Source of the DNA: Collinsella aerofaciens
Lineage (GTDB): Bacteria; Actinomycetota; Coriobacteriia; Coriobacteriales; Coriobacteriaceae
Assembly (NCBI RefSeq): GCF_015557435.1
Contig: NZ_JADNOH010000003.1
Coordinates: 1 to 38,962, forward strand
DNA: 38,962 bases
Direction of reading: 5' to 3'
Shown here: one piece after another, positions 1-38,962 of the stretch
How the letters are laid out: every line of letters begins with the position of its first letter
How positions within the stretch are numbered: position 1 is the first letter of the stretch
Program-made: the position numbers and the translations under genes
Notes under the pieces: model-generated
The model's database searches: none
Seen by the model: the letters and a program-made list of their open reading frames with translations, nothing else
Told to the model about the DNA's origin: nothing

Positions 1-103
1 AGGCATAGACCTTCTGGTCATGCCTTGCCTTTTGAATGACAAATTGTCGCTCTGGGTGGCGCGCAGCGTCGACCGGTCCGTCGTTCGTTAGAACGGCGGA
101 ACC
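1..103. ncRNA. Structured repeat element, copy 1 (cut by window start)
   Basis: The first 25 bases fold as a hairpin: 1-6 pairs with 20-25 and 8-11 with 16-19, with one bulged A and a TTCT loop. A second hairpin pairs 78-86 with 91-99, flanked by 75-77 with 101-103. The same layout occurs at 12989-13092, where stem bases differ in a compensated way: the outer A-T pair of hairpin 1 becomes G-C, GACC/GGTC becomes GGCC/GGCC, and the second hairpin keeps its stem with different bases. The sequence between the hairpins is also similar, including the shared stretch GCAGCGTCGA. It abuts the 3' end of the epimerase gene. The 5' half lies outside the window. It could be an RNA, a transcription terminator or a palindromic repeat; the strand is not settled. 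Confidence 0.45.
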
Positions 104-104
104 T

Positions 105-998
105 CTAGAGCAGGGTGACGCTAAAGGAACGGATGTCGGTAGCGCCCGGTGCCAACGTGATGGTGTTGACCTTGTGATCAAAGACATCGTCCTCGGTGTC
201 CATGGTGGTGTGGCCGGTCCAGGGCTCGAGCGCCACAAACGGAGCGTCGTTGGCGGCAGACCACACGCCGATGTACTTAAAGCCCTCAAAGTCGATCTTG
301 ACGCCGTGGCCCGACTTGCGGCCGCGCAGCGTGAGCGTGGAGCCCGGAGTATCGGTGAACATGATGGCATCGTTATCGAAGCTGCGGTGCGTGATGGGCA
401 GCACGTCCGAGTTATCGGGAGCCTTGTAGCTACCCTCGAACGTCATGAGACCGTCGGGCGTGATGATGGGAGCCTCGTTCGTCCAGGCCTCGGTAAACGC
501 CAGCTCGTAATCCTCGAATACCTCGTCCTCGGCACCGGGGGCGGGCACGTTAAATGCGGGGTGGCCGCCCACCGAGAACGGCAGGTCCACGTCGCCGGTG
601 TTCGTAACGGCAAAGGTCTGGGTAAGCGTGGCGTCGCCGGTCAGGGCATAGGTCATGTTGAGCTTAAAGTGAAACGGAAAGGCCTTGAGCGACTCGGGCG
701 TATCGGTGATCTCGTACGTTACCGAGGAGCCGTCCTCCGAAACCTCGACCAGCTTGTGCTCGACGATGCGCGCGAGTCCGTGGCGCGGCATCTCGCAGGT
801 GCCGGCCGCAGACGTTGCCGTGTTGTTGCGCAGCGAGCCCACAATGGGGAACAGGATGGGCGCATGCTTGCCCCAAAAGGTGGGATCGCCCTGCCACAGA
901 TACTCGTTGCCGTTGAGGGCAAGGCTCGTGAGCTGGGCACCCATGGAATCGATGGCCGCGGTGAGGCCGCCGCGCTTGATGGTAGTGACGGTGGACAT
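105..998 (-). CDS. Aldose 1-epimerase family protein (LacX/galactose mutarotase-like)
   Basis: The 297-residue product looks like the LacX/YphB branch of aldose 1-epimerases, which interconvert alpha and beta anomers of aldoses or sugar phosphates in the cytosol. A GGHPAF motif near the middle carries the conserved histidine. A later LEPWTGH segment carries the likely catalytic glutamate. The ATG at 998 is chosen because GGAGGAAG lies five bases upstream; a longer frame starting at 1022 has no such site. The stop codon touches the structured element at the window edge. The gene lies 79 bases downstream of the membrane-anchored unknown protein on the same strand, so the two may be co-transcribed. 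The exact sugar cannot be read from the sequence. Confidence 0.85.
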   Translation of the reverse strand: MSTVTTIKRGGLTAAIDSMGAQLTSLALNGNEYLWQGDPTFWGKHAPILFPIVGSLRNNTATSAAGTCEMPRHGLARIVEHKLVEVSEDGSSVTYEITDTPESLKAFPFHFKLNMTYALTGDATLTQTFAVTNTGDVDLPFSVGGHPAFNVPAPGAEDEVFEDYELAFTEAWTNEAPIITPDGLMTFEGSYKAPDNSDVLPITHRSFDNDAIMFTDTPGSTLTLRGRKSGHGVKIDFEGFKYIGVWSAANDAPFVALEPWTGHTTMDTEDDVFDHKVNTITLAPGATDIRSFSVTLL

Positions 999-1077
999 GC
1001 TACTTCCTCCAATAGTAAACAACGGTGTCGAGGGCTATTGTCCCACTCTTGGCGGCGGGGTTGAGCGACAGGTGCAG

Positions 1078-1947
1078 TTATTGAGCAATAGCGTAAAGGT
1101 CAAACCCGCCCTGCGGCGTGCTATCGACCGTATCGGGCGCCTGTGAATTAAAACTCACCGGAACCATGCGCTTTGAGGCACGGTAACGCGTGCCGTCGGT
1201 GGCGACGGGCGGCTCATCGACCGTGAGCTCGTAGTCGCCGGGCTTGAGCTCGATGCCGTCACCTTCGGAATTGACGTATTGGTACTCGTCGATCGCTTGC
1301 CCCTTGAGCGTGCGACCCACGATATGGACGAGCATCTGGCTGTCGCCGCGCGCGGTGTCCCACGTCGCGCCGTCCTTGACCTCGACCGATACATGCACCG
1401 AGCGCGTGCGGCTGAGCGATTGTTCGACGGACATCTCGACCTTGGCGGCGTCTTTTCGTTGTTGTTCAACATGGCTCCAGACGTTTCCAATTACCGAGCA
1501 TGCGATAACGCCGGCCATGAAGGCGATGAGGATGGGGCCGAGCGGAGAGCGACGGCCCGCGTCCTCCTCGCGAGCCAGGTCGGGGCGACGTGTGGGCGCG
1601 GGTGCTTGGGCACCCTGCGAGGGCACGTCGAGAATGCTGAAGGATGCCGTACTGCCGGGGTCGATGTTATGGCGCGGCTGCGGGATCTTGGCCGGCGAGA
1701 TGGACATGTCCGCCGGCTCACCGAGTGTGGCCGTGGCATCGGCCTTAGCTTCATCGGCCTCGGCTTGGGCCCAAGCCTGCTCAAAGGTCAGGGGCTCGGC
1801 GGCATCGGAGGCGGCGTCAGGCTCGACAGCAGCATCGTTGCCGGCCTCGTCCTCGTCGCTCGACACGTCACGCGGCGCGGGCTCGTCCCACTCCTCGTCC
1901 GGAGCCTCGCCCTCGCTATACCACCATTCAAAGTTATCGATATCCAT
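1078..1947 (-). CDS. Membrane-anchored acidic protein of unknown function
   Basis: I do not recognise this 289-residue protein. Residues 1-80 are very acidic and low in complexity, rich in Asp, Glu, Ala and Pro. A basic, proline-rich stretch follows, then one hydrophobic segment at about 136-156 (GPILIAFMAGVIACSVIGNV). The remaining 130 residues look like a beta-rich extracytoplasmic domain. There is no N-terminal signal peptide, so the topology is probably type II: acidic tail inside, C-terminal domain outside. The start is preceded by AAGGGG and a GGGGCGCCCC palindrome. It lies upstream of the epimerase gene on the same strand. No enzymatic motif is visible. Confidence 0.7.
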   Translation of the reverse strand: MDIDNFEWWYSEGEAPDEEWDEPAPRDVSSDEDEAGNDAAVEPDAASDAAEPLTFEQAWAQAEADEAKADATATLGEPADMSISPAKIPQPRHNIDPGSTASFSILDVPSQGAQAPAPTRRPDLAREEDAGRRSPLGPILIAFMAGVIACSVIGNVWSHVEQQRKDAAKVEMSVEQSLSRTRSVHVSVEVKDGATWDTARGDSQMLVHIVGRTLKGQAIDEYQYVNSEGDGIELKPGDYELTVDEPPVATDGTRYRASKRMVPVSFNSQAPDTVDSTPQGGFDLYAIAQ

Positions 1948-2036
1948 ACGGGGCGCCCCTTAAGCCTCGCAAATAAACACTTGCCAGCCTTATACCCCCA
2001 GATGGCACGGGAGCTCGCCGGCACAGACAGGAAAAG

Positions 2037-2148
2037 CGTCACAACATTCGACGCTTTTCCTCGTTTTCGAGATTTTCATCAAATGTTGTGACGGTTTGGG
2101 CAGCAGCCACACCACGAATGTGACAAAGGGACTGTCCCTTTGTCACAT
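2037..2148. repeat. Composite palindromic repeat, copy A
   Basis: Two hairpins lie side by side. In the larger, CGTCACAACATT (2037-2048) pairs with 2082-2093 around an inner CTCG/CGAG pair. In the smaller, 2118-2131 pairs perfectly with 2135-2148 (ATGTGACAAAGGGA and its complement) around a three-base loop. The same pair of hairpins, in the same order and orientation, recurs at 6955-7053. The MerR gene's stop codon (2143-2145) lies inside the small hairpin. The element may act as a minus-strand transcript terminator, or may be a mobile palindromic repeat that settled at operon ends. Confidence 0.75.
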
Positions 2149-3012
2149 CTGGAGGGTAACAGGGATTTGGATGCAGCAAAAGTCCTCTTGGTGGGACTCG
2201 TCGTAGCTCGTGGTATCGAGGTAGCAAAAGTCGAAAGCGTTGCCAACGGGCTGGAGCGCGTGCTCGTCCATGCAGGCAACGATGGCGCGGATGCCCTCGG
2301 GCTCGTACGGCATACCCCAGCGGCTCATGCACAGGTATGTGCCCTCGGGCAGCACTTCGATGCCGATCTCTGCCAGCTCGGCGGGATCGCTCGGCAGCAG
2401 TTCCTCGGCACCGCGCGGCAGCACGGCAAAGGAGCCCGCGCCGGCGATAGGGTCGTCGGAATGCAGCGCCTCACGACGCAGCATGGCACCCCAGCCGCGC
2501 ATAGGGCGCGTGCCCGTCAACGCACGCATGCGCAGGATGGCCCGCATGAGCGTGGGGTGAAGCATCGAGCGGCCGCGCTCGATATCGCCTGGAAACTCCT
2601 CAAAGACCACGTAGCGACGCTCAAACTGCTTGAGCTCCGGCCTGCCCTCGCGCTCGCGCCAGTAAACCGCCTCGTCGTAAAAGCTCAGGCGCTCCTGCAC
2701 GCTCGCGCGCTCGGCTTTGAGGCCGGCGATCTGTTCATCGAGCGCTTGCACCCGCGAGCGCAGGTGATCGGTCATCTCGCCAATGTCGAACGTCGAGGTC
2801 AGGCGGTCAATCTCGTCGAGTTCGAGCCCTAGGTCGCGCAGCATGCAGATCAGACGCATGAGCGGGATCTGCGTGGGCGAATAGAAACGGTAGCCCTTTT
2901 CGTTCACCACGGCGGGCTTAAACAGACCGATCTTGTCGTAGTAAATGAGCGTTTGGCGCGAAACATTGAACAAGCTCGCCATCTCGCTAATCGCATACAT
3001 GCCCGTCTGCAT
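2143..3012 (-). CDS. MerR-family regulator with effector-binding domain
   Basis: This is a 289-residue MerR-type transcription factor. Residues 5-72 form the winged helix-turn-helix: YAISEMASLFNVSRQTLIYY, then a GYRFYSP wing and a helix that selects DNA. A coiled coil for dimerisation follows at about 80-115. The C-terminal 170 residues resemble GyrI/BmrR-type ligand-binding domains. ATG 3012 is chosen because GGGAGGA lies six bases upstream. It is the last gene of the minus-strand transporter-UbiD-UbiX run, 91 bases after ubiX, so it probably senses the imported aromatic acid or its product. That link is inferred from position only. Its last two codons, ATG TGA, are contributed by the palindromic repeat. 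Confidence 0.88.
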   Translation of the reverse strand: MQTGMYAISEMASLFNVSRQTLIYYDKIGLFKPAVVNEKGYRFYSPTQIPLMRLICMLRDLGLELDEIDRLTSTFDIGEMTDHLRSRVQALDEQIAGLKAERASVQERLSFYDEAVYWREREGRPELKQFERRYVVFEEFPGDIERGRSMLHPTLMRAILRMRALTGTRPMRGWGAMLRREALHSDDPIAGAGSFAVLPRGAEELLPSDPAELAEIGIEVLPEGTYLCMSRWGMPYEPEGIRAIVACMDEHALQPVGNAFDFCYLDTTSYDESHQEDFCCIQIPVTLQM

Positions 3013-3103
3013 AGATCCTCCCGACACATCCTTTGACGCGAAAAGCCCGCCGCCCACAGGGGCAGCGGGCTCAAACACTCCTCGTATCCTACCCTAAAGA
3101 CGC

Positions 3104-3682
3104 CTATGACCAGCGCTTATAGTTTGCACATGACACGCCGACGGCCTCGAGCGCCTTGGCGGCGATGTGATGCACCGCGTCATCGAGCGTGGCGGGGCCG
3201 TTGTAAAACGTGAGCATGGGCGGCATGAGCATGACGCCCGGTACGCGCGCCAGGCGCGCCATGTTGTCGACATGAATGGCGCTGAAGGGCGTCTCGCGCA
3301 CCATGAGCACCAGGCGGCGCTGCTCTTTCATCTGCACGTCGGCCGCACGCAGCAACAGATTGTCGCTGTAGCCGCTCGCGATGCCGGCGAGCGTCTTCAT
3401 GGAGCACGGGGCCACGATCATGCCGTCGACCGGATAGGTGCCGCTTGCGATGGCGGCGCCGATGTTCTTGTTGTCGTAGACCACATCGGCATGCGTGGCA
3501 AACTCGTCGAGCGTCATGCCGAGCTCCTGCTCGATGGTAATCTCTCCCCCGCGCGTGACGACAAGCGCCGACTCGGCACCGGCCTGACGCAGGCATTTGA
3601 GGCACTCAAGGCCCAGCGCGGCACCGCTGGCGCCAGACACGCCAACGACAATGCGACGGGGACGGACAGAAGACTCAGGCAT
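3104..3682 (-). CDS. ubiX: UbiX-type flavin prenyltransferase
   Basis: The 192-residue protein matches UbiX/Pad1. These flavoproteins attach a dimethylallyl group to FMN to make prenylated FMN, the cofactor of UbiD decarboxylases. The N-terminal flavin-binding loop GVSGASGAALG is at about residues 13-23. The family core PCSMKTL, then SDNLLLRAADV, RETP and a C-terminal PPMLTFYNGP are all in the usual order. The length is normal for the family. It lies 33 bases downstream of the ubiD gene, the usual bsdB/bsdC or lpdB/lpdC arrangement. Its hydrocarbon donor (dimethylallyl phosphate or diphosphate) may be fed by the isomerase-like domain encoded at 7048-7995. Confidence 0.95.
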   Translation of the reverse strand: MPESSVRPRRIVVGVSGASGAALGLECLKCLRQAGAESALVVTRGGEITIEQELGMTLDEFATHADVVYDNKNIGAAIASGTYPVDGMIVAPCSMKTLAGIASGYSDNLLLRAADVQMKEQRRLVLMVRETPFSAIHVDNMARLARVPGVMLMPPMLTFYNGPATLDDAVHHIAAKALEAVGVSCANYKRWS

Positions 3683-3715
3683 GACAACTCCTTAACTACT
3701 TGGTAGGGCTACTTA

Positions 3716-5203
3716 CTAGAAAGCGAGCTCTGCTGCCCACTTATCTGTATCGATTTCCATGAACTGCGAGCGGATGAAATTCTTCTTGAGGCCGAATGGA
3801 ACCGTGCAGTCGAAGATGGCCTTGCAGGCAATGCCGTGCTCGCGGATCGAAGGATCGAACGCGGGGTCGTTGGACGGGTCGAGCACGTGGCAGTGGCAGC
3901 CGGGGATGGTGATGAGGTCCACGTCGGCCTGGAAGCGCGTGGTCATGGCCCACATCACGTCGCTCATATCGAAGATGTCGACATCCTCGTCAACAAGGAT
4001 GACGTGCTTGAGCTCGGAGAACGCCGAGAAGGCAAGCATGGCGGCGTTGCGCTGACGGCCCTCGTCATTTTTGCTCGACTTCTTGAACTGCATGATGGCA
4101 ACGAACTTGCCGCCGCCGCAGGGAGCGGCGTGGACGTTGAGCAGACGGCCCGGGATGGCGGTCTCGACCATCTTGTAGATGGAGGCCTCGGTGGGGATAC
4201 CGGCCATGGACACGTGCTCGTGCGAAGGACCGATGCAGCTCTCCATAATGGGGTTGACGCGCGTGGTAACGGCGGTGATCTTGATCACCGGGCAGACCTT
4301 GGCGCCACCGGTGTAACCGGGGAACTCGGGCATGGCGTAGCCGTGGCCGTTGACGTCCTCGTTGATGGTCTCGTCGTGCATGAGGTAGCCCTCGAGCACG
4401 TACTCGGCATTGGCAATGCACTTCTGCGGAACGGTGACGCAGTCGGCAAGCTCGACGGCGTGGCCGCGCAGGGCACCGGTGATCTGCAGCTCGTTGAAGC
4501 CGAGCGGCGTGGTAGGAGCCTCGAAGCCGCAGCACATGTACACGGCGGGGTCCAGGCCGATGGAGATGGAGATGGGCATGTCCTCGCCGCGCTGGCAGTA
4601 CTCGTCAAAGAACGCGCCCAGGTGACGGCTACCCGGAGTGATCCACATGGCGAGCTTGTCCTTGTCGACGCAGGAGAAGCGGTGGATGGTCACGTCGGAC
4701 TGGGAGCCGTCGGGGCTCGTGCCGTAGGCGAGGCCCATGGTGATGTAGGGGCCGCCGTCGACGGGCGTGTTGGTGGGAGCGGGGACGATCTTGCGCAGGT
4801 CAAAGCCCTCGTCGGTCGCCTTGTACACGACCTCCTGGCAGTCGACATGCTTGCCCTCGGCGATCTGCTCGGGCGCGATCAGGTTCTCGAAGCGCTTGCC
4901 GATTTCGAGGCCCAGGTGCTCCTCGTCCAGGTCGAGCAGGGCGGCAACGCGCTTGCGGCTGGCAAGCATGCCGATGCAGACCTTGGCATCGTCAAAGCCC
5001 TTGACGTTGTTGAAGACCATCGCCGGGCCCTCTTTGGTCGGGCGCATAACGGTGCCGCCGGCACCGACGTGACGATAGACACCCGAGACCTCGGCGTCCG
5101 GGTCGACCTGAGTGTCGGTCTCGAGCAGCTGGCCCGGCATCTCGCGCAAAAAGTCGAGCGCGGAGCGCAGGTCGTGGATCTGGGAAGCATCGGTAGTGGA
5201 CAT
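3716..5203 (-). CDS. ubiD: UbiD-family prFMN-dependent (hydroxy)aryl acid decarboxylase
   Basis: The 495-residue protein is a full-length UbiD-family enzyme, which reversibly decarboxylates aromatic or unsaturated acids using prenylated FMN. VTIHRFS near the middle carries the conserved arginine, and EYVLEGYL followed by a PEFPGYTGG stretch carries the catalytic glutamate region. PIMESC and the CHCHVLDPSNDPAF segment are typical of the non-oxidative hydroxyarylic acid decarboxylases (LpdC/BsdC-like). The ATG at 5203 has AAAGGAG eight bases upstream; the frame extends further up without a ribosome site. Pairing with a dedicated transporter suggests an imported acid such as a hydroxybenzoate or gallate. 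The substrate cannot be decided from sequence. Confidence 0.93.
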   Translation of the reverse strand: MSTTDASQIHDLRSALDFLREMPGQLLETDTQVDPDAEVSGVYRHVGAGGTVMRPTKEGPAMVFNNVKGFDDAKVCIGMLASRKRVAALLDLDEEHLGLEIGKRFENLIAPEQIAEGKHVDCQEVVYKATDEGFDLRKIVPAPTNTPVDGGPYITMGLAYGTSPDGSQSDVTIHRFSCVDKDKLAMWITPGSRHLGAFFDEYCQRGEDMPISISIGLDPAVYMCCGFEAPTTPLGFNELQITGALRGHAVELADCVTVPQKCIANAEYVLEGYLMHDETINEDVNGHGYAMPEFPGYTGGAKVCPVIKITAVTTRVNPIMESCIGPSHEHVSMAGIPTEASIYKMVETAIPGRLLNVHAAPCGGGKFVAIMQFKKSSKNDEGRQRNAAMLAFSAFSELKHVILVDEDVDIFDMSDVMWAMTTRFQADVDLITIPGCHCHVLDPSNDPAFDPSIREHGIACKAIFDCTVPFGLKKNFIRSQFMEIDTDKWAAELAF

Positions 5204-5345
5204 AGCATGCTCCTTTCGGGAGAGTGCCCGACGGCGGTGTGCCGCCGGGCGGGGTAACGTAATGGGGCCGCGGCGCTCATAGATGGGACGCTCGGCCACT
5301 CGCAGTTCGAGCACTCGGCTGCTTACAGCCCAAGCGCTCGACCGC

Positions 5346-6803
5346 TTACATCAGGCCAAAGAGGTGGAACCAGGCGGCCTCGACCAGCACGACGATAAAG
5401 ACGACCACAGTGAGGGGAATGCCCATGCGCATAGCCTCTTTGGAGGTGTAGCCGCCGGCGTCCTTGCCTTCGCCGATAAGGATCGGCAGGTTATGGAACG
5501 GCAGGATGTAGTGGATGTTGATGGACGTGAAGACGATGAGCGCCACGGCGAGCGGGCTCACGCTGGAGCCGGCCGCGAAGCTGATGAACGCCGGCACGCA
5601 CACGCCGAGCACGGCCATGACCGAGCCCATGAACATATGGATAACCATGGAGAGCGCGGCGACAAGCAGGGCGAACAGGAAGATGTTCTCGGGCACGGAG
5701 CTGGGGAGCACGACATCGGCGATCCAGGCGTTCATACCGGTGGCACCGCCCACGGAACCCACGGCCATGGCGGCCGTCAGGAACATGAGGGACTTGATGT
5801 CGACGGCGTTCCAGCTGGCGGGGGTGAGGACCTCGCCGATGATGGGCATGGCGAGGCAGACGCCGATGGCCAGGGTGACCCAGCCGATGTAATCGCCCGA
5901 GACGGTGAGCCACAGCGCGATGGCGATGACAAGCCACACGATGGTGCGAATCTCCTTGACGGAGAGCTTGCCGAGCGCGGCCTGCTTGGCCACGATCTGC
6001 TCGCGATCGTAGACGAGCTCCTTGCTGGGCTTAAAGAGGAAGAGGCCCAGGAACAGGGTGCACAGCAGCGCGACCAGCATAGGCACGCTCATGTACAGGA
6101 ACCAGTCGACAAAGGACGGGCTCATGCCGCCGGCCTCGGCGCTGTACTGCGCAACGAGCGGGTTGAGCGTGGAGTCGCCTGTCAGGAAGAACATGGAGCC
6201 GGGGGCAGCAGCGGCAAACACAAGGAAGCCGAGCTTGCCGCGGTCGTCGTCACCGTAGCCGGCGGACTCGGCGATGACCGAGACAACGGCGAGGATGAGG
6301 AAGGCACGGGGGAACGGATGCGGAATGAGTAGCGACAGCACAAAGGTGAGCGCGAAAATCGAGATGATGAGCGACTTGGCATCGCGCACGAACTTGAGCA
6401 TGAACGCATAGGCGATACGCTCGCCCAGGCCCGACTCCTTGACCGCGCTGGCGATGAGGTAGGCGCCGATGACGAGCCACATGGTGGCTTTGGTCCAGGA
6501 GCTAAACGTGGAGGCGACTGTCGCCGAGATGCTCGCGGCGCCCGTGTCGTCCACGCACACCTTGAACAGAACGAGCAGCGCGCAGTAGAGCAGGCCCACA
6601 AAGCCCGGCTGCGCCACGCCACATGCCCAGAACACCACCGTGGCGAGCGTCAGTGCCAGACAGGTCTGACCGCCGACCGTAAGCTCGACCGTCGAGCTCA
6701 ACTCCGCCAAAGGAAGAAACTTCACCAGCAAAAAGACAACGATACCCAGCACAAAGCCAATTTCGCGCTTGGTGATCTTAAACGCCTTCTTTTCCGCTTC
6801 CAT
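5346..6803 (-). CDS. DASS/SLC13-type anion transporter
   Basis: A 485-residue integral membrane protein with about 12 hydrophobic segments, of the divalent anion:Na+ symporter (SLC13/CitT-like) type. Recognisable parts are the TKATMWLVIGAYLIASAVKE segment, an IPHPFPRAFLIL stretch and a C-terminal INIHYILPFHNLPI loop that resembles the substrate and sodium region of this family. The ATG at 6803 follows a GGTGGGGAG stretch; the longer frame to 6854 lacks one. It is the first gene of the run with ubiD and ubiX, so it probably imports the carboxylate that UbiD decarboxylates. Such pairing also allows substrate/product coupling. The function is inferred from context; the exact anion is unknown. 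Confidence 0.85.
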   Translation of the reverse strand: MEAEKKAFKITKREIGFVLGIVVFLLVKFLPLAELSSTVELTVGGQTCLALTLATVVFWACGVAQPGFVGLLYCALLVLFKVCVDDTGAASISATVASTFSSWTKATMWLVIGAYLIASAVKESGLGERIAYAFMLKFVRDAKSLIISIFALTFVLSLLIPHPFPRAFLILAVVSVIAESAGYGDDDRGKLGFLVFAAAAPGSMFFLTGDSTLNPLVAQYSAEAGGMSPSFVDWFLYMSVPMLVALLCTLFLGLFLFKPSKELVYDREQIVAKQAALGKLSVKEIRTIVWLVIAIALWLTVSGDYIGWVTLAIGVCLAMPIIGEVLTPASWNAVDIKSLMFLTAAMAVGSVGGATGMNAWIADVVLPSSVPENIFLFALLVAALSMVIHMFMGSVMAVLGVCVPAFISFAAGSSVSPLAVALIVFTSINIHYILPFHNLPILIGEGKDAGGYTSKEAMRMGIPLTVVVFIVVLVEAAWFHLFGLM

Positions 6804-6954
6804 CTCCCCACCTTTCTTGTTGGGGGCGCTCCGGATTCGCAGCCACGTTGCCACTTAAAAAGGGGCGCCCGTTATCGGACACCCCTTACGTTGCGCTGTG
6901 TTGCGGCAATACAGTCAAGCGGGATTTTTGGATGAGAAGCGATCCTCTGGGCAA

Positions 6955-7053
6955 AAACCGTCACAACATTCGACGCTTTTCCTCGATTTCGAGATTTTCA
7001 TCGAATGTTGTGACGGTTTGGATGTGGCAAAGGGACTGTCTTTTGTTTCACAT
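6955..7053. repeat. Composite palindromic repeat, copy B
   Basis: A perfect 19-base inverted repeat, 6955-6973 with 7001-7019 (AAACCGTCACAACATTCGA and its complement), encloses an inner CTCGA/TCGAG pair. It is followed by a degenerate version of the ATGTGACAAAGGGA hairpin at 7022-7053. Order and orientation are the same as in the copy at 2037-2148. The stop codon of the fusion gene (7048-7050) lies in the small hairpin. On the minus strand the big hairpin is followed by a run of T, so it could terminate transcription of the fusion gene before the DASS gene. Confidence 0.75.
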
Positions 7054-7995
7054 AGCGAGATCCGTACGGATGGATGGGTCGCTGAGGGCCTCGCGGAGCC
7101 AGGGGGCCAGCTGCTCGGGATGACCTTGCAGATAGCCATTGAGCTCGGAGGGCGCCACGCGGCGTACTTCCGAGATTTCCTCTTGGTTGATATGTAGCTC
7201 GCCCGGCTCGACGCGAGCCAGATAGACCTCGCACCATTCGCACTCGCAGCGGCCGTCGCCGTGATCCTCGCGGTAGACCACGTGACCCAAGTGCTTAAGC
7301 TGGTCGGGCTCGCGCGTGATGCCGAGCTCTTCGTTGATGCGGCGCGCCGTCGCGGCGGCGACGTCCTCCCCGGGGAGCGGGTGGCCGGCACAGCTATCGG
7401 CTAGCACCCCACCCCACAGGCGTTTGAGCGGGCTGCGGCGACAGAGCAGCAGGCGCGCGTCCTCGCCCTGGTCCTCGACCAGAAGCGTCAGGAATGCTTG
7501 ATGCAGAATGCCCTCGCCGGTATGGGCTTTGATGCGATCGACAGGAGTGAGCACCTCGCCGGTCGCGGCATCGACCGCCACGACCTCGGCGCCCGCACCG
7601 CCCTCGTCCCAGCCGGCACGCAATATGCGGGCTGCGGTTTCTTCGAGCGCGGCGATGAGCTCCTTGGTGGTGTTGAGCACGCGCTGCAGATCGTCCTTGC
7701 TCGCCTGCTCAACATGAAAACCCGTGCTTGCGGTCACCGGCACGCCAAAACGCGTGGCCAGTGCCGCTGCAATGTCGTGCGCCGGGATCTCGTCGCGATG
7801 GCACGGAACGGCCAAGATGCTCATGGTCGCCGTGCGTCCGGGCTCGGGTCGCGGAATGGCCTGCGCCGTGGCGCCCAGATGTGCAAACTCGGGCGAGCAG
7901 GCGTACACCACCATGCCTCGCGGCGTCACCGTCAACTGAGCCTCGAGCGTAAACTTGCCCTCGCCCACTGCAACCTTTGTCGTGTGCATTCCCAT
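7048..7995 (-). CDS. LpdD-like prFMN chaperone domain fused to type 1 IPP isomerase-like NUDIX domain
   Basis: This is a 315-residue two-domain protein. Residues about 12-120 resemble LpdD, the small prenylated-flavin chaperone encoded with gallate decarboxylase: AHLGATAQA (38-46), VPCHRDEIPAHDIAAALA (63-80) and TGFHVEQASKDD (91-102) follow the LpdD pattern. Residues about 150-305 resemble type 1 isopentenyl-diphosphate isomerase. Against E. coli Idi the metal ligands H25, H32, H69, E114 and E116 align with H158, H165, H205, E251 and E253; E87 aligns with E223 and W161 with W299. The catalytic Cys67 position is Ala203, with Cys202 beside it. ATG 7995 has GACAGGAG six bases upstream. The gene lies upstream of the DASS-ubiD-ubiX genes on the same strand. 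The inferred role is making or shuttling the dimethylallyl donor and prFMN. The alternative is a generic NUDIX hydrolase. Confidence 0.8.
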   Translation of the reverse strand: MGMHTTKVAVGEGKFTLEAQLTVTPRGMVVYACSPEFAHLGATAQAIPRPEPGRTATMSILAVPCHRDEIPAHDIAAALATRFGVPVTASTGFHVEQASKDDLQRVLNTTKELIAALEETAARILRAGWDEGGAGAEVVAVDAATGEVLTPVDRIKAHTGEGILHQAFLTLLVEDQGEDARLLLCRRSPLKRLWGGVLADSCAGHPLPGEDVAAATARRINEELGITREPDQLKHLGHVVYREDHGDGRCECEWCEVYLARVEPGELHINQEEISEVRRVAPSELNGYLQGHPEQLAPWLREALSDPSIRTDLAM

Positions 7996-8063
7996 GGGAT
8001 CTCCTGTCGCCCGCGATGTACCTGAGACCATCTTCGCCTGTATTGCGACTATACAGGCAAGCG

Positions 8064-8101
8064 CAGAATGTGACAAAGGCGCTGCTTCTTGTCGTATTCT
8101 G
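8064..8101. repeat. Imperfect hairpin in the divergent promoter region
   Basis: CAGAATGTGACAA (8064-8076) pairs with 8089-8101 apart from a GT/GT mismatch. The GTGACAAAGG core is the same as in the small hairpins at 2118-2148 and 7022-7053. It sits between the divergently transcribed fusion gene and MFS gene, in a 147-base gap that must hold both promoters. It may be an operator or a degenerate third copy of the repeat. I see no convincing -35/-10 pair. Confidence 0.45.
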
Positions 8102-8142
8102 CTAGAGTTGCAGAGACTGAATCCAGCTCATATAACGCAACT

Positions 8143-9408
8143 ATGGGAGCAACCGCCTTGACCACTGCAACCTCGTCCACAACAGCATCAACCGCTGCCG
8201 CGCTTTCACCCGCGCGCACCAACCTTTGCCTGGCGCTGCTCGTGCTGTTGGGATTCTCGCTCGGCTGCTCCGAGTTCGTGGTCATCGGCATCGAAAGCGA
8301 TTTGGCAACGGAACTCGGCATCTCGCTTGCCACCGCGGGCCAGCTCATCAGCGTGTTCGCGCTCGTCTACGCTATCGCCACGCCGGTACTTGCGCTCAGC
8401 ACGGGGCGATTCCGCCGCTACCAGCTGCTCGTGTGCTACAGCATCGTCTTTGTGCTCGGCAATCTGGTCATGGCGTTGGCGCCCAACTTCCAGGTGCTGT
8501 TCGCCTCGCGCATCATCTTGGGCTCCGTCTCGGGCGCACTGCTCGCCGTGGGCGTGACGTATATCCCCGAGCTGCTGTCCCCGCAGCAGACCTCACTCGC
8601 TATCTCGGTGGTGTACGGCGCATTCTCCGTGGCGATGGTCTTTGTGACCTCGATCGGCAAGTTTGTGGCCGACACGCTCAACTGGCACGTTGCCATGTAC
8701 GGCACGCTGACCTTCGCCGTTCTGATCTGCGCCGCGCTCGTGACGTTTATGCCGCGCGCCGGACAAACCGACGAGCCTGCCACCTTCCGCGAGCAGGCGG
8801 GGCTTCTGCGCGAGCCAAGCATCATCACCGGCATGCTCATCTTCTTGTTTGGCGTGGGCTCGGTCTATGTGTTCTACGGCTACGTGACGCCCTATCTGGA
8901 GCAGGTGCTGGGCATGGGCACCGTTCAGGCGAGCACCACCCTTATGGCCTACGGCGTGTTCTGCCTGATCTCGAACATCCTGGGCGGATGGATCGATGCG
9001 CGCTTTGGCATGAAGGCGCTGCTCGTGACGTTTGTGCTCCAGGCCGCGGCTCTGTTTGGGCTGTTTGCCGTTGGCGGCACCATGCCCCTCGCGCTTGCCT
9101 TTGTCTTTAGTCTGGCGATGCTCATGTATCTGTTCTCGGTCTCGTGCATCACGCACTTTATGGACGTGGCCCGCAGCCGCCACCCCAAATCGATGGTGCT
9201 CGCGAGCTCGGTGGAGCCCATGGCGTTTAACGTCGGCATCTCGTTTGGCACCGCGGTGGGCGGCGCCGTGGTAAGCGGGATTGGCATTGCCTACGTGGGC
9301 GCGGTTGGCGCCGCATTCTCGCTCGTAGCCTGGATACTCACGCTAGTGACGATCAAGCTGGCACGCTGGGAGCGCAAGCGGGCAGCACAATCTTCGATGC
9401 AGGCATAG
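8143..9408 (+). CDS. MFS transporter, DHA1 (drug/metabolite efflux) type
   Basis: The protein is about 421 residues with 12 predicted membrane segments. It resembles DHA1 exporters of the AraJ/NepI/PbuE group, proton-driven efflux pumps of the inner membrane. The first helix carries the typical GCSEFVVIGI motif. LSTGRFRRYQLL between helices 2 and 3 is the motif A position, and the large central loop follows helix 6. The ATG at 8143 is the most plausible start, but no good Shine-Dalgarno precedes it; TTG codons at 8089 and 8158 are alternatives. It is divergent from the prFMN-related fusion gene. Export of a decarboxylation product would fit the context but is speculative. Confidence 0.85.
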   Translation: MGATALTTATSSTTASTAAALSPARTNLCLALLVLLGFSLGCSEFVVIGIESDLATELGISLATAGQLISVFALVYAIATPVLALSTGRFRRYQLLVCYSIVFVLGNLVMALAPNFQVLFASRIILGSVSGALLAVGVTYIPELLSPQQTSLAISVVYGAFSVAMVFVTSIGKFVADTLNWHVAMYGTLTFAVLICAALVTFMPRAGQTDEPATFREQAGLLREPSIITGMLIFLFGVGSVYVFYGYVTPYLEQVLGMGTVQASTTLMAYGVFCLISNILGGWIDARFGMKALLVTFVLQAAALFGLFAVGGTMPLALAFVFSLAMLMYLFSVSCITHFMDVARSRHPKSMVLASSVEPMAFNVGISFGTAVGGAVVSGIGIAYVGAVGAAFSLVAWILTLVTIKLARWERKRAAQSSMQA

Positions 9409-9512
9409 GGGTGGGATCGAGGCAGGCGCAAGTACAGCTCAGCGCGGCGGGCGTCCGATGAAAACCACACCATACGAGCAGTGTTTATCCGCCCGCAGGC
9501 TCCAGCGGTTCA

Positions 9513-9572
9513 ATTTCGTGTACTTGAAATACACGAAATCGTACTAAACTATGTATTTGAAATACACGAAAT
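9513..9572. promoter_or_regulatory. Duplicated palindromic operator upstream of ATPase gene
   Basis: The motif GTAYTTGAAATACACGAAAT occurs twice in the same direction, at 9520-9539 and 9553-9572. Each copy contains a palindrome; the second, GTATTTGAAATAC (9553-9565), is perfect. The first is also part of a longer inverted repeat, ATTTCGTGTA (9513-9522) with 9530-9539. A TTGAAA at 9524-9529 followed 17 bases later by AACTAT could be the promoter, so a protein bound here would cover it. The last copy ends 15 bases before the ATPase start codon. Confidence 0.6.
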
Positions 9573-9587
9573 TGGAAAGGCGGCCCC

Positions 9588-10958
9588 ATGCGCAGATCAA
9601 TCGAATCCGTCATCGAATCATGGGCGACAGAGGACGCCTCGCGCCCCCTCCTCATCCGAGGTGCGCGACGCGTAGGCAAAACGTACGCTGCCGAGGAAAT
9701 CGGCAGACGAATCGCCGGCGATGCGTTTGTCAAACTCGACTTTCAGACCGATCTTGAGCTGATTGCCCCGCTGTTCGACTGCCCCACCGACGACGTTGAC
9801 ACCATCGTGGCACGAATCTCAGACTATAAGCGCACCCCTATCCGCAAGGAAACCGCCTTCATCCTGTTCGATGAAGTGCAGCTTTGCGAACGAGCGCTCA
9901 ACTCTTTGCGCTTCTTCTCAGGTTCGGGCTGGCGCATATGTGCGACCGGCAGCCAGCTCGGCGTCGCCACGCGCAAGCGCAGGTTACCTTTTCCCAGCGG
10001 CGTTCGCCAAGAGACCATGCACCCCATGTCGTTCGAGGAGTTTCTCTGGGCGCTTGACGAGGAGCAGATGGCCGATGCCATTCGCGCCCACGCCGGAACG
10101 CTCGAGACCTATGCCGCGCACCAAGCGGCGCTCAACCTGTTTCATCGATACCAGATCGTGGGCGGCATGCCTGCAGCCGTCAGTGCATACCGTAAGACGT
10201 TGTCCATCGAAGATGCGCGCATCGAGCAGCGCGAAATTGACGAGACCTATACCGCCGATATGACCGACCCCGAGAACGGGATCAGTGGCGTGGCGGCGCG
10301 CAAGGTCTGGCGTTCCATTCCGTCCCAGCTGCTGCGATCCTCAACCAAGAAATTCAAGTACTCTGAAGTTGAGCGCGGGGGCCGACGCGCCAAGCTTATC
10401 GAACCTCTCGATTGGCTCGAGGGCGCCGGCATCATATCGGTCAACAACCTGACCGAAGGCATCGAACCTCCCCTCGCTCCCTTCGACGACGAAGACGGAA
10501 GCTTCTTTAAGGTCTATCTTCTCGATACAGGCCTCATGTTCTACAAACTCGGTATCAACCCGCGACTCTGGCTCGACCTCAAAGAGGATTCCGCCATTGC
10601 GCTGTCTTCCGACTTTCGAGGTGCCCTGGCGGAGAACTCGGTCATGCAGGCATTTTCGGGCAATGGTTTGCAGACGTATTACTGGATGCCACCGTCGTCT
10701 TGGAAGACGAACGGCGAGCTCGATTTTCTACTTCAGACCGACCGTATGGAGATCGTTCCCGTCGAGGTAAAATCCGCACGCAACGTGCGCGCGAGAACCC
10801 TCGGGTCGTTTATGGAAAAAGCCCGGTCGCCGTATGCCTACATATTGTCCGAGAACAATTTTGCCCGCAGCGAAACCGAGGACGGGTGCGAGCTGCGCCA
10901 CCTCCCCTTGTACGCAGCGGGCTTTATCGGAGCAAACTGCCTCAAGGCCAGTCTGTAA
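9588..10958 (+). CDS. ATP-binding protein, AAA+ with DUF4143-type C-terminal domain
   Basis: The 456-residue protein belongs to the large family of predicted ATPases with an N-terminal AAA+ domain and a C-terminal DUF4143/nuclease-like domain. The Walker A motif is GARRVGKT (about residues 22-29), Walker B is FILFDEVQ, and a sensor-like CATGSQLG follows. Near the C terminus, VPVEVKSARN is the usual restriction-endonuclease-fold-like signature. Related genes are abundant in gut anaerobes, often as solitary mobile genes; their cellular role is not settled. The start has AAAGG nine bases upstream. The duplicated palindrome just upstream suggests tight, perhaps autogenous, control. The gene is not obviously part of an operon, although the phosphatase follows after 33 bases. 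Confidence 0.88.
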   Translation: MRRSIESVIESWATEDASRPLLIRGARRVGKTYAAEEIGRRIAGDAFVKLDFQTDLELIAPLFDCPTDDVDTIVARISDYKRTPIRKETAFILFDEVQLCERALNSLRFFSGSGWRICATGSQLGVATRKRRLPFPSGVRQETMHPMSFEEFLWALDEEQMADAIRAHAGTLETYAAHQAALNLFHRYQIVGGMPAAVSAYRKTLSIEDARIEQREIDETYTADMTDPENGISGVAARKVWRSIPSQLLRSSTKKFKYSEVERGGRRAKLIEPLDWLEGAGIISVNNLTEGIEPPLAPFDDEDGSFFKVYLLDTGLMFYKLGINPRLWLDLKEDSAIALSSDFRGALAENSVMQAFSGNGLQTYYWMPPSSWKTNGELDFLLQTDRMEIVPVEVKSARNVRARTLGSFMEKARSPYAYILSENNFARSETEDGCELRHLPLYAAGFIGANCLKASL

Positions 10959-10991
10959 ACCCCGCGCAACCGCCCCGAAAGGAACCATCAC

Positions 10992-11438
10992 ATGCAACGC
11001 ATTCTTTTTATCTGCTATGGCAATATCTGTCGCTCGACGATGGCTGAGTCGGTGTTTGCCGAGCTGGTGCGCCGTGCCGGGCGCGAGGCAGAGTTCGTCA
11101 TTGATTCCGCCGCGACCTCGACCGAGGAGATTGGCAACCCTCCGCATCATGGCACCGTCGCCAAGCTGCGCGAGGTCGGGATTCCCGTCGTTGCCCACCG
11201 CGCGCGCCAGGTGCGTCGCGCGGAGTATGGCGACTGGGACCACATTGTCTATATGGATGCCGAGAACGCGCGCGGCCTGCGTCGCATCTTCGGCGACGAT
11301 CCCGACGGCAAGATTTCGCGCCTGCTCGATTGGACCGATCGACCCGGCGATGTGGCCGACCCCTGGTACACCGGCAACTTTGATGCCACGTACCGTGATG
11401 TGCTTGCCGGCTGCACGGCCATGCTCGAGCAACTGTAG
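10992..11438 (+). CDS. Low-molecular-weight protein-tyrosine phosphatase
   Basis: The 148-residue protein has the full LMW-PTP signature at its N terminus: CYGNICRS, giving the C(X)5R loop with Cys9 nucleophile and Arg15. The DPWYTGNFD segment near residue 117 supplies the general acid aspartate. The length is standard. Such enzymes dephosphorylate tyrosine or arginine on proteins, for example polysaccharide-synthesis kinases (Wzb/YwlE types). No tyrosine kinase is encoded in this window, so the target is unknown. AAGGAA lies nine bases before the ATG. It is followed by a nested palindrome that separates it from a convergent gene. Confidence 0.92.
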   Translation: MQRILFICYGNICRSTMAESVFAELVRRAGREAEFVIDSAATSTEEIGNPPHHGTVAKLREVGIPVVAHRARQVRRAEYGDWDHIVYMDAENARGLRRIFGDDPDGKISRLLDWTDRPGDVADPWYTGNFDATYRDVLAGCTAMLEQL

Positions 11439-11483
11439 ACGTTCGGTCGTCGCAGGCGCACGAGCCACACCATCGGCATAAAA

Positions 11484-11606
11484 CGAGCGTGGATTTCCCC
11501 CGCATACAAATTGAGCGTGGATAATCTCCCACTTTGAGCGCGAAACGGCGCTCTAAACGGGAGATTATCCACGCTCATTATCTTGGCGGGAGAAAATCCA
11601 CGCTCG
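11484..11606. repeat. Nested palindrome between convergent genes
   Basis: Three inverted repeats sit inside each other. The outer pairs CGAGCGTGGATTT (11484-11496) with 11594-11606. The middle is a perfect 19-base pair, 11512-11530 with 11559-11577 (TGAGCGTGGATAATCTCCC and its complement). The inner pairs GAGCGC (11536-11541) with 11548-11553. The GAGCGTGGAT core therefore occurs four times. It could end transcripts from both sides, or be a palindromic mobile element with duplicated ends. Confidence 0.75.
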
Positions 11607-11607
11607 A

Positions 11608-11937
11608 TTACTCGTCGACGATCTCGGCGAGCCAAACGTTGAGGGTATCGACCTCGGGGCAGCAGAACTTTGCCGTGCCGGGCTCGTTGCCAGGCACGGT
11701 GCCGCCGTAGCGCAGGATGTCGATATAGGGAAAGCCCACGTGGCAGGCCATGGAGCACATCTTGCCGCGATCGCGGTCGAAGTCGAAGACGTCGCCCGGC
11801 TTGTGCCCATGGTGGCAGCGACACGTACCCAGCTGGTCCACGCAGCTAATGCGAATACGCGGGCGCTTGCCACGCGGCGCGCCGAGCGGCTTACCTTCGC
11901 CCGCGGGCTTGGCGCCGCCCTCGCCGGCGCTACTCAT
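11608..11937 (-). CDS. TIGR04076-like small cysteine-rich protein
   Basis: This is a 109-residue protein. The N-terminal 25 residues are a Gly/Ala/Lys/Pro-rich tail. Residues 28-107 match the TIGR04076 pattern: C-x-C-HHGHKPGDVF, then GKMCSMACHVGFPYIDILRYGG, and a late FCCPEVD. The conserved cysteines and histidines suggest metal binding, but the family function is not known to me. The ATG at 11937 overlaps the end of the upstream kinase gene by eight bases, indicating translational coupling. An in-frame TTG at 11943 is an alternative. No strong ribosome site is visible. Confidence 0.75.
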   Translation of the reverse strand: MSSAGEGGAKPAGEGKPLGAPRGKRPRIRISCVDQLGTCRCHHGHKPGDVFDFDRDRGKMCSMACHVGFPYIDILRYGGTVPGNEPGTAKFCCPEVDTLNVWLAEIVDE

Positions 11938-12754
11938 GGTCAATCACATCCAGGCAGGCCTCGATGGGCAGGCCGGCAGACTTGTCCTCTTGGTCGGCGT
12001 TGCGCTCGATAAGCTCGGCCACTACGCGCATGGCGTCGGCCGTTGCGCGCTGCAGACTCCACCCGGCCATCACGCGACCGACGAGCACCGCCGAGAACGT
12101 ATCGCCCGTACCCGGGAAGTAAACCGGGATCAGGTCGAAGGGAATCGTGAAGTACTCCCCCGCCACGTGGTCGTAACCGATAACGGCGTTCGTGCCGTCG
12201 ACCACAGCGCTCGTAATGACCACCGACTTGGCGCCCAGCGTGCGCATGGCGTCCACAAGGACGCGGGCCTCGTCGGGCGTGATTTGCTCTGCAATAGGCG
12301 TATCGGTGAGCAGACAGGCCTCGGTGTAGTTGGGAACCGCGTAGTCGGCACACTCGAGCAGGTGCCTCATGAGGCCGATCGTGGACTCGGGCACACCGGC
12401 ATAAAGCTTGCCGTTGTCGCCCATGATGGGGTCGACGAACACCTTGGTGCCCTTTTGCGCGCGACGGTGGCAGAAATCCGAAATGATACGCGTCTCTTCC
12501 TCGGTCACGATAAAGCCAGTCGAGATGGCGTCGAACTCAAAGCCGAGTTCCTCCCAGATGGCGAGGCTCTGACGCACGTACTCCGTAGTGTCGTGGATGT
12601 AGAACTTGGGGTAGTTGAGCGTATCGGACACAAGCGCCGTCGGCAGGTTGTGGATACGGTAGCCCATGTGCGACAGCACCGGCAGCATGGCAGAAAGCGC
12701 GACCTTGCCGTAGCCGCACATATCGTTGATCAGCAGCAGCTGAGTGTTCTTCAT
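11930..12754 (-). CDS. PdxY/PdxK-like pyridoxal (pyridoxamine) kinase
   Basis: The 274-residue protein is a ribokinase-superfamily kinase of the pyridoxal kinase group, which phosphorylates vitamin B6 vitamers using ATP. The N-terminal NDMCGYGKVA loop and the LPTALVSDTLNYP segment are typical of the substrate side. VDPIMGDNGKLY and the C-terminal PGTGDTFSAV anion-hole motif with its catalytic Asp are both present. ATG 12754 is supported by AGGGGG seven bases upstream; a longer frame to 12823 is not. The small TIGR04076-type gene overlaps its 3' end. A related substrate (hydroxymethylpyrimidine) cannot be excluded. Confidence 0.88.
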   Translation of the reverse strand: MKNTQLLLINDMCGYGKVALSAMLPVLSHMGYRIHNLPTALVSDTLNYPKFYIHDTTEYVRQSLAIWEELGFEFDAISTGFIVTEEETRIISDFCHRRAQKGTKVFVDPIMGDNGKLYAGVPESTIGLMRHLLECADYAVPNYTEACLLTDTPIAEQITPDEARVLVDAMRTLGAKSVVITSAVVDGTNAVIGYDHVAGEYFTIPFDLIPVYFPGTGDTFSAVLVGRVMAGWSLQRATADAMRVVAELIERNADQEDKSAGLPIEACLDVIDHE

Positions 12755-12879
12755 GAGTGTCCCCCTTGGGTCGGGAGCGGCGCAAAGTCGCCACAGTGCG
12801 ACTAAGTGTAGCGCAGGGAACACAGCAGACGGGTGCCGGCGCCGTGGAGGGCGAATTGTTGCGGAAAGGTTTCGGAAAA

Positions 12880-12910
12880 TGATCCCTTTTCCTCCGTCCC
12901 CAAGGGATCA
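12880..12910. repeat. Short hairpin TGATCCCTT/AAGGGATCA
   Basis: Bases 12880-12888 pair perfectly with 12902-12910 around a 13-base C/T-rich loop. It lies upstream of the kinase gene and before the structured element. Its role is unknown; it could be an operator for the minus-strand kinase gene or part of the larger folded region. Confidence 0.4.
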
Positions 12911-12952
12911 TTGGCACGAGAGCAATGCTGCAGATAGAGGACGGACAGCGAA

Positions 12953-13092
12953 AACGTTCCTAAGCGAGCAAGGTGGCGTGAAAGAGGAGGGCATAGGCCT
13001 TGTGGCCATGCCCGACGATTGAACGCCAGATTGCCGCTTAGGGACGTTTGCAGCGTCGAGTGGTTACGGCGTTTGGTAAAACGCCGTAACCA
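12953..13092. ncRNA. Structured repeat element, copy 2 (candidate structured RNA)
   Basis: The region folds into a long rod. Stem A pairs 12953-12966 with 13035-13048, 14 pairs including one G-U. Stem B pairs 12974-12979 with 13023-13028. Stem C pairs 12989-12994 with 13008-13013 and 12996-12999 with 13004-13007, with a bulged A. A separate perfect 14-base hairpin follows (13061-13074 with 13079-13092). Stem C, the downstream strand of A and B, and the last hairpin are matched at 1-103 with compensating changes. It ends 15 bases before the -35 box of the MarR operon. It may be an RNA or a transcription barrier; which strand is transcribed is not known. Confidence 0.5.
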
Positions 13093-13107
13093 AATAAGTT
13101 TGGTACC

Positions 13108-13170
13108 TTGACAATTATTTCTTACGCTCCTAGATTAGTTAGGCACAAAACAATCCCACTACCTAACTAA
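13108..13170 (+). promoter_or_regulatory. Promoter and MarR operator for the marR-ABC operon
   Basis: TTGACA (13108-13113, a perfect -35) is followed after 17 bases by TAGATT (13131-13136). An inverted repeat TTAGTTAGG (13135-13143) with CCTAACTAA (13162-13170) starts on the -10 box and covers the expected start site. Half-sites of this kind are typical of MarR-family autoregulation, so the MarR protein encoded just downstream is the likely ligand. Confidence 0.75.
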
Positions 13171-13191
13171 AGAAAGGAGAGATACGAATTC

Positions 13192-13698
13192 ATGTGCGAT
13201 GAACCCCTTAACCTTCGTCCGCACGAGCCCGGCGGCGACCCGTCGCAGCCGGCAGACGTGCCCGAAGCAGTTAACGGCGAAGACAGGCTCGCCAAACGCA
13301 TCCTGAGCGGCCTGGGCTTTTGTGGCCACTACATGCACTTTCACGGCGGCGGCGTATCCGGCAAGGCACCCATCGTCTGCCTGCTCGCCAAGCAGGAAAA
13401 CGGCGAAATGTCGCAGCAGGAGCTCGGCATGCACTTCGACCTCAAGCCGGGGTCGCTTTCCGAAATCTTGTCCAAGCTCGAGTGCGCCGGCATCATCGAG
13501 CGCAGCCGTAACCCCAAAGATCGCCGGCAGCTCACCATTCGCCTGACCGAGATCGGCTGGGAGAAGGCCCGCATCGACCAAGCCTCGCGCATCCGCTTTA
13601 GGGAGCAGGCCTTTAGCGCCCTCACCCACGACGAGCGCGAGCAGCTCGCCGAGATGCTCGAGAAAATCCGCGTAACCTGGGAGGAACTGGATGATTAA
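13192..13698 (+). CDS. MarR-family transcriptional regulator
   Basis: This is a 168-residue MarR-type regulator. A variable N-terminal tail of about 35 residues is followed by the winged helix-turn-helix, with MSQQELGMHFDLKPGSLSEI as recognition region and the wing around RSRNPKDRRQLTIRLT. These proteins usually repress their own operon and release DNA when they bind a small ligand. AAAGGAG lies upstream of the ATG. The stop codon overlaps the first ABC gene by eight bases, so the regulator and transporter are translated together. The palindrome on the -10 box supports autoregulation. Confidence 0.92.
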   Translation: MCDEPLNLRPHEPGGDPSQPADVPEAVNGEDRLAKRILSGLGFCGHYMHFHGGGVSGKAPIVCLLAKQENGEMSQQELGMHFDLKPGSLSEILSKLECAGIIERSRNPKDRRQLTIRLTEIGWEKARIDQASRIRFREQAFSALTHDEREQLAEMLEKIRVTWEELDD

Positions 13699-15505
13699 AA
13701 CCCTTATGGGCAGCATCCGCGATTACAAGAAGGTCACGATCGCCACGCCGCTGCTCGTGCTTGGCGAGGTAATCTGCGAGATGCTGATCCCGTTTATCAC
13801 CGCCGACATGATCGACGCCATCAAAGACGGCGCCGCCGTTGCCGAGATGCTGCCTACCGCCGGTTTTCTGGTGATCATCGCGCTGACGTCGCTCGCTTTT
13901 GGCGCCGCGGCCGGCATCACCTGCAGCCATGCCAGCTGCGGCTTTGCCAAGAACCTGCGCCGCGACCTGTTCTACAAGATCCAGACGTTCAGCTTTGCCA
14001 ACATCGACGAGTTCTCGAGCTCCTCGCTCGTCACCCGCCTCACCACCGACATCAACAACGTGCAGCAGGCCTTTATGATGCTCATCCGCATCGCCGTGCG
14101 CTCGCCGCTGGTGCTGGTCTTTGCCTTTACCATGGCCTACGCCATGGGCGGCAGCGTCGCTATGGTCTACCTGGTCATTATTCCGCTGCTGGGCTTTGGC
14201 CTGTTCTTCATCATCTATAAGGTGCGCCCGATCTTTGCCCGCGTGTTCCACAAGTACGACGCGCTCAACGAGTCCGTCGAGGAAAACGTCACCGGCATGC
14301 GCGTGGTCAAGAGCTATGTGCGCGAAGACTTTGAGAAGGAGAAGTTCGCCACCGCCGCGCGCGACGTCCAGATGGACTTCACCCGCGCCGAGAAGCTGCT
14401 CGCCTTCAACAACCCCATGATGAATATCTGCGTCAACGGCGCGTTTGTCGTCATCATCTACCTGGGCTCCAAGCTCATCATCACGAGCCAGGGCACGCTG
14501 TTCGACGTGGGCCAGCTCTCCTCGATCTTTACCTATGGCTTCCAGATCCTCATGAGCCTGATGCAGCTGTCGATGATCTTTGTCATGGTGACCATGGCCG
14601 ACGAATCGGCGCACCGCATTACCGAGGTGCTGGCCGCCGAGCCCACGATCGCCAATCCCGCCGAGCCCGTGCTCGAGGTTGTCGACGGTTCCATCGACTT
14701 TGACCACGTGAGCTTTAAGTATTCCGCGCATGCGAAGCGCCAGGCGCTCGACGATATCGACCTGCACATTAAGAGCGGCGAGACCATCGGCATCATCGGC
14801 GGTACCGGCTCGGCCAAGTCCACGCTTGTAAACCTCATCGCCCGTCTGTACGACGCCACCGAAGGCACCGTGCGCGTGGGCGGCATGGACGTGCGCGACT
14901 ACGAGCTGGACGCCCTGCGCCACCAAGTGGCCATGGTGCTACAGAAAAACGTGCTGTTTAGCGGCACCATTGCCGAGAACCTGCGCTGGGGCGACCCGAA
15001 CGCCACCGACGAGGAAGTCCGCGAGGCGGCACATCTGGCCTGCGCCGATGAGTTTGTCGATGGCTTCCCCAAGGGCTATGACACCTGGATCGAGCAGGGC
15101 GGCTCCAATGTTTCCGGCGGTCAGAAGCAGCGCCTGTGCATTGCGCGTGCCCTGCTGCGTCGCCCCAAGATCTTGATCCTGGACGACTCCACCAGCGCTG
15201 TCGACACCAAGACCGACGCCAAGATCCGCGCAGGGTTGGCAAGCTATCTGCCCAACACGACCAAGCTCATCATCGCCCAGCGCATTAGCTCCGTGCAGGA
15301 CGCAGACCGCATCATCGTCATGGAGGGCGGCCGTATCGCGCAGATCGGCAACCATGACGAGCTGCTCAAGACAAGCGAGATCTACCGCGAGACCTTTACC
15401 TCGCAAAACAAGATGTCTGCCGAGGGCGAAGGAGCCGTCGAGGCCGACACCGAGGCATCCGCACCGCAAGCCCAGACCCAGGAAGGAGGCGAGGCACATG
15501 AGTAA
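13691..15505 (+). CDS. ABC exporter half-transporter A (degenerate ATP site)
   Basis: A 604-residue half-transporter with six membrane helices (residues about 20-310) followed by a nucleotide-binding domain. Walker A reads GGTGSAKST (370-378), with Ala in place of the last glycine. The signature is VSGGQ. Walker B ends in LDDSTSAVD, where Asp replaces the catalytic glutamate. This pattern is known from heterodimeric exporters in which one of two ATP sites is inactive; the partner gene downstream has the normal residues. Substrates of this class include drugs, lipids and peptides; none is indicated here. It overlaps marR by eight bases and its partner by eight bases. Confidence 0.92.
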   Translation: MIKTLMGSIRDYKKVTIATPLLVLGEVICEMLIPFITADMIDAIKDGAAVAEMLPTAGFLVIIALTSLAFGAAAGITCSHASCGFAKNLRRDLFYKIQTFSFANIDEFSSSSLVTRLTTDINNVQQAFMMLIRIAVRSPLVLVFAFTMAYAMGGSVAMVYLVIIPLLGFGLFFIIYKVRPIFARVFHKYDALNESVEENVTGMRVVKSYVREDFEKEKFATAARDVQMDFTRAEKLLAFNNPMMNICVNGAFVVIIYLGSKLIITSQGTLFDVGQLSSIFTYGFQILMSLMQLSMIFVMVTMADESAHRITEVLAAEPTIANPAEPVLEVVDGSIDFDHVSFKYSAHAKRQALDDIDLHIKSGETIGIIGGTGSAKSTLVNLIARLYDATEGTVRVGGMDVRDYELDALRHQVAMVLQKNVLFSGTIAENLRWGDPNATDEEVREAAHLACADEFVDGFPKGYDTWIEQGGSNVSGGQKQRLCIARALLRRPKILILDDSTSAVDTKTDAKIRAGLASYLPNTTKLIIAQRISSVQDADRIIVMEGGRIAQIGNHDELLKTSEIYRETFTSQNKMSAEGEGAVEADTEASAPQAQTQEGGEAHE

Positions 15506-17417
15506 GGCCGCTACCGCCGAGCGAGCGCGCAACCGCAAGGGCGGCACCATGACGCGCCTGATCAAGATGCTCTTTGGCTTCTATCCGGTGCTTTTGCCCC
15601 TCGTCGTCGCCGGCGTGGTGCTCTGCGCCGTCATCAACTCCATCGGTGCGACGTTCCTCCAGAGCGCGCTGCAGGTCATTAGCGAATCGTGGCAGTCGGG
15701 CGACTGGACGGCCGCGCAGCCCAAGATTCTGAAGCTTGTGACTACCCTCGGCTGCATCTATGCCGTGGGCGTCGCCTCCTCGCTCTTCTGGAACCGCGCC
15801 ATGGCCGTCATCACGCAGGGCTCGCTCGAGAAGCTGCGCGAGAAGATGTTCAACCGCATGCAGGACCTGCCAATCCGCTACTTCGACACGCACCAGCGCG
15901 GCGACATCATGAGCCACTACACCAACGACATCGACACGCTGCGCCAGATGATCAGCCAGTCGCTGCCCAACTTGCTCATGACGATCATCGTCATCGTCAC
16001 GGTGTTCTTCATCATGCTGTACTACAGCGTGTGGATGTGCCTGGTCATCATCGCCGGCGTCGCCTTTATGACCTTTATGACCAAGCTGCTCGGCTCCAAC
16101 TCCGCGCGATTCTTTATCGCGCAGCAGACCGAACTCGGCGTGGTCGAGGGTCATATCGAGGAAGTCATGAACGGCCAGAAAGTCGTCAAGGCGTTCTGCC
16201 ACGAGGCCGCCGCCGAGGCCGATTTTGACGAGCGCAACGAGAAGCTCTTCGAGGTCTCGCAGAAGGCCAACATGTACGCCAACATCCTCATGCCGATCCT
16301 CATGAACCTGGGCAACCTGCTCTACGTGCTGGTCGCGCTGGCCGGCGGCATCTTCCTGGCGCTGGGCGTGCCCAACCTGAGCATCTCGGGCATGGCGCTC
16401 TCCATCGCCGTCGTGGTGCCGTTCCTCAACATGACCAAGCAGTTCTGTGGCCAGATCGGCCAGATCTCGCAGCAGATCAACGCCGTGGTCATGGGCCTTG
16501 CCGGCGCCGAGCGCATCTTTGAGCTGCTCGACGAGGAGCCCGAGGCCGACGAGGGCTACGTGACGCTCGTCAACGCCCAGGTGAACCCCGAAACTTGGCA
16601 GCTCGAGGAGGCCGACCACCACACCGGCATGTGGGCTTGGAAGCACCCGCACCGCGCGACCGGCGAGATCGAGTACGTGCCGCTGCGCGGCGACCTGGTC
16701 ATGGACAACGTGGACTTTGGCTATACGCCCGACCACGAGGTGCTGCACGGCGTGTCCGTGTACGCCAAGCCGGGCCAGAAGGTCGCGTTTGTCGGCGCCA
16801 CCGGCGCCGGTAAGACGACCATCACCAACCTCATCAACCGCTTCTACGACATCGCAGACGGCAAGATTCGCTACGACGGCATCAACGTCAACAAGATTCG
16901 CAAGTCCGACCTGCGTCGCTCGCTGGGCGTGGTGCTGCAGGACGTGAACCTGTTCACCGGCACCGTGATGGACAACATCCGCTACGGCAACCTGAGCGCG
17001 ACCGACGAGGAGTGCATCGCGGCGGCCAAGCTCGCGGGCGCGGACGACTTTATCACCCGCCTGCCCGACGGCTACGACACCATGCTCACCGGCAACGGCG
17101 CGCAGCTGTCGCAGGGCCAGCGCCAGCTGATCTCGATCGCCCGCGCTGCCGTCGCCGATCCGCCGGCAATGATTCTGGACGAGGCAACGAGCTCCATCGA
17201 CACCCGCACCGAGGCTATCGTGCAGGCGGGCATGGATAAACTCATGGAAGGCCGCACGACGTTTGTCATCGCACACCGCCTGTCCACCGTGCGCAACTCC
17301 GACGCAATCATCTGTCTGGACCACGGCCGCATCATCGAGCGCGGCAACCATGATGAGCTGATTGCCAAGCGCGGGTATTACTACCAGCTCTATACCGGAG
17401 CGTTTGAGCTGGAGTAG
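15498..17417 (+). CDS. ABC exporter half-transporter B (catalytic ATP site)
   Basis: This 639-residue half-transporter is the partner of the gene just upstream. It has six membrane helices, then an insertion of about 60 residues rich in His, Trp and Glu before the nucleotide-binding domain. Walker A is GATGAGKTT. The signature is LSQGQ. Walker B ends in ILDEATSSID with the catalytic glutamate, and an H-loop IAHRLST follows. ATG 15498 is preceded by GGAGG and overlaps the end of the first subunit by eight bases. Together with the MarR protein this forms an inducible export system in the cytoplasmic membrane. The insertion is unusual in length and may contact the partner or a ligand. Confidence 0.92.
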   Translation: MSKAATAERARNRKGGTMTRLIKMLFGFYPVLLPLVVAGVVLCAVINSIGATFLQSALQVISESWQSGDWTAAQPKILKLVTTLGCIYAVGVASSLFWNRAMAVITQGSLEKLREKMFNRMQDLPIRYFDTHQRGDIMSHYTNDIDTLRQMISQSLPNLLMTIIVIVTVFFIMLYYSVWMCLVIIAGVAFMTFMTKLLGSNSARFFIAQQTELGVVEGHIEEVMNGQKVVKAFCHEAAAEADFDERNEKLFEVSQKANMYANILMPILMNLGNLLYVLVALAGGIFLALGVPNLSISGMALSIAVVVPFLNMTKQFCGQIGQISQQINAVVMGLAGAERIFELLDEEPEADEGYVTLVNAQVNPETWQLEEADHHTGMWAWKHPHRATGEIEYVPLRGDLVMDNVDFGYTPDHEVLHGVSVYAKPGQKVAFVGATGAGKTTITNLINRFYDIADGKIRYDGINVNKIRKSDLRRSLGVVLQDVNLFTGTVMDNIRYGNLSATDEECIAAAKLAGADDFITRLPDGYDTMLTGNGAQLSQGQRQLISIARAAVADPPAMILDEATSSIDTRTEAIVQAGMDKLMEGRTTFVIAHRLSTVRNSDAIICLDHGRIIERGNHDELIAKRGYYYQLYTGAFELE

Positions 17418-17431
17418 GACCGATTACTGAC

Positions 17432-17541
17432 GGAGGGCGCCCCGGGGACGGGCGGGGTGTTTCCTCCGTGCTCAAACATTCTCGCTGCGCTGCGAAACTG
17501 CGCGCGGAGGAAACACCCCGCCCGTCCCCGGGGCGCCCTCC
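17432..17541. repeat. Perfect 37-base inverted repeat
   Basis: Bases 17432-17468 are perfectly complementary to 17505-17541, with a 36-base loop. The arms are strongly GC-rich (GGCGCCCCGGGGACGGGCGG core). The element starts 15 bases after the ABC gene stop. It is longer and more perfect than a terminator needs, and the true terminator lies further on at 17584-17616. I interpret it as a palindromic repeat element. Confidence 0.8.
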
Positions 17542-17583
17542 TGCGCGCAATCAACCCGTCATTAAAACAGAATAAAAGTTGGT

Positions 17584-17616
17584 GAGGCCCTGGCCGTTTG
17601 GCCAGGGCCTCGTTTT
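17584..17616 (+). terminator. Rho-independent terminator of marR-ABC operon
   Basis: GAGGCCCTGGCC (17584-17595) pairs perfectly with 17600-17611 around a GTTT loop and is followed by GTTTT. It lies 167 bases after the last ABC gene and is the expected end of that transcript. Confidence 0.85.
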
Positions 17617-17643
17617 GTAAGGATGATTTGGGAAGTGGTGGAG

Positions 17644-17768
17644 GACCAGTCTTTTTGGGACGGGGCTAAATTAGCTGATTCTCCATCCCAATATCGATGA
17701 ATCAACAAATCGCAACTGATCCCTAATCCAAAACCAGCTAATTTAGCCCCGTCCCAAAAAGACTGGTC
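17644..17768. repeat. Perfect 33-base inverted repeat
   Basis: Bases 17644-17676 are perfectly complementary to 17736-17768, with a 59-base AT-richer centre. The arms begin GACCAGTCTTTTTGGGACGG. Fragments of the same arm (GCTAA, CCCCGTCCCA) recur just beyond it at 17771-17806, which suggests a decayed extra copy. No coding potential is seen in the centre. It resembles a small non-autonomous palindromic element. Confidence 0.8.
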
Positions 17769-17813
17769 AAGCTAACGGAACGCCGTAGCTAAAAATCCCC
17801 GTCCCAGAAAAAT

Positions 17814-17870
17814 CATTGCGCAGGTAGGACGGCAAAGGTAGCTAGAAAAGCCCCATCCTAAATGAGCTAC
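17814..17870. repeat. Gene-end repeat, copy 1
   Basis: This stretch of 57 bases (CATTGCGCAGGTAGGACGGC onward, ending AAATGAGCTAC) is nearly identical to 23881-23938. On the minus strand it begins with GTAGCTC, has a matching GCTAC about 25 bases on and a T-rich stretch between, as in a loose terminator. The sortase stop codon (17867-17869) is inside it. Confidence 0.7.
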
Positions 17871-18601
17871 AAGATTTCGGCTAGGAGCGCTCGGCGCCCG
17901 TTTGTTTTATCACTGCAGGTAGAAAGCGCGATGATGCGTGCATCGGGGCCAACGTCATCCATGTTCTCGTGCACCGCCGTCTGCGAGACATGCGTGAGCA
18001 GCGTCTGCATCGAGGCCTGGTCCAGGTTTCCCGGCCCAAAGATAATGTCATCACTCGCAGCAAACGAGCACACGGCAACAATGCGCAGGCGGAACGCCCC
18101 GTCCTTTGTGTAGAGCGTGCCCGTGCGGTGCAGGTCAAAGAAGCCCCTGTCTAAAAACCGGTCGACATCGCCAAACATCGCACCGTTATCCATGTGGTGC
18201 GCATAGAGCAGATTGTAGGAATCGGTCATCGCGCGACTGTTGCGCGTATCCAAAAACACCGCTCCCGAAACCGCGGACTCCCCCAACGCGTTTTTGTTGA
18301 GGTATTCCTGGTTATCTTTTCCCTGAACAAAGGGATAGTCGATGTTGGTGCCATCGATGGTGACCCATCCGACCACGTCGGAATTTTTGGTCATCAGTTC
18401 CTGCAGGCGTGCGCAATCGTTGGCCCCGGTGGGTTTGTAGTGCAGCAGCTCATCGCTGATGAACCCGCCGTTCATAACATTGTTTGTATCCCACAGCGAA
18501 TAGCCCCCGTACAGCAGCATGAGCAGCACGAGAAAGCCGGCAAACCACGTAAGTACGCGGTCGCCGGCTCTCGCCAGCCGAGCTATGCGTTTAAGCTCCA
18601 T
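17867..18601 (-). CDS. Class B sortase (pilus-associated)
   Basis: The 244-residue protein is a membrane-bound transpeptidase. It has one N-terminal membrane helix (about 16-36) and a class B sortase domain outside the cell. The catalytic histidine is in LLYAHHMDNG (His135), the nucleophile in ALSTCSD (Cys229) and the arginine in TNGRRALL (Arg236 or 237). It lies 20 bases after the pilin gene, last in the four-gene pilus operon. In streptococcal FCT islands a class B sortase in this position polymerises the pilin. It probably recognises the VPTG/VPTD signals of the two neighbouring surface proteins. Confidence 0.93.
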   Translation of the reverse strand: MELKRIARLARAGDRVLTWFAGFLVLLMLLYGGYSLWDTNNVMNGGFISDELLHYKPTGANDCARLQELMTKNSDVVGWVTIDGTNIDYPFVQGKDNQEYLNKNALGESAVSGAVFLDTRNSRAMTDSYNLLYAHHMDNGAMFGDVDRFLDRGFFDLHRTGTLYTKDGAFRLRIVAVCSFAASDDIIFGPGNLDQASMQTLLTHVSQTAVHENMDDVGPDARIIALSTCSDKTNGRRALLAEIL

Positions 18602-18621
18602 CGGCTGTAATCCTCGCTGTT

Positions 18622-19716
18622 TTAACGGCGGTTACGACGAGGACGGAAGAAGACCACGCCCATCACGGCAGCAAACGCGACGATTGCCGCATAGGGAACG
18701 ACCGTCCGAATAACATCGGTCGGAACGGTAACATCCTTGGTATTGGTAAAGATCACCGTGGTGTCGTAAGCACCGATAGCTTCCTCGGCAATAGAGCTAC
18801 CTTCTGTCGAATTGGTGCCATCACCAATCTTGTACGACGTCTTATAACCGTCGCCATGATAATCCGCCTCAGTTACGGCGAATTTATCCTCCGATGAGAG
18901 ACCGTAAACGATGACGGATTCCCCATGCTTAAGCGTCTCGGTAAACGTAGCTCCCGGCTTGGTTGTAGTTTGGTTCATGGTAGTAACACCGTTTTTCACA
19001 GTGCCATACTTATAAGTCTCCCCGTCAGCGCCTTTAATCGTGACGGTAAACTCAAAGTCCTTATTTTTATCGCCCTGGTTACCGGCTACGACCTTTGTGA
19101 TGGTCAGCTTATGGGTGACATATTTGTTCTCAAAGCCTGAGGTCTTGCTGCCCGATCCCGCCGCTGTGCTAAGAGTGCAGCCCTTAGCAACTAAGCCTGA
19201 GTTGCCATTTTCTACGTAAACATCCAGGAACAGTTCCTTGTACACAACGTTGAGGCCATCCAGCTCTGGCGACGTCTGCGTAATTTTGTATCGATAGATG
19301 CCCGGAGCCGCGAACCTTGAGGTAACAAGGCTGACGCTCATTTGGGCGGTTATTGTCTTAGTAACGCCGTCGGCATTATCTTCGCTAGAAAGACCTTCGT
19401 CAGAATAATTTACGGAAGACGGCGAAAGCGTGACGGCACCGGTCACTCCAGCAGAAACGGGCATGTTGTTACTCGTGCTCGTAAGCTCACTCGTCTCCGC
19501 CGGCGCAATCGAATAGCCGAACTCCGCATTCGGCTCCACGGCGTTCTTATTCATGGTAAGCGTCGAGGTGATTGTGACCTTGTTGTCATTTACCGGCAGA
19601 TGCGGAGTAGTAGAGCCCTCCTCCGCCCACGCCGGCGCAGCAACTCCCACCAAAGCCAGCAGCATCGTTGCGGCCACAACTGCAAATGCTGCCAGTCGCC
19701 TCTTTCCAGTTTTCAT
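18622..19716 (-). CDS. Major pilin (FctA/Spy0128-like, sortase substrate)
   Basis: The 364-residue protein has a signal peptide (1-31, ending AWA). An N-terminal domain at about 42-198 matches the streptococcal pilin isopeptide-linkage type: FAAPGIYRYKITQ, then VVYKELFLDVYVENG. A second Ig-like domain follows at 202-328 (HKLTITKVVAGNQGDKNKDF). The sorting signal is VPTDV at 331-335, followed by a hydrophobic stretch and a basic tail RPRRNRR. VPTD replaces the usual LPXTG. ATG 19716 has AGGAAGG eight bases upstream. Its position between a SipA-like gene and a class B sortase gene supports the role of shaft pilin. Isopeptide cross-links are likely from the family but not proven here. Confidence 0.9.
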   Translation of the reverse strand: MKTGKRRLAAFAVVAATMLLALVGVAAPAWAEEGSTTPHLPVNDNKVTITSTLTMNKNAVEPNAEFGYSIAPAETSELTSTSNNMPVSAGVTGAVTLSPSSVNYSDEGLSSEDNADGVTKTITAQMSVSLVTSRFAAPGIYRYKITQTSPELDGLNVVYKELFLDVYVENGNSGLVAKGCTLSTAAGSGSKTSGFENKYVTHKLTITKVVAGNQGDKNKDFEFTVTIKGADGETYKYGTVKNGVTTMNQTTTKPGATFTETLKHGESVIVYGLSSEDKFAVTEADYHGDGYKTSYKIGDGTNSTEGSSIAEEAIGAYDTTVIFTNTKDVTVPTDVIRTVVPYAAIVAFAAVMGVVFFRPRRNRR

Positions 19717-19767
19717 GTTGTATCCTTCCTCTCGGGCATATGCCCTTAATAAAACCAAGCTCCGTGC

Positions 19768-20400
19768 CTACAAGTTCGACCTGCGCAGCACGCTGATCAC
19801 GTTGCCCTTGATCTGCGAACGGGCAATCGGTCCATACAGGCGACTGTCATGCCCGCCCTCGCGCAAATCTGCCAGCACAAAGAGCTCATCCGTTCCCAGA
19901 TGCACGGGATAGTCCACAGCAGACTCATAGCGCGGCGTCGGCGTGGTGATATCGCTTTCCACCACAACAGCCCCGTTAACCATGAGCTCGCCCGACTCGG
20001 TAATCGTGACCTCATCACCGGGGCGGGCAACCACGCGACCCAGGCGCTCTTCGCCATCCGCGGTGTATACCACCACGTCACCCTCGTTAAAGCTCTGGCT
20101 GAGCCTCCAGTAGAGCATGACGTCACCCGAACAGATGCGGGGGGCCATCTCGCCAGTCGTGACCGGACCCACGCCCAGGACCACGCCAAAGAGCAGCCAG
20201 AGCGTCACGACAAAAAATGCCAGGCGCGCCAGAAAGCCCACGATATCGCGCCGGTCGTCCGCTTCTCCCAGATCTGGTGCCGCATGGGCGCCCAACCTCA
20301 CGTTCGACGCGGCCGAATACCGCGAGCCCCGGGGTCTTCCCTGCGGGGCCGCTCGTGCGGCTGGCCCATCACCAGCATTGCTGGCGCCATGTCTTCTCAT
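19768..20400 (-). CDS. SipA-like pilus assembly protein (signal peptidase fold, no catalytic dyad)
   Basis: This 210-residue protein has the signal peptidase I (S26) fold. A basic, Ala/Gly-rich N-terminal tail is followed by one membrane helix at about 54-78 and the peptidase-like domain. The motif that should read G-S-M-x-P reads GEMAP, so the nucleophile serine is Glu84. The segment that should carry the lysine reads LGRVVARPGD, so the lysine is Gly121. SipA of Streptococcus pyogenes pilus islands likewise lacks both residues yet is needed for pilus assembly. The ATG overlaps the tip-adhesin stop by four bases (ATGA). It is therefore probably a pilus chaperone, not a protease. Confidence 0.88.
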   Translation of the reverse strand: MRRHGASNAGDGPAARAAPQGRPRGSRYSAASNVRLGAHAAPDLGEADDRRDIVGFLARLAFFVVTLWLLFGVVLGVGPVTTGEMAPRICSGDVMLYWRLSQSFNEGDVVVYTADGEERLGRVVARPGDEVTITESGELMVNGAVVVESDITTPTPRYESAVDYPVHLGTDELFVLADLREGGHDSRLYGPIARSQIKGNVISVLRRSNL

Positions 20401-23400
20401 AGGCGCCCACCCCTCTTGGAGCCGCGGTGTAAACGCAGCGCAACCATGACCGTAGCCAACAGCACGCCGGCGGCCAAAATCGCCAGGGCATAGATGGGGT
20501 TGCGCGTAATACCCGTAGGCACCGCGACCTGTCGGGAATTGGTGGCCTTAGCTTCAACGGCAACGGTCACACGCGGACCGTTGAGCGTGCCGCTCGCACC
20601 CGTAAGCCTAGCCTGATACCCCAACGAAGAATAATCGTCTTCGCTCACGGTATAGACCGCGTTGTAATCCAGCGCCTTAATCGAAACGGTCAGGCCGTCC
20701 TTAACGGCAAACGGCACGGTCGCCTTGCCCTGGCCATCGGCCGTAAAGGCCGTCTTGTTTTCCACGGTCTCGGCCCGATCATTCGGTCGCGCCACGAGCG
20801 CATGGCTGCCTTGGGCAGACGCATCCGAATACTCGATGGCGTAGGTCTGACCAGCCTTGAGGCCCGTAAAGGTCGCCGTCATCTTAAAGTAGGCACGCTT
20901 GTCGCCCATATTGCCCGTAACGCTCTTGGAAACCTTGAGCGTGTAGGTGCGTGGGGTGAACCGTGCGTATACGCATCCCGTATGGCGCTCTTTTACGTTG
21001 TACGTATAGGTGGGTGAAGACGACAGCAGCTCCGGGGCGTCCGGATTTGACAGGTCGTACCAGCCCTCAAAGTGATAGCCCTCCTTGGGAGTGGCCACCG
21101 CCTCCACAAACGTGCCGTCATCCACAAAGTAGGCGATACCCGAAGTTTTGTACGCGTCGGCGTCCTTGCCCGAGCGATCCCCGGCATCGATGGAGCCCTT
21201 TGCCCCCTTAAGCTTGGAGCTGACTGTGCCGCCCGTCGTTACGTTGCTCCACGTGCCATCGGCATTTTTAAGCTGAGCAACAAAGGCCTGACGATACTTC
21301 CATTGCGCCACAAATGTCGCGCCCTGGCTCTCAGGAATGTTTTCGACCGTTACCGTATCGCCCGCAGCGCCGGTATCCGGATTGACCTTATTGCCATTAA
21401 TGGTAAGAGTGCCGGTATCTGTAGTTCCCTCGGGAGCCGCATGGGTCACTGTGTGCTCGGCACCAAAACGAATAGCTTTTCCCGAGCCCGCATACTCCCA
21501 GCCCATAAACATCCAGCCGTCGTTTTGTCCTTCGGCAGCATGGGAGGTATAGCTCGCTCCAGCACCAGAAAGCTGCACGAAATCGCCCGTGGAATCATCG
21601 GACGGATTATAGTGATACGCTTTGCCGCCGTTCACATCGTATTGAACGCCCGCCTTAGAAAACACAAGGTGCACTTTGTAGTGCTTTGTGACCTTGTCGA
21701 CCTTAAAGTGATAGGTGCAATCGTCCAATATGGTCCAATGCTCAGCATCGTCCGCGGAATAGAACTCGCCGTTGACAAAAGCACCGATAAAGACTGCCCC
21801 GTCATCGCGCTTGGCATCGACCATAAAGTAGGAGTTCTTTTCCTGTTTACCTACGTAGTTTTTGGCATAGGTAAAGTCGGCGGTCTTGGTATCGGAATTA
21901 TAAAAATACGTTCCGCTTCCGTTGGGCGTCGTGTACGTCTCGATGCGATAGAACTCCCTAAACGAGATATTGTCGAGGAAGTTGCCGATCGAATTGCTCC
22001 CGTTGGCCGTGTTGTAGGCCACAAAAGCAAAGACGCTCTGGTTTTGGCCATCCGGAATGGTGTAGGTATAGTCGTAGTCAACCTTTTTGTTCTGCTCGAG
22101 CGCGTTGGAACCGTAGGAAGCCCAAGCGTCGTTTTCGGACGCCATGATCCACACGCACCATTTTTCGGTATGTTCCGCATCGGCCGTCCACGAGAACGCG
22201 CTTCCGCTGGACGCATTGGCAAATCCGCCCACTTTGTCAAACTTAGTCGAATACAGGATGATCTTTTTGCTGCAGCCCGATTGGGAAAAATTGGCCACAT
22301 CCAAGCCGACATAGTTATCGACGCTCATTTGAATCCATTGAACAATTTGCTGGTACTGATCGAGTGCCTTTTGATTGTCCTTGTACGGCTCGTTTTCTTG
22401 TCGCGGACCGATGATAAGGGCCATGGCGTCTCGACCCGAGCGGCCGCGGTGGTCGAGCCCCCACTCGTACTGTTTTCCCGGCTCGGTCGTCACATATTGG
22501 TAGAGCGAACTCGCCTCGTGTGCGTTGAGCTCGGCTGCATAGTCACCATCGGAGGGCGTAAACGTAACAGAATGCCCAGCTGGGTCGATATAGTAGTCGT
22601 TCTGGGCAACGATCTCGATACGATGGTCTGTCTCGGTCGTACGCCAATGGGGCGAGCACAACGTAAACTTGCTGGGCCTCTGGTTCCCTAGATGTATATC
22701 CTCTTCAAAGCCGCCGTTAGCAATGTTCGTATTCTCGTTCTTAAGATTCGAGGTCGAGAACGCATAGCGCGTGAGCGTTGTCATGGTCTCGGACGAGTTT
22801 TCCTGATACACCTTGGCAAAGTCGCTATAGATGTTGCGCGTGCCCTGCTTTTCCACGTGAACGTCGTTGACCAGATTGCCAAACCACTCCCGGTATTGTT
22901 CGTTTGCCCCCGTAAGATTTGAATCGTAGCAAGTTAGTGCAAGCATCGTGTTTTCGGACGCTGCGGCATAGACTGCCTGATAGGCAAACTCATCGTCTTG
23001 CTCGGGAAGCGCTCGATAATAGTGTGTACTGTTGGTGCCAAAGGAGAACCAACCCTGTCCGTTAGAGCTTACGAGCCACACAGAAAGCGCAATGCGACCG
23101 TCGCTCTGCTCAAACGAGAAGTGAGATCCGTCGGCGCTGCTACCAGCAAAGCCGCCATTTGCAGCAAAGGGATCGCTGTAAACGGTGTACTGCTCAACGG
23201 TATTTCCCTGGGGCATCTTGCCCTGCGCCTTAAGCCAAGTCCGCAGCTGCATGAGCTGGTCTTGGCCTGCGCTGTTAACCGACAGATTCTCCTGTTGAGG
23301 ACCCATCGTGAGCATCAGCACGTCGTGTTCGGTTGCGGCGCGATGGTTGAGGCCCCACTCGTACGTGGAGCCGCTCTGGGTGGAAAAGGTGGTGTAGGTT

Positions 23401-23639
23401 GATCCGGGTTCAAAATAAGCATTGGTATCCTGTGGCTTAAGATTCCACGCAAGCGCAAAGTGATTACCGTTAGCTTGTTTGAGGTTTCTTTGACCGTTGA
23501 GGAGCTTCGTGGGGAGGTCGAGGTACGACGCCTCGCCGATTCTCTTTCTCGGAGAGGTCGTCGACCAACCAGAAGCTTGGTTGGTAAAGGTTGGGTTCGC
23601 TATAAGGTTGCCATCGTCACCGTACGCACGCGAGGGCAA
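20397..23639 (-). CDS. Large pilus tip adhesin (Cpa-like position), open frame without its own start
   Basis: A frame of 1080 codons encodes a cell-wall surface protein. Residues 11-265 and 305-565 are diverged copies of one domain; both contain YEWGL(N/D)HR, a GPQQEN or GPRQEN motif, and GGFA followed by a VW(L/I) stretch. Two InlB-type repeats follow at about 664-783 and 784-895 (GWMFMGWEY, ATFVAQWKY, GYHFEGWYD). A pilin-like domain with YTLKVSKSVTGNMGDKRAYF spans 898-1035. The sorting signal is VPTGI (1040-1044), then a hydrophobic stretch and a basic tail. The only possible start in frame is a TTG at 23639 with no ribosome site. The signal peptide lies just upstream in another frame, beyond a run of ten G. 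Full expression therefore needs a length change in that run. It is first in the pilus operon. Confidence 0.85.
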   Translation of the reverse strand: MPSRAYGDDGNLIANPTFTNQASGWSTTSPRKRIGEASYLDLPTKLLNGQRNLKQANGNHFALAWNLKPQDTNAYFEPGSTYTTFSTQSGSTYEWGLNHRAATEHDVLMLTMGPQQENLSVNSAGQDQLMQLRTWLKAQGKMPQGNTVEQYTVYSDPFAANGGFAGSSADGSHFSFEQSDGRIALSVWLVSSNGQGWFSFGTNSTHYYRALPEQDDEFAYQAVYAAASENTMLALTCYDSNLTGANEQYREWFGNLVNDVHVEKQGTRNIYSDFAKVYQENSSETMTTLTRYAFSTSNLKNENTNIANGGFEEDIHLGNQRPSKFTLCSPHWRTTETDHRIEIVAQNDYYIDPAGHSVTFTPSDGDYAAELNAHEASSLYQYVTTEPGKQYEWGLDHRGRSGRDAMALIIGPRQENEPYKDNQKALDQYQQIVQWIQMSVDNYVGLDVANFSQSGCSKKIILYSTKFDKVGGFANASSGSAFSWTADAEHTEKWCVWIMASENDAWASYGSNALEQNKKVDYDYTYTIPDGQNQSVFAFVAYNTANGSNSIGNFLDNISFREFYRIETYTTPNGSGTYFYNSDTKTADFTYAKNYVGKQEKNSYFMVDAKRDDGAVFIGAFVNGEFYSADDAEHWTILDDCTYHFKVDKVTKHYKVHLVFSKAGVQYDVNGGKAYHYNPSDDSTGDFVQLSGAGASYTSHAAEGQNDGWMFMGWEYAGSGKAIRFGAEHTVTHAAPEGTTDTGTLTINGNKVNPDTGAAGDTVTVENIPESQGATFVAQWKYRQAFVAQLKNADGTWSNVTTGGTVSSKLKGAKGSIDAGDRSGKDADAYKTSGIAYFVDDGTFVEAVATPKEGYHFEGWYDLSNPDAPELLSSSPTYTYNVKERHTGCVYARFTPRTYTLKVSKSVTGNMGDKRAYFKMTATFTGLKAGQTYAIEYSDASAQGSHALVARPNDRAETVENKTAFTADGQGKATVPFAVKDGLTVSIKALDYNAVYTVSEDDYSSLGYQARLTGASGTLNGPRVTVAVEAKATNSRQVAVPTGITRNPIYALAILAAGVLLATVMVALRLHRGSKRGGRL

Positions 23640-23703
23640 CCCCCCCCCCGACCATAACGAACGCGCATAAGACCGCTGCCAACATCACAAAGGTGCGGCG
23701 CAT
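23640..23703 (-). other. Out-of-frame signal peptide segment with G10 tract (phase-variation switch)
   Basis: On the minus strand, ATG at 23703 opens MRRTFVMLAAVLCAFVMV, a textbook signal-peptide start, and then enters a run of ten G (C on the plus strand, 23640-23649). With ten G the frame ends at a TGA after 28 codons. With nine, or twelve, it joins the adhesin frame as GGGLPSRAYG-DDG, completing a signal peptide with a plausible cleavage site. No other in-frame start exists for the adhesin. No clear ribosome site precedes 23703. A sequencing or assembly error in the run is the main alternative. Confidence 0.8.
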
Positions 23704-23741
23704 CGACGCAATATGACCGAAAGGACCCTGCACGGGCGCAT

Positions 23742-23840
23742 CCCCCCCCAGCCGCAGCCCGAGCATTCGAGCAAGCTGCACAAGTAGTTCGTTTAGGCCT
23801 TGTCATTCTACAACCAGCTCATGGCAAAAGCAAAATCATA
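23742..23840 (-). promoter_or_regulatory. Pilus operon 5' region with second G tract (G8) and candidate -10
   Basis: A second homopolymer, eight C on the plus strand (23742-23749), lies 39 bases upstream of the signal-peptide ATG. An ATG at 23806 opens a frame that runs through it. With seven G instead of eight that frame would join MRRTFV in phase, giving a long N-terminal extension. TATGAT (minus strand, 23835-23840) is a candidate -10 box about 29 bases before 23806; no good -35 is visible. Which ATG is used cannot be decided. Confidence 0.4.
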
Positions 23841-23880
23841 CGTGACCGATTTGGAGTCATTTTTCGCACCTCATTTTTCG

Positions 23881-23938
23881 CATTGCGCAGGTAGGACGGC
23901 AAAAGTAGCCAAAAAAGCCCCGCGCCAAATGAGCTACT
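23881..23938. repeat. Gene-end repeat, copy 2
   Basis: Nearly identical to 17814-17870. As there, it overlaps the last codons and the TAG stop of a minus-strand gene, here the LysR regulator (23934-23936). On the minus strand AGTAGC pairs with GCTACT around a loop with a T run, so it can act as a terminator for the LysR gene before the pilus promoter. Confidence 0.7.
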
Positions 23939-24812
23939 TGAGGAGTTGGGCCATGGCGTTGACGAATTTTTGGACTTGGAGGGTAGGCTCGAGCGGGTAG
24001 TGCAAATAGACTGGCACCTCGCGGCCGCACAGGAACGGCACGCCTACAAAGGCCGGGTGTACGCCTGACCAAGCTCCGCAGGTGAGCACCGCGTCGCCCT
24101 TTTCCTCCGCCTCGTTAAAAAGCGCAAAGTCAAAGCTATCCACGTCGATCACGTCCACGCCGCCGTCGGCCAAAAGGTCGATGCGCAGGCTGTCCATGGC
24201 GTCGTTGCCGTGACGGAGCACGCGCAGGCGCATGCCCTCCAGGTCGGCAACTGTGATGCGCGTCTTGCGCGCAAGCGGGCTCGTGCGCGGCACGTCGATA
24301 TAAAACGGCACGGTAACGATGCGGAGCTTTTGGCAGGCGTCGCCCCAGCGCGGGGTCGAAAAACTCGACTGCACCACATCCACCTCGCGCCCCAGACTGC
24401 GCATGACGGTCTCGCGCTCATCGTAAAGGTCCCCCACCGGCACAATCTCAAAACGCAAGCGCGGCTCCATGTCGTGCACCTGCGGCCACAGCGCGAGCGT
24501 TTGGCGCCCCGGGCACATCATCGACACGCCCAGGCGCACCGCACCGCCATCGCCCGGCGCGCGTCGGGCACGGCGCAGGGCATCCTCGGACTGGCGCATG
24601 ATCGAGCGCGCATCGTCCACCAACAGCGCGCCCGCCGGCGTCACCTTGACGCCCGAATGCGAGCGCTCGAACAGCGTAATGCCAAACTCGGCCTCGAATC
24701 CCGATACCTGCTTGACGAGTGCCGGGGTCGACACGCGCAATTTTGCCGCGGCGCGCGAGAAGCTTCCCAGCTCCGCGGCGGCCGAAATAGCCTCAAGTCG
24801 TCGATCGTACAC
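23934..24812 (-). CDS. LysR-family transcriptional regulator
   Basis: The 292-residue protein has an N-terminal winged helix-turn-helix (LEAISAAAELGSFSRAAAKL, then VSTPALVKQVSGFEAEFG and LFERSHSGVKVTPAG). A type 2 periplasmic-binding-like effector domain follows from about residue 90. The start is a GTG at 24812 with GGAGAG upstream; another GTG at 24845 has no such site. It is divergent from the dehydrogenase gene at 25046, the usual layout for a LysR protein that activates the adjacent operon in response to a pathway metabolite. The effector is unknown. The C-terminal codons and stop are supplied by a repeat shared with the sortase gene. Confidence 0.9.
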   Translation of the reverse strand: MYDRRLEAISAAAELGSFSRAAAKLRVSTPALVKQVSGFEAEFGITLFERSHSGVKVTPAGALLVDDARSIMRQSEDALRRARRAPGDGGAVRLGVSMMCPGRQTLALWPQVHDMEPRLRFEIVPVGDLYDERETVMRSLGREVDVVQSSFSTPRWGDACQKLRIVTVPFYIDVPRTSPLARKTRITVADLEGMRLRVLRHGNDAMDSLRIDLLADGGVDVIDVDSFDFALFNEAEEKGDAVLTCGAWSGVHPAFVGVPFLCGREVPVYLHYPLEPTLQVQKFVNAMAQLLK

Positions 24813-24992
24813 GTCTTCTCTCCGTTTTCGCACGTACGGCCACACGGTGCCGCAGGGGGTCGTTTTCGCAGGTCACATGCTCAATCAGGTACAAATCGCA
24901 TCATGCGGTGTAAACCTACAGTTAACGCCATTCTAACAAATATGCAATTCACCTGCGCAAACGCAAAGCATACGATAACCAGCGAAAACCAC

Positions 24993-25019
24993 GTGGGTCG
25001 GTTAATGGGAGCGACCCAC
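24993..25019. promoter_or_regulatory. Inverted repeat in the LysR-SDR divergent region
   Basis: GTGGGTCG (24993-25000) pairs perfectly with CGACCCAC (25012-25019), 26 bases before the SDR start codon. It may be an operator or a 5' leader hairpin. LysR boxes normally lie further upstream (T-N11-A type), so binding by the LysR protein here is uncertain. The rest of the 233-base gap shows no clear -35/-10 pair. Confidence 0.45.
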
Positions 25020-25045
25020 TGGGAGGCACAAGAAGGGAAGTTCCT

Positions 25046-25927
25046 ATGAGCAATTGGCTTAAGCTCGAGGGCGATGTCTGCGCCGTGACTGGCGCACTCG
25101 GCGGTATGGGCGCCGAGATCTGCCGCGAGTTCGCCCGCAATGGCGCCAACGTCGTCATGCTCGACCTGGACGAGGAGAAGGTCAAGGCCGCTGCCGCCGA
25201 TCTCGCTGCCGAGTTTGGCATCCACGCCGAGGGTTACAAGATGAACGCCACCGACGAGGCCGAGGTTCAGGCCGCCGTCGATGCCACCATCGCCAACTTC
25301 GGCCGCGTCGACGTCCTCGTCAACACCGCCGGCATCCTGCGCTTCGCCGCCATGGAGGACCTGCCGCTGAGCGACTGGGAGCAGGTGCTCAGCGTCAACC
25401 TCACCGGCTGCTTCATCACCTCGCAGCGCTTTGGTCGCGAGATGATCAAGGCCGGCCAGGGTCGCCTGGTGCACATCTCCACCGTCGCCAGCCACTCCCC
25501 CGAGACGTTCTCGGGCGTGTACAGCTCCACCAAGGCCGGCGTCAACATGATGTCCAAGATGCTCGCCGCCGAGTGGGGCCCGTACGGCGTGCGCTCCAAC
25601 TGCGTCGAGCCCTGCTTCGTCAAGACCCCCATGTCGGCCAACTTCTATGCCGACCCCGAGGTCGAGAAGAGCCGCAGCCGCCTGATCGCCACGCGCCGCA
25701 TCGGCGAGGTCAGCGATATCGCCAACGCCGTCATGTTCCTGGCGTCCAAGCGCTCGGACTTTACCACCGGCGACGCCATCAAGGTCGACGGCGGCTTCTC
25801 CAACATGATGGGCGACCTCACCGCCAAGCCCGGCGGCCGTCGCGCATACGCCGACAACTACCTTAAGAACAAGGGTGTCGAGCTCTGGTCCGATGAGTCC
25901 GGCGTCGCCAAGCCGACCGACCAGTAA
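25046..25927 (+). CDS. Short-chain dehydrogenase/reductase
   Basis: The 293-residue classical SDR carries the cofactor motif TGALGGMG (about 15-22), with Asp at the end of the second strand (VVMLDLDE) suggesting NAD+ preference. NTAG is followed by the catalytic serine in HISTVAS and by YSSTK with the Tyr-Lys pair. A C-terminal extension of about 35 residues goes beyond the usual GGFSN end. It starts an operon with an MFS transporter and a Gfo/Idh/MocA dehydrogenase. The set suggests uptake and stepwise oxidation of a polyol, cyclitol or sugar acid. The exact alcohol cannot be told. Confidence 0.9.
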   Translation: MSNWLKLEGDVCAVTGALGGMGAEICREFARNGANVVMLDLDEEKVKAAAADLAAEFGIHAEGYKMNATDEAEVQAAVDATIANFGRVDVLVNTAGILRFAAMEDLPLSDWEQVLSVNLTGCFITSQRFGREMIKAGQGRLVHISTVASHSPETFSGVYSSTKAGVNMMSKMLAAEWGPYGVRSNCVEPCFVKTPMSANFYADPEVEKSRSRLIATRRIGEVSDIANAVMFLASKRSDFTTGDAIKVDGGFSNMMGDLTAKPGGRRAYADNYLKNKGVELWSDESGVAKPTDQ

Positions 25928-25992
25928 ACCTGCCCGGTAGAGAGGGACGCGGGCAAACCCCTCCCCTCCCCGTATCGATTAGAAAGAGTCCA

Positions 25993-27249
25993 ATGGCTTC
26001 CACCAACTCCAACAAGGGTCGCGCCGTCGTGCTTTCCGCCGCGTGCGTCACCATGTTCTTCATCAGCTCCATCGCGCTGTATTCCGTCGTGAGCAAAAAC
26101 CTGCTCGCCGTTTACCCCGAGTGGTCCAGCGCCCTTACCTGGGCCTTCCCCGTCTTCCAGACCATCATGGCCGTGACGGGCATCTTCGCCGGCCGCATCT
26201 CCGATAAGATCGGCCCCCGCAACGTCGTGATCGCCGCCGCCGTGTGCTACGGCGTGGGCTGGTTCATGTCCGGCACCGTCACCGAGCCGTGGCAGTTCTA
26301 CCTGTGGTTCTCGCTCGTCGCCGCCGTCGGCAACGGCCTGGGCTACAACCCGGCGCTCACCACGGGTCAGAAGTGGTTCATCGACAAGAAGGGTCTCGCC
26401 TCCGGCATCACCCTCGCTGCTTCGACCGCCGGCCCCGCCGTGCTGTCCCCGGTGCTCGCCTCGCTGCTCATCCCGAGCCTTGGCATCTTTGGCGCCCTTA
26501 AGGCGCTCGGCGTCATCTTCTTTGTGATGATCGCCGCCTCCGCCCTGTTCCTGAAGGCCCCCGAGGCCGGTTGGCTGCCCGAGGGCTTCGAGGCCCCCAA
26601 GGGCGGCGCGCACGCCGGTACCTTCGGCGACCTCACCCCGGGCGAGATGGTCAAGACCCCGCGCTTCTGGGTCCTCATCATCACCTTCGCCTTTGCCGCC
26701 ACCGCCGGCACCCTGCTCGTCGGCAAGGTTGCCTCCATCGCCGCCGTCCAGCTCTTCGCCGACCCCACGAGCGCCGCTGCCGTCGCTCTCGGCGGCGTGG
26801 TCGTCTCCGTCAACACCTGCGCCAACCTGGTCGGCCGCCTGTCCTTTGGTCAGATCATCGACAAGCTCGGTGCCTACAAGTCGCTGCTCATCAGCCTTGT
26901 CGTCACCATCGTCGCGCTCGTCATCATGTCGATGAGCTTTACGCAGAGCATGTTCTTCGTGGCGCTCGCCCTGCTCGGCTTTAGCTTTGGCGCCCTGCTC
27001 GTCATCTACCCGCCGCTCACCGGTGGCGCCTTCGGCACCAGCAACATCGGCGTCAACTACGGCATCATGTTCCTGGGCTACGCCGCTTCCACCTGGATCA
27101 GCCAGCCCATCACCGCCGTGCTGTATCACGCCGAGGCCGGCAGCGCCGCCTACCAGCAGTCCTTCTACGGCGCCATCGTGATCGCCGCCATCGCCGTCGT
27201 GCTCACCGTCTACATGATGGTCTCCGACAGCAAGAAGAAGTCCGCTTAG
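25993..27249 (+). CDS. MFS transporter, oxalate/formate antiporter-like (OFA) family
   Basis: The 418-residue protein has 12 hydrophobic segments. The N-terminal half has the OFA-like layout: FPVFQTIMAVTGIFAGRISD, with motif A (GRISDKIGPRNV) after helix 2. The GNGLGYNPALTTGQKWF segment in helices 4-5 is typical of monocarboxylate-type MFS carriers. It lies 65 bases after the SDR gene and 68 before the Gfo/Idh/MocA gene, all on one strand. It probably brings in the substrate oxidised by these two enzymes. Family members move small carboxylates, so a sugar acid fits better than a neutral sugar; this is inference. Confidence 0.87.
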   Translation: MASTNSNKGRAVVLSAACVTMFFISSIALYSVVSKNLLAVYPEWSSALTWAFPVFQTIMAVTGIFAGRISDKIGPRNVVIAAAVCYGVGWFMSGTVTEPWQFYLWFSLVAAVGNGLGYNPALTTGQKWFIDKKGLASGITLAASTAGPAVLSPVLASLLIPSLGIFGALKALGVIFFVMIAASALFLKAPEAGWLPEGFEAPKGGAHAGTFGDLTPGEMVKTPRFWVLIITFAFAATAGTLLVGKVASIAAVQLFADPTSAAAVALGGVVVSVNTCANLVGRLSFGQIIDKLGAYKSLLISLVVTIVALVIMSMSFTQSMFFVALALLGFSFGALLVIYPPLTGGAFGTSNIGVNYGIMFLGYAASTWISQPITAVLYHAEAGSAAYQQSFYGAIVIAAIAVVLTVYMMVSDSKKKSA

Positions 27250-27317
27250 TTTTGCTTGACGCGGCAAGGGCCGTCCTCTTGCCGCATTCCACCAGCCACC
27301 AGCATTAAGGAGTCGAA

Positions 27318-28358
27318 ATGTCTGAGCTCAACCCCGTCCGCATTGCCGTCATCGGCGCCGGCGCCATGGGCCGCAACCACATCCGCTTTGTCACCGAGGA
27401 GCCCGAGGCCGAGCTCGTCGCCATCGCCGACGCCTTTGAGGGCGCCCGCGCCACGGCCGAGGCTGCCGGCGTGCCGTTCTTTACCGATCCCGCCCAGATG
27501 ATGGACGAGGTCAAGCCCGAGGCCGTCATCATCGCCACCCCCAACGACCTGCACTTGGGCGTTGCCCGCGAGGCCATCAAGCGCAACATCGTGCCGCTGG
27601 TCGAAAAGCCGATCTCCAACGACCTCGAGGATGCCCAGGCCTTCGCCGCCGAGGCCGAGACCGCCGGCGTGCCCGTGCTCGTGGGTCAGCACCGTCGCCA
27701 CAACCCCTTCGTCAACAAGGCCAAGGAGATCATCGAGTCCGGCGAGCTGGGCAAGCTCACCGTGTCGAGCTTCCACTACATGATCTATAAGAATGACGAG
27801 TACTTCGATGTCGAGTGGCGCCGCAAGAAGGGTGCCGGACCGATCTTGGTCAACCTGGTTCACGACGTGGACCTGCTCCGCTACCTGCTGGGCGAGCCCG
27901 TCGCCGTCCAGGGCATGCAGTCCAGCGCCGCCCGCGGTTTTGAGACCGAGGACTCCGCCGTGGTCAACGTCCGTTTTGCCGATGGCGCGCTTGCGAGCAT
28001 GACCATCTCCGACGCCACCGCCAGCCCCTGGAACTGGGAGGCCACCGCTCGCGAGGATCCGCAGTACCGCCCCTTCGACGCCGACGCCTACTTTATCGGC
28101 GGAACCTTGGGTGCCCTTTCGCTGCCCCGCCTGCATCAGTTCTCCTACGACGGCGCCTCCAACTGGCACAAGCCGCTGCAGATGGAGATTCCGGCCGTCG
28201 ACCCGGCGCTGCCGCACAAGATGCAGCTCAAGCACTTTGTGAAGGTCGTCCGCCGCGAAGTTGAGCCCGTCGTAACCCCCGCCGATAACGTCAAGACGCT
28301 CACGCTTCTCAACGCCATCAAGGAGGCCGCCGAGACCGGCCAGCTCGTCGAGCTGTAA
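27318..28358 (+). CDS. Gfo/Idh/MocA-family oxidoreductase
   Basis: The 346-residue NAD(P)-dependent dehydrogenase has an N-terminal Rossmann motif VIGAGAMGRNH and the family EKPISND motif with the catalytic lysine (about residue 95). GQHRRHNP and LVHDVDLLRYLLG near residue 180 carry the catalytic His/Asp pair. The C-terminal alpha/beta domain follows. The family oxidises sugars, inositols and related compounds. AAGGAG lies upstream of the ATG. It is the last gene of the SDR-MFS operon and is followed by a terminator after about 70 bases. The LysR protein upstream is the likely regulator. Confidence 0.9.
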   Translation: MSELNPVRIAVIGAGAMGRNHIRFVTEEPEAELVAIADAFEGARATAEAAGVPFFTDPAQMMDEVKPEAVIIATPNDLHLGVAREAIKRNIVPLVEKPISNDLEDAQAFAAEAETAGVPVLVGQHRRHNPFVNKAKEIIESGELGKLTVSSFHYMIYKNDEYFDVEWRRKKGAGPILVNLVHDVDLLRYLLGEPVAVQGMQSSAARGFETEDSAVVNVRFADGALASMTISDATASPWNWEATAREDPQYRPFDADAYFIGGTLGALSLPRLHQFSYDGASNWHKPLQMEIPAVDPALPHKMQLKHFVKVVRREVEPVVTPADNVKTLTLLNAIKEAAETGQLVEL

Positions 28359-28430
28359 TGCCTTGAGAGCGGCCGCGGCAGAAACCCCATGCCGAGTCCC
28401 TCGGTCCGCCACAAATAAGCCCCTCTTCTT

Positions 28431-28466
28431 TGCCCCGCGAGCAGCCTCCTGCCCGCGGGGCATTTT
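28431..28466 (+). terminator. Rho-independent terminator of the SDR-MFS-Gfo operon
   Basis: TGCCCCGCG (28431-28439) pairs with CGCGGGGCA (28454-28462) and is followed by TTTT. Confidence 0.8.
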
Positions 28467-28526
28467 GCTACTTCGCTGACGATTTTTCTGGGGCGGGGGC
28501 TATTTTGCACCTCGGCTTGATTCGTT

Positions 28527-28688
28527 CGCCACGAAATGGGCCTATCTACTACGTTTAACCGACCGCCCTCAACCATGCCGAATTTCCTAAAATCAAAAGC
28601 GCAGGTAGACGGCTTGCGCATTCTCGGAAAACCGGGGGATGGTCGACCCATACGGTTCAAACGTAGTAGATAGGTCGTTTTCGTGGCG
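28527..28688. repeat. Long imperfect palindrome upstream of tex
   Basis: CGCCACGAAA (28527-28536) pairs with 28679-28688, and CCTATCTACTACGTTT (28541-28556) pairs perfectly with 28659-28674. The 102-base centre has no coding signal. The tex promoter must lie within or just after this element, since the start codon is only 82 bases further on. It is of the same general kind as the palindromes at 17432 and 17644, but unrelated in sequence. Confidence 0.7.
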
Positions 28689-28769
28689 CGGGCCCAAAAC
28701 AGTCTTTTGAAACGGGTGGTATCCTTGGTAGCCCTGTGCTGCAAACGCACCTTAAACGCAAGGAGTCCC

Positions 28770-30917
28770 ATGGATCTTATCGCCCAGCTCGCCCACGAGC
28801 TCAACCTTAAGGCCGCCAACATCGAGGCAGCCGTCAAGCTCATCGACGAGGGCAACACCATCCCCTTTATCTCGCGCTACCGCAAGGAAGCCACAGGCGG
28901 AATGGACGACGTCGCCCTGCGCGCACTCGACGAGCGCCTGTCCTACCTGCGCAATCTTGAACAGCGCAAAGAGGACGTCATTCTGCTCATCGACGCCCAG
29001 GGCAAACTTACGCCCGAGCTCGAACAGCAAATTCGCGAGGCCACGCAGCTCCAGCGTGTCGAGGACCTCTACAAGCCCTACCGCAAAAAGCGCATGACCC
29101 GCGCCCAGAAGGCCCGCGAGGCCGGCCTGGAGCCGCTCGCCAATATGATCATCATGCAGGCATCCGCCAAGGACAGCGCGCTCGACGCCGCCGCGGCCTA
29201 CGTCAACGAGGACGCCGGCTTCGACACGCCCGAGAAGGCACTCGCCGGCGCCGCCGACATCGTGGCCGAGACGGTGGCCGAAGATCCCGAGAACGTCGCC
29301 GACCTGCGCGCCTTTACGCAAAACACCGCCGACATCGTCGTCGAGGCCACCGACCCCGCCGAGAAGACCCCCTACGAGCCCTACTACAACTTTGACGAGC
29401 CGCTGCGCCGCATCCCCAACCACCGCGTGCTGGCCATCGACCGCGGCGAGCGCGAGGGCAAGCTCCGCGTGCGCGTGAACGTTGACGGCGCTGCCGCCAC
29501 GGCGCGCCTCGGCAGCCGCTGGCCCCGCCGTCAGGGCGTCTTCGCGCCCGTCTTCGACGCTGCCATCGCCGACGGCTACAAACGCCTGATGGCTCCCTCG
29601 CTGGAGCGCGAGGCCCGCGCCAAGCTCACCGTCCGCGCCCAGACCGAAGCCATCAACGTCTTTGCCAAGAATCTCGAGGGTCTGCTCTCGGCCCGCCCCG
29701 TCCGCGGCGCCCGCGTGCTCGCGCTTGACCCGGGCTACCGCACCGGCTGCAAGGTCGCCGTCATGGACGAGACCGGCAAGCTGCTCGACCACGGCGTGGT
29801 CTACCCTACCAAGCCGCGCCACGACGTCGCCGGCACCAAGCGCGAGCTCGCCCGCCTCGTCAAAAAGGATGGCGTCAACACCATCGTCATCGGCAACGGC
29901 ACCGCCAGCCGTGAGACCGAGGAAGTCGTCTCGGAGTTCATTGCCGAGCAGGCGCCCGGCTTGCGCTATACGATCGTGAACGAGGCCGGCGCGTCGGTGT
30001 ACTCCGCCTCCGAGCTCGCAAGCCAGGAGTATCCCGACCTGGACGTCACCGTGCGCGGCGCCATGAGCCTGGGCCGCCGCCTGCAAGACCCGCTGGCCGA
30101 GCTCGTCAAGATTCCGCCCCAGTCCATCGGCGTGGGCCAGTACCAGCACGATCTTGACCAGGCCGAGCTTTCGCGCACGCTGGGCCACGTGGTGGAGGAC
30201 GTCGTCAACCGCGTTGGCGTCGACGTGAACACCGCAAGCGCGAGCCTGCTGGGATACGTGTCGGGCATCACGCCGAGCGTGGCCAAGAACATCGTGGCTT
30301 ACCGCGAGGAAAACGGCGCCTTTACCGATCGCCGCCAGCTTAAGAAGGTCCCCAAGCTGGGCCCCAAGGCATACCTCAACGCCGCGGGCTTTCTTCGCAT
30401 CAGCGGCGGCAAGAATCCACTCGACGCCACAAGCGTCCACCCCGAAAGCTACGAGGTGGCGACGTCGGTCCTGGAGCGCGCCGGCGTGGCGGCCAGCGAG
30501 CTCAGCCGCGGCGGCGTGCCCGATATCGAGCGCCGCCTGGGCAGCATCTCGGCGCTGGCAAGCGACCTGGACTGTGGCACCCTGACGCTCATCGACATCG
30601 TCAACGAGCTCAAGAAGCCCGGCCGCGACCCACGCGACGACGCGCCCGAGGTGGTCTTTAGCCGCTCGGCGCTTTCCATCGACGACCTGGAGCCCGGCAT
30701 GGAACTCAAGGGCACCGTGCGCAACGTCGTCGACTTTGGCGCCTTCGTCGACGTGGGCGTGCACCAGGACGGCCTCGTGCACATCTCCAAGCTGGCCAAC
30801 CGCTTCGTCAAGCACCCGAGCGACGTGGTGCGCGTCGGCGACACGGTGAAGGTATGGGTCGAAAAGGTCGACCGCGACCGCAAAAAGATCTCCCTCACCA
30901 TGGTGCAGGGGAAGTAA
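28770..30917 (+). CDS. tex: Tex-family RNA-binding transcription accessory protein
   Basis: The 715-residue protein is a full-length Tex homologue. The helical N-terminal domain (NTIPFISRYRKEATGGMDD near the start) is followed by a YqgF/RNase H-like domain from about residue 325 (LALDPGYRTGCKVAV). A helix-hairpin-helix region is at about 485-540 (DVNTASASLLGYVSGI). A C-terminal S1 domain (VRNVVDFGAFVDVGVHQDGL) ends the protein. Tex binds nucleic acids and acts in transcription; it is widespread and not linked to its neighbours. ATG 28770 has AAGGAG five bases upstream; earlier in-frame codons lack one. Confidence 0.95.
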   Translation: MDLIAQLAHELNLKAANIEAAVKLIDEGNTIPFISRYRKEATGGMDDVALRALDERLSYLRNLEQRKEDVILLIDAQGKLTPELEQQIREATQLQRVEDLYKPYRKKRMTRAQKAREAGLEPLANMIIMQASAKDSALDAAAAYVNEDAGFDTPEKALAGAADIVAETVAEDPENVADLRAFTQNTADIVVEATDPAEKTPYEPYYNFDEPLRRIPNHRVLAIDRGEREGKLRVRVNVDGAAATARLGSRWPRRQGVFAPVFDAAIADGYKRLMAPSLEREARAKLTVRAQTEAINVFAKNLEGLLSARPVRGARVLALDPGYRTGCKVAVMDETGKLLDHGVVYPTKPRHDVAGTKRELARLVKKDGVNTIVIGNGTASRETEEVVSEFIAEQAPGLRYTIVNEAGASVYSASELASQEYPDLDVTVRGAMSLGRRLQDPLAELVKIPPQSIGVGQYQHDLDQAELSRTLGHVVEDVVNRVGVDVNTASASLLGYVSGITPSVAKNIVAYREENGAFTDRRQLKKVPKLGPKAYLNAAGFLRISGGKNPLDATSVHPESYEVATSVLERAGVAASELSRGGVPDIERRLGSISALASDLDCGTLTLIDIVNELKKPGRDPRDDAPEVVFSRSALSIDDLEPGMELKGTVRNVVDFGAFVDVGVHQDGLVHISKLANRFVKHPSDVVRVGDTVKVWVEKVDRDRKKISLTMVQGK

Positions 30918-30950
30918 CAGAAGGGCGAGCCGCCGCCATCCATCGCCGAA

Positions 30951-31030
30951 CTTGCAAGTTTTTCTCACCTGATGGGAAAAACTTGCAAACTTTGCAAGTT
31001 CTTCTCACGCGATGACAAAAACTTGCAAGT
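30951..31030. repeat. Tandem hairpins with TTGCAAGTTTTT arms
   Basis: TTGCAAGTTTTTC (30952-30964) pairs perfectly with 30976-30988. A second, similar unit follows directly, TTTGCAAGTT (30991-31000) with AAAACTTGCAA near 31018-31028. The core ACTTGCAAGT is itself palindromic and occurs at both ends. It starts 34 bases after the tex stop. The T runs allow termination, but the duplication suggests a repeat element. Confidence 0.6.
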
Positions 31031-31105
31031 CTGACAGTCCCGCTATAGCAAAACGCCCCGACCCTCACGATTGAGAGCCAGGGCGATATTCAGTTCGTGT
31101 CGGCA

Positions 31106-31177
31106 GCCCCGGCCTTTCCTTTGCCTAGCGCGACCCTCGCGAAGCGCGTGAGCGATAGGGAAAGGAAAGGCCGGGGC
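31106..31177. terminator. Long hairpin between convergent tex and transaldolase genes
   Basis: GCCCCGGCCTTTCCTTT (31106-31122) pairs perfectly with 31161-31177, and further pairs continue inside (CCTA with TAGG). It lies between converging transcripts, 30 bases after the stop side of the transaldolase-like gene, so it could end both. There is no T run on either side, so it may instead be a palindromic repeat. Confidence 0.5.
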
Positions 31178-31207
31178 GGACAGCCCACGGCACAGTCAGT
31201 GTTCGCG

Positions 31208-31912
31208 TTACGGCAGGATATGGAAGCCGAGCGAGGCGATGTCCTTGGCAAAGCCGCGCACGGTGTCGAGCGAAACCTCGTACGGGTCGCGGCCGATGTT
31301 CTTGCGCTTGGCCAGGATGCTGTTGGGCACCGTGATGATCTGGCAACCGCAGGCCTCGGCCTGGTAAATGTTGATGAGCTCGCGCGTGGACGCCCACAGG
31401 ACCTCGCAGTTGGGCTTGGCGGCGGCCTTCTTGACCGACTCCGTCATAAACGGAATGGGGTCGACGCCGGTATCGGCGATACGGCCGGCAAAGAGCGAGA
31501 TGATGGACGGCGTCTCGGCGTCAACGGCCTCGACCATCTCGTCAACCTGCGTAGGCGTAAAGATGGTGGTGACGTTGACCTTGATGCCGTCGGCCGAAAG
31601 TTTGCGCACCAGCTCGGCGGTGGACTCACCCTTAGCGGTCACGCACGGAATCTTGACGTAGACGTTCTCGGCCCAGGTAGCGATCTCGCGTGCCTCGACC
31701 TCCATGGTCTCGACGTCGTCGGCAAAGACCTCAAACGACACGGACACATCGGTGATGTGGGCTAGGACCTCCTTGGCAAACGCGCGGTAATCCGTCACGC
31801 CGCCCTTCTTCATAAGGGACGGGTTGGTCGTGAAACCCTGAACGTTGCCGTTCTCGTACATGTCGAGCATGCCCTCGAGGTTTGCACCGTCAGCGAACAC
31901 CTTGATTGCCAT
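31208..31912 (-). CDS. Transaldolase / fructose-6-phosphate aldolase-like protein
   Basis: The 234-residue protein belongs to the short transaldolase subfamily (FSA/TalC-like). It starts FADGANLEGM, has GFTTNPSLMKK as the substrate loop, and VYVKIPC carries the Schiff-base lysine (about residue 86). VNVTTIFTPTQ and the FAGRIADTG motif follow as usual. The enzyme transfers or releases dihydroxyacetone units between sugar phosphates. The length is intermediate between FSA and longer bacterial transaldolases. ATG 31912 is chosen as the first codon of the conserved MAIKVFADGA start. It lies beside the HAD remnant, just outside the PTS segment, and could still serve sugar-phosphate metabolism. Confidence 0.88.
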   Translation of the reverse strand: MAIKVFADGANLEGMLDMYENGNVQGFTTNPSLMKKGGVTDYRAFAKEVLAHITDVSVSFEVFADDVETMEVEAREIATWAENVYVKIPCVTAKGESTAELVRKLSADGIKVNVTTIFTPTQVDEMVEAVDAETPSIISLFAGRIADTGVDPIPFMTESVKKAAAKPNCEVLWASTRELINIYQAEACGCQIITVPNSILAKRKNIGRDPYEVSLDTVRGFAKDIASLGFHILP

Positions 31913-32105
31913 CTGCCTGATTCCTTTCGTTAGCATACGGCCGATAAACTGCTAAACACTTTACCTACGTTTATCAAGGCGTGAACTGCGGTTTTTTATC
32001 TTCTCGGCGAACGGTATAAACACCTCAGTGTTTGGATTGATAAATCGATTGAGCATGCAAAAGCAAAGAGTCGCAGTTTGGGCAAACGTCAGAACGCGGG
32101 ATTCA

Positions 32106-32397
32106 TTAGATGAGGCCGAAATGCTGCATCGCTGTGACGGTGCCGTCGTGTGCGACGTCGTCGGTCACGTAGTCGGCGACTGCCTTGACCTCGGGCATGG
32201 CGTTACCCATGGCAACAGCCGTCTCGACGGCGACGAGCATGCCCAGGTCGTTGCCCGAGTCGCCAAAGCCAAAGGTGCGCGCGTTACGGCTGCATCCCAG
32301 ATACTCCAGTGCTCGCGCCACGCCCACGCCCTTGTCAATGCCCTTGGGGCTCAGCTCGCGGTTTGCTTGCTGGGCTCGCTTGGAAGATCGGCGGTAA
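32106..32397 (-). pseudogene. 3' remnant of a Cof-type HAD phosphatase
   Basis: Only the last 90 or so codons of a Cof-type HAD hydrolase are present: ELSPKGIDKGVGVARAL, then FGFGDSGNDLGML with the metal-binding aspartates, VAMGNAMPEVK and DGTVTAMQHFGLI. The N-terminal domain with the nucleophile aspartate is missing. Above about 32380 the frame stays open but the residues (Gly/Arg/Ala-rich, no family motif) no longer match, and no start codon or ribosome site exists. The gene was therefore cut, most likely when the PTS segment to its right was inserted or replaced. Confidence 0.75.
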
Positions 32398-32480
32398 ACG
32401 CGTCCCCCAGTCAATCCGGCACCGCCGAGGCAAACCCCACACGCGCCCGCCGGCAAGCGGCACGCGCCCGCCAACGCAAA

Positions 32481-32515
32481 GGTCCGGCGGGACGCACCTA
32501 GCATCCCGCCGGACC
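32481..32515 (-). terminator. Hairpin terminator of the PTS-AKR-esterase operon
   Basis: GGTCCGGCGGGA (32481-32492) pairs perfectly with TCCCGCCGGACC (32504-32515), and on the minus strand the stem is followed by TTTG. It lies 33 bases beyond the stop of the hydrolase gene, the last gene of the run. Confidence 0.7.
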
Positions 32516-32548
32516 GTCACTCGTCCAGGAGGTCGCCGCGACGAGCCC

Positions 32549-33640
32549 CTAGATCTTCGCAAGCTCCTCGGAGATGACGCGACAGACATCCTCAGCCTGA
32601 GGCATCACGCCGTACATCTCGAAGAAGCCGTGGTCGCAGCCGCGATAACGAATCGCAGTGACGTCAACGCCCGCATCCTGCAGCCTCTTCGCGAACAGCT
32701 CGTCCTGATAGCGCAGATAGTCATACTCGGAAGAGATGATGACCGTGCGGGGGAACGCGCTCACGTCCTCCGCGAACAGCGCGGAAATCAGCGGGTCGAG
32801 CATCTTGTCCGCATCGCCGTTGACGTACATGGGCGGAAGGTCGTTGTTGGCGAGGCGAATGCGATCAACCCTGCTCAGCGCCTCGGGCCTCTGCTCATCC
32901 ACGACCTCGTACAGGTCATAGGACCACTCATCCGGAACGGGACCGCCATCAACGAGCGGATAAAGCTCGACAACCGCCTTGATTCTATCCGCGTGAGAGC
33001 CCTCGAGCACGACGGCATTCGACAGGCTGCCACCCGCAGAGTCACCAGCCACGGCAATGCGAGTCGCATCAACGCCCAGCTCGTCAGCGTGATCGACAAG
33101 CCAGTCGAGCGTCTTCACGCAGTCCTCGACGCCACCCGGGAACATCGTCTCGGGAGACAGGCGGTACTCCGGATAGATCGCGACGCAACCCGTGCGCTCC
33201 ACGATGTCGCGCAGGCAGTTCTCGTACTGACCGATGTTGCCCACCATGAACCCGCCGCCATGGATGAACACGAGCGCGGCAGACCCATCCTCGTGCCCCT
33301 CCGGCGTGAAGATGTGCAGCGGAATGCCCTTGTCGCCGAAGTTCATGACGACGGTCTTCTTGGCAACGTTCGCGCCCCTCACGACGTGGGTCTCCTTGCT
33401 GGGCGCGGAGCGCCACGCGATCACGTCCACCGGTCCGGCCGGCGCCGACCCCGCCGCAGGAGCCGCAGCGAGCTTCGCGTGCGCACGAGCATAGACGCGC
33501 GGATCGAGCACGTGCTCGCGGTCGTCACCCGGCACGGGCTTCAGCATCAGCCTCAGGCCGTTAGGCTCGACAACCTCCCTCGCGCCACTCTCAAGCACCT
33601 CAAGCTCGGAAGTGGGGTACTTCCTATCCTCGGCGCTCAT
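32549..33640 (-). CDS. Alpha/beta hydrolase, HSL-type esterase
   Basis: The 363-residue enzyme is of the hormone-sensitive-lipase family of carboxylesterases. The oxyanion motif HGGGF, the nucleophile elbow GDSAGG, and the late acid and histidine (CDHGFF) are all in order. The first 100 residues are a Glu/Ala/Pro-rich cap. Such enzymes remove acetyl or other short acyl groups. ATG 33640 follows the stop of the aldo/keto reductase gene by two bases, so the pair is translationally coupled. A much longer open frame upstream is only the overlap with that gene. In this operon it may deacetylate an imported sugar derivative; that is inference. Confidence 0.9.
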   Translation of the reverse strand: MSAEDRKYPTSELEVLESGAREVVEPNGLRLMLKPVPGDDREHVLDPRVYARAHAKLAAAPAAGSAPAGPVDVIAWRSAPSKETHVVRGANVAKKTVVMNFGDKGIPLHIFTPEGHEDGSAALVFIHGGGFMVGNIGQYENCLRDIVERTGCVAIYPEYRLSPETMFPGGVEDCVKTLDWLVDHADELGVDATRIAVAGDSAGGSLSNAVVLEGSHADRIKAVVELYPLVDGGPVPDEWSYDLYEVVDEQRPEALSRVDRIRLANNDLPPMYVNGDADKMLDPLISALFAEDVSAFPRTVIISSEYDYLRYQDELFAKRLQDAGVDVTAIRYRGCDHGFFEMYGVMPQAEDVCRVISEELAKI

Positions 33641-33642
33641 GG

Positions 33643-34587
33643 CTAGCCGATCTTCAGCTCGTCGAGCCTGGCGTCGAGCTTGGCCATCTCGTCGGCGGAA
33701 AGCTCCCACTCGAACGTCTCGCAGTTCTGAATCGCGTGGGCGTCCGTGCGCACGCCCACGAGAGCGGTGCCCACGTACTCCTTCTGGGTGCTCCAGTTCA
33801 CGGCAACCTGCGCCACGGGTTTGTCGTGGGCCTCGGCGATCTCGTCCATGACCTTGAGCAGCTCCTGGACGCGCGAGAACTTGGGCTCCCGGAAGTAGTC
33901 GTAGAAGCCACCGCGGACGTCGCCTTCCTCGAACTTCGTCAGCTCGCGGAACTTGCCCGACAGGATGCCCGCGCCAAGGGAGCCATAGGTGAAGGAGTCG
34001 ATGCCACGCTCGTAACCCCACTTGATGAGGTCCTCGGAGGAGCGGTCGACCATGGAATAGGGCGGCTGCTGGACGTCGATCTGAGCGACCTTCTCGCACT
34101 CCTCGATCATCTCGGTCGTGAAGTTGGAGACGCCGATGTGGCGAATCTTGCCCTGCTCCTTGAGGAGCTGGAGGGCGCACATCGTCTCGGAGAACGGGGT
34201 CTTAGCGTCGGGCCAGTGCACGAAGTAGAAGTCGATGTAGTCGGTGCGGAGGTTACGCAGCGAGCTCTCGACCTCCCTCATGATGTTCTTGAACGAGGAG
34301 TCGCGGTCATAGCCGGCGGCGCTGGTGATCAGGCCAACCTTGGTCGAGAGCAGGTAGCTCTCTCTGTCGACGCCCCTGAGCGCGTTACCGACGACCTTCT
34401 CGGACGTGCCGTTGCCATAGCACGGCGCGGTGTCGATGAGGTTGACGCCGTGATCGAGCATGGTGCGGATGGCGGACATGCTGGCGGCGTCATCGTTCTC
34501 ACCAAAGGAGTCGCCGCCGATCGCCCAGGTGCCCACAGCGAGCTGGGAGACGTCGACATCGGAATTCTTGAGGTGCGTGTAGCGCAT
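33643..34587 (-). CDS. Aldo/keto reductase
   Basis: The 314-residue NADPH-dependent (beta/alpha)8 reductase carries the catalytic tetrad at usual places: NLIDTAPCYGNG (Asp and Tyr), LLSTKVG (Lys) and FYFVHWPD (His). The NADP-binding C-terminal part includes VGVRTDAHAIQ. It is of the YajO/GSP69-like bacterial group, which often acts on sugars and their carbonyl forms. AGGAGAG precedes the ATG. It lies 97 bases after the PTS IID gene and just before the esterase gene, so it is probably part of the same sugar-processing operon. Confidence 0.92.
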   Translation of the reverse strand: MRYTHLKNSDVDVSQLAVGTWAIGGDSFGENDDAASMSAIRTMLDHGVNLIDTAPCYGNGTSEKVVGNALRGVDRESYLLSTKVGLITSAAGYDRDSSFKNIMREVESSLRNLRTDYIDFYFVHWPDAKTPFSETMCALQLLKEQGKIRHIGVSNFTTEMIEECEKVAQIDVQQPPYSMVDRSSEDLIKWGYERGIDSFTYGSLGAGILSGKFRELTKFEEGDVRGGFYDYFREPKFSRVQELLKVMDEIAEAHDKPVAQVAVNWSTQKEYVGTALVGVRTDAHAIQNCETFEWELSADEMAKLDARLDELKIG

Positions 34588-34684
34588 GTTCTCTCCTTCT
34601 AATGGGGCGGCACGCGTCGAATGTCCTCGATCGCGTGCCGCCGGGAATTGCCTTAAACAAGCTTCGAATGATCCGGAAGCCGCC

Positions 34685-35521
34685 CTACACGATGCCCACG
34701 AGGCCGAGGACGAGCGCCAGAATCATGATGCCAACCAGGATGATGTTGACGTTCACGTTCTTCTTGCGCAGGAGCCAGAGGACGACGAGCGTAAGCCCCA
34801 GGGGCACGATGCCCTTGAAGATCGAGTCGAGGTAGGTCTGGATCATGACGGGGTCAGAGTCCTGAACCGGAATGGACAGGATCGTGTTGAATTGGACGTT
34901 CGCCGCAGTCATGGCACCGATCATCACGAGGCCAACCGTGGAGGTCGCCTTGGTGATGAGCTTCATGAGACCACCCTCGTACATCTCGGAGATGAAGTTG
35001 GTGCCCATGCTGAAGCCGAGGTAGGTCATGAAGTATCGGCAGAGGATCGACGGGATGTTGTAGATCAGCAGGAACATGATCGCGCCGAGGGGCGAGCCGC
35101 TCATGGCGAGGTTGATGCCAATGCCGGCAGCGATGACACGCAGGACGCCCCAGAAGATTGCGTCACCGATGCCGGACATCGGGCCCATCAGGGAAACCTT
35201 GATGCCGTCGATGGACTCGGTGTCGAAGTCTTCGTGCTGCGAGTTCTCCCTCTCCATGGAGGCGACGAGGCCCATGGCGAACGTGCCGACGTTCTGGGTA
35301 ATGTTGTACCAAGTCGTGTGACGCTTCATGGCTTCGGCACGGGCCTCGGGGTCATCGGCGTAGTAGCGGTTAAGCGCGGGCTGGACGGAGTACAGCCAGC
35401 CGTCGGCGCCAGCCTTGACGGAACCGCCGGCGCAGGAGGCGAACACGGAGAAAGAGCGCAGGAAAATGCTGTTGAGCATCTTCTTGTCTTCAGGGCTCAC
35501 ATTCTTGGTCAGGTTGCTCAT
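34685..35521 (-). CDS. PTS mannose/sorbose-family IID component
   Basis: The 278-residue membrane protein is the IID subunit of a mannose-family phosphotransferase system. LNSIFLRSFSVFASCAGG near the N terminus, a conserved FNTEMMA-like region replaced here by WYNITQNVGTFAMG, and SLMGPMSGIGDAIFWGVLR are typical. The C terminus holds several hydrophobic helices. Its ATG overlaps the IIC stop (ATGA), and GAGGAGGA at the end of IIC serves as ribosome site. IIC and IID together form the sugar channel. A much longer open frame upstream is overlap with IIC. Confidence 0.93.
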   Translation of the reverse strand: MSNLTKNVSPEDKKMLNSIFLRSFSVFASCAGGSVKAGADGWLYSVQPALNRYYADDPEARAEAMKRHTTWYNITQNVGTFAMGLVASMERENSQHEDFDTESIDGIKVSLMGPMSGIGDAIFWGVLRVIAAGIGINLAMSGSPLGAIMFLLIYNIPSILCRYFMTYLGFSMGTNFISEMYEGGLMKLITKATSTVGLVMIGAMTAANVQFNTILSIPVQDSDPVMIQTYLDSIFKGIVPLGLTLVVLWLLRKKNVNVNIILVGIMILALVLGLVGIV

Positions 35522-36330
35522 GCGAAGAAATCCTCCTCGTCGCTGGTTACAGAGTCGTTGGAAACGGCCTGGGTGGCCAAGCCCTTCTTGGTGAGATCGA
35601 AAATCTCCTTGTCGCGGAGGGCGGAGGCAACCGCGATGATGACGCCGAGAACCGCGATGGCGATCATCGGGAGGCCGAGGTACTGGTAGAGCGTGAAGCC
35701 CAGGAAGAAGTAGATGCTGAGCTCGGTGCTCCACAGCATCTGGAGCAGGAGCGCCATACCAACGGCGGGCAGGAGGGCGCCCACGGCGTTGAGGCCGCTC
35801 ATGACATTGGCCGGAATCTGGTTGACGATGGCGGCAACGGGCTCAGCGCCAAGGTAAACGCCGAGGAAGGCGATGAGGCCAAAGGCGGCGTACTTAACGA
35901 ACCAGAGAACGAAGTGCTGAAGCGCGAGGCCCTTCTCGTTGCCCTCGGCGGCCATCTTGTCAAAGGTGGCGGCGAAGAAAGCGAGGAACACGTTGTTCAT
36001 GAAGATCGAGAGGAACGCGGTGACGACGCCAACGGGAACGGCCAGCGTGATGGCGGCGCCTTGGTCGATGCCGGCGCCAACGGTGAAGGCGACGGCGAGG
36101 GCGGTCGCGGTAACGGGCTCGGCGGAGATGGCGCCACCGATGTTAACCGCGCCCATGAAGATTGCCTCGAGAGAGGCACCGATGATGACACCGGTCTTGA
36201 CGTCGCCCATCAGAAGGCCCGCAACGAGGCCGACCACGAGAGGACGCTCGATCATACACTGACCGAGAACCCAGTTGCCGCCGTAGCAAATCAGCACGGT
36301 CAACCAGGCCATTACTGCTAACCCAATCAT
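35518..36330 (-). CDS. PTS mannose/sorbose-family IIC component
   Basis: This is a 270-residue membrane protein of the IIC family. It starts with hydrophobic helices and has the WVLGQCMIERPLVVGLVAGL segment, GDVKTGVIIGASLEAIFMG and SAEPVTATALAVAFTVG, all typical. It ends in a short acidic tail (DSVTSDEEDFFA) that overlaps the IID start by four bases. AGGAAG precedes the ATG. With IID it forms the translocation unit. The sugar is not readable from the sequence. Confidence 0.93.
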   Translation of the reverse strand: MIGLAVMAWLTVLICYGGNWVLGQCMIERPLVVGLVAGLLMGDVKTGVIIGASLEAIFMGAVNIGGAISAEPVTATALAVAFTVGAGIDQGAAITLAVPVGVVTAFLSIFMNNVFLAFFAATFDKMAAEGNEKGLALQHFVLWFVKYAAFGLIAFLGVYLGAEPVAAIVNQIPANVMSGLNAVGALLPAVGMALLLQMLWSTELSIYFFLGFTLYQYLGLPMIAIAVLGVIIAVASALRDKEIFDLTKKGLATQAVSNDSVTSDEEDFFA

Positions 36331-36376
36331 TTGACTTCCTTTCTCTCATTTCATTTGACCGCCTGGCCAAATCCCC

Positions 36377-36880
36377 TTATTTCTCCGCCGCCTCGATCAG
36401 ACTCTTGAGAGGAGTCTTGGGATTGGACGGGATAAGCTGATGGAAAACCGGAATACCCTGCTCGCAAAGCTCCTTCGCGGCCTCGAGCTCATCCGGGTTG
36501 AGCATGATCGTGGAGTTGAGGGCGACCTTGCTATCCGGATCGGACTTGTCGAAGCGGCCGACATTGGCAACGTTCACGCCCTCGATCTTGCCCGGTGCGC
36601 CTTTAACGAGCTCAAGCACGTCACGCACGCAGTTGGTGAGCGCGAAGATGCGCATGGAGTCCGCACGCGGATCGTTCGCGATGCGGCAAGCATCCGGAAC
36701 ATCCTTGACGAGGAGCTTCTGGCCCGCCGGCGTACCCATGGAAAGCGTCATGCGAAGGGCATCGCTCTCCACGGCGTGCTTGTTGGCGACGATGATCCTG
36801 GTGGTGTTGAGCTCCTTGGTCCACACCAGGGCGACCTGCCCGTGAATCAGACGGTCATCGACTCGAACCTGAACAATCAT
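36377..36880 (-). CDS. PTS mannose/sorbose-family IIB component
   Basis: The 167-residue cytosolic subunit has the phosphorylation motif RVDDRLIHGQV near the N terminus; His14 accepts phosphate from IIA and passes it to the sugar. VANVGRF and the late VFHQLIPSNPK follow the family pattern. GGAGAGG lies before the ATG. It is encoded as a separate protein, not fused to IIA, and lies 29 bases after IIA and 46 before IIC. Confidence 0.94.
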   Translation of the reverse strand: MIVQVRVDDRLIHGQVALVWTKELNTTRIIVANKHAVESDALRMTLSMGTPAGQKLLVKDVPDACRIANDPRADSMRIFALTNCVRDVLELVKGAPGKIEGVNVANVGRFDKSDPDSKVALNSTIMLNPDELEAAKELCEQGIPVFHQLIPSNPKTPLKSLIEAAEK

Positions 36881-36909
36881 TGTTTCCTCTCCTTACTTAT
36901 TAGTGCTCT

Positions 36910-37338
36910 CTAATCGAAGAAGTCTCCGTCGGACCCCTCGTTGTCCGCGGCCTTGCTCGGAGGCTCGACGACCTGCATCGTCGCCCTCGCCAGCTCGACG
37001 CTCTGCTTGATCGAATCTGCCGTGACCGGCTCAGCGCCGAGGAGCGCCTCGATCACGAGGCCGAGGTTCATACCGGTAACATGGACGATCCCGCGCTTCT
37101 CCGGCTCCATGAGGACGACCTTCTGGAAGACGGAGCCACCGTAGATGTCGGTGAAGATGATGGCCTCGTCCTCAGGGCCCACCGAGTCAATAAACGCCTG
37201 GATGCGAGGGGTGAAATCGGAGTCGTCCACGTAGCAGTCAACTGCTTCCACCATGTCCGCCATACCGGTCAGGATCTCGATCGAGCTCCTGATTCCGCTT
37301 GCGAGGTGACCGTGCGACGCGACAAGAACTTTCTTCAT
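36910..37338 (-). CDS. PTS mannose-family IIA component
   Basis: The 142-residue protein starts MKKVLVASHGHLASG, where the first His of SHGHLA is the phosphate acceptor from HPr. IIFTDIYGGSVFQ and TGMNLGLVIEAL are conserved positions of this family. It is the second gene of the visible operon, 10 bases after the aldolase gene, with AGGAGAG upstream. The C-terminal tail (DNEGSDGDFFD) is acidic, as in IIC. Confidence 0.93.
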   Translation of the reverse strand: MKKVLVASHGHLASGIRSSIEILTGMADMVEAVDCYVDDSDFTPRIQAFIDSVGPEDEAIIFTDIYGGSVFQKVVLMEPEKRGIVHVTGMNLGLVIEALLGAEPVTADSIKQSVELARATMQVVEPPSKAADNEGSDGDFFD

Positions 37339-37348
37339 CGAGTCTCTC

Positions 37349-38203
37349 CTAGAGCGAATAGTGGTTGGGGTTCAGAAGCTGGATCTTGCTTGCGACGAAC
37401 GCGCGCATGTCGGGGGCGGCGTCCATCAGGAGGCCAATGCCGTTGCCGTCGTTCTTGCCGGAGCTGATGTCCTTCTCGAAGGCGCGGTACATGGAGCGGA
37501 AGTACTCCGTGGCGATGTTGAACTTGCTCATGCCGAGGTTCACGGCCTCCTGGAGCTGCTCGTCGGGGATGTCGGAGCATCCGTGCATGACGAGGGGGAC
37601 GCTGACGGCCTCCCTGCAGGCCTTGATGCGCTCCATGTCGAGGTTCGGGACCTTGACGTAGGGGCCGTGGGCGTTGCCGACGGCGATGGCGAGCGAACCA
37701 CAGCCGGTGCCCTCGACGAACTCCTCGGCGAGGTTCGGGTCGGTATAGTGGTCGCTGTTCACGAAGTCGTTGGCGTCGGAGCCGTTGCCGACGTGGCCGA
37801 GCTCGGCCTCGATGTCAACGTCGAAGATCTTGGCGACCTGGACGACGTCCTTCGTGAGCTGGAAGTTCTCCTCATAGGGAAGCGAGGAGCCGTCGACCAT
37901 GACGGAGGGGAAACCGGCCTTGACGCCCTTGACGGCGATCTCGTAACCAGCGGAGTGATCCTGGTGGACGGCGACGGGCACGCTCGCGCGCTCGGCGTAA
38001 TAGCGGGCGGCGAAGGCGATGATGTCGAGGGCACAGTGGTCCTCGAAGCCGGGCCAGTACTGGATGATGATAGGCATGTGCTCATCCTCGGCGGCCTGGA
38101 TCGAATAACGGATGGTCTCCGTGTTGATGACGTTGATCGCGGGCACGCCATAGTGGTGCTCGGTCGCATGTTGAAGAAGCTCGTTGACCTTGATGAGAGA
38201 CAT
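37349..38203 (-). CDS. Class II fructose/tagatose-bisphosphate aldolase-family protein
   Basis: The 284-residue zinc aldolase is of the Fba/GatY/KbaY family. HQDHSAGYEI and the later AIAVGNAHGPY and VMHGCSDIP supply the metal-binding histidines; EAELGHVGNG carries the catalytic or metal-side acid region. The usual forms are HLDHG, GTAHG and HGGSG, so the active-site motifs are diverged. The substrate may therefore not be fructose or tagatose bisphosphate. AAGGAAG precedes the ATG. It heads the PTS genes and presumably cleaves a phosphorylated form of the PTS sugar. No kinase or isomerase for that sugar is visible in the window. Confidence 0.87.
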   Translation of the reverse strand: MSLIKVNELLQHATEHHYGVPAINVINTETIRYSIQAAEDEHMPIIIQYWPGFEDHCALDIIAFAARYYAERASVPVAVHQDHSAGYEIAVKGVKAGFPSVMVDGSSLPYEENFQLTKDVVQVAKIFDVDIEAELGHVGNGSDANDFVNSDHYTDPNLAEEFVEGTGCGSLAIAVGNAHGPYVKVPNLDMERIKACREAVSVPLVMHGCSDIPDEQLQEAVNLGMSKFNIATEYFRSMYRAFEKDISSGKNDGNGIGLLMDAAPDMRAFVASKIQLLNPNHYSL

Positions 38204-38317
38204 CTTTGTCTTCCTTTCACTTGGATAACCATTGGATTGGACAGTTCTCAGCTCGTCAGCTGGTTGAACACGAAGAGAAGCGCGAAGCAGGCAGGCGCTT
38301 GCAAAACGCGGTGGAGC

Positions 38318-38914
38318 CTATGCGGCCGACTGGCCCTCAGGCTGTGGCGCTGCGCTTCGACGCCACTGTACGTACGCCACAAAAGCAACGACCGCAGCAA
38401 TCGTTGAAGCGAGGGCGAAGGCCAGAAAACCCGCGTGCGTGCCGAGCGCGTCGCACGCCCAACCGCCAAACAGGTTCGCAACCACGACGGACAGACCGCT
38501 CTGAACCATCGCGAAGGCGCTCTGACCTCGAGCGCGACAATCCTCGTAAGTGTGGTTGGCAATGTAGGTAACGCAGGAGTAGTAGACGGTCATGTAACTC
38601 ACGCTCTGCAGCAGCTGGCCGCAGATCATGACCGGGACGATGCCGGTGCCCACGAGCACGAGCCTGAGCGCCGCCATGAAGCAGGAAAAGATCAGGAGGT
38701 TCATCTCGCCGAAGCGCCTGACCAGCTTGGAGGAAACGAGCAGGATGGGGATCTCGCTCGCAGCGGAGACCGCACTCAGGACGCCCACGAGGTTCTGACC
38801 CTCGCCAAGCTCGACCGCGTAGCGGCCCAAGAACGCCCCGATGAAGCCAATCGCGGCCGAACTGATGAAGGCGAAGACCAAGACGAAGGCGATCTCATTG
38901 CTGGTAAACAGACA
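38318..38914 (-). CDS. C-terminal half of an MFS transporter (interrupted at right edge)
   Basis: About 198 codons encode six hydrophobic segments that match the second half of an MFS carrier of the LacY/MFS_1-like type (TSNEIAFVLVFAF, then SEIPILLVSSKLVRRFGEMN as the repeated motif A). A TAG at 38915-38917 closes the frame upstream, and a TTG at 38881 is the only start inside. In another frame just upstream, up to the window end, residues such as RAGAPVVSVPSDW look like a central loop of such a carrier. A frameshift or a sequence error is therefore likely. It lies upstream of the PTS operon on the same strand. Confidence 0.6.
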   Translation of the reverse strand, partial: CLFTSNEIAFVLVFAFISSAAIGFIGAFLGRYAVELGEGQNLVGVLSAVSAASEIPILLVSSKLVRRFGEMNLLIFSCFMAALRLVLVGTGIVPVMICGQLLQSVSYMTVYYSCVTYIANHTYEDCRARGQSAFAMVQSGLSVVVANLFGGWACDALGTHAGFLAFALASTIAAVVAFVAYVQWRRSAAPQPEGQSAA

Positions 38915-38962
38915 CTATGACCCAATCCGAGGGCACGGAAACGACAGGAGCCCCCGCTCGTG

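Follow-up and report, generated by a model that had tools for sequence, protein, structure and literature searches.

Does the strongly folding stretch that stands before the promoter of a marR operon in Collinsella aerofaciens act on that operon as an RNA, or is it part of something larger? The question was raised by a window of 38,962 nucleotides (the whole stretch of DNA analysed), in which the original prediction had placed a candidate structured RNA at 12953-13092, made of a rod and a hairpin, with a second, truncated copy at 1-103. The fold was confirmed, the + strand giving an RNA fold of -87 kcal/mol against a shuffle mean of -44.9 (z -11.8; none of 200 shuffles as good) and the - strand one of -74.3 kcal/mol (z -10.9), and it consists of a rod of nested stems followed by a hairpin (Table 1). 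The positions given for the two copies, before the MarR promoter and at the end of an epimerase gene, were likewise found to be correct. A promoter-like TTGACA-17-TAGATT at 13108-13136 lies between the first copy and the MarR gene, while the copy at 1-103 stops 1-2 bases short of the stop codon of the Aldose_epim ORF and carries the described changes on both strands (GACC/GGTC versus GGCC/GGCC). As for the label of structured RNA, the conservation of structure stood, while the RNA nature was not demonstrated and the locus turned out to be one copy of a dispersed repeat.

Table 1. Parts of the two copies in the window and the adjoining genes.
Feature	Position	Strand	Basis or remark
Left conserved box GACAGCGA (consensus GTCAGCGA)	12944..12951	+	AGCGA invariant in alignment A2; kept in other genera
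Rod: long hairpin with tandem G.A internal loops and C(TTNN)G tip	12953..13048	+	Fold, covariation, loop counts
Right conserved box GCAGCGTCGA	13050..13059	+	Near-invariance, including other genera
Small hairpin with GNNA loop, core GGTTACGGCGTTT-GGTA-AAACGCCGTAACC	13061..13092	+	Fold and loop counts
MarR-family gene, 3' of the first copy (context, outside the element)	13192..13698	+	
Second copy, right part of rod (left part beyond the contig end)	1..59	+	
Second copy, box CGCAGCGTCGA	60..72	+	
Second copy, small hairpin with GTTA loop	75..103	+	
Aldose epimerase ORF (context); stop codon (105-107) abutted by the second copy	105..1022	-	Aldose_epim match

A folded repeat family of the Coriobacteriia

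The stretch at 12953-13092 is one copy of a dispersed family of folded repeats of about 150 bases, for which we use the working name Corio-rod. Within the window's own genome blastn returned 35 matches to it, a figure that includes hairpin self-matches in reverse and whose weakest members are due to chance; nine of these matches are found at contig ends or no more than ten bases from them, and the contig of the window starts within a copy. A covariance model (R1) built from 13 copies of this genome found 50 places in it at E<=0.1. When the model was searched across Collinsella, further covarying copies were recovered, with a match in 38 of 43 genomes (24-47 copies in 23 of them and 1-14 in 15) and none in the remaining 5. 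Over the order, where stricter filters were applied and at most 12 candidates were scored per genome, 100 of 247 genomes and 34 of 99 genera were matched at E<=1e-5, and each of three complete genomes from another family contains 29-36 copies. The family is thus real and order-wide, and on account of this spread it is probably ancient.

A named collection was also searched with the two-box pattern, which gave 80 loci, of which 42 were confirmed by the model and 38, including L310 (Adlercreutzia), failed confirmation. The confirmed titles include Collinsella, Gordonibacter, Adlercreutzia, Enteroscipio, Paraeggerthella, Rubneribacter, Ellagibacter, Eggerthellaceae, Coriobacteriaceae and Atopobiaceae, together with Candidatus Aphodovivens and Aveggerthella, which we take to belong to the Coriobacteriia; all named confirmed matches fall in this class. 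None of the pattern loci titled from other phyla among the 80 was confirmed, and no Corio-rod copy was confirmed in the viral contigs and phages searched. Plasmids gave one match, in a 900-kb C. aerofaciens record labelled as a plasmid, which carries lysS and greA and is probably chromosomal.

Four genomes of one genus in family f5 (G092, G169, G221 and G243) have exactly one model match apiece; a fixed single copy at the same gene there, if true, would argue for function. The loci L016 (C62:33623), L018 (C9:10988) and L027 (C46:37280) share the rod middle and tip with a different outer stem and lack the boxes and the small hairpin, and perhaps represent a sister family.

Identity with the named Collinsella-1 RNA (RF01700), which the original prediction had raised, could be rejected. 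That motif (PMC2864571) comes from the same genus as the window copy and differs from it in sequence and place; the RF01700 model scores nothing at the element, a sub-cut-off 32.9 bits at C6 and 188.8 bits at C53:31874-32067, which is the true Collinsella-1 RNA of this genome (G000). A search of the window against Rfam gave no match, the best lax one reaching 18.7 bits against a cut-off of 47.

The copies follow one plan, namely a GTCAGCGA box, a rod of about 96 nt, a GCAGCGTCGA box and then a GNNA-loop hairpin of about 28 nt, and the same arrangement of two boxes and two hairpins is seen in other genera. The letters of the outer stem vary freely while pairing is retained. The internal loops of the rod are conserved, being mostly GA/GA, GG/GA or GA/GAA; 94 of the 97 rods from Collinsella and 48 of the 70 from elsewhere have a GA...GA loop. 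The rod ends in a C(TTNN)G tip, which takes the form C(TTCG)G in 20 of the 70 non-Collinsella rods. In the small hairpin, GTT...AAC, the loop is GNNA or GNA in 103 of 108 cases and GNRA in only two. It is preceded by CGTC, some bases away and not directly adjoining.

Selection on structure, as originally suggested from two copies, was borne out across an order of bacteria. Among the 13 copies of this genome, 29 of 47 pairs are changed on both sides and 95.9% of cells pair, and none of 500 shuffles reached any of five measures of pairing. The structure used for this count was drawn by hand and so leans towards structure, but it passes a slide control in which moving the partner by 1-3 columns lowers pairing to 29-41%; RNAalifold on the raw MAFFT alignment (A1, partial copies included) had returned 4 pairs only, and the hand structure was used instead. 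The covariation between copies arises partly from the exchange of whole arms or subtypes. At L090 and L062 one arm has turned largely into the exact complement of the other, leaving near-perfect palindromes. This arm correction is a DNA process, as template switching on DNA would do, and it also feeds the covariation, as opposed to stepwise compensation at one locus. A loop inversion of the small hairpin is seen between G003 and G018.

Stop-codon contact and the strand that folds

Most copies sit at gene ends, so that the marR position is one of many and atypical, the main copy of the window being exceptional in having no gene end at its right end. In 98 of 142 copies an opposite-strand ORF of at least 100 codons ends at -12 to +25 of the right end, 97 of these at -4 to +5, as against 17 of 142 in the same-strand control; the copies in different species are partly orthologous and such counts are non-independent, and the ORFs and genes were called by a home-made picker that makes errors. 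Where the gap from the hairpin AAC to the stop was tabulated (115 of 142 copies kept, 27 without a clear AAC end excluded), it was -1 to 5 in 82 of the 89 copies with an adjacent ORF. The abutted genes are unrelated, including those for Hsp90, anaerobic NrdD, serine dehydratase, nitroreductase, short-chain dehydrogenase and others, and an annotated C. aerofaciens record shows a match that stops three bases from the end of lysS. The stop abutted is TAG in 62 of 98 copies compared with 381 of 838 genes in the same windows. By this crude ORF call TAG is the commonest or nearly commonest stop overall (L089-L144, L262-L301), a frequency that seems unusual for fairly G+C-rich bacteria.

The + strand, which is antisense to the gene at the right end, is the one that folds better. 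Rods fold better on it than on the complement in 158 of 163 cases with RNA energies and 157 of 163 with DNA energies, an advantage that we attribute largely to the G.A loops becoming U.C on the complement. The outer stem points the same way: among 133 distinct arm pairs, each counted once (a first count had left out 4 poorly arm-aligned copies), the + strand has 66 G.T against 15 A.C, divided 36:9 in Collinsella and 30:6 elsewhere and significant in each separately. In a tRNA control on the acceptor and T stems of the loci, G.T:A.C was 20:2 in 240 cells. No such excess was seen in the small hairpin (9 G.T, 13 A.C). As it is the antisense strand of the abutting gene that retains the fold, the fold is not maintained for the mRNA of that gene.

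Is this strand then kept as RNA or as DNA? In Collinsella about 25 bases left of the left box are conserved; in the family of G105 and G117 no strongly conserved promoter-like block was found upstream of the left box, where conservation is weak only. In G105 and G117 the crude gene caller has the left neighbour running in the opposite direction at about three quarters of copies, and one copy (G105:1351046) lies inside a tandem gene pair, from which it follows that the folded strand has no regular transcript. Loops of the d(GNNA) and d(GNA) type are a stable class in DNA. We thus prefer single-stranded DNA, because of the missing upstream block, the opposed left neighbours and the GNNA/GNA loops, while the tRNA-like wobble ratio and the UUCG-like tips could fit selection on RNA as well.

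The copies are also oriented with respect to replication. With fork direction taken from the GC skew of 20-kb windows, the faced gene side runs with the fork in 40 of the 42 listed copies (of 61 in G105 and G117), whereas 447 of 686 called genes (65%) are co-directional, giving a binomial p of about 4e-6, or 1.5e-4 if 72% of genes are taken to be co-directional. In G095 one change of strand along the chromosome accounts for 24 of the 26 copies listed, and in Collinsella, where local GC skew on 6-kb loci is too noisy, 33 of 56 copies were oriented with replication. In G105 and G117 this orientation means that the folded strand lies on the template of leading-strand synthesis, where hairpins are least prone to form.

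Turnover at orthologous sites

Both inheritance and change are seen when single sites are followed between genomes. An ortholog in G023 or G000 was found for 22 of the 28 copies in G002, and most copies are therefore inherited and movement is slow. At the marR site, 11 of 20 genomes carry rod and hairpin, six carry parts, one the hairpin only and two neither; another rod subtype is present in G020, G006 and G023. At a second site Corio-rod is present in only 2 of 21 genomes and one genome keeps a hairpin remnant; in two of the 21, G032 and G004, both on short contigs, the stretch is cut or different.

The third site gave the only clean filled/empty pair that we found. Here 11 of 21 genomes carry the element flush after the stop codon, nine are empty and G020 has unrelated sequence, so that an empty ...TAG-GACAG... 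(or TAA-GACAG) can be set against a filled ...TAG-[193 bp]-GACAG.... Two or three bases (TA or TAG) may be duplicated here, the sequence at the far end being CTAG in one genome but CTAC or CTAT elsewhere. No terminal inverted repeats were seen at the copies.

Tandem arrangements occur at L025, L116, L143 and L343, for example two small hairpins of which the second has its own GCAGCGTCGA box, and at L343 two whole elements stand head to tail, 57 bases apart; it is as if elements insert beside older ones. A separate feature was noted at the second site in genomes without the element (L180 and other loci), where another long palindrome occupies the gene end; its arms, CTAAGTGAGTAGACTTTT and AAAAAGTCTACTCACTTAG, are separated by about 110 bases, and it may represent yet another repeat family.

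Mobile element or RNA

Corio-rod looks like an old mobile hairpin and not like a regulatory RNA of the neighbouring gene. Our reading, the likeliest of those considered although the case for and against it is evenly balanced, is that it is a non-autonomous, dispersed, mobile two-hairpin DNA element of the Coriobacteriia, like REP or ERIC. In the mechanism envisaged, the antisense strand would fold as single-stranded DNA, a putative recombinase or transposase would recognise the folded strand through its G.A loops and GNNA hairpin, and this putative enzyme would place copies at gene ends, any effects on neighbouring genes through the 3'-end structure of their mRNA being presumably secondary. 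A broader version is offered tentatively, in which Corio-rod would represent a class of mobile elements targeting stop codons, with a recombinase that reads the folded antisense strand and, across the Coriobacteriia, inserts copies exactly where genes end at their 3' side, in coordination with replication. If true, this would set a hairpin-based system beside IS200/IS605, RAYT/REP and integrons.

Four other explanations were weighed. A transcribed, multi-copy non-coding RNA of about 150 nt, made from the + strand and binding a protein via the tandem G.A motifs, would fit the tRNA-like excess of G.T over A.C, the UUCG-type tips in part of the copies and the order-wide conservation of boxes and loops; we consider it unlikely, given that the upstream promoter block is not strongly conserved in the other family, that the left neighbour is transcribed the other way at most G105 and G117 copies and that the loops are GNYA and not GNRA. 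The element could instead be maintained by the host at the 3' end of the upstream gene's mRNA, for end protection or to slow terminating ribosomes. Its position flush after the stop codons of unrelated genes agrees with this, as does a report that REPs of E. coli within 15 nt of a stop codon stall ribosomes (PMC12306157, in the part available), but the mRNA strand is the worse-folding one (the 158 of 163 above), shows C.U and A.C in place of the G.A and G.T of its complement, and carries the element at the same gene in one species and not in a close relative, which makes a role of this kind improbable. An intrinsic, possibly bidirectional, transcription terminator is suggested by strong hairpins at gene ends and is nonetheless very improbable, as nothing terminator-like was found at the element on either strand (the single match, at 12730, lies outside it), T-runs are absent after both hairpins in the copies read, and the copy at G105:1351046 lies between two tandem genes. 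That Corio-rod is a cis-regulatory RNA of the marR operon, as might be suggested by its place immediately before the marR promoter in this genome and several relatives, can hardly be maintained when it lies upstream of, and not within, the transcript expected from the promoter-like site, when two of the 20 genomes at the site lack it and seven have parts only, and when dozens of copies stand at other genes.

How does a mobile hairpin element of this kind compare with known systems? REPs, as described in the available part of PMC3733652, are likewise palindromes scattered between genes and close to gene ends; the TAG stop codon of a gene often comes from a GTAG REP, and CGTC REPs, recalling the CGTC before the small hairpin of Corio-rod, have no known transposase. 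A REP is a single hairpin of 20-40 bp, whereas Corio-rod joins a G.A-loop rod to a hairpin over about 150 bp, and so it departs from the GTAG/CGTC-tagged type, defined by a single palindrome with an unpaired tag at its end. It departs equally from the RAYT-associated type, in which copies flank a RAYT gene: Y1_Tnp matches were found in 36 of 42 genomes of the genus, but only one of the 27 Y1 loci searched has a Corio-rod copy nearby.

Elements of the ERIC, NEMIS, YPAL and EFAR type are similar in size to Corio-rod. They are named as MITEs in the part of PMC3733652 available and are alike by description, being intergenic, foldable and present in many copies, and the dispersal and variable presence at orthologous sites expected of MITEs were found for Corio-rod. 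It differs in that neither terminal inverted repeats nor a proven target duplication was found, in its order-wide spread and in its position flush with stop codons.

The attC sites of integrons fold on the strand antisense to the gene. They too are long imperfect hairpins after a stop codon. The bottom strands of attC sites in sedentary chromosomal integrons are reported to sit on the leading-strand template (PMC5371416), as the folded strand of Corio-rod does in G105 and G117, with no clear tendency in Collinsella. Corio-rod differs in being dispersed over the chromosome, with no cassette arrays seen, and in having conserved loops in the middle of the rod, where attC has them only at the ends.

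No description of Corio-rod was found in the open-licence literature on repeats and RNA motifs in Collinsella, Eggerthella, Gordonibacter and the Coriobacteriia; a set of palindromic candidates from human microbiomes (PMC8040213, in the part available) could hold the family unnamed. Of the new findings, the strongest are that copies stand flush with stop codons and that the fold is conserved on the antisense strand. With Corio-rod a widespread lineage of gut bacteria would have a repeat family of its own, breaks in Collinsella assemblies would be explained (ten copies here end at a contig edge), and there would be a testable example of a structure maintained on the strand other than that of the neighbour's mRNA. 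Should a recombinase come to light, its placing of copies right behind stop codons would be a form of harmless targeting.

A different palindrome accompanies these elements. The window holds one at 12880-12910, separate from the element and with a GTCCCC loop (TGATCCCTTttcctccgtcccCAAGGGATCA), and GTCCCC/GGGGAC palindromes with variable stems stand to the left of many Corio-rod copies. A RAYT/Y1 transposase was considered as the mover of Corio-rod and no link to it was found, the RAYT-like Y1 transposase genes examined in L215, L218, L220 and L223 being flanked by TGTCCCC palindromes instead. These GTCCCC/TGTCCCC palindromes look like the REP family of the genus.

What the first reader, a model, noticed from the sequence alone, without database searches (positions are those of the whole stretch)
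23640..23703. G10 tract splits the signal peptide of the pilus tip adhesin: likely phase-variable switch, recorded OFF
The minus strand reads MRRTFVMLAAVLCAFVMV, then ten G. With ten the frame stops after 28 codons; with nine or twelve it continues into the 1080-codon adhesin as GGGLPSRAYGDDG. The adhesin frame has no other credible start. Slipped-strand change in a run of this length is the classical way to switch surface structures, and here it would control the first gene of the pilus operon.
Basis: partly seen in the sequence, partly recalled or inferred. Interest (0 to 1): 0.88.

Follow-up and report, generated by a model that had tools for sequence, protein, structure and literature searches.

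The report
Slippery G-run switching Collinsella pilus adhesin
In a gut Collinsella, a run of ten Gs splits the secretion signal of a pilus adhesin, so that gaining or losing single Gs during DNA copying probably switches the pilus on and off; the same trick is known in Bifidobacterium pili, and here it appears to be one of many such G-run switches across the genus.

Summary
The G10 run (23640-23649, minus strand) is real. As recorded it closes the adhesin frame inside the signal peptide. Three other Collinsella genomes carry the same operon (93-94% adhesin identity): two have G10 (closed), one has G9 and an intact 1,111-codon adhesin. The 1,080-codon body has no indels or stops in any of the four and is under purifying selection (dN/dS 0.23-0.28), so it is not a dead gene. 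The operon resembles a streptococcal FCT pilus (SipA-like peptidase, Spy0128-like pilin, class B sortase). It is the likely Shine-Dalgarno sequence for a GTG start at 23733, and its length also varies (G7/G8, A lost). Other surface genes of the genus carry equivalent runs, one of them G9/G10 among species. MutS, MutL and NucS are not detected, so slipped G runs should go unrepaired. The arrangement matches the experimentally supported G-run pilus switch of Bifidobacterium breve. Slipped-strand phase variation is the best explanation, but within-strain switching was not observed: all evidence compares assemblies of different species. I found no published report of it in Collinsella in the papers searched. 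Verdict: supported, new member of a known kind.

The parts
23640..23649 (-). G10 run inside the signal-peptide codons; proposed ON/OFF switch (G10 closed; nine joins the frames)
   Evidence: G9 in relative G001, G10 in G008 and G025
23742..23749 (-). G8 run in the 5' leader; likely Shine-Dalgarno sequence, itself variable in length between relatives
23640..23733 (-). Signal-peptide part of the adhesin from probable start GTG 23733 (alternative start ATG 23703)
   Evidence: the block 23763-23704 has no substitutions against G001
20397..23639 (-). Body of the large pilus surface protein (1080 codons; two N-terminal repeats, InlB-type B-repeat below cut-off, DUF7601, VPTGI-membrane-charged tail)
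   Evidence: sorting tail read from the sequence
23804..23832 (-). Probable promoter TTGCTT-17-TAGAAT with TG before the -10, conserved in all four genomes
   Evidence: read; pattern check; not reported by the consensus scan
19768..20400 (-). SipA-like signal peptidase; its ATG overlaps the adhesin stop (ATGA)
   Evidence: (SipA 4n31, E 1.7e-24)
18622..19716 (-). Major pilin (FctA/Spy0128-like plus DUF7601)
17867..18601 (-). Class B sortase
   Evidence: (TIGR03064 above cut-off)
23881..23937 (+). 57-nt direct repeat, outer copy upstream of the operon
17814..17870 (+). 57-nt direct repeat, copy downstream of the operon (88% identical)

Best explanation
The G10 run is a slipped-strand contingency switch of the pilus operon. 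Translation starts upstream (probably GTG 23733, using the G8 run as Shine-Dalgarno sequence) and passes through the signal peptide into the run. With a run length divisible by three the ribosome continues into the adhesin, which is exported. With ten it stops a few codons later, so neither the adhesin nor, through the ATGA-coupled start and probably transcriptional polarity over the untranslated 3 kb, the downstream pilus genes are well expressed. Replication slippage adds or removes single Gs, and because the organism lacks MutS/MutL and NucS these changes are not repaired, so a population holds both states and selection in the gut shifts their ratio. Shown here: the run, the reading frames, both natural alleles, conservation of the body, operon content and absence of the repair genes. 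Inferred: slippage within a strain, polarity, pilus assembly and adhesion. The upstream G8 run may add a second, graded control of translation.
For: Natural G9 (open, 1111 codons from GTG) versus G10 (closed) alleles in four genomes. All four 3,243-nt bodies have equal length without stops; dN/dS 0.23-0.28. The only internal indel between the 99.87% identical G008 and G025 loci (6.2 kb) lies in the upstream G run. A second surface gene of this genome carries a run just after its signal peptide: G9 in ten genomes (open), G10 in two (immediate stop). In G001, seven of eight runs of nine or more lie near the 5' end of a gene on its coding strand: Flp-like pilins, surface proteins, a sugar transferase and one unidentified gene (chance about 1e-7 with assumed gene numbers). 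MutS1 and NucS not detected, MutL only weak hits below cut-off, as published for all Coriobacteriia analysed (PMC5290159). Same arrangement supported by experiment in B. breve UCC2003 (PMC9187656).
Against: All length differences are between species and between assemblies; no reads were available and G-run lengths are error-prone. The B. breve study itself found that a database run length did not match the population majority. G008 has long poly-G stretches that look like assembly artefacts. Only one open allele is known. G runs of nine or more are not clearly over-represented in the genome under simple base models; the signal is in their location. The leader RNA has no unusual folding. No test of piliation exists.
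Confidence: 0.85

Rival explanations
1. Programmed slippage of RNA polymerase (or ribosomal frameshifting) on the G10 run makes a constant minority of in-frame product from the closed allele; the DNA length is largely fixed.
For: A run of ten Gs can be slippery for polymerase or ribosome; the closed allele is the commoner one (3 of 4) while the body stays under purifying selection.
Against: G001 has a G9 allele that needs no recoding, and a parallel locus also changes DNA length. In the B. breve analogue the altered run length was what went with visible pili. No conserved stimulatory RNA structure was found.
Confidence: 0.08
2. Sequencing or assembly error: the true run is nine in all strains and the gene is simply always on.
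For: G homopolymers are hard to sequence; the window genome is a 102-contig draft; some genus assemblies contain spurious-looking poly-G.
Against: Three genomes give ten, one gives nine, and the run length at the second locus is nine in most of the same kind of assemblies, so there is no uniform bias to ten.
Confidence: 0.04
3. Permanent inactivation: a fixed frameshift in a gene that is no longer used.
For: Closed in three of four genomes.
Against: dN/dS 0.23-0.28, no further stop or indel in 3.2 kb in any closed copy, conserved promoter, ribosome site and junction.
Confidence: 0.03

Closest known systems
G-tract switch of sortase-dependent pilus clusters bbr_0113 and bbr_1889 of Bifidobacterium breve UCC2003 (PMC9187656)
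   Same: First gene of a sortase-pilus operon; G run separates the Sec signal from the anchored body; adding or omitting Gs joins the two frames; polarity expected on downstream genes; gut actinobacterial phylum
   Different: Different class (Coriobacteriia); FCT-like operon with a SipA-like peptidase and class B sortase; a second variable G run at the ribosome site; no read-level or phenotypic data here
FCT pilus of Streptococcus pyogenes (SipA, Spy0128/T-antigen, class B sortase)
   Same: Related peptidase, major pilin and sortase in the order large surface protein, SipA-like, pilin, class B sortase (the streptococcal order is from my own knowledge)
   Different: No G-run control known to me in the streptococcal operon; the large protein shows no sequence relation to solved structures
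Pil1 pilus phase variation of Streptococcus gallolyticus (PMC3894217)
   Same: Repeat-length changes upstream of a pilus operon alter its expression
   Different: GCAGA repeats in a leader peptide acting by attenuation, not a G run in the signal peptide
Homopolymeric contingency tracts in general, for example inlA of Listeria (PMC2831843)
   Same: Run at the 5' end of a surface-protein gene, giving a short product when shifted
   Different: poly(A) in inlA, versus poly(G) here

Membership tests
Slipped-strand (homopolymer) phase-variable gene | Homopolymer run within the 5' coding part such that single-base length changes open or close the frame | tested here: met
Slipped-strand (homopolymer) phase-variable gene | Run length differs between otherwise closely similar loci, with both frames found in nature | tested here: met
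   G9 versus G10; upstream run G7 versus G8 between 99.87% identical loci
Slipped-strand (homopolymer) phase-variable gene | Reversible change within a clonal population | not testable with these tools
   no raw reads or colonies available
Slipped-strand (homopolymer) phase-variable gene | Gene kept functional despite closed alleles | tested here: met
   dN/dS 0.23-0.28, no other breaks
B. breve-type G-tract pilus switch | First gene of a sortase-pilus cluster with its Sec signal separated from the anchored part by the G run | tested here: met
   sorting tail VPTGI read from the sequence
B. breve-type G-tract pilus switch | In-frame variants make surface pili | not testable with these tools
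   needs microscopy
FCT-like (class B sortase) pilus operon | Class B sortase, SipA-like peptidase and Spy0128-like major pilin together | tested here: met
FCT-like (class B sortase) pilus operon | Cpa-like tip adhesin | tested here: inconclusive
   DUF7601 shared with the pilin, but the body has no match to solved adhesins and the model was unusable (pLDDT 33)

The most novel reading that the evidence does not exclude
Collinsella runs a genus-wide poly-G contingency system, favoured by the absence of any known mismatch repair, that independently switches sortase pili, Flp-like pilins, giant anchored proteins and surface-sugar enzymes. In the pilus operon a second slippable run serves as the ribosome-binding site, giving graded control on top of the ON/OFF switch.
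Probability: 0.45. Interest if true: 0.68.

Novelty: new member of a known kind. Interest (0 to 1): 0.55.

Why it matters
Collinsella is a common human gut genus. If its pili and surface sugars flip at random, strains called pilus-negative from one assembly may be mixed populations, and host-interaction studies would need to control for the state. A lineage without MutS, MutL and NucS that keeps hypermutable runs at surface genes also makes the link between missing repair and phase variation directly testable.

Tried and rejected
A scan of genome contigs with the adhesin alignment found no further copies. A family-wide search found only the four genus members with the full protein. Two short leader-like matches in G044 lie in an unrelated duplicated stretch and are chance. 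RNA folding of the leader is weaker than shuffles (z 1.6), so attenuation by structure is not supported. The structure model of the N-terminal repeat was unusable (pLDDT 33). TTG 23639 as an alternative start is rejected: it abuts the G run with no spacing and gives no signal peptide. The upstream in-frame ATG of the window (CGA ATG CTC) is not conserved (AAG in G001). Named-genome records for the second locus proved to be largely the same genomes as the unnamed handles, so they were not counted twice.

Full report
Observation. On the minus strand the sequence reads ATG (23703), eighteen codons of a signal peptide, then ten Gs at 23640-23649. In that frame translation stops after 28 codons. 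The base after the run opens a 1,080-codon frame (20397-23639) that starts mid-signal-peptide. The run is one of three of ten or more Gs in the 2.37 Mb draft genome. With the runs masked, Markov models of order 1 to 3 expect 0.09 to 0.02 such words in the window. Length alone is thus weak evidence; position, conservation and variation carry the case.

Relatives. Of 45 genomes of the genus, four including this one hold the adhesin, at 93-94% identity; a family-wide search adds only distant partial matches. The genus is Collinsella, judged from named records matching another gene of the genome. The run is G10 in G000 (this window), G008 and G025, and G9 in G001. G001 therefore reads straight through into a 1,111-codon protein counted from GTG. 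Over the 3,243-nt body all four copies have the same length with no stop. dN/dS between the window copy and the others is 0.23-0.28. Three closed copies under purifying selection are what a switch predicts and a dead gene does not.

The missed second run. A G8 run lies at 23742-23749. In the alignment it is G8A in the window and G001, G7 in G008 and G8 without the A in G025. G008 and G025 are 99.87% identical over 6.2 kb, and their only internal indel is here (chance for a random position 0.3%). Eight nucleotides (seven in G008 and G025) after it stands an in-frame GTG (23733). Pairing with the 16S tail is -11.0 to -12.8 kcal/mol in all four genomes, as strong as for the peptidase and pilin genes, while ATG 23703 has only background pairing. 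The block 23763-23704 has no substitution against G001, although flanking blocks have several. I infer that the G8 run is the ribosome-binding site and that its length may tune translation. The same layout (G11, six nt before ATG) stands before a LuxR-type membrane regulator elsewhere in this genome, where most relatives have G5 and one has G12.

Operon. The downstream genes are a SipA-like signal peptidase (best solved relative SipA 4n31, E 1.7e-24), a Spy0128/T-antigen-like major pilin and a class B sortase above the curated cut-off. This is the make-up of streptococcal FCT pili. The adhesin stop overlaps the peptidase start (ATGA) in all four genomes, so a closed adhesin frame should also depress the next gene. 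Loss of transcription downstream of the early stop, attributed to polarity, was described for the analogous B. breve clusters (PMC9187656). That the large protein is the tip adhesin is an inference from position and size; its body matches no solved structure and the model failed.

A genus-wide pattern. Other runs in this and related genomes sit in similar places. A surface protein has a run immediately after its signal peptide: G9 and open in ten genomes, G10 with an immediate stop in two. A GBS104-like tip pilin in G014 has its signal peptide split by G10. Two Flp-like pilin genes of G001 have G10 and G11 at about codon 8. Bacterial sugar transferases have runs at their 5' ends, and a 4,006-residue anchored protein has G10 in its leader. 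In G001, seven of eight runs of nine or more lie near a gene's 5' end on the coding strand; with 2,000-2,300 genes assumed, chance is about 1e-7. This classification was made by eye and the gene number is assumed, so the figure is approximate.

Mechanism. MutS1 and NucS were not detected in three genomes, and MutL gave only weak hits below cut-off, while the controls rang. The literature reports that all Coriobacteriia analysed lack both systems (PMC5290159). Unrepaired slippage in a G10 run is then expected. In B. breve UCC2003 the same arrangement was shown to vary within populations and to shift in mice, and in-frame derivatives carried pilus-like structures (PMC9187656). Within-strain variation and phenotype remain untested in Collinsella. 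I found no paper in the held library linking Collinsella to phase variation, but most subscription papers are not in it.

Limits. All lengths come from assemblies. G008, G032, G033 and G034 show excess or very long poly-G stretches that look like artefacts, so single alleles in these should be treated with care. With four copies, the direction and number of changes cannot be resolved.

Noticed in passing
17620-23935: The pilus operon is an accessory block of about 6.3 kb: in G032, G033 and G004 the LysR gene end joins directly to sequence at about 17620. A 57-nt direct repeat (88%) flanks the operon.
   Followed up: partly
G000:C46:22324-22332 (L004, L029): Surface protein with a G9 run just after its signal peptide; G9 or G10 among orthologues, a parallel switch.
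   Followed up: yes
G000:C25 (L021 4017-16034): 4,006-residue anchored protein with 15 FctA-type domain stretches and a G10 run in its 5' leader.
   Followed up: partly
L066, L068, L121; G000 contig C50 end (L020): Flp-like pilin genes with G10/G11 runs at about codon 8; in this genome contig C50 ends inside the matching G run, so the assembly breaks there.
   Followed up: partly
L080 (G014): GBS104-like vWA tip pilin whose signal peptide is split by a G10 run, the same layout as the finding in an unrelated pilus protein.
   Followed up: partly
L086, L115, L122: Bacterial sugar transferase genes with G9-G11 runs at their 5' ends, suggesting switchable surface polysaccharide.
   Followed up: partly
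G000:C55:29199-29209 (L008): G11 run occupies the ribosome-binding site of a LuxR-type membrane regulator; G12 or G9 in two relatives and G5 in most.
   Followed up: partly
G000, G001, G025: No MutS1 or NucS detected and no MutL above cut-off.
   Followed up: yes
17432-17541 and 17644-17768: Two long near-perfect inverted repeats (43 and 37 nt arms) between the operon and the ABC transporter gene.
   Followed up: no
G032, G033, G034, G008:C6:692176-692328: Hundreds of G10 words or very long poly-G stretches, probably sequencing or assembly artefacts.
   Followed up: no
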